A DNA stretch of 64,000 nucleotides from Acidobacteriota bacterium (lineage in GTDB: Bacteria > Acidobacteriota > Vicinamibacteria > Vicinamibacterales > SCN-69-37): positions 124,001-188,000 of the forward strand of contig JADYYY010000010.1 in assembly GCA_020853395.1 (NCBI GenBank), in the 5' to 3' direction. Positions within the stretch are counted from its first letter, which is position 1. Every line of letters begins with the position of its first letter. Below the pieces are notes generated by a model. The model saw only the letters and a list, made by a program, of their open reading frames with translations, searched no databases and was not told the origin of the DNA. Positions 1 through 64,000 of the stretch are shown in pieces. A program made the position numbers and the translations under genes.

Positions 1-1
1 C

Positions 2-583
2 CGCGACGTCCAGATCGCGCTCGGCATCCTGGTCGTGCTCGTGTTCTCGAAGTTCATCTACCTCACGAGCTTGACGAGCTACTACACGTTCTACCTGATC
101 CAGAAGTTCGGCGTCTCGGTGCAGAGCGCACAACTGCACCTGTTCCTCTTCCTCGGCGCGGTCGCGGCCGGCACGTTCCTCGGTGGGCCGATCGGCGATC
201 GTGTCGGGCGGAAGGTGGTCATCTGGATCTCGATCCTCGGCGCCTTGCCGTTCTCGCTGCTGCTGCCGCACGTGAACCTGTTCTGGACCGGCGTGCTCAG
301 CGCCATCGTCGGGCTGATCATGTCGTCTGCGTTCTCGGCGATCCTCGTGTACGCCCAGGAGCTCGTGCCCGGCCGGATCGGGCTCATCGCGGGCCTCTTC
401 TTCGGGGTGGCGTTCGGCATCGGCGGTCTCGGCGCGGCCGCGCTGGGCTGGATCGCCGACGCCGCGGGCATCGAGTTCGTCTACCGGCTGTGCGCATTCC
501 TGCCCGCGCTCGGCCTCTTCACCGCATGGCTCCCGGACGTCCGGACGCGACCGCACGCCCAGCCCGCGATGGCCGCCGACTGA
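2..583 (+). CDS. MFS transporter, fosmidomycin-resistance (Fsr) type, C-terminal part
   Basis: The frame is open from the left edge, so the N-terminal half lies outside the window. About 193 residues remain, with roughly six hydrophobic segments. An MFS loop signature of the form GGPIGDRVGRK is visible near residue 60 of the fragment. The overall pattern, including FGVAFGIGGLGAAALGW near the end, resembles the Fsr branch of inner-membrane drug/proton antiporters. The true substrate is unknown; family members export fosmidomycin or related small molecules. The stop lies only 4 bp from the end of the convergent nuclease gene, so little room is left for a terminator. Confidence 0.8.
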   Translation, partial: RDVQIALGILVVLVFSKFIYLTSLTSYYTFYLIQKFGVSVQSAQLHLFLFLGAVAAGTFLGGPIGDRVGRKVVIWISILGALPFSLLLPHVNLFWTGVLSAIVGLIMSSAFSAILVYAQELVPGRIGLIAGLFFGVAFGIGGLGAAALGWIADAAGIEFVYRLCAFLPALGLFTAWLPDVRTRPHAQPAMAAD

Positions 584-587
584 CGCG

Positions 588-1433
588 TCAGCGCCCCAGC
601 GCCGCGTTCAGCATGGCCGCGAGCCGCAGCCCGGCCAGCGCCAACTGCTCGTCGAGCGTCCGATCGAAGCGCGCGAAGTAACGATCGTCGAGGTCCGTGC
701 CCGGTGGGACGAGCAGGCCGCTGGCGACGCGACTGCCGTCGAGCGCCCAGATGTCCGGCGCGGTCGGGCCCGCGCGCCAGAGGTTGGCCTTGATCGCGCG
801 CTCCAGCCGGGCGGCCAACGCGGCGTCGCTCGTGTGCCGCCGCGCGATCGCCGAGGCGTCCCACGCGCCATGGAGCGTACACGCTCGGCGGTCGCCTCGC
901 GCAGCCGACCCGCACTCGGCAGCGCCGAACACCGACACCCGTATGTCGTTGCCGCCGCGCGCGACCGCGGTCGTGTGGAGCGGCTGGTGCACGTCCGCCA
1001 CGAGGTGCACGAGGAACTTCAACGCGCGAGCCCGAGCCTGCGCATCCTGGGTGCGATCGCCGAGCTGCCGGGCGAAGCCGATGATCCGATCGACCACGCA
1101 GTCGCGTGCGTCGTCGCCGCGGCGCGCCGACGTCGGACAATCCCGTTCCCGGTCGTACGTCGCGGCTCCCTGGCGGAGGTTCACGAAGTGCCAAGGAGCG
1201 GTCTCCGGCTCGGCACCACGGACGTCGTCCGCCCAGCCCGCGACGCTCGCGAGCGATGCGCCGCCGAGCAGCGCCGTCACGTCGCGGCGCGCGGCCACCC
1301 CCAGATGATTCCAGGCGACGAGGGCGACAACGCGGTGGCCCTGCGCTCCCCAGGCTTCGAGCGAACGGGCGGTCGAGAGCGCGGCCGCACACACGGCCGC
1401 TGCCGCGATCGCCCTCAGCCCGCTCGCCCGCAT
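588..1433 (-). CDS. S1/P1-type secreted nuclease
   Basis: This 281-residue protein begins with a signal peptide of about 28 residues (hydrophobic Ala-rich core). The mature end starts at WGAQGHRVVA, where the Trp supplies a backbone zinc ligand in the S1/P1 family. Further zinc-ligand motifs follow in order: GWADDVR, PWHFVN, a DC near residue 112, FLVHLVADVHQPLH and LHGAWD. Together they give the trinuclear zinc site of single-strand-specific nucleases that cleave DNA or RNA and leave 5' phosphates. It probably acts in the periplasm or outside the cell in nucleic-acid scavenging. The start codon is 8 bp from a TATAAT element that reads in the opposite direction. The family call is firm; the substrate preference is not. 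Confidence 0.9.
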   Translation of the reverse strand: MRASGLRAIAAAAVCAAALSTARSLEAWGAQGHRVVALVAWNHLGVAARRDVTALLGGASLASVAGWADDVRGAEPETAPWHFVNLRQGAATYDRERDCPTSARRGDDARDCVVDRIIGFARQLGDRTQDAQARARALKFLVHLVADVHQPLHTTAVARGGNDIRVSVFGAAECGSAARGDRRACTLHGAWDASAIARRHTSDAALAARLERAIKANLWRAGPTAPDIWALDGSRVASGLLVPPGTDLDDRYFARFDRTLDEQLALAGLRLAAMLNAALGR

Positions 1434-1440
1434 GGCGGTC

Positions 1441-1446
1441 TATAAT
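1441..1446 (+). promoter_or_regulatory. Possible -10 box for the ornithine cyclodeaminase gene
   Basis: A perfect TATAAT stands 32 bp before the ATG at 1478, in the short gap between divergent genes. No convincing -35 hexamer is seen 17 bp upstream, and that region overlaps the nuclease start codon. In such GC-rich DNA a perfect hexamer is suggestive but not proof. Confidence 0.35.
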
Positions 1447-1477
1447 TTCACGTTCCGCATCCCGCCCGACACACGCG

Positions 1478-2701
1478 ATGACACCACGTTCCGCCCGTTA
1501 CTCCGCAATCGTCAGCGCCGAAGGGCACCTGGTCGACTCGCAGTTGCTGAAGTCGATCTTCGATCGGATCATCGAGCGGGGCGGCGACTTCGAGGTCCTG
1601 CACTTCGAGCTCGGCCGCACGAACGACGACTTCTCGAAGCTCACGCTCAAGATCACGACCGCCGAGGAGCCGGTGCTCGCCCAGCTCGTCGAAGATCTCA
1701 TCCCGTTCGGCTGTCGCGCCGTCGGCGAGCGGGACGCGCTGATCCGGCCGGCCGATCGCAACGGCTGCGTCCCCGAGGATTTCTACTCGACCACCAACCA
1801 GCGGACGCAGGTGCGCGTGAACGGCCACTGGATCGACGTCGATCGCCAGCGCATGGATGCCGCCATCGTCGTCACCGATGCGGGCGCGGTGTGCCGGAAG
1901 ATCCGCGACGTGCGCGTGGGCGACCGCGTCGTGTGCGGGCTCGAGGGGCTCCGTGTCATTCCCGAGTTCCGGGATCGCGAGCGGAGCGACTTCTCGTTCA
2001 TGTCGAACGAGGTGTCGTCCGAGCGGCGGGTGGAAGTGAGCGTCGCGCGCGTCGCGCGGCTGATGCGCGAGACGCGCGCGCGCGGCGAGCGCATCGTCTT
2101 CGTCGCCGGCCCCGTCGTGATTCACACGGGCGGCGTCGAGTACTTCAGCGCCCTGATCCGGAAGGGCTTCGTCAACGTCGTGCTGGCCGGCAACGCGCTG
2201 GCCGCGCACGACGCCGAGTTCGCGCTGTTCGGCACGTCGCTCGGCGTGGACCTCGAGTCCGGCACGCCGGTCGCGGGGGGCCATCGGCACCATATGCGCG
2301 CCATCAACGCCGTGAACCGCGCCGGCGGCCTCGAGCCCGCCGTCGAGACGGGCGTTCTGCCCCGCGGCATCATGGCCGAGTGCGTGCGCGCCGATGTCGA
2401 GTACCTGCTCGCCGGCAGCATCCGCGACGATGGCCCGATCGTCGACACGATCACGGACATCATCGTCGCGCAGGACCGCTACGCAGAGGCGCTCGCCAAC
2501 GCCGGCCTGGTCATCATCCTCTCGACCATGCTGCACGGCATCGGCGTCGGCAACATGCTGCCGGCCTGGGTACCGGTCATCTGCGTGGACATCAACCCCG
2601 CCGTCGTCACGAAGCTCGCGGATCGCGGCTCGTCGCAGACGATCGGCCTCGTCACCGACGTCGGCCTGTTCCTCCACCTCCTGGCCACGCAGTTGCCTTG
2701 A
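1478..2701 (+). CDS. LOR/SDH-domain ornithine cyclodeaminase-like protein
   Basis: The product is 407 residues. The N-terminal ~100 residues match the LOR/SDH conserved domain (motifs SAEGHLVDSQ and LGRTNDDFSKL). The rest resembles the archaeal-type ornithine cyclodeaminase/TIGR00300 family, with FVAGPVVIHTGG and a nucleotide-binding-like region. Family members act on ornithine or arginine (ornithine cyclodeaminase in archaea; the N-domain acts as arginine dihydrolase in cyanobacterial ArgZ/AgrE). This makes it a likely arginine/ornithine-to-proline enzyme. ATG 1478 was chosen because homology starts at once after it; longer reading upstream would run through the nuclease gene. Whether the N-domain has arginine dihydrolase activity cannot be read from sequence alone. 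Confidence 0.82.
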   Translation: MTPRSARYSAIVSAEGHLVDSQLLKSIFDRIIERGGDFEVLHFELGRTNDDFSKLTLKITTAEEPVLAQLVEDLIPFGCRAVGERDALIRPADRNGCVPEDFYSTTNQRTQVRVNGHWIDVDRQRMDAAIVVTDAGAVCRKIRDVRVGDRVVCGLEGLRVIPEFRDRERSDFSFMSNEVSSERRVEVSVARVARLMRETRARGERIVFVAGPVVIHTGGVEYFSALIRKGFVNVVLAGNALAAHDAEFALFGTSLGVDLESGTPVAGGHRHHMRAINAVNRAGGLEPAVETGVLPRGIMAECVRADVEYLLAGSIRDDGPIVDTITDIIVAQDRYAEALANAGLVIILSTMLHGIGVGNMLPAWVPVICVDINPAVVTKLADRGSSQTIGLVTDVGLFLHLLATQLP

Positions 2702-2754
2702 GCCAGGTCGTCCGACCGGCGGAGCGTCCACAGCTCACGCGCAGGACCAGACAA

Positions 2755-2795
2755 GACGCTGGCCACCTGTCCCGGAAGACGAGGTGGCCAGCGTC
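2755..2795. terminator. Bidirectional terminator hairpin
   Basis: A perfect 14-bp stem (arms 2755-2768 and 2782-2795) encloses a 13-nt loop. It lies between the convergent ornithine cyclodeaminase gene and amt. There is no long T tract, but position and stem strength fit a terminator for both genes. Confidence 0.75.
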
Positions 2796-2855
2796 AGATG
2801 GTTCGTGGAGTCTGTCGAGCCCGGCGTCTCCGCCGGGCCGGTCACATCCGCCCGC

Positions 2856-4211
2856 CTAGTTGCCCGTGGCGTGAATGTAGGCCTCCTCGCCGTGTTGCGT
2901 CGTGTCGAGGCCTTCCATCTCGGACTCGGCGTCGGCGCGGAGCGGGAACACGAGCCCGACGAGCTTCAGCAGGATGAAGCTGCCGATGGCGCTGAAGGCA
3001 ATCGCGAAGACGACGGCCGTCGCCTGGATGCCGAGCTGCCCGGGATTGCCGTACAGCAGACCGTCGGCGACGCCATTCAGGCTCTTCTGCGCGAACACGC
3101 CGGTCAACAGCGCCCCCACCGTGCCACCGACGCCGTGCGCCGCGAGCACATCGAGCGAATCGTCGAAGCCGCTCTTCGCCCGGACGAGCAGCATGAAGTA
3201 GCTCGGCACCGCGGCGATGCCGCCGAGCAGGATCGCATTCATCGGCGAGATCAACCCGGCCGCGGGCGTGACGGCGACGAGACCGACCACGATGGCGGTC
3301 GCGGCGCCCACCGCCGTCGCCTTCTGCAGCCGCACGGCGTCGAGCAGCGTCCAGACGACCAGCGTCGCCGCCGGCGCGAGCATCGTCGTCGCGAACGCCA
3401 GGCCGCCGATGCCGTTGGCCGCGACCGCGCTGCCGGCGTTGAAGCCGAACCAGCCGAACCACAGCAGCCCGGCGCCGAGCAGCACGAACGGCACGTTGTG
3501 GGGCACGAGCGCCGCCTGCTTGTAGTCGGACCGCTTGCCGACGCAGATGACGGCGACGACGGCCGCGATGGCGGCGTTGATGTGGACGACCGTGCCGCCC
3601 GCGAAATCGAGCGCACCCATCTTGAAGAGCCAGCCGCCGCCCCAGACCATGTGCGCGAGCGGCGCGTACACCAGGATCATCCAGAGGCTGATGAACGTCA
3701 CGTAGGCCGAGAATCGCATCCGTTCGACGATCGCGCCGGAGATCAGGGCCGCGGTGATGATCGCGAACGTCCCCTGGAAGGCCATGAACAGCACGTGCGG
3801 GATGAGCGCGGTGCTGACGCCGGTCGGCAGGTCCGTGCCGACGCCGTTGAGGAACAGCTTCGAGAGGTCGCCCACGTAATCGTTGCCGGCGCCGAAGGCG
3901 AGCGAGTACCCGACGCACGCCCAGAGCACGCCGACGAATCCGAGCGAGATGAAGCTCATCATCATCGTGTTCAGCGCGTTCTTCGAGCGCACCAGCCCGC
4001 CGTAGAAGAACGCGAGCGCCGGGGTCATCAGGAGCACGAGCGCGGTCGAGACGAGCATCCAGGCGGTGTCGCCGGCGTTGATCGACGGCGCCGGCGCCGC
4101 GTCCTGGGCGAACGCCACGGACGAATCCATTCCCATCACGAGTGCGAGGGCCAGCCCGGCGAGGGCGCAGCCTTTTCCGTACCGAATCGGTCCGCTGTGT
4201 CTACTGGTCAT
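2856..4211 (-). CDS. amt: Ammonium transporter, Amt family
   Basis: This is a 451-residue integral membrane protein with a cleavable leader (residues 1-36) followed by about 11 hydrophobic segments. Amt landmarks include DTAWMLVSTALVLLMTPALA at the first helix, FFYGGLVRSKN and the AGGTVVHINA segment. The channel moves ammonium across the inner membrane and is normally plugged by GlnK. It is the last gene of the glnD-glnK-glnK-amt series, 52 bp after glnK. The start has an AGGAG about 12 nt upstream. The C-terminal tail is short and charged, as expected for GlnK docking. Confidence 0.96.
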   Translation of the reverse strand: MTSRHSGPIRYGKGCALAGLALALVMGMDSSVAFAQDAAPAPSINAGDTAWMLVSTALVLLMTPALAFFYGGLVRSKNALNTMMMSFISLGFVGVLWACVGYSLAFGAGNDYVGDLSKLFLNGVGTDLPTGVSTALIPHVLFMAFQGTFAIITAALISGAIVERMRFSAYVTFISLWMILVYAPLAHMVWGGGWLFKMGALDFAGGTVVHINAAIAAVVAVICVGKRSDYKQAALVPHNVPFVLLGAGLLWFGWFGFNAGSAVAANGIGGLAFATTMLAPAATLVVWTLLDAVRLQKATAVGAATAIVVGLVAVTPAAGLISPMNAILLGGIAAVPSYFMLLVRAKSGFDDSLDVLAAHGVGGTVGALLTGVFAQKSLNGVADGLLYGNPGQLGIQATAVVFAIAFSAIGSFILLKLVGLVFPLRADAESEMEGLDTTQHGEEAYIHATGN

Positions 4212-4263
4212 TGTCCGATGACTCCTGACGGTGCGGCGTGACGGACCCTCGCGTGAGGATCGA

Positions 4264-4683
<420 letters not shown>

Positions 4684-5013
4684 TCAGGCGTCCTGCTCGC
4701 CGGTCCGGATGTTGTAGCTCTGCTCGACCGGCAGCACGAACACGCGGCCGTCGCCGATCTCGCCGGTGCGTGCCGCCTTGACGATCGCGCCGATGACGCT
4801 CTCGACCAGGCTCTCGGCGACGACGACTTCGATCTCCACCTTCGGCAGCAGGCTGACGTTGTATTCCTTGCCCCGGTAGATCGCCGTGTGGCCCTTCTGA
4901 CGCCCGTGGCCGCGCACCTCGGTCACGGTCATGCCGGGAATGCTCATCTTCTCGAGCGCGTCCCGTACGTCGTCCACCTTGTTCGGGCGGACGATGGTCT
5001 TAATCAGCTTCAT
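4684..5013 (-). CDS. glnK: P-II nitrogen regulatory protein GlnK/GlnB (copy adjacent to glnD)
   Basis: This second P-II protein is also 109 residues, with Tyr51 in the same [12 protein letters not shown]-loop and [12 protein letters not shown]-loop. The start is the ATG at 5013, preceded by a strong GGAGGAG. It overlaps the 3' end of glnD by 14 bp, so the two are probably translationally coupled. An upstream in-frame start would only add basic low-complexity residues inside glnD and is rejected. Tandem P-II genes beside their modifying enzyme suggest a split of roles, one for Amt and one for another target. Confidence 0.95.
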   Translation of the reverse strand: MKLIKTIVRPNKVDDVRDALEKMSIPGMTVTEVRGHGRQKGHTAIYRGKEYNVSLLPKVEIEVVVAESLVESVIGAIVKAARTGEIGDGRVFVLPVEQSYNIRTGEQDA

Positions 5014-7570
5014 ACGTCTCCTCCAGTGCCTGCTCCAGCGCGCGCTCGAGCTGCGCCTGGGCCGGCTCATCCAGCTTCCGTCCGTGCCGTATGACGTGCA
5101 GCACGTCCACGGCCTTCCGCCCTTCGGTGGAAATCAGGACCAGGTCGACGTCGCAGCCCTGGTCCGAGACCGTCCGGCTCACCCGGTGCAGCAGCCCCGG
5201 CGCATCGTCGGTCACGATCTCGAGCACCGTGTATTTCTGCGAGTGCGTGTTGTCGAGGTGCACGTGGGTGCCGACCTCGCGGCGCCGCCGGTAGACGATG
5301 CTCCGGCGCCGGCCGCGGAGCAGGGCGGCGACGTCGATCGATCCGGCGACCGCGCCGCGGAGCACCCGCGCGATCTCGTCGCGCGCGCTCGCGTTCTGGC
5401 GCAGGAATCCCTCCCCGTCGGTGAACTCGAAGATGTCGAGCACCAGGTGATCCGGCGTCGTCATCGCCTGCCCGCGGTGGATGTCCATGCCGAAGTAGGA
5501 CAGCACGCCGGCGATGTTCGAGAAGAGATACGGCTTGTCGAGCGCGGCGACGGTCAGCTCCCAGATGTCGTCACGGCGTTCGAGCGACGCGTGCAGCTCG
5601 TCGGGCAGCAAGCCCCGCGCGAGCCGCACGTGCTGATAGATCGTCGACAGGCCGAAGACCGACAGATACCGGCGCGGCAGCCCCTGCAGGAAGCGCGTGA
5701 GCTCGGCTTCGGAGACGTCATTCGGGCGTTCCGCCATGACCGACGCGCGGCCGGCCTGGTCCTCCTGGATCAGCTCGTCGGCGTAGCCGAGCGTCACGCG
5801 GTTGTAGGCGTCGACGTACAGCCGCCACAACAGGTCCTCCTTCCAGGGCGTCAGCGTGCCGGGCCCGACCGCGTCCATGTCGACGAGCGTCATCAGGCAG
5901 AGCTTCTTGAGCTGCTCCTCGTTGCCCACCTCGACGGCGAACTGCGCGACGGTCTCCGGATCGGTGAAGTCGCGCCGGAAGACCACGCGCGACATCGCGA
6001 GGTGGTGGCGGATCAAGAACTCGACCGTCTGACGCGCCTCGTCGGGCAGCCGCAGCCGTGCCAGCATCGGGCGGGCGAGCCGCAGGCTCTCGACGGCATG
6101 GTCGTCCTCGTGCCACTTGCCGACGTCGTGGTAGAGGAGCGCGAGCGTCAGCAGCTCGGGCTCGTGCACCTCGTTGAGGATCGACGCGAAGCGCGCGCGG
6201 CTGGCGCTCGGGGGGTGCCAGAGCGACTCGAGCGCGCGGATCGCGAGCAGCGTGTGCTCGTCCACGGTGTACTTGTGGTAGAAGTCGCGGATGACCCGGC
6301 AGTGAATCTTCTCGAACTCCGGGAAGATCGCCGTCAGCAGGCCGCACTCGAGCATGTCCGACAGCCGCGCCGACAGCCCCGGCGTCGGGTGCAGCATCGA
6401 TCGGAGCCGCAGCCGCCCTTCTTCGGTCGCCGTGAAGTAGTCCGCCGTGTAGCGGCCGACGTTCGCCTGCACGACCGACCGGACCTGCTCGGACACCGGC
6501 TCGCGGTTGGCGATCGCCAGCGCGAACGCTTCGAGCCAGACCGCGGGCTGCACGGCCGCCTTGTCGGGATCGACGAACTCGACGCCATCGGCGCCGATGG
6601 CGAGGCTCGCGGTCACGGGCCCCGCGTCGTCGGGCACCGCGGGCGGTCTGACGACCCGGCGCGACCAATCGAGGGCCCGGGTGACGGCCCGCGCGTGGCG
6701 GAAGTACTCGCCCATGAGCGCTTCCACCTGCTGGCGCAGATCCGCACCCGGCAGACCGAGGGCGCGGGCCACCCGATCCTGCGAATCGTGCGTCAACACG
6801 TTCGCGTCCCGGCCGTGCTCGAGGTGCAGGAGCGAACGGATGCGCAGGAGGAAGTCCTCGGCGTCCTCGAGCCGCTCGCCGTCCAGCCGGCCGCGCACGG
6901 CGAACGCCTCGCGCGCCAGCGTGCGCAGCCATCGGACCGCCGAGATGTCCCGCAGCCCACCTGGCGCGTTCTTCACGTCCGGTTCGAGCTGATACAGCGT
7001 GTTGTTGAACGACGCGTACCGCTCGTCGGTGAGCTTCAGCAGCGCGGTGACGAGATCGGCGTGCCGCGCCGCTTCCGTGCGATGCGTGCGCTCGAGCAGG
7101 TGGTCGAACAGGCGCACGTCGCCGGCGAGCAGCCGCAGGTCGAGCAATGCGAGCAGGAACTCCGGATTGTCGTCCTCCGCTTCGTCCAGCTCGCGAAGCT
7201 CCCGGATGTGCTGGCCGACGCTCAGCCGCAGATCCCAGAGCGGCTGCAAGACGGCGTTGACCACGCGCTCCTCGGCCGCACCGATGGCGCCGTCGAACAC
7301 GAGGAGCAGGTCGATGTCGGAGTGCAGGCAGAGCGCACGCCGGCCGTAGCCGCCGACGGCGCAGACCACGAAGGGCGCCGCCGTGCCAACGACCGGCTCG
7401 ACGAGCGAGCGGACGAGCCGGTCCATGCCGGCCGCGTACTGCGCCTGGACGCCGCGGCCCCCGCGGCCGGCCGTCGCGGCGGCCGTGTACTCGGCGCGCA
7501 GCGCGCCGAGCCGATCGGCGAGGGCCCGCCGCGCCGCTGCCTGCAGATTGAGATCCGATTCGCCGACCAT
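5000..7570 (-). CDS. glnD: Bifunctional P-II uridylyltransferase/uridylyl-removing enzyme
   Basis: The product is 856 residues, the usual GlnD size. In order it shows a nucleotidyltransferase domain (GGYGRRALCLHSDIDLLL near residue 115), an HD hydrolase domain (YHDVGKWHEDDH in the middle) and two C-terminal ACT domains that sense glutamine. It adds UMP to Tyr51 of the P-II proteins under nitrogen limitation and removes it when glutamine is high. The ATG at 7570 is used here; a GTG at 7579 with AGGAA 5 nt upstream is an equal alternative and adds three residues. It follows the porin gene by 65 bp and overlaps the first glnK. Confidence 0.95.
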   Translation of the reverse strand: MVGESDLNLQAAARRALADRLGALRAEYTAAATAGRGGRGVQAQYAAGMDRLVRSLVEPVVGTAAPFVVCAVGGYGRRALCLHSDIDLLLVFDGAIGAAEERVVNAVLQPLWDLRLSVGQHIRELRELDEAEDDNPEFLLALLDLRLLAGDVRLFDHLLERTHRTEAARHADLVTALLKLTDERYASFNNTLYQLEPDVKNAPGGLRDISAVRWLRTLAREAFAVRGRLDGERLEDAEDFLLRIRSLLHLEHGRDANVLTHDSQDRVARALGLPGADLRQQVEALMGEYFRHARAVTRALDWSRRVVRPPAVPDDAGPVTASLAIGADGVEFVDPDKAAVQPAVWLEAFALAIANREPVSEQVRSVVQANVGRYTADYFTATEEGRLRLRSMLHPTPGLSARLSDMLECGLLTAIFPEFEKIHCRVIRDFYHKYTVDEHTLLAIRALESLWHPPSASRARFASILNEVHEPELLTLALLYHDVGKWHEDDHAVESLRLARPMLARLRLPDEARQTVEFLIRHHLAMSRVVFRRDFTDPETVAQFAVEVGNEEQLKKLCLMTLVDMDAVGPGTLTPWKEDLLWRLYVDAYNRVTLGYADELIQEDQAGRASVMAERPNDVSEAELTRFLQGLPRRYLSVFGLSTIYQHVRLARGLLPDELHASLERRDDIWELTVAALDKPYLFSNIAGVLSYFGMDIHRGQAMTTPDHLVLDIFEFTDGEGFLRQNASARDEIARVLRGAVAGSIDVAALLRGRRRSIVYRRRREVGTHVHLDNTHSQKYTVLEIVTDDAPGLLHRVSRTVSDQGCDVDLVLISTEGRKAVDVLHVIRHGRKLDEPAQAQLERALEQALEETYEAD

Positions 7571-7635
7571 GTCGTTCACCGTTCCTGCCCCGCCCGTGCG
7601 CGCATGCGCGACGATCGGCCGAGGGCGTCCCGCGC

Positions 7636-8526
7636 TCAGAACGTGAAACCCAGCCCGACCGTGCCGATCACCTGGGTCGCCTTGTCCTTGTTGGCCGCTT
7701 TCAGCGTGTCGCCGAAGCCGTAGACGAGCACCCCGCCGTGCAGATCGAGGTTCGGTGAGATCTTCCCGGTGGCCATGACGCCGACGCTGACGTAGCCGAA
7801 CTTGCTGTCGCCGTCCGCGCCCTCGTAGTAGTCCTTCAGCGACAGGCCGAGCTTGACCGGAACCGTCAGGCTCACGGGCGAGCTCTCCATCGGAATGGCC
7901 GGCGTGACGCCGAGCTCCAGGTAGATGCCCTTGTTCGCCCCGCCGTCCGCGCTGTTCTCGCCCAACTCGAACGCCGCCGTTACGGTCGGCGCCATCGGCA
8001 CGCTGCTGCCGCTGTCGTCGAACGCGGCGATGAACGCCAGCTCGTGGACCGTCTTGAACGCGTCCGCGGGGCTCGTGTAGGCGGTGTAGAGGATCGTGGG
8101 ATTGACCTTGCCGCCCGGCGTCATCGCCACCGAACCGTAGATGTCCGACTCGTAGAACGCGCCGTAGCCGTCCTTCGTCGAGCCCGTATGGATGCTGTTC
8201 CAACTGCCGACGTTCACCGTGGCCTTGTCGGAGGCGGCGACCGCGACGTTGACGAACGGCTGAAACGTCAGCTTCGGATCGGCTTCCTGACGGATGCCGC
8301 GGAACAGGTAGAGCGTCGGGAAGTCCAGCGCTCCGGTGACCGTCACCTTCTTCGTCTCCGGCTCGGCCGGCGCCGCCTGCGTGGTCGTGCGCAGGAACGT
8401 CGGGCGCATCGTCTGCGCCTGCTCGCGTATCAGCGTGCTCAGCGACGGACCCGCCGCGCGCTCGTCAGCCGACGCCGGCGTGGCCACCACCCCTGCGAGA
8501 AGAAGTCCCCAAGCGATCTGCCTCAT
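7636..8526 (-). CDS. TorF/gcw_chp-family putative outer-membrane porin
   Basis: This 296-residue protein has a signal peptide ending near ASA at residue 20. A linker leads to the family's start of barrel, ALDFPTLYLFRGIRQE, which matches the gcw_chp pattern. The rest is alternating polar/aromatic beta-strand sequence and ends in GTVGLGFTF, a terminal Phe typical of BAM-inserted barrels. It is first in the run porin-glnD-glnK-glnK-amt and directly follows a sigma-54-type promoter. It may therefore be the outer-membrane entry for a nitrogen source. The solute is unknown; family and location are good calls. Confidence 0.82.
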   Translation of the reverse strand: MRQIAWGLLLAGVVATPASADERAAGPSLSTLIREQAQTMRPTFLRTTTQAAPAEPETKKVTVTGALDFPTLYLFRGIRQEADPKLTFQPFVNVAVAASDKATVNVGSWNSIHTGSTKDGYGAFYESDIYGSVAMTPGGKVNPTILYTAYTSPADAFKTVHELAFIAAFDDSGSSVPMAPTVTAAFELGENSADGGANKGIYLELGVTPAIPMESSPVSLTVPVKLGLSLKDYYEGADGDSKFGYVSVGVMATGKISPNLDLHGGVLVYGFGDTLKAANKDKATQVIGTVGLGFTF

Positions 8527-8590
8527 AACGCTCCCTTGTCTCGGCCGGGATCCCGAAGGCCCGGATGGGTTCACTGTCGGCAGAGAGAAG

Positions 8591-8607
8591 AGCAAGATGA
8601 CGACCAA
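8591..8607 (-). promoter_or_regulatory. Sigma-54 (-24/-12) promoter for the porin-glnD-glnK-glnK-amt operon
   Basis: On the minus strand the sequence reads TTGGTCGTCATCTTGCT. The -24 GG and -12 GC doublets are exactly 10 bp apart, with TTGG and TTGCT boxes in the canonical form. Transcription would start near 8580, giving a leader of about 55 nt before the porin ATG. A sigma-54 activator is encoded just upstream, which makes the match much more credible. Confidence 0.72.
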
Positions 8608-8707
8608 CCCGGCCGGCGCCGGAATGATCGTGACTTCAGCCCGATGAACAGGGCTCGAAGTGCCACTCAGAGCGGCCAGCGTGCGAGCCGGCCCTAGGCT
8701 CGCCAAA

Positions 8708-8729
8708 TCGACATAAATGTTCATGTCGA
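8708..8729. promoter_or_regulatory. Inverted repeat, possible activator site
   Basis: TCGACAT and ATGTCGA flank an 8-nt spacer. The centre lies about 138 bp upstream of the predicted sigma-54 start site, a usual distance for an enhancer-binding protein. This and the next repeat lie in the 386-bp gene-free stretch 8527-8912, in which I see no small gene. Binding by the adjacent activator is an inference. Confidence 0.42.
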
Positions 8730-8851
8730 GATTGGCTTCCACACGGATGTGGAGCAGCGCCCCTAGCGGATCGGCGAGGCCGGACGCCGATCCAGACGTA
8801 CGGCGGAAACGGTGGCCTCCGCGGGTGCGGGCAGCGACAGGAATGTGTACT

Positions 8852-8864
8852 GAACGGTCCGTTC
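8852..8864. promoter_or_regulatory. Short perfect palindrome upstream of the porin operon
   Basis: GAACGG-T-CCGTTC forms a 6-bp perfect inverted repeat about 275 bp upstream of the predicted start site. It could be a second distal activator site. Alternatively it could be a weak 3' structure for the activator gene, whose stop is 49 bp further on. Confidence 0.3.
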
Positions 8865-8912
8865 GACAGGATTGTGGAAGGTGGAGCGGCGACGCGGGAC
8901 GACGCCGGCGCG

Positions 8913-10475
<1,563 letters not shown>

Positions 10476-10478
10476 GGA

Positions 10479-11931
10479 TCAGGCCGCGCCCTGGCTCCTG
10501 ACCGGCGCCGGCAGCATCGAGCTCCCCATGAGATGGGCATCGACGGCGTGCGCCACGCTCCGCCCTTCGGCGATCGCCCACACGATGAGCGACTGCCCGC
10601 GCTGCATGTCGCCGGCGGCGAACACGCCCGGCACGCTGGTCATCCAGCGCTCGTCGGTCCACACGGTGCCGCGCTCGGTCAGTTGCACGCCGAGTTCGGC
10701 CAGCATGCCCTGGTGCTCCGGCCCGAGGAACCCCATCGCGAGCAGCACCAGCTCGGCGGGCATCGTGAACTCGCTGCCTGCGATCGGACGGAACTCCGTG
10801 CGCCCGCCCTCCTGGATTCGCGCGACCTTCACGGCGTGCAACGCACGCACCTGGCCGGCGTCGCCGGAGAACCGGTCGGTCGACACGGAGAACAGGCGTT
10901 CGCCGCCTTCTTCGTGCGCGGCCGAGATCCGGAACACGTTCGGCCATTCCGGCCACGGGTTGTTCGGCGTCCGCTGCTCGGGCGGGCGCGGCAGCAGCTC
11001 GAGCTGCGTGACCGACGCGGCTCCCTGGCGGATCGCCGTGCCGTAGCAGTCGGCGCCGGTGTCCCCGCCGCCGATGATCACGACGTGCTTGCCCTTGGCG
11101 GTGATGAGCTCCCCGGCCGGGACGTGGTCTCCCTCACACACGCGGTTCTGCTGCGTGAGGTACTCCATGGCGAAGTGGATGCCGCCAAGCTCCCGCCCGG
11201 GCACGTTCAGGTTGCGGGGCCAGGCGGCGCCTCCGGCGAGCACCACGGCGTCGAACTGCGACCGCAGCTCGGCCGCCGGGATCGTGACGCCGACGTGCAC
11301 GCCCGTCTTGAACCGGACCCCCTCCGCCTCGAGCACGGCGAGCCGGCGCTCGAGCACGCGCTTCTCCATCTTGAACTCGGGGATCCCGTAGCGCAGCAGG
11401 CCGCCGATCCGGTCATCGCGTTCGAAGACGGTCACGAGATGGCCCGCCCGGTTCAACTGCTGCGCAGCGGCCAGGCCGGCCGGCCCGGATCCGACCACCG
11501 CCACGCGCTTGCCGGTGCGCGCCGCCGGCGGCTCTGGCACGATCCAGCCTTCGTCGAACGCCCGGTCCGCGATCGTCTGCTCGATGGTCTTGATGGTCAC
11601 CGGCTCGTCGTTGATGCTCAGCACGCACGACGCCTCGCAGGGTGCCGGGCACAGGCGGCCGGTCCACTCCGGGAAGTTGTTCGTCGCGTGCAGCCGGTCG
11701 ATGGCCTCGCGCCACCGGTTCCGATACGTCAGGTCGTTCCAGTCCGGGATGAGGTTCCCGAGCGGACAGCCCTGATGGCAGAACGGGATGCTGCAGTCCA
11801 TGCAGCGCGCGCCCTGATTGCGGATGTCCTGTTCCCGAACCGGCAGGTAGATCTCCTGCCAATCGTGCACGCGCTCCGCGACGGGTCGCGCCCTCGGCTT
11901 CGACCGGTGGATCTCGAGGAACCCGGTGATC

Positions 11932-11939
<8 letters not shown>
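10479..11939 (-). CDS. gltD: Glutamate synthase, small (beta) subunit
   Basis: The product is 486 residues. N-terminal cysteine clusters [17 protein letters not shown] and [10 protein letters not shown] bind 4Fe-4S centres. They are followed by an FAD site ([11 protein letters not shown]) and an NADPH site ([10 protein letters not shown]). It feeds electrons from NADPH to GltB for conversion of glutamine plus 2-oxoglutarate to two glutamates. It begins with GTG and overlaps the end of gltB by 8 bp, so translation is coupled. Confidence 0.97.
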
Positions 11940-16518
<4,579 letters not shown>

Positions 16519-16647
16519 AAGCTGTTATCGCCCAGCGGTGCCAGCAAACGTAAGCGGAATTTTCTAATCGGGGGCATGCGTACGGCGTATATCGGGACCG
16601 GAGCCGGGTTCCGAGCCCCCCTACTGTCGTTCCACCCTTCGGAATCC

Positions 16648-17556
16648 CTACTCCCCAGGATCCAGCTTCAACCGAGGCTTGACCTCCTCGAGGATCCGCT
16701 TCATCTCCTGAACCGCGCGGGGCAACCTGGTAGAGCGCGCGTAGACCCAGCCCGTGTCTCGCAGCAGCTTGTGCCCGGCAATCCGGGCGCAGTGGAGCTG
16801 CCCGGCACCGACCTCCCGGGCCACCGCCTGGTACGGCACGATCGAGATCCCCATCCGGATGCGGACGAGCGCCTTGATGATCTCGACGTTCTCGGTCTCG
16901 GTCACGACCTTGGGGGCGATCTGCTCCTTGGCGAAGAACTCCTCGATCGTGCGCCGGCTGTTCGAACCGGCTTCGAACAGCACGAACGGTTGGCGCGTGA
17001 GATCCTCCGGCGCCACGATCTTCTTGCGCGCCAGCGGGTGCTGCGGCGCCGTGACGACCAGCAGTTCTTCCCGGATGACGGGTTCGGCGACGAGACTCTG
17101 GTCGTCGACCGGCAGCGTGACGAGGCCCAGATCCGCCGCGCCGGTTCTGAGCGCGCGGACGACGCGCGGCGTCGGGCCTGGCGTCAGCTTGACCTCGACG
17201 CCGGGATGCGCGCGACGGAACTCCTTGATGAGCGTCGGAAACACGTAGAGACAGACGGTCATCCCGCCCGCCAGGCGCAGCGTCCCGCCGAGCGTCTTCC
17301 GGCTCTCGAGAATCGTGGACTTCGCTTCGGCGATCTCGTCGAATACCCGCCGGCTGAGCGCGAGCAGCGTCGAGCCGGCCGGCGTGATCCGGATCTTGCC
17401 GCTGACCCGCAGGAAGAGCTGCTCCTCGAGCTCCTCCTCGAGCAGGAGGATCTGCCGGCTCACGGCCGACTGCGACAGGTGCAACTGATGGCCGGCCGCC
17501 GTGAACGACCCGGTCTCCGCCACGGCACGCAGAATCTCGAGCTGTCTCAAGTCCAC
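16648..17556 (-). CDS. LysR-family transcriptional regulator
   Basis: The product is 302 residues with an N-terminal winged helix (FTAAGHQLHLSQSAVSRQI, residues 18-36) and a periplasmic-binding-like effector domain from about residue 90. It starts with GTG. It lies 129 bp upstream of gltB on the same strand, so it could regulate gltBD and its own gene, although LysR regulators are more often divergent from their targets. The effector is unknown. The GltB neighbourhood suggests a nitrogen or 2-oxoglutarate role, which is only inference. Confidence 0.9.
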   Translation of the reverse strand: MDLRQLEILRAVAETGSFTAAGHQLHLSQSAVSRQILLLEEELEEQLFLRVSGKIRITPAGSTLLALSRRVFDEIAEAKSTILESRKTLGGTLRLAGGMTVCLYVFPTLIKEFRRAHPGVEVKLTPGPTPRVVRALRTGAADLGLVTLPVDDQSLVAEPVIREELLVVTAPQHPLARKKIVAPEDLTRQPFVLFEAGSNSRRTIEEFFAKEQIAPKVVTETENVEIIKALVRIRMGISIVPYQAVAREVGAGQLHCARIAGHKLLRDTGWVYARSTRLPRAVQEMKRILEEVKPRLKLDPGE

Positions 17557-17686
17557 GGGGAAATTCTATGCGGGTCTCGGCTCGGCTCCGCCTTCGAGTT
17601 CGGCGTCACACCGCGGCGCCCCAACGCCGACTGACCGAATCCGCAGTCACCCAATCGATGCCGGGCCCGCTACTATGAACCGACGC

Positions 17687-18670
17687 ATGGACACGATCCG
17701 CTGGGGCATCATCGGGTGCGGCCGCGTATGTGAAGTGAAGAGCGGGCCGGCGCTGCAGAAGGCGAACGGGTCCGCGCTCGTGGCCGTCACGCGCCGAGAC
17801 CGCGCGAAGGCCGAGGACTTCGCCGCCCGTCACGGCGTCCGGACCGTGCATGCCGACGCCGAGTCGCTCATCGCCGATCCCGACGTCGACGCCGTCTATG
17901 TCGCGACGCCCCCCTCGAGCCACTTGTCGCTCGCGCTCGGCGCGGCGGCGCGAGGCAAGCCCTGCCTGGTCGAGAAGCCGATGGCGCTCACCCACGCGGA
18001 TTGCGTCCAGATGGTCGAGGCGTTTCGTGCGGCGCGCGTCCCGCTCTGGGTCGCCTATTACCGGCGCGCACTACCGCGTTTCAGGCTCGTGCGCCAATTG
18101 CTGGCCGACAACACCATCGGCCAGTTGACGTCGGTCCAGATCAGGCTGAACCGGCCGCTCGCCGACGACGACACGGTCGGCGACTGGCGGCTCGATCCGC
18201 AGGTGGCCGGCGCCGGGCTGTTCTTCGATCTTGGGTCGCACGCCATCGACTTGATCGACTTCCTCGCGGGCCCGGTGACCAGCGCGGCCGGCCTGGCCGT
18301 CAACACGGCTCGCCTCTATCCGCCCGAGGACGTAACCGGCGGCGTCTTCCAGTGCGAGGACCGCGCGATTGCGGTCGGACTCTGGAACTTCAACGCGGCG
18401 GCGCGTGCCGATCACTTGCTGCTCATCGGCACGGGCGGTGAGATCTCCACCGCCGTCTTCGACGACGTGGACGTCGTCGTCACGACTGGCGCGGGAACGA
18501 CGACGCACGCGGTGCGGAATCCGCCGCACGTCCATCAGCCGCTCGTCCAGTGCATCGTCGACGAGCTGCGCGGCGACGGCGTCGCCGAGTCGACCGGCGA
18601 GAGCGCCGCGCGCACCTCGTGGGCGATGGAACAGTGCGTGGCCGCGTACTACGGACGGCGCGCGCGTTGA
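17687..18670 (+). CDS. Gfo/Idh/MocA-family oxidoreductase
   Basis: The product is about 327 residues. An N-terminal Rossmann fold starts with IRWGIIGCGRV. The family's EKPMALT motif follows near residue 97, then the C-terminal substrate domain with GLFFDLGSHAIDLIDFL, whose His is the usual catalytic residue. It is likely an NAD(P)-dependent dehydrogenase of a sugar or cyclitol. ATG 17687 is used because homology starts immediately; ATG 17675 is 12 bp upstream and possible. It converges on the MFS gene and may belong to the same catabolic cluster. Confidence 0.88.
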   Translation: MDTIRWGIIGCGRVCEVKSGPALQKANGSALVAVTRRDRAKAEDFAARHGVRTVHADAESLIADPDVDAVYVATPPSSHLSLALGAAARGKPCLVEKPMALTHADCVQMVEAFRAARVPLWVAYYRRALPRFRLVRQLLADNTIGQLTSVQIRLNRPLADDDTVGDWRLDPQVAGAGLFFDLGSHAIDLIDFLAGPVTSAAGLAVNTARLYPPEDVTGGVFQCEDRAIAVGLWNFNAAARADHLLLIGTGGEISTAVFDDVDVVVTTGAGTTTHAVRNPPHVHQPLVQCIVDELRGDGVAESTGESAARTSWAMEQCVAAYYGRRAR

Positions 18671-18737
18671 TCGGCGCCGGCGGACCGCGGCCGCTCGACC
18701 AGACGTTCGACGAAGAACGGCCTCACCGATTCAGGAA

Positions 18738-20051
18738 TCAGATTCCGTCTATCGGAGTCTCGGCATCCAGGAAGAGCCAGCAGATCGCCCCGGCGAGGTA
18801 AATCGATGCCGAGACCAGAAACGTGGCGGTCCAGTTGTCGCCCGTCCAGGTGAGCAGATACCCGACGAACGTCACCGAGAACGCGCCAGCGATGCTGCCC
18901 ATCGTGTTCATGGCGCCCGAGACGGTGCCGGCATACCGGCCGCCCACGTCCATGGTGCCCGCCCACGCCGGCGGCATGATCAGGTCGTTGAAGAAGCCCG
19001 CGAGGCCCAACACGAACATCGCTCGAACCGGCTCGGCGATCGCGGTGAAGGTGAAGATCGACGCAGATGCGCCCACGAACCCGACGATGGCGACGATGCG
19101 GCGGGCCAGCATGACGCTGCCGACGCGACGCGCGAGCCGGGGCAGGACGGCGGCCGAGACGAGACAGCCGATGCCGCCGAAGAGCAGGGGCAGGCCGGCG
19201 AGCACGGCACCGAGCTGAAAGCTCGTGCCCCGCGCCTCGCGAAGATACGTCGGCAGCCAGTTGACGTAGAACCACCAGCCGTACGCCACGCACATGTACT
19301 GAATCGAGAGCAGCCAGACGGCGCGATGCGAGAAGAGCTGCCTCCATGGCACACCGCGGTGGGCGACGCGCCGTTCCGACGCAGACGGCAACAGCGCCAG
19401 CTCGGCGCGATTGACCGAGGGATGCTCGCTCGGATCGTCGCGGAACCACCGGTAGAACACCACGGCCCAGACGACGCCGAGCACGCCGAAGATCTCGAAC
19501 GCTCGCCGCCAGGACACGGTGACGATCAGCCAGAGCACGAGGGTCGGCGTCAGCGCCGCGCTCAGCCGGGTCGCGAGCCACACGAACGCCTGTGCTCGTT
19601 CGCGTTCGCCCTTTGGCAGCCACCCCGTGAGGGTGCGCGTGATGCTGGGGAAGGCGCCGGCCTCGCCGGCGCCGAAGAGACCGCGCACCAGAATCAGCGA
19701 CGTTGCGCCCGCGGCCCATCCGGTGGCCGCCGTGAACGTCGACCACCAGAGCACGATCCTCATGAGGACCTTGCGCGGGCCGATCCGATCCGCGAGCCAG
19801 CCTCCAGGGATCTCGAATGCCGCATAGGCGTAGCCGAAGATCGCCAGCGCCCAGCCCAGCTCGACGCGCGACAGCCCGAGGTCCTGAGAGATGAACGGCG
19901 CCGCCTGCGAGATCGCCACGCGGTCGATGTACGTGATGAGCGCGAGCACCACGCAGAACGCCACCGTGACGTGGCGCGCCCGCGACGGGCGTGATGACGG
20001 GAGCGCAGGCGATGCGGCTCGTGCGTGCCGTTCGGTCGCAAGCTCCGTCAC
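18738..20051 (-). CDS. MFS transporter, ACS (hexuronate/organic anion) type
   Basis: This 437-residue protein has 12 predicted membrane spans. It shows the early ITYIDRVAIS segment and the GWLADRIGPRKVLM loop typical of the anion:cation symporter family, which takes up hexuronates, glucarate, phthalate and similar acids. The GTG start at 20051 is preceded by GAGGAG at good spacing. It is followed in the minus-strand direction by no further gene on that strand, and lies next to FAH, SDR and ThuA genes. Uptake of a sugar acid for that pathway is therefore likely. Confidence 0.9.
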   Translation of the reverse strand: MTELATERHARAASPALPSSRPSRARHVTVAFCVVLALITYIDRVAISQAAPFISQDLGLSRVELGWALAIFGYAYAAFEIPGGWLADRIGPRKVLMRIVLWWSTFTAATGWAAGATSLILVRGLFGAGEAGAFPSITRTLTGWLPKGERERAQAFVWLATRLSAALTPTLVLWLIVTVSWRRAFEIFGVLGVVWAVVFYRWFRDDPSEHPSVNRAELALLPSASERRVAHRGVPWRQLFSHRAVWLLSIQYMCVAYGWWFYVNWLPTYLREARGTSFQLGAVLAGLPLLFGGIGCLVSAAVLPRLARRVGSVMLARRIVAIVGFVGASASIFTFTAIAEPVRAMFVLGLAGFFNDLIMPPAWAGTMDVGGRYAGTVSGAMNTMGSIAGAFSVTFVGYLLTWTGDNWTATFLVSASIYLAGAICWLFLDAETPIDGI

Positions 20052-20161
20052 AGGTCACTCCTCGGGTCAGGCTTGTGGTCAGGCTCACGGCTTACGGGGC
20101 GAGCTCGACTGCTCCTTGCATCCATTGCTCCACCATACGCGCGGAGCGGTAGCCTCGAGTC

Positions 20162-21001
20162 TCAACTGACGACGCGCTGCTGCTGCTCTCCGAGGCCGGC
20201 GACGCCGAGCCGCATCACGTCTCCGGCACGGAGGAAACGCTGCGGCTTCTGTCCCATCCCGACGCCCGGCGGCGTGCCGGTCGCGATGACGTCACCCGGT
20301 TGCAGGCTCATGAACCGGCTGATGAAGCTGACGATCGTGGGGACGCCGAAGATCATCGTCTTCGTCGAGCCATGCTGAACACGCTCGCCGTTCACCTCGA
20401 GCCACAGAGCGAGGTCATTCCAGTTTCCGACCTCGTCGGTGGTCACGAGCCACGGGCCGATCGGTCCGAACGTGTCGGCGCTCTTCCCCTTCAGCCACTG
20501 TCCCGTCCCTTCGAGCTGAAACGCCCGCTCGGACACGTCGTTGACGACGCAGAACCCGGCGACGTGCGCGATCGCCTCGTCCTCCGAGACGTACTTGGTG
20601 TGCGACCCGATCACGATGCCGAGCTCGACTTCCCAATCCGTCTTCTCGGATCCACGAGGCAACACCACGTCGTCGTATGGGCCGTTGATGCACGAGACGG
20701 CCTTCGTGAACAGGATCGGTTCCCGCGGCACCGCGGCGCCAGACTCCTTCGCGTGATCGGCGTAGTTCAGCCCGACGCCGATGAACTTGCCGACGGCGCC
20801 CACGCACGGGCCGATCCTCGGCGAGCCCGACACGAGCGGCAGCGATTCGGAATCAATGGCCTCGAGACGTTTCAGCGACGCCGGTGTCAGCACTTCCCCG
20901 GCGATGTCAGGGACCTCGTGCGACAGATCCCGGATACGCCCGTGCGCATCGAGCATTCCCGGCTTCTCTTGTCCACGGGGACCATACCGCAACAGCTTCA
21001 T
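20162..21001 (-). CDS. Fumarylacetoacetate hydrolase-family protein (sugar-acid pathway type)
   Basis: The product is 279 residues with the N-terminal MKLLRYGPRGQEKPG segment found in the 2,4-diketo-3-deoxy-L-fuconate hydrolase and ureidoglycolate-lyase-like branch. The catalytic core IGVGLNYADHAKESG is followed by the metal-binding acidic residues around DWEVELGIVIG. GGAG precedes the ATG. It probably hydrolyses a C-C bond in a keto-deoxy sugar acid or acts as a dehydratase. Its neighbours, an SDR and an ACS transporter, support a sugar-acid route. Confidence 0.85.
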   Translation of the reverse strand: MKLLRYGPRGQEKPGMLDAHGRIRDLSHEVPDIAGEVLTPASLKRLEAIDSESLPLVSGSPRIGPCVGAVGKFIGVGLNYADHAKESGAAVPREPILFTKAVSCINGPYDDVVLPRGSEKTDWEVELGIVIGSHTKYVSEDEAIAHVAGFCVVNDVSERAFQLEGTGQWLKGKSADTFGPIGPWLVTTDEVGNWNDLALWLEVNGERVQHGSTKTMIFGVPTIVSFISRFMSLQPGDVIATGTPPGVGMGQKPQRFLRAGDVMRLGVAGLGEQQQRVVS

Positions 21002-21066
21002 TCGGGCTCCTTCGATGTCGGATTACGGCTCACGGCCTACGACGTACGGCTTCCGGCTGCCAGATG

Positions 21067-21849
21067 TCATCTGGCCGTCCAGCCTCCGTCCACGAACAGC
21101 GCGCTGCCGGTGACGAACGACGACGCGTCGGAGGCGAGAAACACGATGGCGCCGCCGAGCTCGTAGGGTTCTCCCCAGCGTCCCATCGGAATCTGCGCGA
21201 TGAATTCCTGGTACTTCACGGGATCGTCGAGCAGCGTGCGGTTCAGCTCCGTGCCGAACGGGCCGGGACAGAGCGAGTTGACGGTGACGCCCGTGCCGGC
21301 CCATTCGAGCGCGAGCGTGCGCGTCAGGTTCATGATGCCGGCCTTCGACGACGCGTATGGCGTCCGGCCCGCCATGCCGACGGCGCCGAGGATGGATCCC
21401 ATGTTGATGATCCGCCCCCATCCGCGCGCCACCATGCCGGGGCCGAACGCGCGAGCGCAGAGAAACGGCCCCTTCAAGTTCGTGTCGATCACGGCGTCCC
21501 AGTCCGCCTCGGTCAACTGCTGGATCGGCCCGCGGATGTTGATGCCGGCGTTGTTCACGAGCACGTCGACGTGCCCGACGGTGTCCTCGAGATCTTTCGC
21601 AAGCCGCTCGACGTCCTCCAATCGCGTCACGTCGACCTGGAACGCGCTGACGCGCCGACCCGTCGCGGCGGCAATCTGACGGCCGGCGGCGTCGCAGCGT
21701 GCGCGATCGCGGCCGGCGAGCGCAACGTCGGCGCCGGCCTCCGCGAGCGCCATGGCCATCGACGTCCCGAGGCCGCGAGCGCCACCGGTGACGAGCGCGA
21801 GCCTTCCGTCGAGCCGAAAACCGTCGAGCACCTGGCGATGTGTGGTCAT
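21067..21849 (-). CDS. Short-chain dehydrogenase/reductase (gluconate 5-dehydrogenase-like)
   Basis: The product is 260 residues. It has the TGGARGLG cofactor motif near residue 22, NNAG near 93, catalytic Ser in NMGSILG and the YASSK pair (Tyr and Lys). The C-terminal [13 protein letters not shown] is typical of classical SDRs. Its closest general resemblance is to gluconate/2-deoxy-sugar-acid dehydrogenases. It lies between FAH and ThuA genes with short gaps and probably oxidises the same sugar acid. Confidence 0.87.
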
Positions 21850-21885
21850 GCGTGCGGAAACAACGAAATGGCCGAGAGTCCGATG

Positions 21886-22758
21886 CTATGGCGTGGCGCC
21901 ACGCGCCGGCGCACCAGCCCGGCCGCCACGCCCCGCGGCACCGCCTCCGCGCGCCGGCGGCGTGCGCACGGTCAGCAGCGAATCGACGGGCGCCTTGGCC
22001 GCCCAGGCGATGCCGCGCAGGATCATCGGCTGCACGCGAGCATCGGCGAAATTCGCGTAGGCGTGGCCCTGCATCCAGACGAACGCACGGGAGGGCTGGC
22101 CGCCGAACATCGTGCGCTCGTACGTCCAGACCTGCGGCACGACTTCGCCGGACGATGGCATCGGCGCGGTCGCCAGCACGTGGATCTTCGGCGACTCCGA
22201 CCATGTCATCTTGAAGAACGCCTCGTCGTCGATCTCGAAGTCCGACAGCCCCTGCATGATGGGGTGCGCCTTGTCCGTAATCGTGTACTTGATCTTGCCG
22301 GCCGAGAAGTTCACTTCGCCGTGCTTCTTGGCGCCACCCACGACGGACGAGTAGAACGCGGGATCGTCGCCGCAGAGCGTGTCGTGAAAACTGACGAGCC
22401 CGCCGCCGCGCTTGATGAACGACTCGAGCACCGCCTTCTCGTCGGCCGTCATGTAGCCGGAATCACCTTTGTACATCACGATGACGTCGACGCTCGCGAG
22501 CTCCTGCGCCGTGGGAAAGTGAAGTCCGCCATCGACGACGGCGCCCCGAGCCGTGAGCACGTTGCTCCAGTCCGCGAGAAACTGCGGGTAGTCGTGGAGC
22601 CCAGGGCCGTGCGTCTTCAGACCGCCGCGAATGTACACGCGGATGGGTCTTCCCTCCATCGCCGGCGCGGCGCCGGACGGCACAGGCGGCTGCTGCGCCG
22701 CCATTGGCGTGAGCGCCGCAACGGCGAGTGCTGTCAGGCAGAACAGATGGACCTTCAT
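21886..22758 (-). CDS. Secreted ThuA-domain protein
   Basis: The product is about 290 residues. A signal peptide (residues 1-21) is followed by a ThuA-like glutamine-amidotransferase fold with RGGLKTHGPGLHDY, MYKGDSGYM and GGGLVSFHD. It ends in a Gly/Arg/Ala-rich tail. ThuA was named for trehalose utilisation; in acidobacteria and planctomycetes it commonly travels with cytochrome c/beta-propeller dehydrogenases, as here. ATG 22758 is chosen for its GGAGGAG ribosome site and signal peptide. The biochemical role is unknown. Confidence 0.86.
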   Translation of the reverse strand: MKVHLFCLTALAVAALTPMAAQQPPVPSGAAPAMEGRPIRVYIRGGLKTHGPGLHDYPQFLADWSNVLTARGAVVDGGLHFPTAQELASVDVIVMYKGDSGYMTADEKAVLESFIKRGGGLVSFHDTLCGDDPAFYSSVVGGAKKHGEVNFSAGKIKYTITDKAHPIMQGLSDFEIDDEAFFKMTWSESPKIHVLATAPMPSSGEVVPQVWTYERTMFGGQPSRAFVWMQGHAYANFADARVQPMILRGIAWAAKAPVDSLLTVRTPPARGGGAAGRGGRAGAPARGATP

Positions 22759-22774
22759 AGCGGCTCCTCCAGTG

Positions 22775-25447
22775 TCACTGCTGCGCACCGCGGCCGGCGC
22801 CGCCTCGGCCGCCACGGCCGGCCGGAGGCTGCAGCTCCACATCGGTCCACGGCTTCGTGCGTCCTCGCGTGAGCCCGCGTACCTCGGCGACGTCGAGCGG
22901 GTTGATCGGCGACGCGGCGTGTCCCCAGGCTCGCCGCACGTACGTCAGCACCGCGGCCACGTCCTCGTCCCTCATGGTCGCGCCGGCGGGCGGCATGAGA
23001 CCGAGGCTGCCCTCTTTGCCGCTCAGCATGATACGAGACAGCGCCGTGCCGTCGGGCGCCGTCACGAACGGCGATCCGACGAGATTCGCGCCGAGCCGGT
23101 CTCGACCGCGCCCATCGTCGTTGTGGCACCCGGCGCAAACGTTCCGGTAGATCTCCGCACCCGCAGCGTAGCGCTTCTGCTGTTCGACTGTGAGCGGCGT
23201 CGCCGGCACGACCGGCGCCGGCCGTCCAGGCCAGTCGAGTCTGGCGACGACGGCGGCGGCCGCACCGGCCAAGGGCCCGTTGCCGCGCGCAAGCACGGTC
23301 AACGATGCCGGCTCGGCTGGCAGCGACACGCCCCGACCTGGCGCGAGGGTGACGCGACCGCCTGGCGCGCTGATACCGGGCAGTCCGCTGCCACTTCGTC
23401 CGCGGCCACCGCCTGCGGCCGGAAGCGCGGCATCCAGCCCTTGGAGCAGCGCCCGCCGCCTCCAGAGAGGTTGGTGCTCGTCCGCAACTGCGGCGACCAG
23501 CCGCTGCACGTCAGCCGCGACGCCAGACTTCGTGATCGCCGCGGCCAGCATCGCGACGGCATCAGACGACACCGGCCGCGCACGATCCGTCGTCAACTGA
23601 TCGAGGACGCGCGATTCCAACCCGTGCAGGCCGCTGAGGACGGCATCGACGACGACCGGATCGTCGCCGAGCCGAAGCAACAGCAGGCGCGCAGGATCGA
23701 TCCGCGCCTCCTCCGGAAGCTCACCCATGGAGGCGGCGAGCTGACGCCGCACGCTCCAACTGCGGTCGTCCAAACGGCTCAGCACCGCGGTGCTCAGTGC
23801 ATGGCCCGGCACTCGCAGCCAGCGCTCGGCGATCTTCACCGCGCCGGCCCGCACGTCGGCGGAGTTGTCCTCCAACGCTTGCCCGACGAGCTCCGGACGG
23901 ATTGCCTCGAGTCCCGCCAAAGTCCACAACGCGTGCAGGCGGGTGCGCCAGTCTGGCGCCGTGGTGACGAGGCGCTCGAGCGCCAACGCGATCGAGCGAT
24001 CGCCGCGCTGGACGAGCAACTGCTGCGCGGTATCGCGCCACCAGCCGTTCGGATGTGCAAGCGTCTGCACGAGCTGTCCCGCCGTGAACCGGCTGAGCTT
24101 GGGGGCAGGACCGCGCCGGCCGGCGTCGTTCCCGTGGACCACGCGCCAGATCCGGCCCTTTGCGACGGGCATCAAGAGATCGTGGGCCTTGATGTAGTCG
24201 GTCAGATACTCGGACCAGAGTCCGCCGGCCTGCACGACGCCGCGATACATGTCGACGACGTACATCGTGCCGTCGGGAGCCGACGCCAGGCTCACCGGAC
24301 GGAATCGCTCGTCGGACGACGCGAGGAACTCGCCGCGCGCGTAGCCGTTCACGGCGGTCAGCCGTCCGGAGCCGTCGTCGACGATGCGCAGTCGATGCAC
24401 GAGATTGGTCGGCGAATCGGTGATGAACGCGTTGCCCCAGAGATCCTTCGGATAGCGGTCGCCACGATAGATGGTCGGCGTCCCGGCCCCCTGGATGACG
24501 ATCGACGATCCGTCGGCGCGGAAGAACGGCCCCGGGTGCCGATAGCCGCGATTGACGCCGACGGTCGGACGTACGGGATAGACGATCGCGGCGGACTGCT
24601 CGATCAGCAGCTCGAACAACCCTCGCGTGCGGACGAGATTCGGGTTCCGCAGGAAATAGCGCGACGGCGTGTAATCCACGTACAGCGGCGAGTCGTTGAC
24701 GTTGCGGTACACGCGCCCGGCGTCGTCCTGCGAAATCAGCCACTGGCCGCGGCTGAGCGCAGGCACCGGCTCGAACTTGCCGCCGGCGTAGCGAAGGTCG
24801 AAGGTGTGCTCGGACGAGTAGAGGACGTTGTCCATCGCCCAGAGCACGCTGTTCGCGTTGTGCTCGATGTTGCCGCTGGCGTTGCCGTACGTGCTGGTGA
24901 CGAGCGTCTTCGCGTCGGCTTTCAGATCGCCGTCGACGTCCGTGAACAGCCACAGGTTCGGCGGCTCGCCGACGAGCACGCCTCGCTCGAGCACCTTCAG
25001 GGCGCGCGGCATCACCAGCTCGTCGGCAAACACCGTCCGCTTGTCCATCCGGCCGTCGTCATCGGTGTCCTCGAGCACGACGACGCGGTTGATCGGCTCA
25101 CGCGAGTCGCGGCCGGACAGGTCGGGCAGGAACGCCGGCATCTCGATCGCCCAGAGGCGGCCGTCGGCGTCGAAGTCGATGATGATCGGAGACTCGATCA
25201 AGGGCTCCGCTGCGACCAGCTCGACGCGAAACCCCGGCGGTACGGAGAACGTCTGCCGCTCTTCTTCTGGTGAGAGCGCCGGCGAATGTGCGCGCTGTGC
25301 CGGTCGCGGCGGCGGCCACATGTTGCCTGGCACGGCCGCGGACTGCTGCGCGGTCGGCGCTTCGTTCCCAGCGGCAACCAGCAACATCGCGCAAACGAAG
25401 GACACGGCGAACGCGAGACCAGGACGTGAACGGGGGCCGGCCTTCAT
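22775..25447 (-). CDS. Secreted PVC-type beta-propeller dehydrogenase with HEAT region and cytochrome c domain
   Basis: This 890-residue secreted protein starts with a signal peptide. A membrane-bound-dehydrogenase beta-propeller of the TIGR02604 type follows (about residues 60-480), beginning with PPGFRVELVAAEPLI. A HEAT-like helical stretch (about 500-720) leads to a C-terminal cytochrome c domain with the haem motif CAGCH near residue 775. It should oxidise an unidentified sugar or alcohol in the periplasm and pass electrons to its own haem. Its start overlaps the stop of the next dehydrogenase gene by 4 bp, indicating one operon. Confidence 0.86.
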   Translation of the reverse strand: MKAGPRSRPGLAFAVSFVCAMLLVAAGNEAPTAQQSAAVPGNMWPPPRPAQRAHSPALSPEEERQTFSVPPGFRVELVAAEPLIESPIIIDFDADGRLWAIEMPAFLPDLSGRDSREPINRVVVLEDTDDDGRMDKRTVFADELVMPRALKVLERGVLVGEPPNLWLFTDVDGDLKADAKTLVTSTYGNASGNIEHNANSVLWAMDNVLYSSEHTFDLRYAGGKFEPVPALSRGQWLISQDDAGRVYRNVNDSPLYVDYTPSRYFLRNPNLVRTRGLFELLIEQSAAIVYPVRPTVGVNRGYRHPGPFFRADGSSIVIQGAGTPTIYRGDRYPKDLWGNAFITDSPTNLVHRLRIVDDGSGRLTAVNGYARGEFLASSDERFRPVSLASAPDGTMYVVDMYRGVVQAGGLWSEYLTDYIKAHDLLMPVAKGRIWRVVHGNDAGRRGPAPKLSRFTAGQLVQTLAHPNGWWRDTAQQLLVQRGDRSIALALERLVTTAPDWRTRLHALWTLAGLEAIRPELVGQALEDNSADVRAGAVKIAERWLRVPGHALSTAVLSRLDDRSWSVRRQLAASMGELPEEARIDPARLLLLRLGDDPVVVDAVLSGLHGLESRVLDQLTTDRARPVSSDAVAMLAAAITKSGVAADVQRLVAAVADEHQPLWRRRALLQGLDAALPAAGGGRGRSGSGLPGISAPGGRVTLAPGRGVSLPAEPASLTVLARGNGPLAGAAAAVVARLDWPGRPAPVVPATPLTVEQQKRYAAGAEIYRNVCAGCHNDDGRGRDRLGANLVGSPFVTAPDGTALSRIMLSGKEGSLGLMPPAGATMRDEDVAAVLTYVRRAWGHAASPINPLDVAEVRGLTRGRTKPWTDVELQPPAGRGGRGGAGRGAQQ

Positions 25448-27015
25448 CGCTGAGGAACGAGCCGTATGACGAGACCAGGCGTGGAAGCCGACAGAGGGAG
25501 ACCCGTGCCGGCACCCGTGGGCTGTTGGAGCGCGATGTAGAAATACCCGTCAGGTCCCTGAACGACATCCCGAACACGGCCGAACTGGTTGAAGATCACT
25601 TCCTGGCTGACGACCGTTCGGTTCTTAATCTCGAGCCGGCGAAGCTGTTGGCCGGCGAGAGCGGCCACGAACAGGCTGGTGTTCGTCCAGGACGGATAGG
25701 TGGCACCGGTGTAGAACGAGATACCCGCGGGGCCGATCGTCGGCGTGTAGTACGCGATCGGATCCTCCATGCCGGGCTCCGAGCTCTTCGTGATTCCCGG
25801 TTGAGTGCCCTTCGTCGCCACGCCCCATCCGTAGTTGCGTCCCGGCTCGATGACGTTGATCTCGTCGCCGCCAGTCGGCCCATGCTCGGAAGACCAGAGC
25901 AAGCCCGACACCGGATCCCACGCGAGACCCTCCGGATTTCGGTGCCCGTAGCTCCAGATACTCGGCAACGCACCAGCACGAGCGACAAACGGGTTGTCCG
26001 CCGGAATGCCACCGACATCGGTCACGCGATGGATCTTTCCCGTGGGCTTCGACAAGTCCTGGGCGTCGGCGAGCACGCCGCGCTCACCGAGCGAGAAGAA
26101 CAGGCGGCCTTGCTGGTCGAACAGCATCCGGCACCCGAAGTGCGACCCGCTCGGCGTGTACAGTTCGAGCGGCGCGCGATAGATGACCTCCTGATCCATC
26201 CAGCGCAGCTCCGGCGAGATGCGGCCACGCACGATCACCGTCATCGACGGAATCACGGGACCACGACCACCCCGCCCCGGCGCCGGCGTCTCTGGCGCTG
26301 CACCTGGTGGCGGCGGCACGAAGCCGGGACGGACTTCCGAGTACGCCAGATAGATCCATCCGTTCGCACGGTAGAGCGGGTGAACCTCGACGTCGAACAA
26401 CCCGCCATCCTGCTGTACGTGCACCGAAGGTGTGCCGGCGACCGGCGCCGAGAGGGTGCCGTTGGAGAGGATGCGCAACCGGCCCGGGCGCTCCGTGACG
26501 AGCAGCCGGCCATCGGGCAGGAACGCGAGCGCCCATGGCGTTTCGAGATCGCGCGCGACGACCTCGACTTTCAATTGCTCGCGGCCGGCCCTCACGAGCT
26601 GCCCGCTCGGGTCGGCCATGAACGCCGGCTTCGGCGCGAGCGCACCAGCTTGCGTCCGGATGTACTGGACGATCTGCCAGCGCTCGGCCTCGTTCAAGTT
26701 CTGCGCGAACGACGCCATCTCGGTGCCCGGCTTCCCGTTCTCGAGCGCGGCGAGCATCTGCTCGTCTGTGACGGCGGCGAGCCATTTCTCGGTGAACAGA
26801 CTGGGAGCGCGTCCTCCCGCGAGATCGACGCCGTGGCAGCCCGCGCAATACGTGGCGTAGAGCGACGCGCCTGGAACGCCTCGCCCACCCTGCGCGGCAG
26901 CGGCTGCCACCTGCGCGCCCGGTGGTGGCGCTCCCGCATCGGGAGCAGCCGCTCCGATCGCGAGCACACTCCCCAACACCGATATCGCGCCCGCCATCAG
27001 CAGGACGGGTCTCAT
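25444..27015 (-). CDS. Secreted cytochrome c-PQQ-dependent sugar dehydrogenase fusion
   Basis: The product is 523 residues. A signal peptide and an N-terminal cytochrome c domain (haem CAGCH near residue 57) precede a soluble aldose-dehydrogenase beta-propeller. The propeller shows TPWALAFLPDGRLLVTERPG, YSYGHRNPEG-like sequence (SYGHRNPEGLAWD) and EHGPTGGDEIN, which carry the catalytic His and the PQQ contacts. It probably oxidises aldoses in the periplasm. A 4-bp overlap couples it to the PVC-type dehydrogenase. Confidence 0.9.
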   Translation of the reverse strand: MRPVLLMAGAISVLGSVLAIGAAAPDAGAPPPGAQVAAAAAQGGRGVPGASLYATYCAGCHGVDLAGGRAPSLFTEKWLAAVTDEQMLAALENGKPGTEMASFAQNLNEAERWQIVQYIRTQAGALAPKPAFMADPSGQLVRAGREQLKVEVVARDLETPWALAFLPDGRLLVTERPGRLRILSNGTLSAPVAGTPSVHVQQDGGLFDVEVHPLYRANGWIYLAYSEVRPGFVPPPPGAAPETPAPGRGGRGPVIPSMTVIVRGRISPELRWMDQEVIYRAPLELYTPSGSHFGCRMLFDQQGRLFFSLGERGVLADAQDLSKPTGKIHRVTDVGGIPADNPFVARAGALPSIWSYGHRNPEGLAWDPVSGLLWSSEHGPTGGDEINVIEPGRNYGWGVATKGTQPGITKSSEPGMEDPIAYYTPTIGPAGISFYTGATYPSWTNTSLFVAALAGQQLRRLEIKNRTVVSQEVIFNQFGRVRDVVQGPDGYFYIALQQPTGAGTGLPLSASTPGLVIRLVPQR

Positions 27016-27034
27016 GTGTGCCGGAGATGCTAAC

Positions 27035-27715
27035 TCAGTTCACCGCAGGCCGCGACAACGACGGCACCCGGAGGATCTGTTCGAGGAGCCGGGCTGCTTC
27101 GTGGAGGGATCCGACGACGTGTGCGGCGAGCGCGCTGGTTTCGGGCGCCGGCTCCGCGCTGTCCGGGACCAGCACGGGCACCATTCCGGCCGCAGCAGCC
27201 GCCGCGATCCCCGGACCGGAGTCCTCCAGCACGACGCAGTGTCCGGGCTCCACGCCGAGCCGCACGGCAGCGTGCAGGAAGATGTCTGGTGCCGGCTTGC
27301 CGCAGGCGATCTCGTCGCCGCAGACGACCACGTCGAAGGCACCACGGATTCCGGCGCGGGCCAGCTTGTACTCGGCCAGTGCCCTGGCGGTGGATGTCGC
27401 GACCGCCCGCGGCACGTCGTGCAGACGAAGCCAGGCGAGAAGATCGTCGAGACCGGCCTTCTTCGGGACGCCTTCGGTCTCGAGCGCCTGCCGGTATCGC
27501 GACTGGGCGTGGGCAAGGAGCGCAGCCACGCCGTCGTTGAAGTGCTCTTCGAGCAGAACCCGCGTGGCGGCTTCCGGCCGTCCGACGAGGCGGGCGGCAA
27601 TCTCGTCCGTCCAGACGAGTCCGAGATCCTGCGCGGCCTCGCGCCACACCCGGCGCGAGATGGCCTCGGTATCGAGCATGAGGCCGTCCATGTCCAGAAT
27701 GACTGCTTCGGGCAT
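27035..27715 (-). CDS. HAD-family phosphatase/beta-phosphoglucomutase-like protein
   Basis: The product is 226 residues. Motif I DMDGLMLDT (nucleophile Asp8) is followed by an alpha-helical cap, motif II ATSTA, motif III Lys in CGKPAPD and motif IV EDSGPGI. The pattern fits subfamily IA HAD proteins that act on sugar phosphates. It lies 19 bp beyond the start of the sugar dehydrogenase gene, at the head of the oxidation cluster. Phosphatase or mutase activity cannot be distinguished by sequence. Confidence 0.9.
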   Translation of the reverse strand: MPEAVILDMDGLMLDTEAISRRVWREAAQDLGLVWTDEIAARLVGRPEAATRVLLEEHFNDGVAALLAHAQSRYRQALETEGVPKKAGLDDLLAWLRLHDVPRAVATSTARALAEYKLARAGIRGAFDVVVCGDEIACGKPAPDIFLHAAVRLGVEPGHCVVLEDSGPGIAAAAAAGMVPVLVPDSAEPAPETSALAAHVVGSLHEAARLLEQILRVPSLSRPAVN

Positions 27716-27765
27716 CGAGAGTCTGGTTGATTATAGGGGTCGCCACCGACTGTGAGGAGGACTCG

Positions 27766-28869
27766 ATGAACCCGATCGTCACCACCGTGCTGGCCGCCGC
27801 GCTCGTCTTCGGCGGCAGCCTCCAGGCGCAGCGCCGCGAGGCGCCGCTCGAGATCTACGTCGCCGATACGGAAGGCGGCAAGTCGGCGCTGTTCGTCACG
27901 CCCTCCGGCGAGACGGTGCTCATCGACAGCGGCAATCCCGGCCCGCGCGACGGCAGCCGCATCCTCGCCATGCTGCAGGAGGCTGGCGTCCGCCAAATCG
28001 ATCACCTGATCTCGACCCACTACCACGTCGACCATGTGGGCGGCCTGGCGGATCTCGCGGCCAAGATCCCCGTGAAGCACTACGTCGACCACGGTCCGAA
28101 CGTCGAGCCGCGGGAACAGGTCGCGAACTTCTCGCAGACCTACGCGGCGCTCTCCGGCGCCGCCAGGCGCACGGTCGTGAAGCCAGGCGACCGGCTGCCG
28201 GTCGCGGATCTCGACTGGCGGATCGTGACGGCCGCCGGGCGCGCCATCACGGCGCCGCTCGCCGGCGGCGGCCAGGCCAACCCGGCGTGCGCGGACTTCG
28301 TGAAGAAGAACGCCACGCCCGACGAGAACGATCAGTCCGTGGGCAGCGTCGTGGCGTTCGGCCAGTTCAGAGCGTTGGATCTCGGCGACCTCGTGTGGGA
28401 TCGCGAGCACGACCTCGTTTGTCCGCGCAACCTCATCGGCCCGGTGGACCTCTACATGGTCACGCACCACGGCCTCGACATCTCCGGTGCGCCGGCCCTC
28501 GTCCACGCCGTGCGGCCGCGCGTGGCCGTCATGCAGAATGGCACGCGCAAGGGCGGCGCCGTCGCGACCTTCCAGACGCTGCGGTCCAGCCCGGGCTTCG
28601 AGGACATCTGGCAGCTCCACTGGTCGTACCACGCGCTCATCGAGCACAACGCCCCCGGCGTGTTCATCGCGAACGTGGACGACGCGCGGGTGATCGGCGG
28701 CGTGATCGCGCCGCCGGCCGACGCGCCGGCCTCCGGCGCGGGCCGCGCGACGGCGGCCGCCTCGGCACACGTGCCCGCGCACGCCATCAGGATCTCCGCA
28801 TACCGTGACGGCACGTTCACGGTGACGAACACGAGGAACGGCTTCAGCAAGACGTACGGCCGCCGCTGA
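27766..28869 (+). CDS. Secreted MBL-fold metallohydrolase
   Basis: The product is 367 residues with a signal peptide (about residues 1-20). The metallo-beta-lactamase motif STHYHVDHVGG follows near residue 80, with a later THHGLDISG. The arrangement resembles ComEC-like or hydrolase-type beta-lactamase-fold proteins rather than true beta-lactamases. ATG 27766 has GGAGG at good spacing. It is divergent from the HAD gene and ends at a strong terminator. The substrate is unknown. Confidence 0.85.
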   Translation: MNPIVTTVLAAALVFGGSLQAQRREAPLEIYVADTEGGKSALFVTPSGETVLIDSGNPGPRDGSRILAMLQEAGVRQIDHLISTHYHVDHVGGLADLAAKIPVKHYVDHGPNVEPREQVANFSQTYAALSGAARRTVVKPGDRLPVADLDWRIVTAAGRAITAPLAGGGQANPACADFVKKNATPDENDQSVGSVVAFGQFRALDLGDLVWDREHDLVCPRNLIGPVDLYMVTHHGLDISGAPALVHAVRPRVAVMQNGTRKGGAVATFQTLRSSPGFEDIWQLHWSYHALIEHNAPGVFIANVDDARVIGGVIAPPADAPASGAGRATAAASAHVPAHAIRISAYRDGTFTVTNTRNGFSKTYGRR

Positions 28870-28897
28870 GCGCCCGGCCGGCGGCGCGCGAAAAGAC

Positions 28898-28926
28898 AAC
28901 GGGCCGGGTGACACACCCGGCCCGTT
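28898..28926. terminator. Strong bidirectional terminator
   Basis: A perfect 13-bp stem (28898-28910 with 28914-28926) with a 3-nt loop sits between convergent genes. An A-rich run precedes it and a TTT follows, so it can serve both strands. Confidence 0.85.
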
Positions 28927-28994
28927 TCGGTATCGACGATCTCCTCCCGCGCCGCCATCGAAGCGGCGGCGCAGTCCAGAGAGGGCTTGCGCGC

Positions 28995-31082
28995 TTACTT
29001 CGCGACCGTCTCCGTCTCCGGCTCCGACTTCTTCCCGAGGCCCTGGATCTGGATCCCGGTCGCGATTTGCGGTTTCGGCTCCTTCAACACCACCTGGCGG
29101 TAGAGCTCGGCCATCTTCTCGTGTTCGTGCTGCGCCTTGCGGGCGCGCAGCTTCTCCTCACGAGCGTTCTTGGCGATGCCCTTCTCGTCGAGATCCGTCT
29201 GGCGGCCCTTGGCGACCGCTTCGGCGTCGAGCTGGAGCGAGTGCGCGGTCGAGTCGAGCGCCACCTTCTTGCCTCCAGCCACGATCTCGTGCCGGCCGTG
29301 CTCCTCGTACCACTTCGTGAGCGTCGCCGTCATGTGCATCTTCTCGACGATGTTCCGCCAGCCGATGCCGGTGTTGTAGGCGCAGAAGCTGATCTCCCCT
29401 TCCTGCGTCGCGTACGGGATGATGCAGCGCTCGGTGCGGCGGAAGTCGTAGTTGAAGAGGTCCTGGAACCACATGCCCGCGATGAACAGGAAGTTCCAGC
29501 GATCGGCGCGGCGGATCTCGATGTCCTTGTCGGTGCGATCGCCCTCGACCCTGCCGTACTTGCCCTGACGCGCGCCCTTCGTGGCGCCGAACGTCTTGTC
29601 GAACTTCTTCAGCAGGTCGGCGAGCTTGAAGTGCGTGGGCGATTGGAACGGGTCGTAGTTCTTCATGAGCGCGAGCGCCATGCCGAGGACCGACATCCCG
29701 CGTCCCCGCGCGGCGTCGTTGACCTTCGCGATGTCCTTGGCGAGCTGTTCGCCCTTGAGGAAGGCGGTCACGGGCACGGCTTCCTTGGTCTCCTTGTCGA
29801 CCATGATCGCCATGCCGACGCCGCAGTTCGGGTGGCAACCGCACGAGAGCTGCCCGAACTCCGCCTGCGGCCCGTGCACGAGGTCGGCCCAGTCGCCGAA
29901 CGTGCCCATGAACGAGATCGGGAACCAGTCGCGCACCGGCTCGCCGAGGCCGGTCTGCTTCTTCACGTCGTGCGCGAGGTGCGAGAGCGTATAGCGCTGC
30001 GCGTGCCGGCGCTCGTCCGTGATCTCCTCGTCGCGGCCGGTGAACGACACCGGCTGGAACGACAGGAAGGAGATGCGCTTCGGGTTGTCGAGCGCGAACT
30101 GGATGATGCGGCCGACCTGCTCGTTGTTCACGCCGTTGACGATCGTCGTCACGGGCACGATGTCGACGCCGGCGCGCCACAGGTTCTCGATCGCCCGCAG
30201 CTTGACGTCGAACAGGTTGCCGACCAGCCGGTGCGAGTTCGCGGCATTGCCGATCCCGTCGAACTGGAGGTAGGCGTAGCGCAGGCCGGCTTCCGCGGCG
30301 GCTTTCGCGAACTCCGGGCTCTTCGCGAACTCGATGCCGTTCGTCGCGGCCTGGACCGAGTTGTAGCCGACCTTGCGCGAGTACCGCACGGCGTCGAGGA
30401 AGTACGGCGACAGCGTGGGCTCGCCGCCCGAGAACTGCACCGACATCTGCCGCCGCGGCTTGATCGTGATCGCGTTGTCGAGCATGGTCTTGATCTCTTC
30501 CCAGCTCAACTCGTGCACGAACCCGACCTGGTTCGCGTCCATGAAGCACGGATCGCACATCATGTTGCAGCGGTTCGTCAGGTCGATCGTCAGCACCGCG
30601 CCGCGCCCGTACTTGATGGTCGACGAGCCGTGGTTGTGCAGCTTCTCGTCGTTGTGCGCCCGGATGTCGGAGCCGGGGAACGACTCCTCCAGGTGCTTGA
30701 AGAACGCCGGATCGATGGCCATCACGTCCTCGAAGTGGCCGTGGATCGGGCAGTCCTTCACCATCATGATCTTGCCGTCGCGCTCGACGATGGTCGCCTT
30801 GATCTCGCCGATCTTCTCGGTGAGCAGCACCTTGTAGTCGCGCTTCCCGTCGAGGATCTCCTGCCGCGCCTCGCGCACGCAGACCGGGCAGAGCGAGTCG
30901 GTCTCGCGCGGCCAGCCCAGCGGCGGCTTGACCTTCTGCCACGACTTCAGCAGCGGCTTCTCGGACCACGTCGGCGTGAACGACGCATTCGGTCGAATGC
31001 TGTTCAGCGCGTCGTAGACGACCCAGGCGCCCTTGGCCGCGACAGTCAGACCCTTCTCGAGGTACTTGACGGGCTTGTGCAT
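28995..31082 (-). CDS. Radical SAM enzyme of the Tes/membrane-spanning lipid synthase type
   Basis: The product is 695 residues. The radical SAM triad is C172-x3-C176-x2-C179 in TNRCNMMCDPCF, with FSGGEPTLSP as the SAM-contact motif. Extra cysteines appear as C65-x2-C68 and C111 (KDCPIHG) at the N terminus, C414/C416/C420 (SCGCHPNCG), and C553/C567 near the C terminus. This multi-cluster layout matches the family that includes archaeal tetraether synthase (MJ0619 type) and the bacterial enzymes proposed to join two fatty chains into membrane-spanning lipids. ATG 31082 is used for its GGAGGT site and conserved start. A highly charged C-terminal tail follows about residue 640. The exact product is an inference. 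Confidence 0.78.
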   Translation of the reverse strand: MHKPVKYLEKGLTVAAKGAWVVYDALNSIRPNASFTPTWSEKPLLKSWQKVKPPLGWPRETDSLCPVCVREARQEILDGKRDYKVLLTEKIGEIKATIVERDGKIMMVKDCPIHGHFEDVMAIDPAFFKHLEESFPGSDIRAHNDEKLHNHGSSTIKYGRGAVLTIDLTNRCNMMCDPCFMDANQVGFVHELSWEEIKTMLDNAITIKPRRQMSVQFSGGEPTLSPYFLDAVRYSRKVGYNSVQAATNGIEFAKSPEFAKAAAEAGLRYAYLQFDGIGNAANSHRLVGNLFDVKLRAIENLWRAGVDIVPVTTIVNGVNNEQVGRIIQFALDNPKRISFLSFQPVSFTGRDEEITDERRHAQRYTLSHLAHDVKKQTGLGEPVRDWFPISFMGTFGDWADLVHGPQAEFGQLSCGCHPNCGVGMAIMVDKETKEAVPVTAFLKGEQLAKDIAKVNDAARGRGMSVLGMALALMKNYDPFQSPTHFKLADLLKKFDKTFGATKGARQGKYGRVEGDRTDKDIEIRRADRWNFLFIAGMWFQDLFNYDFRRTERCIIPYATQEGEISFCAYNTGIGWRNIVEKMHMTATLTKWYEEHGRHEIVAGGKKVALDSTAHSLQLDAEAVAKGRQTDLDEKGIAKNAREEKLRARKAQHEHEKMAELYRQVVLKEPKPQIATGIQIQGLGKKSEPETETVAK

Positions 31083-31267
31083 ACACCTCCGCGACGGAAA
31101 GGGATCGAAGCCCAAGACGGCCTCCAGCCCCTGTCGTCGATGCGAGGATAGTCGCGGACCCGTGGGGCGGCTACACAATTGTCTTCAACGGGCCGTAGCC
31201 GGGGGTGAGCTGGCAGGACGGACCGCTGAACGGCCCGCTGGCTACTTTGGCTTCAACACCAAACCGT

Positions 31268-31945
31268 TCAACGACTTACGGCCGGCTGGAGCCCGGGCCG
31301 GCGGCGCCGGAGAGCGTAGGCGACCCGAACTGCGAGCAGCACGGCCAGCACGGCGCCCCAAAGCAGCGGCTCCCGGATGTCCGCTTTCTGTCCCCACGCG
31401 AAGTGGACCACCCCCGTGAATGCGGCGACGTAGGCGAGCCGGTGCAACTGCTGCCACCGCCGGCCGAGCCGCCGCATCATCGCCGCCGTGGACGTCAGCG
31501 CGAGCGCGACCAGCAGCACGAACGTGAACATGCCGGCGGTGATGAACGGCCGCTCGGCGACGTCCTCCCAGATGGCACCCACGTCGCCCAGGTGGTTGAA
31601 GACGACGTAGATCAGCAGGTGCACGGCGGCATACGTGAACGACCAGAGCCCGGTCATCCGGCGGACGAGCTGAATCCGGTTCCACCCGGTCATCCGTCGC
31701 ACCGGGGTGACCGCCAGCGTGATGAGCAGGATCGCCAGCGCATCACGCCCCGTCTCGTGGAGCATCGTCTCGACCGGATTCGGGCCCAGCCCGCCATCCC
31801 AGTCGAGCACGAGATCGGGCGCGAGCAGCGGGACGAGGAGCGGGGCGACCTGCCACACGAGGTACGCGAGCGGCGTCGCGCAGGCGACGAAGACGAGCCA
31901 GTAGAAGGCCCGGACCAGCCACGGCAGCGACGCGCGTCGAACCAC
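31268..31945 (-). CDS. msrQ: MsrPQ system haem b membrane subunit
   Basis: The product is 225 residues with about six membrane helices. Haem-ligand His residues are seen in TYAAVHLLIYVV and in QLHRLAYVAAFTGVVHF. The lead HETGRDALAILL and TPVRRMTGWNRIQLVRRM are characteristic of MsrQ (YedZ). It passes quinol electrons to MsrP for repair of oxidised methionine in periplasmic proteins. It starts with GTG 4 bp after the msrP stop. Confidence 0.95.
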   Translation of the reverse strand: MVRRASLPWLVRAFYWLVFVACATPLAYLVWQVAPLLVPLLAPDLVLDWDGGLGPNPVETMLHETGRDALAILLITLAVTPVRRMTGWNRIQLVRRMTGLWSFTYAAVHLLIYVVFNHLGDVGAIWEDVAERPFITAGMFTFVLLVALALTSTAAMMRRLGRRWQQLHRLAYVAAFTGVVHFAWGQKADIREPLLWGAVLAVLLAVRVAYALRRRRPGLQPAVSR

Positions 31946-31949
31946 GGGA

Positions 31950-32915
31950 CTAGAAGTTCTTCACCAGATCGAGATTCGTGTACAGCCCGCCGACCTCGTC
32001 CGCGTAGCCGTTGAACAACTGTGTCGGCGTGCTGGCGAAGAGGCTCGGTAGCCGGCGCTCACGCGCCTGGCTCCAGCGCGGATGCGGCACGTTCGGGTTC
32101 ACGTTGGCGTAGAAGCCGTACTCGTCCGGCGCCGACAGCGCCCAGGTCGTCCTGGGCATCTGGTCGGTGAACCGAATGCGCACGATCGACTTGCCGCTCT
32201 TGAACCCGTACTTCCATGGGATGTGGATCCGGAGCGGCGCGCCGTTCTGATTCGGCAGCACGTTGCCGTAGAGGCCGACCACCATGAAGGCCAGCGGGTG
32301 CATCGCCTCCTTCATCTCCAGCCCCTCGACGTACGGCCAGTCGAGGATGTTGCTCCGCTGGCCTGGCATCTGCTCGGGCCGCAGCAGGGTCGTGAACTCG
32401 ACGAACTTGGCCGACGGCGCCGGCTGAACCTTGCTCAGCACGCTCGAGAGCGGCACGCCGATCCACGGGATGACCATCGACCAGGCTTCGACGCAGCGAT
32501 GCCGATAGACCCGCTCCTCGAGCGCCTTGAAATCGACCAGGTCCTCGACGCCGTAGTTGCCGGGCTTGCCGACCATACCGTCCACTGTGACGGTCCAGGG
32601 CTTGACGACCAGTTGGCCGGCGTACGCGGCCGGATCGCTCTTCTCGAGGCCGAACTCGTAGAAGTTGTTGTAGGTCGTGATGTCTCGAAACGAGTTCAGC
32701 TTGTCGGAGGCGACGTACTTCGGGTTGCGGGTCGCGTTGAGCGCCGAGGGCGCCGCCTGCTCGGCCGTCGCGGCGCAGGCCTCGAGCGAGGTGGCCGCCA
32801 CGGCCACGGCGCCGGCCGCGACGCTCTTCATGAACTCGCGGCGAGACCGGTAGACCGCCTCGGGCGTGACGTCCGAGTACGGCAGCTCCGATGGCCGTTT
32901 CACTCGCAGCAGCAT
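31950..32915 (-). CDS. msrP: MsrPQ system molybdopterin catalytic subunit
   Basis: The product is 321 residues. A Tat signal ([15 protein letters not shown], residues 24-38) precedes a sulfite-oxidase-fold molybdopterin domain. The molybdenum-ligand Cys lies in [13 protein letters not shown] near residue 138, and [19 protein letters not shown] follows. It reduces methionine sulfoxide in the periplasm. It is followed directly by msrQ, as in most proteobacteria and acidobacteria. Confidence 0.95.
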
Positions 32916-33036
32916 GGGCCCTCCAGAATTGTGATCCGGCGGCGCAGGATCGTTCTACTTTACGCCGCGACACGGTGCGGGTGTTTCGGTGCTTTTTCGG
33001 ATGGCGCGCCCGCAGCGAATGGCATAATACGAAGCC

Positions 33037-34416
33037 GTGTCGACACAGGCTTCTTCTCCGATTTCGCCGGCCACGACGGATCTCGCCGCGAGCTTGCGGC
33101 ACAAGCTGCAGTCGCGCACGGCGCAGGTCGGGGTCGTCGGCCTCGGCTACGTCGGCTTGCCGCTGGCGGTCGAGCTGGCACGGGCCGGCTTCCGCGCGGT
33201 GGGCATCGACCTCGACCAGCGCAAGGTCGATCTGATCAATCAGGGCGAGTCCTACATCCAGGACGTCTCGACGGCCGACGTCGCGCGGTTCCGCGAAGCG
33301 GGACGGCTGAGCGCGACCACGGACCGCGCCGTCGTCCAGGAGCTGGACACGCTGAACATCTGCGTGCCGACGCCGCTGAACAAGACGAAGGACCCGGACC
33401 TTTCCTATGTGGTGTCGGCGGTCGAGATGATCGCGGAGTACCTGAGGCCCGGCCAGCTCGTCGTCCTGGAATCGACCACGTATCCAGGCACGACCGACGA
33501 GGTCGTCTCGCCCATTCTCGAACGGCGCGGGTTCAAGGCGGGCCGCGATTTCTTCCTCGCCTTCTCGCCGGAGCGCGTGGATCCCGGCAACGAGAAGTGG
33601 AACACGAGGAACGTGCCCAAAGTCGTCGGCGGCATGACGCCGACCTGCACGGAGCTCGCCAGCACGCTCTATCGCGCCTCGATCGACAGCGTCGTGCCGG
33701 TCAGCTCGCCGCGCGTCGCCGAGATGGTCAAGCTGCTCGAGAACACGTTTCGCGCGGTGAACATCGGTCTCGTCAACGAGCTGGCGTTGATGTGCGATCG
33801 GCTGGGCTTGAGCGTATGGGAAGTCGTCGACGCGGCGGCGACCAAGCCGTTCGGCTTCATGCCCTTTTATCCGGGCCCGGGCCTCGGCGGCCACTGCATT
33901 CCGATCGACCCCTTCTACCTCTCCTGGAAGGTCAAGGAGGTCGGCTTCGAGGCGCGGTTCATCGAGCTCGCCGGCCACGTGAACGGGGCGATGCCGCACC
34001 ACGTCGTGGACAAGGTCGCCGAGGCGCTCAACGCCCACCGCAAGGCGATCAACGGCTCGTCGATCCTCGTGCTCGGCGTCTCCTACAAGCGGGACATCGA
34101 CGACCTGCGCGAATCGCCGGCGCTCGACATCATGGCGGCCCTGGCACAGAAAGGCGGCCGGATCGTCTACCACGACCCCTACGTCGAGCGCATCGCGGCG
34201 CGTGACTGGCCGGGCGGGATCGATCTGGTCTCGGTGCCGCTGACGCCGCAGTCGCTGGCCGAGGCCGACTGCGCCGTGATCGTCACCGATCATCGGGCGT
34301 TCAACTACGACGAGATCGTGCGGCACGCACGGCTCATCGTCGACTCGAGGAACGCCATCAAGCGTGCCGCCGATCACATCTTCAAGCTCGGAGCGCCGTC
34401 AGCCGCACGGTCCTGA
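33037..34416 (+). CDS. UDP-N-acetylglucosamine/-mannosamine 6-dehydrogenase
   Basis: The product is 459 residues. The NAD site is VGVVGLGYVGLPLAV. ESTTYPGTTDE, FSPERVDPGN and the catalytic Cys in GPGLGGHCIPIDP identify the nucleotide-sugar dehydrogenase family. The late SYKRDIDDLRESPAL segment favours the HexNAc branch (WbpA/CapL) over UDP-glucose dehydrogenase. It makes a UDP-HexNAc uronic acid for capsule or O-antigen. The start is GTG; an upstream CATAAT at 33023-33028 would give an almost leaderless message. It opens the glycan region. Confidence 0.92.
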   Translation: MSTQASSPISPATTDLAASLRHKLQSRTAQVGVVGLGYVGLPLAVELARAGFRAVGIDLDQRKVDLINQGESYIQDVSTADVARFREAGRLSATTDRAVVQELDTLNICVPTPLNKTKDPDLSYVVSAVEMIAEYLRPGQLVVLESTTYPGTTDEVVSPILERRGFKAGRDFFLAFSPERVDPGNEKWNTRNVPKVVGGMTPTCTELASTLYRASIDSVVPVSSPRVAEMVKLLENTFRAVNIGLVNELALMCDRLGLSVWEVVDAAATKPFGFMPFYPGPGLGGHCIPIDPFYLSWKVKEVGFEARFIELAGHVNGAMPHHVVDKVAEALNAHRKAINGSSILVLGVSYKRDIDDLRESPALDIMAALAQKGGRIVYHDPYVERIAARDWPGGIDLVSVPLTPQSLAEADCAVIVTDHRAFNYDEIVRHARLIVDSRNAIKRAADHIFKLGAPSAARS

Positions 34417-34677
34417 GCTCTCGATCCATCTCGCTCGAGGCACGCCGACGGCGGGCGCGTCATCGGTGTGGGTGCGATGGCGCTCGTGGTCGGGATGCTG
34501 GCGGCCCATCCCCCGGCGGCGCGCGCGCGAGTCGCGTTGATCCGCTCGTCACACTGCGGCACGACTAGGTCGCGAACGCCAATGTCTTACGTCGCGACCG
34601 CTTGAATTCGCTGCTCCGGCGTGCCCTGCCAAAACGAATCCGGTGGTTGCGATCTCGGGTTCGGACCTCCGCGCCGT

Positions 34678-37419
34678 TCACGGCAATCGAGCGAGCTCCG
34701 CCCGCGCATCCCGGAGAAGCGCCAGATCCGCGTCGGCGTTCTTCCACAACGTCAGCAGATCATTGTAGGCACTCTTCGCTTTCACGGTGTCACCCGACTG
34801 TGCGAGCGCCCGCGCCAACTGCAGCCGCGCCAGCGCCGTCATCGGATCGACGAGCGTGATGTAAGGATGATCGATGATGCGCTGAAACTCGGCGGCAGCG
34901 TCCGCGGGCTGGCGCGCGGCGAGGTAGGCCAGACCGCGGACGTAGATCGGATAAAGGCCGCCGAAGCGCCCGACGAAACCGAGGCGACCGAGGGCGAGAT
35001 CGTACCGCGACGAGATCTGCAGCGCCTGGATCGCCGCTGCCGAATCGCCATTGCTCAGGGAGGACAGCGCGCGCAGCACCGGCAGATACATGAATTGCAC
35101 CGATGTATCTTCGGGGAACTTGCGGGCGAGGTTCTCAGCCAGGGCGCGTGACTGCGGCACGTCACCGGAAAGGGCGAGCGCAAAGGCCGCCGCGTAGTCC
35201 ACGTCTCGAAACTTGCCCAGGGCGAGCGCTCTGCCGGCACCTTGCCTCGCAGCCGTCGCATTCCCGTAGAACGCTTCCCACACAGCTCGTGCCGCCTCGA
35301 ACATGCCGGCTCGTTCACGTCGACCCGACTGCTGCGCGATCTCGACCGGCACCGCAGATATTCGTCGGGCGTCTTGCAGACGGCCCGAACGAGCGAGGGC
35401 GAGCGCCTCCAAGTGCGGCATGAAGTCCTGCAAGTCAGAGTTCTTCTTCGCCTCGGTTCCCGTCCGTGTGATCGCGTCCGCATCGCCTTTCAAGAAGGCA
35501 ACCAGGTAGGGAATCAGCACCAGCTCACTGTTGTCGATGTTGCGTTCTGTCGCGCGCTGCACCGTGAGCAGGGCATCGTCAGGACGATTCGCCAGGAGTT
35601 GATTCCGTGCCCGGCTGGAGTACGCGTTCGGTGAGTCGGGGTCCAGCGCGATGGTCTTGTCGGTCTGGGCAATCGCGCGCTCGTGCTGGCCGGTGCTGCT
35701 CAGCGCCAGACCCGCAGGCAAGTTGGTCGCATTGTCATCGCGAGGGTAATCCTGCGCCCACGCTTCCAGCGTCTGGAGTTCCCGTTCCATGTTACCGGTG
35801 ACGTCGCGGTGGTACAGCGTGTCGATGTAGTAGCGTTCGACGTTGCTGGCTCGATGGCGAAGTTCGTACGCCCTGAGCAGGCTCTGCCGCGCCAGCGCCG
35901 ATTCACCCACGGCACTGAAGCGGAATCCCAGGTGCGCGTGCGCCATGGCAAATTCCGGATCGAGTTCGATCGCGCGCTGGAGCAACGGTATGCGCCGCGA
36001 TCCGTTCACCGCCATCCCCGCGCTATAGGCTTTCAGTGCGTCGAGGGAGGTGGTCGTGGCTTCCTCGAGCGGCATCGAATGCTCTTCGATGGTGGCGAGC
36101 GATTCGCCAACGCGCGTTCGGAATTGCGTGGCAATGACGCTGAGCGTGCCCAACACATCTTCTTTCTTTGCCGCCTGCGCCTGCTCGTTGGCCAGGATGT
36201 CGCCGCTCGTGCAGCTGGTCGCGCGGAGACCCAGGACGTACTGGCTGCCGAGCATCGCGATCGACCCTTCCAGCACGGCGGCGCTGGCCGTCCTCACGCA
36301 CACACCGAGCGCCAGCTGAGGAGTCAATCTCGCGTCGGCCGACTGGTTCATCAGAAGCAGCGTTCTGCGGACGCGCTCGGTCGAGATCAGGCGGAGGAAC
36401 GGCGACTGCTGAAGCTGCACGGCCAGTCCCTGTCGCAGCGTTTCATCGAAGACCGCGTCACCGGTCGTGTTGGTGAACTCCCCGAGGATGATCGTGTCCG
36501 TGTCGGTGAGCGTCGCCGCGCGCGGCCGATAGATCCATCCGGCGATCACCGCCACCACCACGGTCGCCGCAGCTGCGGCCGGCAGCCACCGGCGTTGCGC
36601 CGCCGGCCCCGCGACGGTCGACCGGGTCAGCCGCTCGAGATCGATGCGCAGGTCGGCCGCATGCTGATAACGAAGCTCGCGATCCTCGTCGAGACACTTC
36701 GCGATGATCGGCTCCAGCTCGGAATCGCCAAGGCTTCGCCGGCCGGCCGAAGAGGGTCGCGTGCCGCTGATCATCTCGTAGAGCACCATGCCGGCACTCC
36801 AGATGTCGGCACGGTGATCGACGACCTCGCCACCGGCCTGCTCCGGCGACATGTAAGCCGCGGTACCGACCACCACGCCCTGACGTGTGCCGACGACGGT
36901 GGTGGCGTCGACCGCGTGATGCGGCTGCGTTCGCATCTTCGCGACGCCGAAGTCGAGCACCTTCAGGTGATCGCGCGATCCGATGAACAGGTTGGCCGGT
37001 TTGATGTCACGGTGGATCACGCCGGCTCGATGCGCGGCGTCCAGCGCATCAGCGAGCTGCGTTCCGAGGCGCAGCACGGCGTCCCGCCGGAGTGGGCCCG
37101 CAGCCAAACGATCCTTCAGCGTCTGGCCTTCCAGGTACTCCATGGCGATGAACGACCGCCCGCCTTGTTCGCCGATGTCGTAGATGGTGCAGATATGTGG
37201 ATGGTTCAGCGCCGACGCCGTCCGCGCTTCACGCTGGAATCGACCGAGCGCCTCCGCATCGGCCGCGAGACCTTCTGAAATGAACTTGAGCGCGACGGGA
37301 CGATGCAGCCGCGTGTCTTCGGCTTTGTAGACAACCCCCATGCCGCCGACGCCGAGCTTCTCGACGATGCGGTAGTGAGAGAACGTCTGACCGATCAGCG
37401 GATCGCCGCCGCTGGACAT
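34678..37419 (-). CDS. Membrane Ser/Thr protein kinase with C-terminal TPR sensor
   Basis: The product is about 913 residues. The kinase domain (about 16-270) has LGVGGMGVVYKAED, catalytic VIHRDIKPANL and DFGVAKM, all intact. A single transmembrane helix (about 282-302) leads to an extracytoplasmic region. That region consists of a domain near residues 310-450 and many TPR-like helices to the end. This architecture is very common in acidobacteria. ATG 37419 is used; a TTG lies one codon upstream. It is not obviously part of an operon. The gene-free stretch at 34417-34677 on its 3' side holds an 8-bp inverted repeat (34568-34575 with 34592-34599) and no supported gene. Confidence 0.92.
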   Translation of the reverse strand: MSSGGDPLIGQTFSHYRIVEKLGVGGMGVVYKAEDTRLHRPVALKFISEGLAADAEALGRFQREARTASALNHPHICTIYDIGEQGGRSFIAMEYLEGQTLKDRLAAGPLRRDAVLRLGTQLADALDAAHRAGVIHRDIKPANLFIGSRDHLKVLDFGVAKMRTQPHHAVDATTVVGTRQGVVVGTAAYMSPEQAGGEVVDHRADIWSAGMVLYEMISGTRPSSAGRRSLGDSELEPIIAKCLDEDRELRYQHAADLRIDLERLTRSTVAGPAAQRRWLPAAAAATVVVAVIAGWIYRPRAATLTDTDTIILGEFTNTTGDAVFDETLRQGLAVQLQQSPFLRLISTERVRRTLLLMNQSADARLTPQLALGVCVRTASAAVLEGSIAMLGSQYVLGLRATSCTSGDILANEQAQAAKKEDVLGTLSVIATQFRTRVGESLATIEEHSMPLEEATTTSLDALKAYSAGMAVNGSRRIPLLQRAIELDPEFAMAHAHLGFRFSAVGESALARQSLLRAYELRHRASNVERYYIDTLYHRDVTGNMERELQTLEAWAQDYPRDDNATNLPAGLALSSTGQHERAIAQTDKTIALDPDSPNAYSSRARNQLLANRPDDALLTVQRATERNIDNSELVLIPYLVAFLKGDADAITRTGTEAKKNSDLQDFMPHLEALALARSGRLQDARRISAVPVEIAQQSGRRERAGMFEAARAVWEAFYGNATAARQGAGRALALGKFRDVDYAAAFALALSGDVPQSRALAENLARKFPEDTSVQFMYLPVLRALSSLSNGDSAAAIQALQISSRYDLALGRLGFVGRFGGLYPIYVRGLAYLAARQPADAAAEFQRIIDHPYITLVDPMTALARLQLARALAQSGDTVKAKSAYNDLLTLWKNADADLALLRDARAELARLP

Positions 37420-37516
37420 CAAGCGGCGATTATATGCGCGGGACTCTCACTCCTGCCCAATGAGCTAATGTCCGTGGGGATAATCTGTAGAGATACTTCG
37501 GACAGATCCGGCCGGT

Positions 37517-37879
37517 TCACTGACTGCGCAGCACGCTCACCACGTCGGCGCGTGCGGCGCGTCGCATCGGTGCGTACGCGGCGAGCGCGGCAGCCGCGAT
37601 CAACACGACAGCGGCGCCGCCGATCATCAACGGATCCATCGGCTGCACCTCGTACAACAGGCCGCGCAGGAAGCGCGCGCCGGCAACCGCGCCCGCGGCG
37701 CCGAGCAGTGCGCCGGAGCTGACAAGCCGACCCGCCTCAACCAGCACGAGTCGACGCACGTTCGCGCTGGTCGCACCCAGCACCAGCCGAACGGGGATCT
37801 CGCGATCCCGCTGCCGCACGTGCGTGGCCATCACGGAGTACAGACCCACGTCGCCGTACTCAAGCCGACGACGCGGCAC
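37517..37879 (-). pseudogene. Truncated ABC transporter permease (FtsX/MacB-like, C-terminal remnant)
   Basis: Only the last ~115 residues of a MacB/FtsX-type permease remain: GLYSVMATHVRQRDREIPVRLVLGAT, two hydrophobic helices and the closing PMRRAARADVVSVLR. Intact acidobacterial permeases of this type are about 800 residues. The upstream end breaks at an IS3 remnant, so insertion or deletion probably removed the front of the gene. Confidence 0.8.
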
Positions 37880-37903
37880 GCCCGCCGGAGACTGACGCCG
37901 TGA

Positions 37904-38155
37904 TCACGTTGGAGCAGGCCCACGGCGGCACGTTTCGCAGCGGGCCCCACCACCTTTCTTTTCCAGCACCGCTTTCAGCGCCTGAATGTCCAGCGCCTGC
38001 TCAGCGACCACGTGCTTCAATCGCCGGCTCTCGTCTTCGAGCTGCTTCACCCGCTGCCGCTCGCTCAGCTCCAGACCGCCGTGTTTCGCTTTCCACCGGT
38101 AGTACGTCTGCTCGGTGATCCCGTACGCGCGTGCCAGGTCGGGCGACGGTACAAG
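37904..38155 (-). mobile_element. IS3-family transposase OrfA remnant
   Basis: Reading the minus strand gives about 83 codons closed by a stop at 37904, with no start codon and an in-frame stop at 38156-38158. The peptide contains ARAYGITEQTYYRWKAKHGG and a leucine-zipper-like coiled region ending with LEKKGGG. This is the DNA-binding and coiled-coil part of IS3-type OrfA. The N-terminal part and the whole of OrfB (integrase core) are missing, so the element is dead. I found no clear terminal repeats. Confidence 0.78.
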
Positions 38156-38186
38156 TCAGGATCCGGGCAGATGCCGCCGCAACGCG

Positions 38187-39665
38187 TCAGGCGTTGAACT
38201 TCCCCACATCGGCGCGGTACCGCCAGAGGTGGCTCTCGAAGCGGACGCCGTGCTTCCGAAGCACGTTGCGCACTTCGTCAGCCGCGCGGTTCATCTCGCC
38301 CTGGACCCGATAGGATTCCAGGTCGAAGTAGCAGCCGCCATAGCCTTCAGGGCATGGCCCGAATGCCGCCTGAACGATCGCAGAGCAATCGCCGGCCGGC
38401 CGGAGGCCGGTGTAGGCGGCCGATGCCGGATCCATGCCTGCCGCGCGCATCGCTTTCACGACTTCCGGCCAGACCCGCGCCCGCATGAGATGGTCCTTGG
38501 CGGCTGGGCTCAACTGGCCACGCACTGCCGTGATGGGCTTCGCCGGCACGCCGGCGACGATCGTGCGGGCCGGCACACGGCCCGTGATCAGGGAGTTGGC
38601 CAGGGCCTGCGAGCCGTCTTCCATCACGGTGCCGGGCGTGACGAGGCAGCCACCCGTGACCCAGACGTGGCGGCCGATCGTCACCGGTGCGAAGCTCGCC
38701 GTGTAGCCGTCCAGCACGTTCTGCCAATGGCTGTGCGTGTAGATCGAAACGCGAGGGCTGAGGCAACTGACGTCGCCGATCGTCACCGCGTGCGACGTGT
38801 TGATCAGACAATCGCTCGACACGAGACACGAATGCCCCACCGTCAGCGACGCCTCGGCGTTGAACGCGCCGCCCTGGCCGATCAGCACGCGGTTGACGAG
38901 AAACAGCATGTCGCCGAACCGGAGATGCCGGCACATGATGTCGTTGTCGTGGCCGAACAGACCGCCGACACCGACCACGAGCGACTCGGCCTGAATCACG
39001 GTGCGCGCGCCGAACCTACAGCCGCGCCCGACCTGGATGGAGGCGGCATAGATCGCCGCTCCCGGCTCGAACACCACATCGTCATCGACGAGCGCGCCGA
39101 ACTGGCGATAGAGGCGGACCTTGAGATCGCTCGCCAAGTCCGCGAACCCACTGCCCGGCTTGCGGATGTCGGCGAGGAATGCCGGATCGAGTATTCCGGT
39201 GGCGGCCGGAGTCGCGGCTATCGAGGCAGCAGCGGCGACCGGCGGCCGAACGGCGGGCTCGGCGTCTCGTGGCGGCGCCTCCACTCGCGCTACCCCCTCG
39301 ATTCGCGTTGACGGGTCCACGCGCGCCGGCGCCTCCACTCGTGTCGGCGCTTCCACTGGCGCCGCACCCTCGACTCGCGCCGACGCCCGCGGCAGCCCGG
39401 CGGACGGCGGACGGGCACCATCCGTCAACTGCCCGATTTCGGCGCCCACCGCCACGTCGTCACCTTCCGAGACCGCGAACCAGCAGTGCCCGTCAGCGGG
39501 AGACTCCACATCGAACGAGGCCTTCGTGGTCTCGATCACCGCGACGATGTCGCCGCGCGCGACGCGCTGACCAGGCTCGACGATGAGACGCGCCACGACG
39601 ACGACGTCGTCGTTGACGCTGACGCGCGGGACGAGAATCGGCGTGACCGGATTCGACGATGGCAT
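38187..39665 (-). CDS. Lipoyl-domain/left-handed beta-helix acyltransferase fusion
   Basis: The product is 492 residues. Residues about 8-82 form a biotinyl/lipoyl carrier domain with Lys48 in ETTKASFDV, placed as in lipoylated E2 proteins. Residues about 85-155 are a Pro/Ala/Val/Arg linker with a repeating RVEAP-like unit. Residues about 195-380 are hexapeptide repeats of an acyltransferase, with a likely catalytic His in YTHSHW and the usual VAGVPAKPI closing motif. A helical tail follows. Known sugar acyltransferases of this fold use acyl-CoA or acyl-ACP. A fused lipoyl arm suggests acyl-dihydrolipoamide as donor, which is inference. The next gene is a PIG-L deacetylase 18 bp upstream. Its lipoyl domain is closely similar to that at 61717-63126. 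Confidence 0.85.
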   Translation of the reverse strand: MPSSNPVTPILVPRVSVNDDVVVVARLIVEPGQRVARGDIVAVIETTKASFDVESPADGHCWFAVSEGDDVAVGAEIGQLTDGARPPSAGLPRASARVEGAAPVEAPTRVEAPARVDPSTRIEGVARVEAPPRDAEPAVRPPVAAAASIAATPAATGILDPAFLADIRKPGSGFADLASDLKVRLYRQFGALVDDDVVFEPGAAIYAASIQVGRGCRFGARTVIQAESLVVGVGGLFGHDNDIMCRHLRFGDMLFLVNRVLIGQGGAFNAEASLTVGHSCLVSSDCLINTSHAVTIGDVSCLSPRVSIYTHSHWQNVLDGYTASFAPVTIGRHVWVTGGCLVTPGTVMEDGSQALANSLITGRVPARTIVAGVPAKPITAVRGQLSPAAKDHLMRARVWPEVVKAMRAAGMDPASAAYTGLRPAGDCSAIVQAAFGPCPEGYGGCYFDLESYRVQGEMNRAADEVRNVLRKHGVRFESHLWRYRADVGKFNA

Positions 39666-39683
39666 CGACGCGGGACTCGCGGC

Positions 39684-40352
39684 TCAGCGCCAGTAGCTGC
39701 GCAGCAGGGAGAATGGCTCGGCGGCGGGCATCATCATGCACTGCCCCCAGTAGTGCGCCCGCAGCCGCAAGTGCTCGAGCGACCGCGGATGGGGTGGATC
39801 GGGCGTCTGGCTGACGTAGCAGCGCATCGCCTCGATCTTCGTATCGAGGTAGTCGCTGATGTCGACGAAGTGGTTCGGTGAGAAGTTGTACGGCACGCCC
39901 CACTCGGTCTCGCTCGGCGTTTCGTACGCGAAGATCTGACGGATCGATCGAACCTTGCAGCGGGCGCCGACGAGCGCCGCATCCTGCGCGAGCCGATGAT
40001 CGCGGTTGATGTCGCCGCGCCAGGGCACGTAGAGCACCGCCGGCTTCAACTCCTGCACGGCGCGCTCGATGGGCGCCGCGACGTCGACGAGCGACAGTTT
40101 GTCGAGCCCTTGGTCCGGCAACCCGACGAGCGTCCACGACGACAAGCCGAGCACTTCCGCCGAGGCGCGGCCTTCTCGCGACAGGAAATCGTCCGTCGCA
40201 TCGGGATACCGCAGGCTCATCGCCTCACACAGCACGAGCGCGTGCACCTCGTCGCCCGCGGCGACATGCCGGGCGAGCGTACCGCCCAGGCCGAGCACCT
40301 CGTCATCGGGATGCGCGGCGACAACGAGCACGGGTCCAGCGGGCATGGTCAT
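39684..40352 (-). CDS. PIG-L (LmbE)-family de-N-acetylase
   Basis: The product is 222 residues with the zinc motif AAHPDDEVLG (residues about 11-20) and a later INRDHRLAQD His. Members remove N-acetyl groups from GlcNAc-type sugars or related glycosides. It is directly upstream of the lipoyl-acyltransferase fusion in the same transcript. A de-acetylation followed by re-acylation of an amino sugar is therefore plausible. ATG 40352 is used; another in-frame ATG is at 40346. Confidence 0.9.
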   Translation of the reverse strand: MTMPAGPVLVVAAHPDDEVLGLGGTLARHVAAGDEVHALVLCEAMSLRYPDATDDFLSREGRASAEVLGLSSWTLVGLPDQGLDKLSLVDVAAPIERAVQELKPAVLYVPWRGDINRDHRLAQDAALVGARCKVRSIRQIFAYETPSETEWGVPYNFSPNHFVDISDYLDTKIEAMRCYVSQTPDPPHPRSLEHLRLRAHYWGQCMMMPAAEPFSLLRSYWR

Positions 40353-40538
40353 ACGGTCGATGATCCTCCAGGCGCCGGCCCGATGCAAAAGCCGAACCCG
40401 GCGCAGCGCTGCTCGACGCGCCTGCAGATTTGACAGGCGGAGGCGTCGCTCTGGTGCAGTTGCCGGATTTCGGCCGCGAGAGTCGCCCTCCACGCCGACT
40501 CGCACCGGGGCCGCGCTGCGGCGATTCGCTGAGCCGGT

Positions 40539-40554
40539 GGTACACCGCTTGCCG
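40539..40554 (+). promoter_or_regulatory. Candidate sigma-54 promoter before the PEP-CTERM gene
   Basis: TGGTACACCGCTTGCC has GG and GC doublets exactly 10 bp apart and a TTGC -12 box. The start site would fall near 40565, only about 5 nt before the ATG used here. That is awkward unless translation starts at the in-frame ATG at 40609. PEP-CTERM genes in other bacteria are often under RpoN control. Confidence 0.35.
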
Positions 40555-40569
40555 ATTCGGAAGACCAGG

Positions 40570-41331
40570 ATGCCGTCACGTTTTTGTGTCGCGGCCGCGC
40601 GCGGCCTGATGGCCGCCGGAATCGTCGTGTCCTTGGCAGCGACGGCAGCGGCGACGCCGCTGACGCTCACCAATGCCGGGTTCGAGACCGACGAGCCGAC
40701 GGCCGGGATGACCTTCAACGGGTTGCCGTCCACGACCGGACAGTGGGAGGGCGACGATTCCAGGCGCGTGACTGCGGAGCAGGGGATCGCGCCGTTCGAA
40801 GGCGAGGCGATGCTGCGCTTCCTCTCGAGCGCCAATCCCGCAGCCGGCTGGGGATGGGCGTCAGACGTCTGGCAACTCATCGACGCGGCGCCGGCGCAAT
40901 CGGTCATTCAGGCCGGCGAGGCACTGGTCACGTTCTCCGCTCACTTCAATCGGATCGGCGGCAACACCGAGCCGCTGTTCTTCATCACGCTGCGCGCCTT
41001 CGGAGGCCTGCCAGCGGACTTCCCTCTCGCCGCCGAGTCGCCGCTCGCGACCGCGAACGCCTTCCTCACCTCGGACGACGACCCGAACACGTGGGAGCCG
41101 CTGAGCGTCACGCTGCTGCTCCCGCCGGGGACGACATTCATCGGCGTGCGTCTTGCCGCGAAGGAGACGATCGACGACACGCCCGTGCCGTTCGAGTTCC
41201 TGGGACACTACGCGGATGGGACCTCGCTCACGCTGACGCCGGTGCCGGAACCGGCGACCGCACTTCTCGTGCTCTCGGGCGCGGCAGGGCTCATCGCGCG
41301 ACGCCGCCGCAGCCGTTCCGGGCAATTCTGA
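40570..41331 (+). CDS. PEP-CTERM sorted surface protein
   Basis: The product is 253 residues. It has a signal peptide (about 1-29), a beta-rich domain starting TPLTLTNAGFETDEPTAG, and a C-terminal sorting tail. That tail is the motif VPEP, a hydrophobic span and RRRRSR. Such tails are cleaved by an exosortase; none is encoded in this window. The fold before the tail resembles carbohydrate-binding or adhesin-like jelly rolls found in EPS-linked PEP-CTERM proteins. It is divergent from the PIG-L gene. Confidence 0.86.
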   Translation: MPSRFCVAAARGLMAAGIVVSLAATAAATPLTLTNAGFETDEPTAGMTFNGLPSTTGQWEGDDSRRVTAEQGIAPFEGEAMLRFLSSANPAAGWGWASDVWQLIDAAPAQSVIQAGEALVTFSAHFNRIGGNTEPLFFITLRAFGGLPADFPLAAESPLATANAFLTSDDDPNTWEPLSVTLLLPPGTTFIGVRLAAKETIDDTPVPFEFLGHYADGTSLTLTPVPEPATALLVLSGAAGLIARRRRSRSGQF

Positions 41332-41363
41332 ACGTCCGAGAATTCGGCGTCTCAGCGACATTC

Positions 41364-41467
41364 CTGTAATTTCGACACCCCCCTCTGACGTAACATCGTC
41401 GTCTCACACTGGGCGTTCGTCTTCCCCGCAGGGGAAACCCAATTCCTGATTTTGGCAGCTTTCTTGA
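41364..41467 (+). promoter_or_regulatory. Possible sigma-54 control region of the 948-residue beta-helix gene
   Basis: The 217-bp gap 41332-41548 holds three elements. CTGTAATTTCGACA at 41364-41377 is an imperfect TGT/ACA dyad. A hairpin TTCCCC-GCA-GGGGAA at 41422-41436 may end the PEP-CTERM transcript. TTGGCAGCTTTCTTGA at 41452-41467 resembles a -24/-12 promoter with correct spacing but GA in place of the -12 GC. A start near 41478 would leave a 70-nt leader. The geometry is attractive; the -12 mismatch is a real weakness. Confidence 0.3.
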
Positions 41468-41548
41468 GTTGCCGGTCCGGGCTGGGAAGATCCTCGGCCC
41501 GCGGTGTGTCACGACCGCGCAAGTACGAGCAAGAAAGTGGGAAGAAGA

Positions 41549-44395
41549 ATGTCGAATTCCGATCGGAGCTGGTTCGCACACCGTTGCGCGAGAAGAGTGG
41601 GTTTCTGGGTGGCGGTGCTGTGCCTCGCGACGGCCGGGCCTGCTGCCGCCGCCAACTGGTACGTCGGCCCGCACGGGCGGGCCACCAATCCCGGAACCAT
41701 GCTGGAGCCGCTGGATTTCGCCACCGCGGTCTCGGCTCAAAGCCCCGCGCGTGCTGGCGACACCGTCTGGCTGCTCGGCGGAACCTACGTCGGCACCTAC
41801 ATCGCGCGCGTGTCCGGCGCGCCGGCTGCGCCGATCACGTTCAGGCAGTATCCAGGACAACGCGCGACGCTCGACGGCGCGGGCTCGCCGCAGACCGTGC
41901 TGGAGATCTTCGGCAATTGGCTCGTGTTCTGGGGCTTCGAGATCACGAACTCGCACCCGGCGCGGCTGTCGAACGAGACGGGCCCGTGGCCGACCGATCT
42001 GACGCGCGGCCACGGCATCTTCGCCTGGGGCACCAATCTGAAGCTGGTCAACCTCGTCGTCCACGATCTGCAAAGCGGGCTCGGCCTGTGGACGGAGTCG
42101 GTCGGCAGCGAGGTCTACGGCAGCCTCTTCTACCACAACGGCTGGCAGGCGCCAGACGGTTCGCACGGGCACGGAATCTACACGCAGAACAAGACCGGGA
42201 CGCGTCTCATCCGAGACAACATCACGTTCAATCAATTCAGCCACGGCATCCACGCGTACGGATCGAGCTCCGCCTTCTTGAACGACATCGTGCTCGAGGG
42301 CAACGTCGCGTTCAACAACGGCATCCTCGGGTCGAGCGGATTCGAACGGGATCTGCTCGTCGGCGGCGGCGTGGTCGCGCAGCGACCGGTGCTGAAGGAG
42401 AACTACACCTACGGCGGCGCCCAGAGCAATCTCGGCTATGCCGCCGGATGCGCGAGTGGCTCGGTCGTCGACAACTACCTCGTCGGCAGCACGCCCCTCA
42501 TGCTCAAGTCGTGCGCGCCCGCGATGACGGGCAACCTGCTCTACAACCTGCAGGCCGCGCAGTGGGGATGGAGCGCGAGCGGATTCCAGCCGCAGAGCTA
42601 CCCGCAGAACACGTTCCTGGCGCAGCGCCCCACGACCAACTTCGTCCGCGTGCGGCCGAACGCCTACGAGCCGGGCCGAGGACACGTCATCGTCTACAAC
42701 TGGCAGCGGCTGGCGGAAGTCGCGGTCGATCTCGCGTCGCTGGGCCTCGAGCCCGGTGAGACGTTCGAAGTGCGCGACGCGCAGGACTTCTTCGGCCCGC
42801 CGGTCGCGGTGGGCACGTACGACGGGTCGCCCGTCCGGATCCCCATGGTGGGATTGCTGTTCGCCGCCCCGGTGGGCAACGTGCCGGTGACGCCGAGCCA
42901 CACGAGCAGCGACTTCGGCGCGTTCGTGGTCGTCGGCACGACCGCCGGGAGCGTTGGCGCGCCATTGCCGGCGGCGTCGGCCCCGGCGATCTCGCCAGCG
43001 GGCGGGACGTTCACCGGCCCGGTCTCGGTCACGATGAGCGCGAGCGCGGGCGCGTCGATTCGCTACACCACCGATGGATCCGCGCCGACCTCGACGTCTT
43101 CTCTCTACGCGGGACCGTTCACGATCGCCGCGACCACGACCGTGCGCGCCCGCGCGTTCGCCGCGGGCATGACGGAGAGCCCGGTGACCGCTGCCGAGTT
43201 CTCGATCTCGACGCCAACGGTGGCGGCGCCGGTCATCACGCCGCCCGGTGGAACATTCAGCGCGCCGGTCAGCGTTGCGATCAGCTCCGCGACGTCCGGA
43301 GCCGCCATCCGGTACACGACGAACGGCGGCACTCCGACCGCCGACTCACCTCTCTACACCGCACCGTTCTCGGTGGCCAGCACCGCGACGATCCGCGCAC
43401 AGGCGTTCGCGGCTGGCTCGACGCCGAGCTCGGTCACGAGCGTCACGATCACGATCTCCGTTCCGCAGGCGTCGCAGGCCGACAAGACGCGGCCGACGTT
43501 GACCACCCCGACCGTCGACGTGACCTCGACGAGCGCCACCGTGTCGTGGACGACCGACGAGGCGGCCGATTCGATGGTCAGGTTCATCGGGCTCTGCCCG
43601 AACGCCACCGGCGGATACGCGATCTGTGACACGCCCGTCGACGCCACGATGAGCACGCAGCACGCGGTGACGATTCAGGGCCTGCTGCCCAGCCGAACCT
43701 ACACGTACCAGGCGTTCTCGAAGGACGCGGCCGGCAATGCCAACTGGACGCCGTACCTGTCGTTCCGGACGTCCGCGGCGGAGGCTCCGCCGGCCACGCC
43801 CACCGCGGCGACGCCGTCGATCACTCCGGGCGGCGGGACGTTCTCGGCGCCCGTCACGGTGAGCATCACGACCGCCACACCGGGAGCCGCCGTGCGGTAC
43901 ACGACCGATGGATCGGTGCCGACGACGAGCTCCGCGCTCTACGGCGGGCCGTTCGCGGTCTCCACGAGCACGACCATCAAGGCACGGACCTTCGCGGGCG
44001 GCTACCTGGACAGCGGAACCACCACGGCGCCGTTCGTGATCGCCAGCGCGCCGCCGCCGGCCGGCGGCTCGTCGGGATCGGGCGGCGCACCCGACAAGAG
44101 CAGCCCCGCCATCTCCAACGTGCAAATCGCCGACGTGACGACGCAGTCCGTGATCGTCACCTGGACGACGAATGAACCGTCGAATTCGATGATCCGGTTC
44201 ATCGGGCTCTGTCCCGGCGCGACCGGCGGCTGGGCCGTGTGCGACTTGCCCGCCATTCCGGCGCTCGTGACGACGCACGTGGTCAGCGTCGCGAGCCTGA
44301 TGCCGGATCGCGTGTACACCTATCAGTTGTATTCGAAGGATGCTGCCGGGAACGGGACCTGGTCGCAGTATCAGACGTTCAGGACGCCGCGGTAG
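41549..44395 (+). CDS. Large secreted right-handed beta-helix protein with chitobiase-type and FN3-like repeats
   Basis: The product is 948 residues. A signal peptide (about 1-35) precedes a parallel beta-helix domain (about 37-460). Its core features are GDTVWLLGGTYVGTYI, NGWQAPDGSHGHGIYTQN and FNQFSHGIHAYGSS. After it come three chitobiase C-terminal-like repeats (each begins with SPAGGTF- or PPGGTF-like sequence and contains RYTTDGS). Interleaved are two FN3-like domains with the odd shared insert RFIGLCPxATGG. It is probably a surface carbohydrate-active or carbohydrate-binding protein. A GGAAG site precedes ATG 41549. Its 3' end overlaps the convergent paralogue by 17 bp. Confidence 0.85.
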   Translation: MSNSDRSWFAHRCARRVGFWVAVLCLATAGPAAAANWYVGPHGRATNPGTMLEPLDFATAVSAQSPARAGDTVWLLGGTYVGTYIARVSGAPAAPITFRQYPGQRATLDGAGSPQTVLEIFGNWLVFWGFEITNSHPARLSNETGPWPTDLTRGHGIFAWGTNLKLVNLVVHDLQSGLGLWTESVGSEVYGSLFYHNGWQAPDGSHGHGIYTQNKTGTRLIRDNITFNQFSHGIHAYGSSSAFLNDIVLEGNVAFNNGILGSSGFERDLLVGGGVVAQRPVLKENYTYGGAQSNLGYAAGCASGSVVDNYLVGSTPLMLKSCAPAMTGNLLYNLQAAQWGWSASGFQPQSYPQNTFLAQRPTTNFVRVRPNAYEPGRGHVIVYNWQRLAEVAVDLASLGLEPGETFEVRDAQDFFGPPVAVGTYDGSPVRIPMVGLLFAAPVGNVPVTPSHTSSDFGAFVVVGTTAGSVGAPLPAASAPAISPAGGTFTGPVSVTMSASAGASIRYTTDGSAPTSTSSLYAGPFTIAATTTVRARAFAAGMTESPVTAAEFSISTPTVAAPVITPPGGTFSAPVSVAISSATSGAAIRYTTNGGTPTADSPLYTAPFSVASTATIRAQAFAAGSTPSSVTSVTITISVPQASQADKTRPTLTTPTVDVTSTSATVSWTTDEAADSMVRFIGLCPNATGGYAICDTPVDATMSTQHAVTIQGLLPSRTYTYQAFSKDAAGNANWTPYLSFRTSAAEAPPATPTAATPSITPGGGTFSAPVTVSITTATPGAAVRYTTDGSVPTTSSALYGGPFAVSTSTTIKARTFAGGYLDSGTTTAPFVIASAPPPAGGSSGSGGAPDKSSPAISNVQIADVTTQSVIVTWTTNEPSNSMIRFIGLCPGATGGWAVCDLPAIPALVTTHVVSVASLMPDRVYTYQLYSKDAAGNGTWSQYQTFRTPR

Positions 44396-45761
44396 GAAGG
44401 CGCCGCACGACGAAGACGCCGAAGACGGGCCCGGTGTGCCGGGGCCGGCGAGAAGCGACGCCCGCCGGCATCGCCGGCTCACGGCCGCTCATCGGCAGCA
44501 TGACGGCCTGGCCCGTCCAGCGCGCGGCGAGCACGGGGGGCGCGAAGTAGTTCTGGACGTCGACGATCTCGAACGCATCCTGGTCGCGGAGAAACGCGCC
44601 GAGATCGACGGCGACGGTCGGACGCGCGTCCCAGTTGAAGACGACGAGCGACGCCCGATCGGGATCGAATCGATTGAGGCGCAGCCTCGTCACGAGGCCT
44701 TCACTCGGCGCCGTCTGGCGGTAGACGTTGTGGGGGCGGAGGAGCTCCCATTCGCCCATCGCGCCGATGAACGTGTTGCCCGTCATCTCCGGCTCACACT
44801 TGACGAGCATCAGCGGCGTCGGCGCGACGAAGTAGTTGTCGCGCACCACGCCGTCCTCGCACCCGGCCGCGTAGCCGAGGTTGTTCTGCGCGCCGAACGT
44901 CACGTTCTCCTCGAGCAGGGGCGCCACGGCGCGCCGGCCGCCGCCGAGCAGGATGTCCCGCTCGCCCCCGCTGGCCGCGATGGCGCCGTTGCCGAACACC
45001 ACGTTGCCTCTGAGCTCGATGTGATCCAGCGAGGCCGCCGACGAGCCGTACGCGTGGATGCCGTGGCTGAACTGCCAGAACACGATGTTGTCGGCAATCT
45101 CTCGCACGCCCACGCGATTCTGCGTGTAGATGCCGTGCCCGTGCGCGCGGTCCGGCCCTTCCCACCCGTTGAAGAAGATCACGTTGCCGTACACGATGGT
45201 GTCGGACGCTTCCTCCCAGACGCCGAATCCGTCGCCCATGTCGTGCACGACCAGGTTGACGAACGCGTTGTTGGGTCCTTTGGCGAACACGCCGGCGCCG
45301 CGCCGGAGGTCTTCGGGCCACGGGCCCGCCTCGGCGACGTGACGGCGCCGATCCGAGTTCGTGATCTCGAAGTCCCGGAACGTCGTCCATCGGCCCAGCA
45401 CCGTCAGCGCGGGCTTCGGCGACGGCTCGCTGTCGATGATCGCGCGCTCGCCCGGAAGCTGGCGGATGACGATCGGCGCCTCCGCCGTGCCCTGCAGCGT
45501 GCTCTCGAACGTGCCGCGGTACACGCCGCCGCGAAGCCAGACGGTGTCGCCTGGCCGCACCGGCCCTTCGTCGGACAGCGCGTCGCTCAGACGCAGCGGA
45601 TCGTCAGAGGTGCCCGCAGCGTGCGGCCGGCCCGCTGGTGCAGCATAGAGCTGCCGATGACCGGCCGGCGTCCGCGCGGATCGCGGCGGCGCCGGGATCT
45701 CGAGGAGCGCGAACGCGCACACGAGCAGTCCGATGAGGGGTAATCGCGACGACAAACCCAT
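44379..45761 (-). CDS. Right-handed beta-helix protein, paralogue 2
   Basis: The product is 460 residues with a signal-like N terminus. It has the same beta-helix core as the 948-residue protein: GDTVWLRGGVYRGTFES, NGWEGPDRAHGHGIYTQN, FWQFSHGIHAYGSS, and NYF and Cys-containing loops. It lacks the C-terminal repeats. ATG 45761 is chosen because it follows the neighbouring stop by 13 bp and gives a hydrophobic leader; longer readings run inside the upstream gene. Co-transcribed with the next paralogue. It may act on the locus polysaccharide, but no catalytic residues can be assigned. Confidence 0.83.
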   Translation of the reverse strand: MGLSSRLPLIGLLVCAFALLEIPAPPRSARTPAGHRQLYAAPAGRPHAAGTSDDPLRLSDALSDEGPVRPGDTVWLRGGVYRGTFESTLQGTAEAPIVIRQLPGERAIIDSEPSPKPALTVLGRWTTFRDFEITNSDRRRHVAEAGPWPEDLRRGAGVFAKGPNNAFVNLVVHDMGDGFGVWEEASDTIVYGNVIFFNGWEGPDRAHGHGIYTQNRVGVREIADNIVFWQFSHGIHAYGSSAASLDHIELRGNVVFGNGAIAASGGERDILLGGGRRAVAPLLEENVTFGAQNNLGYAAGCEDGVVRDNYFVAPTPLMLVKCEPEMTGNTFIGAMGEWELLRPHNVYRQTAPSEGLVTRLRLNRFDPDRASLVVFNWDARPTVAVDLGAFLRDQDAFEIVDVQNYFAPPVLAARWTGQAVMLPMSGREPAMPAGVASRRPRHTGPVFGVFVVRRLPTAAS

Positions 45762-45774
45762 CGCTTGACCGACG

Positions 45775-47286
45775 TCAGTTCGCGGTACGACCGGGCTGGG
45801 CAGATGAAGCAGGCAGGACGACGAGCGGCAAGAATTCCGGAGCCGTGGACTGCGGCACGGTCGGCACGGCCCCGATCGGCGCGGCTGGTGGTCGCGCCGT
45901 GGCCGGCACGCTGACCGGACGGCCCGCCGCATAGGTCCCCTTCAAGAGCGGCGCCCCGAAGAAGTCCTGCGCGTCGCGCAGCTCGAACGGTTCCCCGTCC
46001 CGCAGACCGCTGGCCGAGAGATCCACGTCGACCGAGGGTTGGCGATCCCAGTTCAGAACCGCCACGTGCGCCCGGCCCCGCACGTACTGGTTCGGCCGGA
46101 CGCGCACGACCACGCCACGGGGCCGGCCGCGCTCGAACGTGTTCTGCGGGTGCGCGGTTGCGAACATCGGTTCCGAAACGAGAAACGTGTTGCCTCGAAG
46201 CTCCGGATCGCACTTGGCGAGCTGAAACGGCGTGGCGAAGTAGTTGTTTGTGATCGAGCCGCTCGTGCAGCCCGCGCCCATCCCGACGAGGCTGGGCGCG
46301 CGGCCATACATGACGTTGTCGGTCAGGATCGGGTTCTCGACGATCGACCCGCCGCCAATCAGCAGGTCGCGCTCCGCACCGCCGCGGCTGAGGGCGCCGT
46401 TGTTGAAGAAGATGTTGCCCTCGAGCGTCATGTTGTTGGTGGGATCGGTCGTGGAGGAGTACGCGATCACCCCGTGACTGAACTGATTGAAGATGAGGTT
46501 GTCCGCCAGCCGCCGGCGTCCCACGCGATTGTGGGTGTCGATCCCGTGCCCGTTGGCCGCCCCGTTCGGTCCTTCCCACCCGTTGGCATAGATGAGCGAC
46601 CCGTACACCTCGGTGTCGATCGACTCCGACCCCACCTCGAACCCGCGGGTCATGTCGTGGACGATGAGGTCGATGAATCGAAGGTGGGATCCCTTCGTCG
46701 TGACGCCGGCGCCCCTGCTGAGGTCGCCCGGCCAGGCCACGGCCTCCTTGCTGCTCCGCCGCGGATCCGAGTTCGTGATCTCGAGGTCCCAGAACCAGAT
46801 CCAGTCGCCGATCACGTGCAGCGCCGACTTGCCCGACGGTGCGCTGTCGATCGTGGCGCGCTCGCCCGGCGTGGCTCGGACCATGATGGGCGCGCCTTCC
46901 TGGCCTCGGATCGAGCTGACGAACTGCCCGCGGTACGTCCCGCCGCGCAACCAGATCGTGTCGCAGGGCCGCACGGGACTGCCGGCAGAGAGCGCGGTCG
47001 CCAGATCCATCGGCCGCTCGACGGCCCCGTCGTTGCCGGCGACGCCGTCGGGCGCCACGTGCCAGGCGCGGCCGGCCGCGCACGGTCCGTCGGTGGCCGA
47101 CGGCTCGGCCGTCGCCGCACCGGGCGCCGAATCCGCCGACTGTCGGGACCCCATGCCGATCCACAGCGCCGCCAGGACACCCGCACCCGCCAACGCATAC
47201 AACACGACGCGGCCGGCGCCGGTCGACTGACGACTCGACCGCCGTCCGGTGTGTGAATGCCTACCGGTGCCGTCCGACATGAGCAT
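45775..47286 (-). CDS. Right-handed beta-helix protein, paralogue 3 (membrane-anchored)
   Basis: The product is 503 residues. A cytoplasmic N terminus of about 26 residues and one membrane helix (VVLYALAGAGVLAALWIGMG) lead to an extracytoplasmic beta-helix. Its core is GDTIWLRGG-like (CDTIWLRGGTYRGQF), NGWEGPNGAANGHGIDTHN and FNQFSHGVIAYSS. ATG 47286 with a G-rich site upstream is used; a TTG lies 12 bp earlier. It is the first gene of a two-gene transcript with paralogue 2. The anchor suggests it stays at the cell surface while the other two are released or exported. Confidence 0.82.
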   Translation of the reverse strand: MLMSDGTGRHSHTGRRSSRQSTGAGRVVLYALAGAGVLAALWIGMGSRQSADSAPGAATAEPSATDGPCAAGRAWHVAPDGVAGNDGAVERPMDLATALSAGSPVRPCDTIWLRGGTYRGQFVSSIRGQEGAPIMVRATPGERATIDSAPSGKSALHVIGDWIWFWDLEITNSDPRRSSKEAVAWPGDLSRGAGVTTKGSHLRFIDLIVHDMTRGFEVGSESIDTEVYGSLIYANGWEGPNGAANGHGIDTHNRVGRRRLADNLIFNQFSHGVIAYSSTTDPTNNMTLEGNIFFNNGALSRGGAERDLLIGGGSIVENPILTDNVMYGRAPSLVGMGAGCTSGSITNNYFATPFQLAKCDPELRGNTFLVSEPMFATAHPQNTFERGRPRGVVVRVRPNQYVRGRAHVAVLNWDRQPSVDVDLSASGLRDGEPFELRDAQDFFGAPLLKGTYAAGRPVSVPATARPPAAPIGAVPTVPQSTAPEFLPLVVLPASSAQPGRTAN

Positions 47287-47486
47287 GTCCCCCGTCAACG
47301 AACAGACTGGATTGCGTTGAGATCGGCCCGGCGGGATGTTCCTTCACGAAACAACACCCGTGTGCACGACGGACCGCTCGCGCACGTGGGTCTGACAGGC
47401 GGATGCCCACCGAGGCGACAGATTAGCACAGCCAGGACGGGCGCCGAACTGCGCCCGGCCTCTGCGGAAGGATCGAGCCGCCGGCC

Positions 47487-47960
47487 TCAGGCCGGCATCG
47501 ATTTCGGGGGAATGCCGCGCACGCGCGCGGCGAACATGGTCAACGGCGAGACGCCCTCGGACTTCCGAATCGGCCACGTGAGCTTCAGCTCGCCGTCGTT
47601 GACGACGAACTCGTCGTTCGTCAGCATGATCAGCGGCACGGCCGCGGCCGCCGGATCCGCGATCAGCCGGGCCTGCACCCGTCGCGCCCGGCGCAGCGAG
47701 TGCAACACGTCGAAGATGACCAGCACCGGCCGCTGGGCCGCGATCACTCGAATCGCCGCCTCGTCGGCGAAGGCCATCTCGCAGGTGAACCCGAGGCCGG
47801 TCAGCGCGTCGATCCGACGCAGCACGCTGATGAGCTGGTCGGACGCATGTCGCGATGGCGATCCCGTGTCCTGCGCCCGCCTGACGGCGTCGAGCACATG
47901 TTGATCGTCGAGCAGATAGAACAACCGGCAAGTCGGCTGGTCGGCCAGGTTCGCTTCCAT
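47487..47960 (-). CDS. Receiver-like protein of unknown function
   Basis: The product is 157 residues. A response-regulator fold is suggested by LVIFDVLHSLRRARRVQARL (candidate phospho-acceptor Asp), followed by VPLIMLTNDE (Thr position). The usual closing Lys-Pro is replaced by IRKSEG. There is no output domain. GAGGG precedes the ATG. It stands alone between the beta-helix genes and neuB. If active it would work as a single-domain signal relay, but similarity is partial and it may be a degenerate receiver. Confidence 0.6.
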   Translation of the reverse strand: MEANLADQPTCRLFYLLDDQHVLDAVRRAQDTGSPSRHASDQLISVLRRIDALTGLGFTCEMAFADEAAIRVIAAQRPVLVIFDVLHSLRRARRVQARLIADPAAAAVPLIMLTNDEFVVNDGELKLTWPIRKSEGVSPLTMFAARVRGIPPKSMPA

Positions 47961-48231
47961 GATGGCAGCCCTCGTACTGCGTCATGGGAACGTGTCTCAA
48001 GTCCGATGCCAATGCTGACGAACATGTCACGTCGATCAACTAGCCTGCGGCGCGGTCACGCCGCGATGACGGCGATGCCGGACCTCGGCGGCGCTTACAA
48101 AGTTGGGTGCCGGCAGACAGATCTGCGCCGCGGTTGCGCGGCGATCCGGCCGCTGCACTGGGGCGGTTCTGGACTACACTAACCTCGACGTTCTGCAGCC
48201 GATCGTCAGCACCCACACTTCACGGTCCCGG

Positions 48232-49290
48232 ATGCCGCCCACCGACGCGCAGCAGATCTTCCAGAGTCCCGGTCGCTGCGCAGTCATCGGCGAGGTGGCG
48301 CAGACGCACGATGGCAGCCTCGGGCTCGCCCACGCGTTCATCGACGCGATCGCTGCGGCGGGCGCCGACGCGGTCAAGTTCCAGACGCACATCGCGTCGG
48401 CCGAGAGCACGATCGACGAGCCGTGGCGCGTGCGATTCAGCCTGCAGGACGAGACGCGCTACGCCTACTGGCGCCGCATGGAGTTCTCCGAGACGGCATG
48501 GGCCGGTCTCGCAGCCCACGCGCGGGAGCGCGGCCTCGCCTTCATCAGCTCGCCCTTCTCGATTGCCGCGGTGGACCTGCTCGCGCGGATCGGGGTCGAT
48601 GCCTGGAAGATCGCGTCCGGAGAGGTCACGCATCACGCGCTGCTCGATCGACTGGCGCGTACGCCGGCCCCGGTCCTGCTCTCGTCCGGGCTGTCGACCG
48701 TCGACGAACTGGGGGCGGCGGTGCACCGGCTGCGCGGCCACGGGTTGCCCGTCACGGTGCTGCAGACGACGTCCGAGTACCCCTGTCCGCCTGAGCGCGT
48801 CGGGTTGAATCTGCTCGCGGAGTACCGCGAGCGCTTCGGCTGTCCGGTCGGTCTCTCCGATCATTCCGGCGCCATCTACGCCGGGCTGGCGGCCGTCACG
48901 CTCGGCGCCGCCGTGCTCGAAGTCCACGTGACGCTCAGCCGCGAGATGTTCGGCCCCGACGTGCCCGCATCCATCACGACCGCCGAACTGCGATCGCTCG
49001 TCGACGGCACGCGGCAGATCGAACGGATGCTCGCGCACCCCGTCGACAAGGACGCCGCCGCCGCGCGCCTCGCCGGCATGCGCGCGCTCTTCACGCGCAG
49101 CATCGCGCTCGTGGAGGATCTGCCGGCCGGCGCGATCCTCGCCTCCGAGCATCTGACGCTGAAGAAGCCCGGGACCGGCCTGCCGGCCGACGGGCTCTCT
49201 GCGCTCGTGGGACGCCGGCTCCGGCACGCGGTGCCGGCGCATCGCCTCCTGCAGGAATCCGATCTCGAACCGGGAGCTGCCCTCGTATGA
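48232..49290 (+). CDS. neuB: N-acetylneuraminate synthase-family protein
   Basis: The product is 352 residues. A TIM-barrel NeuB domain shows IGEVAQTHDGSLGLAHAFID, AVKFQTH, KIASGEVTHHALL, the GLSDHSGAIYAG segment and VHVTLSREMFGPD. A C-terminal SAF (antifreeze-like) domain follows from about residue 290. It joins an N-acetyl-hexosamine to phosphoenolpyruvate to make a nonulosonic acid. Whether the product is neuraminic, legionaminic or another acid cannot be told from sequence. ATG 48232 is used since homology begins shortly after it. It overlaps neuC by 4 bp. Confidence 0.92.
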   Translation: MPPTDAQQIFQSPGRCAVIGEVAQTHDGSLGLAHAFIDAIAAAGADAVKFQTHIASAESTIDEPWRVRFSLQDETRYAYWRRMEFSETAWAGLAAHARERGLAFISSPFSIAAVDLLARIGVDAWKIASGEVTHHALLDRLARTPAPVLLSSGLSTVDELGAAVHRLRGHGLPVTVLQTTSEYPCPPERVGLNLLAEYRERFGCPVGLSDHSGAIYAGLAAVTLGAAVLEVHVTLSREMFGPDVPASITTAELRSLVDGTRQIERMLAHPVDKDAAAARLAGMRALFTRSIALVEDLPAGAILASEHLTLKKPGTGLPADGLSALVGRRLRHAVPAHRLLQESDLEPGAALV

Positions 49291-50444
49291 AGCGACGTGT
49301 GTGTGTGGTCGTGACGGCGCGTCCGAGCTACAGCCGCATCAAGACAGCCTTGCGGGCGATTGCCGCCCACCCCGATCTCGAGCTCCAGCTCGTCGTCGCC
49401 GCCTCCGCGCTGCTCGACCGCTATGGCGACGTGTCGAAGCTGATCGAAGCCGACGGCTTCCGCGTCGACGCGCGCGTCTTCATCGTGCTCGAAGGCGAGA
49501 CGCCGACCGCGATGGCCAAGAGCACGGGGCTGGGCCTGCTCGAGCTGGCCACCGTGTTCGACAACCTCCGGCCGCACGTCGTGGTCTCCGTGGCGGATCG
49601 CTATGAGACGCTCGCCACGGCCGTGGCCGCCGCCTACATGAACATCCCCGTCGCCCACGTTCAGGGCGGCGAAGTCACCGGCTCGATCGACGAGAAGGTC
49701 CGCCACGCCGTCACCAAGCTCGCCGACGTTCACCTCGTCTCGTGCGAGCCGGCGGCTGCCCGCGTCGTCCGCATGGGCGAAGAGCCCGGCACCGTGCACG
49801 TGACCGGCTGTCCGTCGATCGACATCGCGATGGAGATGCTCCAGAACCCGCAGATCGACTTCGAGCCGGTCGCCCGGTACGGCGGCGTCGGCGCGCCGCT
49901 CGATCTCGCCGCCCCCTACGTCGTCGTCATGCAGCACCCGGTGACGACCGAGTACGACGACGCGCGCCATCAGGTGCTCGAAACGCTTCATGCGGTCAAC
50001 GGATCCGACATGCCGGCGCTCTGGTTCTGGCCCAACGTCGATGCTGGATCCGACGGCACGTCCGGCGGCATCCGGGCGTTTCGCGAAGAGCAGCGTCCCG
50101 CGCACATCCGGTTCTTCAAGAACATGTCGCCGGTCGACTTCCTGAAGGTGCTCTACAACTGCCGGTGCCTCATCGGCAACTCGAGCGTCGGCATCCGCGA
50201 GTGCTCGTTTCTCGGCGTGCCGGTCATCAACATCGGCAGCCGTCAGAGCGGCCGCGATCGCGGCCGGAACGTGATCGACGTCGACTACGATCGCCATGCG
50301 ATCAGCGACGCGCTTGCCACGCATCTCGCGAACGGCGGCCGCTATCCCTCGGATCCCCTGTACGGCACCGGCCGTGCCGGGGAACGGATCGCGGACTGCC
50401 TCGCTGCCACGCAACTGACCTCCAGCAAGCGCCTGACGTACTGA
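49287..50444 (+). CDS. neuC: UDP-N-acetylglucosamine 2-epimerase (hydrolysing), NeuC/LegG type
   Basis: The product is 385 residues with a GT-B-like fold. The N terminus shows VTARPSYSRIKTAL. HVQGGEVTGSIDEKVRHAVTKL and NSSVGIRECSFLGVPVINIGSRQ supply the catalytic Asp/Glu/His pattern of hydrolysing epimerases. It releases ManNAc (or a 6-deoxy analogue) for NeuB. Coupled to neuB by ATGA overlap. Confidence 0.93.
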   Translation: MKRRVCVVVTARPSYSRIKTALRAIAAHPDLELQLVVAASALLDRYGDVSKLIEADGFRVDARVFIVLEGETPTAMAKSTGLGLLELATVFDNLRPHVVVSVADRYETLATAVAAAYMNIPVAHVQGGEVTGSIDEKVRHAVTKLADVHLVSCEPAAARVVRMGEEPGTVHVTGCPSIDIAMEMLQNPQIDFEPVARYGGVGAPLDLAAPYVVVMQHPVTTEYDDARHQVLETLHAVNGSDMPALWFWPNVDAGSDGTSGGIRAFREEQRPAHIRFFKNMSPVDFLKVLYNCRCLIGNSSVGIRECSFLGVPVINIGSRQSGRDRGRNVIDVDYDRHAISDALATHLANGGRYPSDPLYGTGRAGERIADCLAATQLTSSKRLTY

Positions 50445-50478
50445 CGGGCTGGATGGCCGTCGCCTGGCCAGCCCGACG

Positions 50479-52635
50479 TCAGGGCCGCGCGGCCGATCCT
50501 CTGAGGATGGCGGCCGCGGCACCTTCGGCTGAGTCGCTGGCGCCCATGAGCTTGACGGGGGCGTCCGGGTCGAAGAGACGGAAGACGAAGAGCGTGCCGC
50601 CTTTGCGGAACGCGCGGCTCCCCTGGCTCTCGCCGGCGTAGTACATGCCGACGGCGCCGCCCATGCCGGACGCGACGGCCAGGTACTCGACGCCGTCCAG
50701 CCGGAACATGACCGGGCCGCTTCGGATGCCGGATCCGGTCTGGAAGGCCCAGAGCTTCGCGCCGGTCCGATCGTCGTACGCGACGATGTTGCCTTCGGCG
50801 TCGCCGAGAAACACGAGCCCGCCCGCAGTCGCCAGCGCCGATCCGGACATCGGCGATCGCGTCCGGACTTCCCACTTCGCATCGCCCGTGGCCGGATCGA
50901 TGGCCACGACCTTGCCGTACGCGTCGATCGACCGATAGCGATAACCGCTGCCAGCCAGGCCTGCGTTCCTCGCCGCGATGTCGTCGAGGTAGAACGTCGC
51001 GCAGTTCTCGATGACCGGCAGATAGAGCCAGCGGGTGATCGGGCTGTACGCCATCCCGTTCCATTGTTTTCCGCCAGCCACGCCCGGACAGACCAGCGCG
51101 CCTTCTGCAGAAGGTATGGCTTTCGGATCCACGAGCGGCCGCCCTTCGCCGGTCAGGCCGAGCGTCCAGGTCGTCCGAACGTACGGCTTGCCGAAGAGAA
51201 ACTGCCCGGTGAGCCGATCGATGGCGTAGAAGTAGCCGTTCCGGTCGGCATGGACGATGACCTTGCGGCGCGCACCCTTGAAATCGATCTCCAGCGGTAT
51301 GTTCTCGTTCGTGCCGTCGAAGTCCCAGAGGTCGTGCGGTGTGAACTGAAAGTGCCAGCGTACGGCGCCGGTTTCAGGATCCAACGCAACGACCGAATCG
51401 GAGTACAGATTGTCGCCCGGGCGCCTGTCGCCTTCGTGAATGGGGAACGGCTGGCCTACGCCCCAGTAGATGAGGTTCGTCTCGGGATCGTACGTTCCGT
51501 GCAGCCACGGCGCGGCGCCGCCGGTACGCCACGCGTCCTCGGTCCAAGTCTCATGGCCGGGCTCGCCTGGCGCGGGCACGGTGTAGAACCTCCAGAGTCT
51601 CCGTCCCGTCGCCGCGTCGTAGGCATCGATGAACCCGCGGCTCGGCAGATCGCCGCCTCCGACGCCGATGAACAGGCGGTTGCCGACGACGAGCGGCGGC
51701 TGCTTCGCATTGAGATTCGTACGGCCCGGTTCCAGCTCGACGTCCCAGCGCACCTGACCCGTGCGCGCATCGAGCGCGACGAGATGCGCGTCGAGCGTCG
51801 GCACGTAGACCAGGTCGTTCCAGATCGCGACGCCGCGATTGGTGGGGCCGCAACAGTACCGCAGGTCTTTCGGCGCGGGCAGGCGCCGCTGGTAGTGCCA
51901 GATCTCCGCGCCGGTGCGGGCGTCGATCGCGAAGACATGGTTCCACGCGGTGCTCAGGTAGATGACGCCGTCGACAATCAGCGGCATCGCCGCCAAGCCA
52001 TCCTGCACGCCCGTCTGGAACGTCCAGGCGGGCACGAGCCGTCGCACGTTGGTCCGATCGATGCTCGCGAGCGAACTGAAACGCCGCTGGCCGTAGTCGC
52101 CGCCATACATCAGCCACTCGTCGGGCGCGGGCGCGGCCAGACGCTCAGGCGACACGTTGACGGGTGGCCCGGTGACCGTGGACGACGGCACGTTCTGCGT
52201 GCGACTCCATTCGCGCAGCAGCCTCACAATCCCGGCGACGTCGCCGTCGTCGAGCGTCGTCCCGAAGGCCGGCATGGCGGTGGTCGGCACGCCCTGCCGA
52301 ATGATGGTGGCTATCTGCTCGTCCGTACGCTCGGCGTGCCAGCGGGGGTTCGTCAGGTCCGGACCGAAAGCCCCCTGGCCCAGCGGTCCATGGCACGTCG
52401 CGCAATGATTGGCGAAGAGGCCACGGACGCCCGTCGAGGCGTCGCGCGATCGGAACGGACGCGACAGCGTCGCGACGACGTCCAGCGCGCCGAAAGCGCC
52501 CTGCGTCGCCGCGACCATCTGGGCTTGGCCCATCGACGTCACGGCCAGCCGGGCCTCGGGAACCGCCAGCGGCAACACGACAATCGCCGCCAGGGCGAGG
52601 CCGGCGACCAGACCAATCACACGACGTGAAGACAT
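50479..52635 (-). CDS. Secreted PQQ-dependent alcohol/sugar dehydrogenase with N-terminal cytochrome c
   Basis: The product is 718 residues. An N-terminal leader or anchor helix (about 6-28) precedes a cytochrome c domain (haem CATCH near residue 81). The eight-bladed quinoprotein propeller follows (about 170-700) with repeated W-docking motifs such as GAVRWHFQFTPHDLWDFDG. Its plan (cytochrome first, dehydrogenase after) is the reverse of classical quinohaemoprotein alcohol dehydrogenases. It ends the minus-strand glycan operon 48 bp after asnB and may not be functionally related to it. Confidence 0.9.
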   Translation of the reverse strand: MSSRRVIGLVAGLALAAIVVLPLAVPEARLAVTSMGQAQMVAATQGAFGALDVVATLSRPFRSRDASTGVRGLFANHCATCHGPLGQGAFGPDLTNPRWHAERTDEQIATIIRQGVPTTAMPAFGTTLDDGDVAGIVRLLREWSRTQNVPSSTVTGPPVNVSPERLAAPAPDEWLMYGGDYGQRRFSSLASIDRTNVRRLVPAWTFQTGVQDGLAAMPLIVDGVIYLSTAWNHVFAIDARTGAEIWHYQRRLPAPKDLRYCCGPTNRGVAIWNDLVYVPTLDAHLVALDARTGQVRWDVELEPGRTNLNAKQPPLVVGNRLFIGVGGGDLPSRGFIDAYDAATGRRLWRFYTVPAPGEPGHETWTEDAWRTGGAAPWLHGTYDPETNLIYWGVGQPFPIHEGDRRPGDNLYSDSVVALDPETGAVRWHFQFTPHDLWDFDGTNENIPLEIDFKGARRKVIVHADRNGYFYAIDRLTGQFLFGKPYVRTTWTLGLTGEGRPLVDPKAIPSAEGALVCPGVAGGKQWNGMAYSPITRWLYLPVIENCATFYLDDIAARNAGLAGSGYRYRSIDAYGKVVAIDPATGDAKWEVRTRSPMSGSALATAGGLVFLGDAEGNIVAYDDRTGAKLWAFQTGSGIRSGPVMFRLDGVEYLAVASGMGGAVGMYYAGESQGSRAFRKGGTLFVFRLFDPDAPVKLMGASDSAEGAAAAILRGSAARP

Positions 52636-52683
52636 GATCAATCCAGGGACAAGCGCCTGTTCAGATGCCGGAAGTCTCGATGA

Positions 52684-54429
52684 CTACGCGGTCGCAGTGC
52701 TCCGGCGCGCAGCACGGTCGAGCCCGCCGAGCGTGATCCACTGCCACACGTAGAAGCTGTTGTCGCTCGCGCCGGCGAGGTACGCCGCCCACTCGCGACG
52801 CACGACCGGCGCGCTCAGCCACTGACCGCCGACGCTGTCGAGCGCCTGCTCGATACGGTCCGTGGCCCAGGGGCGAAGGGGGCCCTTCAGCCATTCGCGC
52901 TGAGGCGTTTGCACGGGCCGCTTCGGCGCCTGCACGACGCCGTCGGGCACGAGCGTCGCCGCGATCTCGCGCAGCATCCACTTGCCGACCGCGCCGCGGC
53001 GCTTGCGGTCGGTGGGCTGACGCATGGCCAGCTCGACGAGCCGATGATCGAGGAACGGTTCGCGCAGCTCCGTCGACGCCCGCATGGACACGCGGTCGTT
53101 GAACCGCAGCGCGCGCGGCAGCTTCGACCGGGAGAGATCGCGATACTGCGCATTGCGCAGTGCATCCGGAAACGGCGTGTCGGCCGCGGACGGTTCGGCC
53201 AGCGCCCGGAATTCCGGTGTCAACGCATCGGGTCTCAACGGCGCGTCCGCGCTCCCCTGAATCAGAGCGGGCGGCGCCGAGTCGAGCGCGCGCGCGTAGT
53301 AGTCGTAGCCCGCCCACTGCTCGTCCATCCCCTGACCGTCGAGCAGCACGATCACGCCCCGCGCGCGCGCCTCCTCGAACAGCCGGGCATACGCAAGCGT
53401 CGGCAGGCCGCCAGATGGCCCATCCTGCGCGCGATCGACTGACGCAGCCAGGTCGGGCACCTGCTCCGGCGTGAGCCGGCAGACGACGAGCGGATGGCGA
53501 GTTCGCGCGAGCATCGCCTTCACCCACGGGAGCTCGTCGTATCGTTCGTCACCGGTGACGAACGTGAACGCCGCGACGTCGCTCTCGACGGGCTGCACGC
53601 GGTGAATCGCGCCGATCAGCACCGAGGAGTCGAGCCCGCCGCTCAGCGCGACGCCCACCGGCACGTCGGCGCGGAAGCGAAGCCTGACGCTCTCTTCGAG
53701 CAGCGCCTCGTACTCCTCGCGCACCTCGCTCTCGCTGCGCGCGTCGAACTCCGTTCCGATCCGCTGCGGCAAGTCGTACCAGCGCCACGTGCGAAGCGTG
53801 CCGTCGGTCCATTCGCCGGCCCATCCGCCTGGCAGCGCGCGAACGTCCTTCCAGAACGTCCGCGAGGTCCCGTCGAGCGTGCCGTACGCGAGATAGCTGG
53901 CCCACGCCGCCGGATCCGGATCTTCCGGTACACCGGCAGCGTGAAGCGCCTTGATCTCGCTCGCGACGATGAGCGACCCGTCGGCGCCGGTGTGCAGGTG
54001 CAGCGGTTTGACGCCGAAGCGATCGCGCGCGAGGAACAGGCGGCGGCGCCGAGCATCCCAGATGGCGAACGCGAACATCCCGAGCAGCCGATCGAGGCAG
54101 GCATCGCCCCAGCGTTCGTATGCGGCCAGCAAGACCTCCGTATCCGTGCCGGTGCGGAACGGATACTCGTCCAACTCGGTCCTGAGCTCGAGGTAGTTGT
54201 AGATCTCGCCGTTGAAGACGACCGCCGTCTGGCCGCTGGCGCTCGACATCGGCTGGCGGCCGGCGTCCGACAGATCGAGGATGGACAGCCGGTCGTGGCC
54301 CAGCACGACCCCCGGCGCGATGAGACGCGCTGCCTGCGCGTCCGGCCCCCGGTGCCCTTGCGCGGCGATCATGCGTTCGACCAGCGGCAGCGACGCGCCG
54401 GGGCCGCACATGGCGGCAATGCCACACAT
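52684..54429 (-). CDS. Asparagine synthetase B-like glutamine-dependent amidotransferase
   Basis: The product is 581 residues. Met is followed by the nucleophile Cys2 in MCGIAAMCG. The glutaminase domain (about 1-200, HRGPDAQ, FNGEIYNY) is followed by the synthetase domain with the PPi loop SGGLDSS and GMDEQWAGYDYY. ATG 54429 is fixed by the need for Cys2. In surface-glycan loci such proteins often amidate uronic acids; the UDP-HexNAc dehydrogenase at 33037 could supply such a substrate. One bp separates it from neuA. Confidence 0.92.
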   Translation of the reverse strand: MCGIAAMCGPGASLPLVERMIAAQGHRGPDAQAARLIAPGVVLGHDRLSILDLSDAGRQPMSSASGQTAVVFNGEIYNYLELRTELDEYPFRTGTDTEVLLAAYERWGDACLDRLLGMFAFAIWDARRRRLFLARDRFGVKPLHLHTGADGSLIVASEIKALHAAGVPEDPDPAAWASYLAYGTLDGTSRTFWKDVRALPGGWAGEWTDGTLRTWRWYDLPQRIGTEFDARSESEVREEYEALLEESVRLRFRADVPVGVALSGGLDSSVLIGAIHRVQPVESDVAAFTFVTGDERYDELPWVKAMLARTRHPLVVCRLTPEQVPDLAASVDRAQDGPSGGLPTLAYARLFEEARARGVIVLLDGQGMDEQWAGYDYYARALDSAPPALIQGSADAPLRPDALTPEFRALAEPSAADTPFPDALRNAQYRDLSRSKLPRALRFNDRVSMRASTELREPFLDHRLVELAMRQPTDRKRRGAVGKWMLREIAATLVPDGVVQAPKRPVQTPQREWLKGPLRPWATDRIEQALDSVGGQWLSAPVVRREWAAYLAGASDNSFYVWQWITLGGLDRAARRSTATA

Positions 54430-54430
54430 C

Positions 54431-55129
54431 TCAGCGCTCCCGCCTCGCCCGCAGCACGCGTGCGGCATCGACGAGGTCGGCCTCGGAATCGATGTTCACC
54501 GCCGAGTCGGCATCGACCTCAAGGCCCAACAACCGGCGGCCATAGAGCGTGCCGGCACGTAGGCAGTCGACCCGCGTCACGTACACGGACCCGGCGCGGT
54601 GATACGCCGGCGGCAACGCCTGGCGGCGCGCGATGGGTGCCGCCTCGCCGGTCGACAACCGCAACGAGCCGTCGTCGCCGCGGAAGTACACCCAGTGCGG
54701 GTTGTACTCGACGGGCACCGGCCTGACGGTCACGACGGCGTCCGCGGCCTCGGCATCGAGCAAGCGAACGCATGCGTCGATTTGCGCGGCCGTCACGCAA
54801 GGGCTCGTCGGCTGCAGCAGGCAGACCGCGTCGAACCGGTCGCCGCCTGCCTCGAGCACGTCGAGCGCGTGCTGGATGACCGGCAGCGTCGGCGTGTCGT
54901 CACGGCCCAGATCGGCTGGCCGGCGAAACGGCACTTCGATCCCGCACCCGCTCGCCACCGCCGCGATCTCCTCGTCGTCGGTGCTGACGATGATGCGCGC
55001 GAGGGTGGCCGCCGCAGACGCTGCTGCCGCGACGTAGGACAAGAGCGGGCGGCCCTCGAGCGATCGCACGTTCTTCCTCGGGACGCCCTTGGACCCGCCG
55101 CGTGCCGGAATCAGGCCGAGCACGCGCAC
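54431..55129 (-). CDS. neuA: CMP-nonulosonate cytidylyltransferase (NeuA-like)
   Basis: The product is 232 residues, the usual size for CMP-sialic acid synthetases. It begins with a GTG right after the upstream stop. The nucleotide loop LIPARGGSKGVPRKN, the LLQPTSPCVT motif and the VDADSAVNIDSEADL metal region are intact. It activates the NeuB product with CTP for a glycosyltransferase. It lies in the long minus-strand operon, while neuB-neuC are on the plus strand several kb away. Confidence 0.92.
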   Translation of the reverse strand: MRVLGLIPARGGSKGVPRKNVRSLEGRPLLSYVAAAASAAATLARIIVSTDDEEIAAVASGCGIEVPFRRPADLGRDDTPTLPVIQHALDVLEAGGDRFDAVCLLQPTSPCVTAAQIDACVRLLDAEAADAVVTVRPVPVEYNPHWVYFRGDDGSLRLSTGEAAPIARRQALPPAYHRAGSVYVTRVDCLRAGTLYGRRLLGLEVDADSAVNIDSEADLVDAARVLRARRER

Positions 55130-55130
55130 G

Positions 55131-56462
55131 TCAGCCGGCCACCGCAGCGTCGGTCTGTCCGATCCGCGCCGACCATCCGAAGAACATCCGATCCTGCTCG
55201 TCTCGCAGCTCGTCGATGAGCCGGCCCGCCGGCAGCTCGACGTCCTCGTACGTGAGGACCTCGTCCTTGGCCACGTCACGGGTGAGGCGCCCGCCTTCGG
55301 CCACGCCGATGGGCAACAGCCGCCGCGCGTGCGTCACGTCGGCGTTCTCGCACAACCCGTAGGTCGCGTACCCTCCGAGACCGTCGAGTTCCTCCCCGGT
55401 CCTGAGGTCCCGCTTCGCCGCAGTCACGACATCCACGCGCGGCCCATGGTCGGGGGCGATGATGACGTCGCGATACAGCGCGACCCGCGCGACCGAGATC
55501 GGCACTTCCAGGGCCGTCAGGTGATAGGGCACGTAGAAGCTGTAGAGCGGGCCCTGGCCGAGCTTGCCGTAATCCAGATACACGCGCTGGATGTCGTCCT
55601 GGCGTTCGGCGAACACGAAGACCCCCGGGCTCGGTGCCGCACCGACCACGTAGTCGACGATGCCGCCGAGCGCACGCAGCTCGTCGACGTCGAACTTGCC
55701 GGTGAGCTCGTCGACGTGCCCGGTGTGCTCGAGACCGAGCATGCCGCGGCGCGCCACGCACATGCCCGTCGCATTGGCCACGATGGCCTGCTCGAACGAG
55801 ATCTTGGTGCCGTCCGCGAAGCTCGTGACCATGTGGGGGGTCTGCCCCCACCGCGCGGCGAATCCTGCCTGCGTCGTGGGCGTCCGATACCGGTCCTGCA
55901 GCCCCTTGATGTTGCCGCACACCAACGGCCGCAGGCCGAGACCGCGGACGAACCGGACGAGGTTGAGCTGGACGCCCGGCTGATCGCCATCACATCCCGT
56001 GACGATCACGTCGGCCCGATCCGCGTGGACTTTGAGCAGCGGACCGACGGTGCCGTCGACTTCGGCGTTCATCAGGATCAGGTCCTTGCCACGCCGAATG
56101 GACTCGAGCGCGAACGACGCGCCGAACGGCACGGCGCCGGTGGCGTCGACGAGGATGTCGAGGGACTCGGCCGCTGTCAGGAGCCGCGCGTCCGACGTGA
56201 TCCCGCAGGCGCCGCTCGCGATCGCGTCGTCGAGATCGGCCGTTGTCTCGGCGACGCGGACGTCGGTCAGCCCCGCCTCGCGACACGCGCGCGCGGCTCG
56301 ATCGATCTCGCGGCTGAACACGGCCGAAATCCGGAGGCCGGGCGAGTAGTTGGCGAGCTGGTTGACGATCCCGCGCCCCATGAATCCCGCGCCGGCCAAT
56401 CCCACCCGTACCGGTTTGCCGGCCACCGCCCGCGCCTTCAGTGCCGTGTCCACGATCATCAT
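55131..56462 (-). CDS. SAF-domain NAD(P)-dependent oxidoreductase (homoserine dehydrogenase-like)
   Basis: The product is 443 residues. A Rossmann motif VGLAGAGFMGRGIVNQ is followed by a homoserine-dehydrogenase-like domain (CDGDQPGVQLNLVRFV). A C-terminal SAF domain ends with YEDVELPAGRLIDELRDEQD. Members of this family recur in O-antigen loci with rfbF and rfbC and are thought to act in unusual CDP-sugar synthesis, but no reaction is established to my knowledge. The ATGATGA start overlaps the rfbC stop by 4 bp. Confidence 0.82.
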   Translation of the reverse strand: MMIVDTALKARAVAGKPVRVGLAGAGFMGRGIVNQLANYSPGLRISAVFSREIDRAARACREAGLTDVRVAETTADLDDAIASGACGITSDARLLTAAESLDILVDATGAVPFGASFALESIRRGKDLILMNAEVDGTVGPLLKVHADRADVIVTGCDGDQPGVQLNLVRFVRGLGLRPLVCGNIKGLQDRYRTPTTQAGFAARWGQTPHMVTSFADGTKISFEQAIVANATGMCVARRGMLGLEHTGHVDELTGKFDVDELRALGGIVDYVVGAAPSPGVFVFAERQDDIQRVYLDYGKLGQGPLYSFYVPYHLTALEVPISVARVALYRDVIIAPDHGPRVDVVTAAKRDLRTGEELDGLGGYATYGLCENADVTHARRLLPIGVAEGGRLTRDVAKDEVLTYEDVELPAGRLIDELRDEQDRMFFGWSARIGQTDAAVAG

Positions 56463-57019
56463 GTCCGGGGATCTCCTTCGACCTCGACGGGCCGCTCGAG
56501 CAACGGCCAGACCCGATCCTTGTCGCTCATCTCGGTCAACGGCAGCGGCCAGCGGATCTTGATCGCCGGGTCGTCGTAGCGCACGCCGCCTTCCGCCGCC
56601 GCATCGTAGACGGCGTCCACCCAATACGACAGCTCGGTCTCGTCCTCGAGCGTCTGATACCCGTGCGCGCAGCCGCGCGGAATCAGCAGGGATCGGTGAT
56701 TCGCCGCCGTCAGCTCGACGGCCACGTGCCGCCGCCAGGTCGGAGAGCCAGGGCGGAGATCGACGACCACGTCGAGCACGGCTCCACGCGTGCAACGCAC
56801 CAGCTTCGTCTCCGCCGACGGCGCGCGCTGATAGTGGAGCCCACGGATCGTCCCCGCCCGGCGGTTGAACGCGATGTTCGCCTGGACGACGTCGAGGTGC
56901 AGCCCGTGCTGCGCCAGCTCGTTCCGGCAGAACGCCCTGGCGAAGAACCCTCTCGCATCGTGCCGCGGCTCGACATCGAGCGTGTACGAGCCTGGAATGA
57001 GCGTCGGCGTCACGATCAC
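56459..57019 (-). CDS. rfbC: dTDP-4-dehydrorhamnose 3,5-epimerase-family protein (cupin)
   Basis: The product is 186 residues with the RmlC signatures DARGFFARAFCRNELA, RGLHYQ (catalytic His) and PRGCAHGYQTLEDETEL. Its place after rfbF suggests it acts on a CDP-linked keto-sugar rather than the dTDP form. GTG start, with a 3-bp gap from rfbF. Confidence 0.92.
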   Translation of the reverse strand: MIVTPTLIPGSYTLDVEPRHDARGFFARAFCRNELAQHGLHLDVVQANIAFNRRAGTIRGLHYQRAPSAETKLVRCTRGAVLDVVVDLRPGSPTWRRHVAVELTAANHRSLLIPRGCAHGYQTLEDETELSYWVDAVYDAAAEGGVRYDDPAIKIRWPLPLTEMSDKDRVWPLLERPVEVEGDPRT

Positions 57020-57022
57020 GGT

Positions 57023-57796
57023 TCACCAGATCTTCCAGGGCGCCCGCTGGCTCGCCCACAGGCTCTCGAGCAGGTGTTTGTCGCGCAGCGTGTCCATCGG
57101 CTGCCAGAAGCCCTGGTGCCGATAGGCCGACAGCTCGCCGGCTCGCGCGAGCTGCTGCATCGGCTCCTGTTCCCACACCGTCTCGTCGCCGGCGATGTAG
57201 TCGAAGATCGCCGGTTCGAGCACGAAGAAACCGCCGTTGATCCAGGCGCCGTCGCCGTCCGGTTTCTCGTGAAACGTCTGGATGCGGTGGGCATCGCGGC
57301 CGAGCGTGAACGCGCCGAACCGGCCCGGCGGCTGCACGGCCGTGAGCGTCGCCTTGGTCCCCTGCTGCCGGTGGAACGCGACGAGCGCGGCGATGTCGAC
57401 GTCGGCCACGCCGTCGCCGTAGGTCATGCAGAACGTCCGGTCGCCCAGGTGGTGGCGGACGCGACCGAGCCGTCCGCCCGTCATCGAGCCCTCGCCGGTG
57501 TCCACGACCGTGACGCGCCAGGGCTCGGCGCACGTCTGGTGGATCTGCATCTCGTTCGATCGGAGATCGAACGTCACGTCGGACCGGTTCAGGAAGTAGT
57601 TCGCGAAGTACTCCTTGATCACCTCGCCGCGGTACCCGGTGCAAATCACGAAATCGGTGAGGCCGTGCGCGCCGAAGATCTTCATGATGTGCCAGAGAAT
57701 CGGGCGATGCCCGATCTCGATCATCGGTTTCGGCTTGACGATGCTCTCCTCGCTGATGCGGGAGCCCACACCACCAGCAAGAATGACGACTTTCAT
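57023..57796 (-). CDS. rfbF: Glucose-1-phosphate cytidylyltransferase
   Basis: The product is 257 residues. [20 protein letters not shown] with KPKPMIEIG is the nucleotidyltransferase start. [13 protein letters not shown] and [21 protein letters not shown] are typical RfbF motifs. It makes CDP-glucose, the entry to CDP-deoxy or branched sugars. CDP-glucose 4,6-dehydratase (rfbG) is not in the window and would have to be elsewhere. The gene-free 148 bp upstream holds only in-frame extension of poor quality, so ATG 57796 is preferred. Confidence 0.93.
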
Positions 57797-57944
57797 GCCC
57801 GTCTGCATGCGTTGTTCACCGTTGTTCCCCCTGGATGGCCCGTCGTGTCGTGCCTGCTTGGCATTTCGACGCCGTGTCTTCTGACCGATCCTCCGCCGAA
57901 ATGCCAGCGAGTCCTGTCGCCGCAATCGTCGTGCGGCATCGCCG

Positions 57945-58922
57945 CTAGCGTGCCGACGCCGTCTCGCGCGGACGGACGACGCCCATCGCCTTGAGAGCGA
58001 CGACGACGGGTCGGAACACGATGGCGGCCGGCGCGACCACGAGCAGCGCCAGCTCGCGCGCCAGATGCGAGCCGTAGCGGCCGAGGAATGCTCCCGTAAA
58101 CGCCCGCGTCACCCTCGCCCTCGTCACGGCATCGACGCCGCGCGCCGAGCCGAGGTACCACACGCCGCGCGCGAACACGAGCAGGCACTTGAACCGGACG
58201 GTCGGCCATGCCGCGAGCTCCCTGAGCGACAGCCGTCGCGGCGAACCGAGCGGATCGTCCAGCGGCCCGGCCGTATGCCGATAGCGGACCAACGGGTCGG
58301 ACAGGCGGCGAATCGGCCCGAGCTGCGCCATCTGGTAGAGCACGAGCGTGTCCTGTCCGCGGTGCTGCCGGAATACGGCCCGCCGCAGCGCGTCGAGCCC
58401 GTACAGGCCGTAGAGCATCGCGTTGTGCTGCAGTTGCGCGACGACCGTCGCCACGCGCTCGGCCGCATCGGCGCTGATGGCTTCGACGCGGTTCGCCACG
58501 GACACCGGCTCGCCGTTGGGGATCACGAGGTCGACGGGCCCGTGGACCAGCACCGTATCGGGATACTTTTCGAAAACGGCCACCGCGCGCGCGATCGCAT
58601 CGGCCGGCCGCCAGTCGTCGGCGGCCTGCCAGAGGAAGTACGTGCCGCGCGACAGATCGCGCGCCCGGCAAAAGTTGGCGACGAGCGGAATCGTGTGCTC
58701 GAAGCGGTGGTAGCGGATTCGCGGATCCTTCGCGGCGAATTCGCGGCAGATGGTGCCGGTCTCGTCGCGTGATCCGTTGTCGACGATCACGAGCTCGTAA
58801 TCCTGGAACGTCTGGGCCGCGATCATCTCCAGCGTCCGGCGAACGTACCGGCCGGCGTTGTACAACGGCATGCCGATGCTGACGAGCGGCGTCGCCGCCG
58901 TCGTGGAGGACGTGGCGGCCAT
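57945..58922 (-). CDS. Family 2 glycosyltransferase
   Basis: The product is 325 residues. The GT-A start [18 protein letters not shown] and [16 protein letters not shown] are followed by the acidic ADDWRP motif that would bind the metal-nucleotide sugar. A hydrophobic C-terminal stretch ([13 protein letters not shown]) may sit at the membrane. ATG 58922 starts just before the conserved core. It is the only glycosyltransferase in the window, so the main assembly genes must lie to the right of it. Confidence 0.9.
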
Positions 58923-58948
58923 CGACGGCACGGTCGGCCGGGCGCGGC

Positions 58949-59680
58949 TCACGATCCGCCGACGCGCCGATCCATCGGCGCCTCCGTCTGTGCCGTGCCC
59001 GCCAGTTGCCGGAATCCGATGACGCGGGCCGGCGTACCGGCCGCAATGGCGTACGGCGGCACGTCGCGCATCACCACCGAGCCGGCCGCCACGACGGCCC
59101 CCGTCCCGATGGTCACGCCGGACAAGACCGTCACGTTCGTGCCGAGCCATGCCTCCTCACCGATCGTGATGTCCCCTTTCGTCACGAGAGGCTGCCGGCG
59201 GATCGGGACCTCGGGCGCGATGCCGTGGTCATAGGGATACAACGCACAGCCGTAGGCCAGGCTCGCGCCGCGTCCGATGTGAATGGAGCCCTTGTACGCC
59301 ATGAGCTGACACCGGGCGTGCACGGACACGTCGTCGGCGATCCCGATTGTCCCGTTCTCGCCCGTCTCGATGAACGACTCGCGATAGAGCTGCACGCGGT
59401 CTCCGATCGTGATTTCGCCCGAACCGTCCCGCGAGAAGATCACGACGCCCTCGGCGATGAAGGTGTGCCGTCCGCGATGACACCTCGGGTGATGGATCGT
59501 GGCACGCGGCGAGATGAAGCCGCCGGAACTGAGCCGCGCCAACTCGTTCTGCGCGCGATGCGGCGGCGCTGCCCAGCTCGCCACACGCATCGCGATCCGG
59601 CCGAGGCCGCGATCACCCGCCAGTCGCATCCACACCCGCATCCACAGCCGGCGCGGTTCACGCAGCGATCGCGCGGTCAT
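58949..59680 (-). CDS. Left-handed beta-helix sugar acyltransferase
   Basis: The product is 243 residues: a basic N terminus, then hexapeptide repeats (about 60-220) with GEITIGDRVQL, GCALYPYDHGIAPE (catalytic His region) and AAGTPARVIG at the end. It resembles WbbJ/maltose O-acetyltransferase-type enzymes that use acyl-CoA. ATG 59680 follows the ATPase stop by 19 bp. It is a conventional counterpart to the lipoyl-fused acyltransferase at 38187-39665. Confidence 0.9.
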   Translation of the reverse strand: MTARSLREPRRLWMRVWMRLAGDRGLGRIAMRVASWAAPPHRAQNELARLSSGGFISPRATIHHPRCHRGRHTFIAEGVVIFSRDGSGEITIGDRVQLYRESFIETGENGTIGIADDVSVHARCQLMAYKGSIHIGRGASLAYGCALYPYDHGIAPEVPIRRQPLVTKGDITIGEEAWLGTNVTVLSGVTIGTGAVVAAGSVVMRDVPPYAIAAGTPARVIGFRQLAGTAQTEAPMDRRVGGS

Positions 59681-59699
59681 CCCCACGATCTCGTCCGCC

Positions 59700-61028
<1,329 letters not shown>

Positions 61029-61036
61029 GGCGCGAG

Positions 61037-61720
61037 TCAGCGACCAGCCGTCGACGACGGCAGAACGACGACGGCCGCTGCGAGCGCTGCCGTGCGCGTC
61101 AGGCTGACGGCGTGCGGCAAGCGGCACGGCTGCGGCGGCGTCACGTGGTCCAGCCACGGACGCCCGCTTTCGTCGAGGCTGACCTGCAGGGCGCGAGGGT
61201 CCTCCCCCAGGAAGCGGGGATCGCACTTCTTCAGCGCCTCCTTCGCGCACCACCGCGCCGCGAAATGCCCACGCGGCTCTTCCTGCCTCGCGCAATAGCC
61301 GATCTCGGCCGCCGTGAAATGCGCCTGGTAGAACTCGTGCGTCCAGAAGTCGTCCGCCGACGGCATCGCCTCCACCAGCTCGATGTCGAGCCCAACCAGC
61401 AGGTCGTGCGTGCTCGTCGGATCGACTGGTGCGACGCGCATCGGCGCGGCGTCCGATAGCGGCCCAGGCTCCGCCGCGGAGGACGTGGACGGCGGTTCGC
61501 CGAACAGCGCCGCTTCGAGCTCACCGAACGTGGCCGCAGCCACGGCAGCCGACGAGTACACCCCGAGACGGCGTCGAATGGCGGCGAGCAGCAGGCCGCG
61601 GCCCGCCGAGCCGCGCAGCCGCGGGTGGCGCAGCGAGAAGTCCCGGCCGATCTGCTCGGCCGGCACTCCGTACATCTGCGCGACGATGCTTCGCAGCGTC
61701 ACGGTGTCCGTGCGGCTCAT
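61037..61720 (-). CDS. ACP-like/AcpS-type phosphopantetheinyl transferase fusion
   Basis: The product is 227 residues. Residues about 5-72 look like an acyl carrier domain: IVAQMYGVPAEQIGRDFSL then LRGSAGRGLLLAAIRRRLGV, with Ser38 at the place of the phosphopantetheine Ser but without the usual DSL. Residues about 105-220 match AcpS: Asp112 in GLDIELVE, FTAAEIGYC and RWCAKEALKK (Glu161, Lys165). The late SxxH motif is SLTRT, so the His is replaced. The ATG overlaps the stop of the E2-like gene by 4 bp, indicating coupled translation. I know of no characterised protein with this architecture in a glycan locus. The AcpS part is a confident call; the carrier part is moderate. Confidence 0.78.
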   Translation of the reverse strand: MSRTDTVTLRSIVAQMYGVPAEQIGRDFSLRHPRLRGSAGRGLLLAAIRRRLGVYSSAAVAAATFGELEAALFGEPPSTSSAAEPGPLSDAAPMRVAPVDPTSTHDLLVGLDIELVEAMPSADDFWTHEFYQAHFTAAEIGYCARQEEPRGHFAARWCAKEALKKCDPRFLGEDPRALQVSLDESGRPWLDHVTPPQPCRLPHAVSLTRTAALAAAVVVLPSSTAGR

Positions 61721-63126
61721 GCGTACCAGTCCTGCAGGCAGACGGTGCACACGAGCTGTTCGGCACGGCCCGCGGCCGCGACCGCTCGCACCAGGAAGTG
61801 CCGCGTTTCCTCGAGCTCGTCGATGCTTCGCAGGCACAGCGCACATTCCGGCTCTGCCTTGGGCGGATCGGCGGTGATTCTTTTCGGAAGGCTCTGCTCG
61901 TGGCCGGCCAGCCGGTCTCGAAGTTCCTCGAGAAACGCCGTCGCCGACCGCCCGTCGGCCACCTGATGATCGAACCGCAGCACGAGATTGAAGATCTGGC
62001 TCCCCGGCGCGGGCGCGCACACACCGAGCACGGCCGACTGCCGCTCGCTCAGTACCGGCTGAACGTGCACGGCGCCCGTTGCCGAAAGATCCGTAATCGT
62101 GAACGTCGCTTCCGACAGGGCTCCCGGCGCCAGCGACTCGTCGAGGTAATCCATGATCAACTGCTGTTTCTCATCGAGGATCTGACGAACCGACTTCCGA
62201 TCCGCCTCCTTGATGACGACGACCTTGAGGCCAAGGCCAAGGTCGACGGCGTAGCCGATATTGACGGCGCCGTACTGGTAGCAGGTGCCAGCGCTGTAGT
62301 AGGCATTGAGCCCCGGGTACCTCGACAGCAGCCGGGCACTTTCGAAGATCAGCGTGGCCGCGAACACTCCCGGAGCGCCGTCTTCCTCTGCGCTGAAGAG
62401 ACGACCGTCGGTCGGCACCGGCACGGTCACCGAACTGGGAATCGTGTGCGAGTACGCGGCACGGATCTGATCGCCTTCGACGCGCTTGGCCCGGGGCAGG
62501 GGGACGGGAGTCACGCCGGCATGACCTCCGGCGCCGTTCGAGAGCGCCCCACCCGGTGAAGGCTCGATCACCTGCGCGGCCGGCCGCCGATCATCGTGCG
62601 CGGCAGCGTGCAGAAGCACGTCGCGCTCCCGAACGAGGAGCCGCCCTTCGAAGGCCCGAACGTCCACCGACAGCCGCTGCGCCACATCGGCTGCCCGCTC
62701 GCTGAACCGCGGTGCTCGACCGGGCGTTGCGCCGATCCGCAACGCCGGCTCGTCCCGGCCGCGCTCGCACGCCCTGCCGTCGTCGGCCGCCATCGACGCC
62801 GGTTCCGATGCTGTCGACGTACGAGCGGGCGGCTCGCTGCACACACGGTCGGGTCGCGACAGCGCCGCGGCTTGCGTCGACTCCGCATCAGGCCCGATGT
62901 GGCACAGCACCGCATCCACCGGGACGTCGTCGCCCTGCGCGGCGACACGCCAAACGACGCCGGACGCGGGCGCCGGCACATCGAAGGACGTCTTGGTCGT
63001 CTCGAGCACGACGAGCGGCGCACCGGCTTCGATGAAGTCGCCATCGTTGACGAGCCACTCGACGACGGCAACCGACGAGTCGTTCACTGATTCCACGGGA
63101 GGCCGCACCGGGACGATGTCAGACAT
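61717..63126 (-). CDS. E2-type (2-oxoacid dehydrogenase) lipoyl acyltransferase with four-Cys C-terminal tail
   Basis: The product is 469 residues. The lipoyl domain (about 1-78) has Lys45 in ETTKTSFDV. A peripheral-subunit-binding-like segment lies at about 138-172 (RFSERAADVAQRL...RERDV). The catalytic domain (about 215-410) has TFTITDLS and the active site FDHQVADG with His387 and Asp391. Residues about 426-466 add CALC and CTVC pairs, probably a zinc ribbon, which classical E2 proteins lack. It should move acyl groups between dihydrolipoamide and CoA or another thiol. E1 and E3 genes are not seen here. GGAGGT precedes ATG 63126. Confidence 0.88.
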   Translation of the reverse strand: MSDIVPVRPPVESVNDSSVAVVEWLVNDGDFIEAGAPLVVLETTKTSFDVPAPASGVVWRVAAQGDDVPVDAVLCHIGPDAESTQAAALSRPDRVCSEPPARTSTASEPASMAADDGRACERGRDEPALRIGATPGRAPRFSERAADVAQRLSVDVRAFEGRLLVRERDVLLHAAAHDDRRPAAQVIEPSPGGALSNGAGGHAGVTPVPLPRAKRVEGDQIRAAYSHTIPSSVTVPVPTDGRLFSAEEDGAPGVFAATLIFESARLLSRYPGLNAYYSAGTCYQYGAVNIGYAVDLGLGLKVVVIKEADRKSVRQILDEKQQLIMDYLDESLAPGALSEATFTITDLSATGAVHVQPVLSERQSAVLGVCAPAPGSQIFNLVLRFDHQVADGRSATAFLEELRDRLAGHEQSLPKRITADPPKAEPECALCLRSIDELEETRHFLVRAVAAAGRAEQLVCTVCLQDWYA

Positions 63127-63171
63127 GACCACCTCCGGCTGTCGTTCTTCTGTGAGGCCGGGTGGGACGTC

Positions 63172-64000
63172 TCACCCTGACACCGTCACGGGCAATGGCA
63201 CGCAGCGATCGTCCTCGTGCCCCACCGTCCGCTCCTCGGTCGTCCACTCGAGCAGCGGCCGCACCGCGCCGGGCAGGCCTCCGGGGTAATCGCCGCGCGC
63301 CGTCTCGGCGTTCGGACAATCGATCACCTGAAAGGCCACCGCATCCCGTTCCCAGAACTGCAGAATGTCCGGTTCCAGTGTACGCATCGCCGCGCCGATG
63401 AACATCATGCCTTCCGACAGCAGGTTCCCCGGTATTCGCCCGACGCTCCGATAGCGTCCGGCCGGCCGCGGCCTGGATCGCCAGCGGGGATCCTGGTCGT
63501 TGCCGACGAACGCGAACAGGCCCTGTGCCGTGTGGACGCTGAAGTGCGGCAGCAGCGTCAATCCCGGGCGCAGCACGTCGTATTCGAGCTCGATCGACAC
63601 CGGCTCGCGGATGTCGATCGCGTCGACGATGTCGCCCAGCCGGTTGCGTACGCGAACGGCGCGCAGACGCACGGCATCGTGTCCGGGCGCCCTGCCCGGA
63701 TCCAGCCACTCGCGCGCCGCCGTCGTCCCCAGCCCCGAGTGCAGGTAGTGCGCCACCACGTCGGCCGATGACCCGTCTCGCGTCAGCCGGCCGCCGTCGA
63801 GCAGAATCGCCCGCGGACACAAGCGCGTAATCGCCGGCATGCTGTGCGACACGAACAGCACCGTGCGCCCCTCGGCCCCCACCGCCTGCATCTTGTCGAG
63901 GCACTTCCGCTGGAACCGCGCGTCGCCGACGGCCAGCACTTCGTCGACGAGCAGGATCTCCGGCTCGAGATGCGCCGCCACCGCGAAGGCGAGCCGCAGG
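63172..64000 (-). CDS. Wzt-type polysaccharide ABC transporter ATP-binding protein, copy 2 (cut by window edge)
   Basis: The last ~275 codons are present and the frame runs to the right edge. Walker B EILLVDEVLAVGD, the H-loop FVSHSMP and a full Wzt-like C-terminal domain are seen. It is nearly identical to copy 1 through the ABC part and still very close in the C-terminal sandwich, differing mostly in the last ~25 residues. It lies 45 bp upstream of the E2-like gene, and begins the visible operon. Confidence 0.93.
   Translation of the reverse strand, partial: LRLAFAVAAHLEPEILLVDEVLAVGDARFQRKCLDKMQAVGAEGRTVLFVSHSMPAITRLCPRAILLDGGRLTRDGSSADVVAHYLHSGLGTTAAREWLDPGRAPGHDAVRLRAVRVRNRLGDIVDAIDIREPVSIELEYDVLRPGLTLLPHFSVHTAQGLFAFVGNDQDPRWRSRPRPAGRYRSVGRIPGNLLSEGMMFIGAAMRTLEPDILQFWERDAVAFQVIDCPNAETARGDYPGGLPGAVRPLLEWTTEERTVGHEDDRCVPLPVTVSG
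63231..64000 (-). repeat. Direct repeat copy B (in Wzt-like gene 2)
   Basis: Partner of 59753-60522, same orientation. The pair brackets the E2-like and ACP-AcpS genes, so homologous recombination between copies would delete exactly that module and leave one working ATPase gene. Confidence 0.85.

Follow-up and report, generated by a model that had tools for sequence, protein, structure and literature searches.

The 64,000-nucleotide stretch of an Acidobacteriota genome analysed here (the window) encodes a lipoyl domain joined by a Pro/Ala-rich linker to a left-handed beta-helix (LbH) acyltransferase. We propose that this fusion is an E2-like component that carries an LbH sugar acyltransferase in exchange for the usual catalytic domain, and that it would pass an acyl group from lipoamide straight to an amino sugar. 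We put the probability of this reading at roughly 0.6. By the usual view, sugar acyltransferases work with CoA or acyl-ACP, and E2 proteins acylate CoA. Fusions of this kind are rare near the window but recur elsewhere. A literature search by titles and abstract openings, in which subscription journals are thinly covered, returned no description of a lipoyl-hexapeptide fusion, and an earlier one may exist. The term lipoylation in PMC4875605 denotes fatty acid chains and is unrelated to the lipoyl domain.

Table 1. Features of the fusion gene and of the E1-containing region. Coordinates are window positions except those prefixed L003, a locus that extends past the window end (window position = L003 position + 61000).
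Feature	Position	Strand	Basis
Lipoyl - Pro/Ala linker - LbH acyltransferase fusion	38187..39665	(-)	ORF, ATG start, 492 aa
Lipoyl domain, aa 8-82	39420..39644	(-)	Pfam PF00364; pLDDT mostly 88-98
Lys48 codon, presumed lipoylation site in ETTK (IETTKAS)	39522..39524	(-)	equivalent Lys in 30/30 fusions
Pro/Ala-rich linker, aa 85-160, without PSBD-like segment	39186..39413	(-)	pLDDT; own HMM
LbH acyltransferase domain, aa 191-384	38514..39095	(-)	NCBIfam, AlphaFold, structure comparison
C-terminal extension, aa 385-492, common to type A fusions	38190..38513	(-)	alignments; low-confidence model
PIG-L family de-N-acetylase	39684..40352	(-)	PF02585, E 2.7e-21
Free-standing LbH acyltransferase near carrier-linked set	58949..59920	(-)	Hexapep, 9.4e-11
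Carrier-like N-terminal part + phosphopantetheinyl transferase (PPTase)	61037..61720	(-)	PPTase: PF01648, 5.6e-12
Lipoyl-E2, usual catalytic domain, motif DHQVADG intact	61717..63132	(-)	PF00198, 1.7e-26; PF00364, 2e-12
Second lipoyl-E2, beside E1, just beyond window end; DHxxxDG reads DARIVSG	L003:3530-4864	(-)	
Fused E1 alpha-beta protein, pyruvate-dehydrogenase-like	L003:4854-7010		E1_dh, 5.2e-43; Transket_pyr, 1.1e-24

The first-pass annotation had placed a lipoyl domain with an ETTK motif at about residues 8-82. Pfam agrees: Biotin_lipoyl (PF00364) matches residues 11-78 with an E value of 4.1e-8 and 33.4 bits against a cut-off of 22.1, and Lys48 lies within ETTK. Against the 18 closest members of its family the domain reaches scores above 120; against six other lipoyl or biotinyl domains of its own genome they are only 33-79. 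By these scores it belongs to the cluster's own subfamily and not with the other lipoyl or biotinyl domains of the genome, three of which carry an AMK motif. The annotated Pro/Ala-rich linker to an LbH acyltransferase also holds up. In the AlphaFold model, confidence is mostly 77-95 over LbH residues 191-380, with some weaker stretches, and mostly below 50 over linker residues 98-159 (below 50 at 98-102 and 108-159); the linker is predicted to be disordered. Foldseek and VIA-align confirmed the left-handed beta-helix fold with Z up to 17.6, the value at which residues 250-382 align with 3nz2, an acetyl-CoA-bound hexapeptide acetyltransferase (rmsd 3.0 over 116 residues).

NCBIfam models of the WcaF family match residues 273-379 at 5.5e-15, under their equivalog cut-offs, and the scores for the curated WcaF and maltose O-acetyltransferase models stay below threshold (55.5 against 192 bits, 47.5 against 314 and 35.3 against 326.3). 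Maltose acetyltransferase chains match the protein at 5e-12, and it may be read as an O-acyltransferase of the maltose type. A Pfam search with this single protein returned no match to Hexapep, to PglD_N or to the E2 catalytic domain (PF00198) with its DHxxxDG motif.

The stop codon of the PIG-L gene lies 18 bp upstream of the fusion gene start on the same strand. The 3' end of the gene is immediately followed by a fragment that by eye resembles the first ORF of an IS3-type transposase (37920-38143(-)). The same contig encodes, about 26 kb from the fusion, an E1 whose sequence is closest to those of pyruvate and branched-chain E1 enzymes. This E1 is accompanied by two lipoyl-E2 proteins and the carrier/PPTase protein. 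In a search of its own genome, the fusion shares 36% identity over residues 6-114 with the lipoyl-E2 that has an intact catalytic motif, and the two lipoyl domains fall in the same subfamily. Since DHxxxDG is replaced in the second lipoyl-E2, this protein probably lacks transferase activity. Pfam does not recognise the carrier part of the carrier/PPTase protein, in which one serine is shared by all 25 aligned proteins, namely the window protein and homologues encoded next to lipoyl-E2 genes. With its own PPTase attached, such a carrier-like domain beside E1 and E2 may constitute a self-priming carrier module.

The region also contains ABC exporter genes, a CapD-like dehydratase and a DegT aminotransferase, and we interpret it as a surface-polysaccharide region that has a pyruvate-dehydrogenase-like set of its own. 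NeuB, UDP-GlcNAc 2-epimerase and cytidylyltransferase genes at 48103-50444(+) and 54431-55279(-) form a nonulosonic (sialic-like) acid set. The polysaccharide region further encodes an FkbH-domain protein (L003:12996-14675(-), TIGR01686 1.4e-85), adjoined by a small protein that matches DltC-like sequences weakly; FkbH enzymes produce glyceryl carriers. LipA, LipB and two E3 proteins, all scoring over cut-off, are encoded elsewhere in the genome.

Relatives of the fusion are scarce in the neighbourhood of its host. A scan of genome contigs with the window fusion as query gave 75 matching stretches, none of them a relative, and at E 1e-25 no relative of the complete fusion was found in the other 148 of 149 genomes searched in the order. 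Among 396 genomes of the phylum, four others match the C-terminal half of the protein: two encode fusions (G365 and G191) and two encode proteins without the lipoyl part (G364 and G093). The two phylum fusions come from one genus and align with the entire window fusion, showing 32 and 29% identity. In both, the gene order is E1alpha, E1beta, fusion and then one further gene common to both loci. This last gene, which has no Pfam match, was classed by eye with the polysaccharide deacetylases and served as one seed of the deacetylase HMM used in the neighbour counts below.

Since the contig scan with the fusion itself gave no relative, we took E1 as the anchor of a wider survey. A contig scan with an alignment of three E1beta sequences (A1), two of which stem from fusion loci, returned at least 560 stretches encoding a relative. 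We retained the best 80 (loci L028-L107), a sample biased both by this selection and by the fusion-weighted query, and surveyed them with HMMs built from the proteins already collected. These best 80 of at least 560 loci span many phyla. They contain 27 lipoyl-LbH fusions and 42 lipoyl-E2 proteins with the usual catalytic domain. In the remaining 11, which were left out of the comparisons of E2 with fusion loci, the lipoyl gene was cut by a contig end or masked before the acyltransferase part (five loci) or no lipoyl gene was found (six loci). By record title, fusions occur in Planctomycetota, Acidobacteria, Bacteroidetes, Anaerolineae, Gemmatimonadetes and Bacillota, among others. In all 27 fusion loci among these best 80, the fusion gene lies downstream of E1beta on the same strand, mostly directly: 25 fusions start no more than about 250 bp from the E1beta match, and one gene intervenes in the other two (L093 and L102). 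We consider the fusion more than a chance event, as the window protein can be aligned over its full extent with two proteins found independently and the same layout is seen in 27 of 80 E1-linked loci.

Two further observations came from the survey. The six loci without a lipoyl gene nearby (L054, L061, L063, L069, L071 and L084) contain a lone fused E1, and by record title all belong to Planctomycetota or Phycisphaerae; five of them form one starred clade on the E1 tree. At L082:10999-18174, the lipoyl-E2 is part of a single open frame of 2392 codons, perhaps a synthase fusion.

Together with the window protein and the two phylum relatives, the survey yields 30 fusions, 28 of which are covered by alignment A3. 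The first-pass annotation had suggested a search for Biotin_lipoyl plus Hexapep in other genomes; in 28 fusions examined with Pfam, Biotin_lipoyl matches 28, Hexapep 27 and PglD_N 16. Poor conservation of the lipoyl domain in orthologues, which the same annotation would have taken as refuting, was not seen: all 30 fusions retain the motif E-[ST]-[STA]-K with its lysine. Neither the lipoyl Glu nor the Lys varies among the 28 aligned sequences, and both are present in the other two. The acyltransferase parts fall into three types. Type A (n = 5: the window fusion, L024, L025, L031 and L098) has a maltose-acetyltransferase-like helix followed by a C-terminal extension, type B (n = 9) has a WcaF-like LbH, and type C (n = 16), which includes the L077 fusion of the cultured Neolewinella marina, contains a PglD_N domain. 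His311, the candidate catalytic residue of the window LbH domain, is kept in all 14 fusions of types A and B. For two type C members, comparison with solved structures gave the sugar N-acetyltransferases PerB, PglB, PglD and VioB as matches, and the PerB histidine mutated in deposited structures (His141) aligns with a histidine conserved in type C. The GxPA[KRH] motif of free relatives, whose position we take to be the CoA site, is kept in types A and B, the window fusion included, but GxPA is lost in all 16 type C fusions and kept in two free relatives from the same loci.

A segment of about 40 residues between the lipoyl and acyltransferase parts, which we call PSBD-like, occurs in the fusions other than the window's and in nearly all lipoyl-E2 proteins of the family. 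An HMM built from 27 other fusions matched most lipoyl-E2 proteins and did not match the window fusion. Since the Pfam PSBD model (E3_binding) matched none of 28 fusions, the name is based on our own HMM and on position. Kinship of the segment to canonical PSBD is weak: of two canonical E2 proteins, one matched the HMM at E 0.02. A regular-expression search for the segment matched only two of 30 fusions.

The neighbours of fusion and E2 genes differ. Our E2 catalytic HMM matched none of the 30 fusion proteins and no ORF across the 27 fusion loci. The carrier and deacetylase counts were restricted to loci with at least 1 kb downstream, which dropped two of 42 E2 loci and three of 27 fusion loci. 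Of the 40 E2 loci that remain, 30 have a carrier/PPTase gene no more than 1.5 kb from the lipoyl gene, as against none of the 24 fusion loci (Fisher p 8e-10, for loci that are not independent). Conversely, an amine-making gene, defined as a deacetylase within 2 kb or a DegT aminotransferase within 5 kb, accompanies 16 of 24 fusions but only 3 of 40 E2 proteins. Where a locus extends at least 4 kb upstream, a separate LbH gene occurs within 5 kb in 19 of 36 E2 cases, compared with 4 of 24 fusion cases. Phylogenetically independent pairs point in the same direction, although at 3 to 6 pairs they are too few for significance. In these loci the fusion takes the place of both the E2 catalytic domain and the carrier-protein gene.

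On a quick E1beta tree, at least six changes separate fusion and E2 states. Type A sits in three places, and the clade of the window E1 otherwise consists of E2 users. Among the fusions, the window copy is the least typical: it has no PSBD-like segment, it lies about 26 kb from E1, and its E1 belongs to an E2-type clade. At locus L099, an E1 (E1_dh, Transket_pyr) is followed by a type C fusion (lipoyl-PglD_N-Hexapep), a lipoate ligase (PF21948, 2.6e-53) and an E3-like Pyr_redox_2 protein. This fusion occupies the place of E2, with its own lipoylating enzyme adjoining. A ligase of this type was found in no other locus of the best 80 of at least 560.

The fusions share features with several known systems. 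Like the dihydrolipoamide acyltransferase (E2) of 2-oxoacid dehydrogenase complexes, they combine an N-terminal lipoyl domain, a flexible linker and a C-terminal acyltransferase with an E1 nearby, and the relatives of the window copy, though not this copy itself, carry the PSBD-like segment at the right place. In contrast to E2, they have neither PF00198 nor DHxxxDG, and the acyltransferase is an LbH of the sugar-acylating type. Type C resembles the sugar N-acetyltransferases PglD, PglB-ATD, PerB and VioB in its PglD_N domain, beta-helix and catalytic histidine (the equivalent of PerB His141), but is fused to lipoyl and PSBD-like segments, has no GxPA tail in 16 of 16 cases and stands beside an E1. 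The window protein and type B share the beta-helix fold, the conserved histidine and the GxPA[KRH] tail with WcaF and with maltose and galactoside acetyltransferases; unlike these, they have a lipoyl arm, and the window protein scores under all curated cut-offs and bears a C-terminal extension.

A likeness of role links these loci to NapB/NapD of naphthyridinomycin biosynthesis, in which a ketose supplies a two-carbon unit that is moved to a carrier protein. There too an E1-like enzyme serves biosynthesis, and the E2-type neighbours of the present E1 family mostly adjoin a carrier-like protein. The NapB/NapD acceptor, however, is a carrier for peptide assembly, and that system has no beta-helix fusion. 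Since homologues of NapB/NapD are reported, in PMC7570522, to take the two-carbon unit from xylulose 5-phosphate, glycolyl is one possible identity of the acyl group.

From this we infer how the fusion may work. The thiamine-dependent E1 would reductively acylate the lipoyl group on Lys48. The lipoyl arm would then swing on its linker, predicted to be disordered, into the LbH active site, where the acyl group would be moved onto a sugar, most likely onto an amino group that the adjacent PIG-L deacetylase would have exposed. Finally, E3 would reoxidise dihydrolipoamide. The E1 family would be wired in two ways. In one, E1 would load a lipoyl-E2, from which the acyl group would reach a carrier protein and then a separate LbH enzyme; in the other, the LbH enzyme would itself be the E2 and move the acyl group from the lipoyl arm onto an amine supplied by a deacetylase or aminotransferase. 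Two wirings for one purpose are the simplest account of the data. The first-pass annotation had deduced direct use of acyl-dihydrolipoamide from the built-in lipoyl arm. Overall this idea is supported in part. Comparison speaks well for it through the conserved lysine (30 of 30), the dedicated E1 beside the fusion in 27 of the best 80 of at least 560 loci, the replacement of the E2 domain and carrier gene, and the ligase and E3 of L099. It is weakened by GxPA in types A and B and, for the window protein, by the distance to E1 and the missing PSBD-like segment.

A different reading, which we consider unlikely, limits the lipoyl domain to channelling: it would dock on E1 and be acylated, an E2 domain elsewhere would move the acyl group to CoA, and the LbH domain would be an ordinary acyl-CoA enzyme that gains from nearness. 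Many CoA complexes are indeed among the closest solved relatives of the LbH domain, GxPA persists in types A and B, and the window region encodes both an intact and a degenerate E2. Yet no ORF in the 27 fusion loci matches the E2 catalytic HMM, and type C has lost the motif that two free relatives of the same loci retain. The catalytic histidine also speaks against channelling; since it is retained, the fused LbH domain is probably an enzyme. Given the fate of GxPA in the three types, a CoA-dependent reaction is less unlikely for the window fusion than for type C.

The proposed exchange of catalytic domains could also hold for the family elsewhere while the window copy is stray or decaying, with no working E1 partner. 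The missing PSBD-like segment, the 26 kb to E1, the lack of close relatives in the 149 genomes searched in the order and the IS3-like fragment directly behind the gene would all fit such a history. Against it, the 492-residue frame is open with a coding-like base composition, the lipoyl motif and His311 are intact, the gene is tightly paired with the PIG-L gene, and the lipoyl domain is of the cluster's own subfamily. On balance we regard decay as less probable still than channelling. That the carrier domain holds biotin instead of lipoate, or is a structural module, is very improbable: PF00364 also covers biotinyl domains, but all 30 fusions carry E[ST][STA]K, as opposed to AMK in three other PF00364 domains of the genome, and a lipoate ligase adjoins the fusion in L099.

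In its broadest form, to which we give about even odds, our proposal is that widespread CoA-free and carrier-free acylation machines exist. A biosynthetic E1 would load a lipoyl arm, the E2 catalytic domain would have been swapped several times for sugar N-acyltransferases, and acyl groups from a keto acid or ketose would be placed on amino sugars of cell-surface glycans. The window E1 might then feed two routes, one through lipoyl-E2 and carrier to a free acyltransferase and one through PIG-L and the fusion, the latter perhaps altering the N-acyl group of a nonulosonic acid. If true, a sugar-acylating, swapped E2 would add a new donor to the beta-helix fold and account for a set of gene clusters found across many phyla. 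It would also predict unusual lipoate-dependent N-acyl groups on surface glycans, and give a handle on what the E1 enzymes of these loci decarboxylate or cleave.

Follow-up and report, generated by a model that had tools for sequence, protein, structure and literature searches.

A probable carrier-protein-charging 2-oxoacid dehydrogenase for glycan acylation, encoded in an acidobacterial polysaccharide export operon

A polysaccharide export operon of an Acidobacteriota bacterium probably encodes a 2-oxoacid dehydrogenase that charges a carrier protein for glycan acylation. The window, the whole stretch of DNA that was analysed, is 64,000 nucleotides long (C10:124001-188000 of a 4.28 Mb genome). 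It holds the gene of an E2-type acyltransferase next to that of a fusion of an ACP-like domain with an AcpS-type phosphopantetheinyl transferase (ACP-AcpS), and the operon continues past the window edge to a fused E1 (Table 1). From the domain content, the active-site residues, the order of the genes and their co-occurrence, all observed here, we infer the acyl-transfer steps, the identity of the acyl group, the source of E3 and the glycan target.

In the proposed mechanism, the TPP-dependent E1 would decarboxylate a 2-oxoacid, most likely pyruvate, and reductively acylate the lipoyl arm at Lys45 of E2, while the AcpS domain would prime the ACP domain of its own chain by attaching phosphopantetheine to Ser38. 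From lipoamide, the acyl group would then pass to the ACP thiol, and not to CoA, through the catalytic domain of E2 (His387), with the four-Cys tail of E2 probably docking the ACP-AcpS protein. A hexapeptide (LbH) acyltransferase would carry the acyl group from the ACP to a sugar of the Wzm/Wzt-exported polymer, and an E3 encoded elsewhere in the genome would reoxidise the lipoyl arm. Where a lipoyl-LbH fusion stands in for E2, as in sister cassettes, the self-priming and lipoamide-to-ACP steps would be bypassed. Because the cassette includes an E1, the acyl group on E2 would come from a 2-oxoacid and not from acyl-CoA, with the carrier replacing CoA as acceptor. We give even chances to the broader proposal that such CoA-independent glycan acylation is widespread, with E1-E2 turning a 2-oxoacid into acyl-ACP, or in sister cassettes into acyl-lipoyl, from which hexapeptide acyltransferases would take the acyl group, fuelled by pyruvate oxidation and not by acetyl-CoA.

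Table 1. Features of the cassette and its surroundings. Plain coordinates are window positions; aa, residues of the protein named.
Feature	Position	Strand	Basis or remark
E1 alpha-beta fusion	C10:189857-191851		2.7 kb upstream of window E2, outside window
Second E2	C10:188530-189864 = L007:4530-5864	-	just outside window
Wzt-like ABC export ATPase, copy 1	63172..64000 in window, continues past edge to 64503	-	
E2-type acyltransferase, catalytic copy, 469 aa	61717..63126	-	Pfam, motifs
Lipoyl domain of catalytic E2	aa 1-79		
PSBD-like region of catalytic E2	aa 139-177		
CAT-fold catalytic domain of catalytic E2	about aa 210-412		
Four-Cys C-terminus of catalytic E2	aa 427-469		
Codon of lipoyl Lys45 of E2	62992..62994	-	invariant, 37 aligned E2 proteins
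Codon of catalytic His387 of E2 (HQVADG)	61966..61968	-	at least 90% conserved in 37 E2s
CxxC..CxxC C-terminal segment of E2	61720..61848	-	co-occurrence with ACP-AcpS
ACP-AcpS fusion, 227 aa	61037..61720	-	Pfam, AF2, profile comparison, structure match
ACP-like domain of ACP-AcpS	aa 1-75		
AcpS-type phosphopantetheinyl transferase domain of ACP-AcpS	aa 104-225		
Codon of Ser38, predicted phosphopantetheine site	61607..61609	-	invariant, 35/35 relatives
Wzt-like ABC export ATPase, copy 2	59700..61028	-	
Hexapeptide (LbH) acyltransferase	58949..59710	-	next downstream of Wzt copy 2
Lipoyl-LbH fusion acyltransferase (class B acceptor type)	38187..39665	-	

Motifs and Pfam agree with the sequence-only reading of this DNA, which had described the E2 as carrying lipoyl Lys45 and an intact HxxxDG site. 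The protein contains ETTKTSFDV (lipoyl Lys45), LRFDHQVADG (His387) and a C-terminal CxxC..CxxC, and matches Biotin_lipoyl (1.9e-12) and 2-oxoacid_dh (1.7e-26). It keeps the standard E2 fold, with both a lipoyl domain and a CAT-like core bearing the catalytic His. The stop of its gene overlaps the start of ACP-AcpS as ATGA (61720-61717), and the pair is indeed embedded between two Wzt-like ATPases, as had been noted. Two Wzt-like ATPases, 83.7% identical to each other, were found in this one operon, together with a single Wzm-like permease nearby. In transcription order the operon encodes an ACP-like protein, an FkbH-like protein, a VOC protein, a 377-aa protein, a PseB-like dehydratase, the Wzm-like permease, a membrane protein, the E1 alpha-beta fusion, the second E2, Wzt copy 1, the window E2, ACP-AcpS, Wzt copy 2 and the LbH acyltransferase. 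Its first four genes (L007:12460-15994, minus strand), of which FkbH (TIGR01686, 1e-85) and VOC (methylmalonyl-CoA epimerase-like) have a family and the 377-aa protein has none, adjoin PseB/PseC-like genes and look like a second cassette that would supply an amino sugar with an acyl group of glyceryl or lactyl type.

The E2/ACP-AcpS pair had been thought to lie without E1 or E3 nearby. The first half of this claim fails: rightward extension of the contig, which had been proposed as a way to look for E1 and Wzm, reached both an E1 alpha-beta fusion and the Wzm-like permease. The fusion combines E1_dh (5e-43) with the transketolase domains (Transket_pyr 1e-24, Transketolase_C 2.5e-14) expected of a TPP-dependent E1. 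No other E1 of this type occurs in the genome, where the best remaining match is 31% identical. Pyruvate and acetyl are the likeliest substrate and acyl group, since E1 alpha best matches the model of the acetyl-transferring pyruvate dehydrogenase E1; the PDB matches include both branched-chain and pyruvate enzymes. The second E2 is 50% identical to the window E2 and retains the lipoyl Lys and the four Cys. It reads AxxxSG where HxxxDG is expected, the catalytic His being replaced by Ala, and by analogy with protein X/E3BP this inactive copy may be a structural or lipoyl-supplying subunit. The absence of E3 stands: no E3 gene was found at the locus, and the only E3 genes above the family cut-off in the genome (C1:14710 and C10:436395) are both close to other E2 genes, not encoded with this E1/E2. 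A separate AcpS and a separate ACP are also present elsewhere in the host genome.

The fusion of a carrier domain with an AcpS is likewise borne out. Pfam ACPS matches the window protein at 5.6e-12 and is found in all 35 ACP-AcpS proteins, in which Ser38, Asp112, Glu161 and Lys165 are invariant; the Asp/Glu metal ligands of an AcpS accompany the domain. In structure comparison, the AcpS half matched solved AcpS and fungal fatty acid synthase PPT domains with Z of about 15, and AcpS matches filled the match list. The AF2 model (mean pLDDT 89.7) places helices in the N-terminal domain at 3-17, 38-52, 57-61 and 65-73, so that this predicted helical bundle has the modifiable serine of an ACP, Ser38, at the start of helix II. 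Profile-profile comparison of this domain with housekeeping ACPs gave 84.6%, with Ser38 on the DSL serine, against 1.2% and 0.3% for two controls. Pfam PP-binding (PF00550), however, matched none of the 35 members, and Ser38 stands in an x-S-x context, not DSL. ACP-like, in the sense of working like an ACP, is therefore the safer name for a domain identified by its fold, profile match and invariant Ser. A C-terminal membrane helix is predicted in 21 of the 35 proteins and is absent from that of the window.

A search over 396 genomes of the phylum retrieved two E2 relatives. In the first (G145), E1, E2 and ACP-AcpS follow in that order, with genes overlapping or abutting, within a glycosyltransferase region; in the second (G405), E1 and E2 adjoin NRPS genes and a lipoyl-synthase-like gene. 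The alignment of the three E1s (54-59% identity) was used to gather the best 80 of at least 566 E1 relatives, ranked by similarity to class A-type E1s. Together with the three starting genomes this gave 83 mechanically gene-called loci, which are not independent of each other. What we call class A, an E1 fusion with an E2 ending in CxxC..CxxC and an ACP-AcpS, made up 40 of these 83, class membership being uncertain where a locus ends at a contig break. The genes usually overlap or abut.

By organism name, class A occurs in at least 10 phyla, mostly in metagenome assemblies: Acidobacteriota, Planctomycetota, Bacteroidota, Nitrospirota, Spirochaetota, Verrucomicrobiota, Armatimonadota, Bacillota, Pseudomonadota, Omnitrophota, Myxococcota, Thermodesulfobacteriota and Ignavibacteriota. 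Among the carriers are two cultured species, Niastella populi (L102) and Pollutibacter soli (L107). One record titled Klebsiella pneumoniae, a metagenome bin (L060), bears the cassette; its label is doubtful, as its E1 groups with a Verrucomicrobia sequence. The recurrence of the pair and its E1 across phyla argues that the pairing of E2 with ACP-AcpS is beyond chance. E1 is the most conserved part of the cassette, and the aspartate of HxxxDG varies among the E2s, while the lipoyl Lys is fully and the catalytic His largely kept (Table 1). ACP-AcpS accompanied 40 of 43 four-Cys E2s (exceptions: L059, L064 and L072) and none of the eight E2s lacking the four Cys (Fisher p about 3e-7, relatedness ignored).

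The 125 class A neighbours comprised, among others, 17 GT1-type glycosyltransferases, 14 epimerase/dehydratases, 12 hexapeptide proteins and five GT2. The earlier idea of dedicated acyl delivery in glycan loci thus keeps its core, given a conserved pair in at least 10 phyla with glycosyltransferases and an LbH partner, and loses the notion of a system free of E1. Nor does the pair occur chiefly next to ordinary 2-oxoacid dehydrogenases away from glycan loci: the adjoining E1 belongs to a special clade. Queried on its own, ACP-AcpS recovered mostly housekeeping AcpS; the ACP-AcpS-like matches retrieved in this way had no E1/E2 nearby, and the closest family members had no close E2.

Stand-alone LbH genes, detected with an iterated HMM, point to the step after the carrier. 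An LbH acyltransferase lay near E1 in 31 of 39 class A loci. Directly upstream of E1 and on the same strand, it was found in 18 of 33 class A loci with room for it, versus 0 of 20 loci of class B, in which LbH is fused to the lipoyl domain. These class B loci consist of an E1 fusion followed by a lipoyl domain joined to a hexapeptide acyltransferase, with no E2 core; they neighbour glycosyltransferases and epimerases and, in some, polysaccharide deacetylases with DUF3473. In the host genome the LbH gene is located downstream of Wzt copy 2 and not beside E1. Its start codon is uncertain (59710 or 59680), and the tandem hexapeptide repeats of the family are present at 58952-59674 (Hexapep 1.9e-11). 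It is a candidate for the final acyltransferase. We infer that LbH acyltransferases are the recurring final enzyme in this E1-E2 clade.

LbH acyltransferases normally use acyl-CoA, and hexapeptide-class sugar acyltransferases are usually assumed to depend on it. An unlikely alternative is that the hexapeptide enzyme uses ordinary acyl-CoA made on the spot by E1 and E2, with ACP-AcpS having a separate job, for example priming the ACP of the FkbH cassette. The standard fold retained in E2 would suit such a role, as would the usual LbH donor and the availability of a second ACP-like protein at L007:15665-15994. It fits less well with the repeated presence of a carrier next to E2s of this family, be it as an AcpS fusion, as a discrete protein or within a polyketide synthase, and with the invariant cis Ser of ACP-AcpS. 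Moreover, PP-binding was not among the families matched by at least three of the 125 class A neighbours, and the class B lipoyl-LbH fusions would need no CoA. Nor did an HMM of housekeeping ACPs detect a canonical ACP in class A loci, a weak result because the same HMM missed carrier domains in L094 and G405.

The carrier-charging reading also gains from the E2s that have neither the four Cys nor ACP-AcpS. Beside E1/E2, a discrete ACP was found in L084, L127, L130 and L133, called from the WDSM motif in L084 and also from Pfam PP-binding in the other three (in L127 just below the cut-off). As the carrier may be fused, discrete or part of a polyketide synthase, a phosphopantetheine carrier is the recurring partner of E2 in the clade. 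On the E1 tree, drawn without an outgroup, nine label changes were counted for class A and five for class B, neither of them forming a single clade, so that on this tree the acceptor type switched repeatedly. A planctomycete sub-clade of E1 fusions (L080, L082, L085 and L086) had no E2, lipoyl-LbH or ACP-AcpS detected nearby.

In Ruminiclostridium sufflavum (L094:9953-21481), the E1 fusion is followed by a single protein that joins a lipoyl domain and an E2 core to KS, DH, KR and three carrier domains, and this E2 is apparently the loading part of a polyketide synthase. In an acidobacterial contig (L054:11981-19608, the same contig as L059), an NRPS module, E1, a four-Cys E2 and a lipoyl-synthase-like gene are consecutive. 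That some E1-E2 pairs of the clade belong to NRPS/PKS clusters (G405/L059, L094 and L135) would agree with a relay serving a small molecule or lipid, as a peptide, polyketide or lipid starter unit, and not a surface polysaccharide. We consider this improbable, however: the pairs in such clusters occur without ACP-AcpS, glycan genes surround class A, and the window pair is enclosed by Wzt genes, with Wzm, PseB/PseC-like genes and glycosyltransferases in its vicinity.

Two further readings are both very improbable. In the first, suggested by the loss of His and Asp in one of the two E2 copies, a 2-oxoacid dehydrogenase of central metabolism, or a degenerate one, would have been stranded in the glycan locus. 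It is already disfavoured by the conservation of the cassette in many phyla and by the invariance of its active-site residues; other E2 genes, accompanied by E3 partners, are present elsewhere in the genome. The second, the lipoyl protein as a redox rather than an acyl carrier, has the CxxC motifs of E2 on its side and a precedent in the lipoate-binding proteins with non-dehydrogenase roles in sulfur oxidation (PMC6067878), but conservation extends to a cognate E1 and to the CAT-fold domain with its His.

The carrier-charging cassette resembles several known systems in part. With the pyruvate and branched-chain 2-oxoacid dehydrogenase complexes (E1 alpha2beta2, E2, E3) it shares the E1 relationship, the lipoyl domain, the PSBD-like region and the CAT-fold E2 core; it differs in the fused E1 alpha and beta, the lack of an E3 gene, the four-Cys tail, the ACP-AcpS partner and the glycan-locus setting. 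We do not call it an ordinary member of that family, because E3 is missing and the acceptor is a proposed one. In the Dlt pathway (DltA/DltC/DltB), a dedicated carrier protein takes an acyl group to an envelope polymer, and the proposed cassette would work similarly, with a carrier-bound acyl group for an envelope polymer. Dlt charging, though, is an ATP-dependent adenylation, whereas here E1/E2 would charge the carrier from a 2-oxoacid, and the usual partner is an LbH acyltransferase, unlike in Dlt. In one Nitrospirae locus (L084:9745-14539), ACP, E1, E2 and an MBOAT O-acyltransferase, of the DltB superfamily, are consecutive, an arrangement reminiscent of Dlt or alginate acetylation.

WcaF/CysE-like hexapeptide O-acetyltransferases are likewise LbH enzymes of polysaccharide loci, but the LbH proteins here carry a lipoyl domain on the same chain in class B and accompany E1-E2-ACP in class A. 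One chain also unites ACP and PPT in fungal type I fatty acid synthase, which provides the best structural match of the AcpS half, while ACP-AcpS is a small bacterial two-domain protein and not a fatty acid synthase. The tetronate E2 homologues Agg4, QmnD3 and AbmA4 are, like the cassette E2, E2-type enzymes recruited to biosynthesis; they are encoded beside a glyceryl-S-ACP synthase and an ACP and take part in an acylation-elimination step during antibiotic biosynthesis, with no E1 or AcpS fusion described (PMC5819245).

Each part of the cassette belongs to a known family. In the open full-text literature, subscription journals being outside the scope of the search, we found no description of glycan loci that combine E1/E2 and a phosphopantetheine carrier. 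If the proposal is true, a carrier-charging 2-oxoacid dehydrogenase would provide a new acyl-donor route for glycan acylation, and would account for orphan lipoyl and phosphopantetheine proteins in glycan loci of many phyla. It would also bear on starter-unit chemistry, since the same clade appears to feed NRPS/PKS assembly lines. The cassette is compact, and its acyl donor and acceptor are directly testable. Further along the window (38187-40907, minus strand), a lipoyl-LbH fusion acyltransferase without an E1 of its own adjoins a PIG-L-type deacetylase, and might be served by the single E1, at a distance of about 26 kb.
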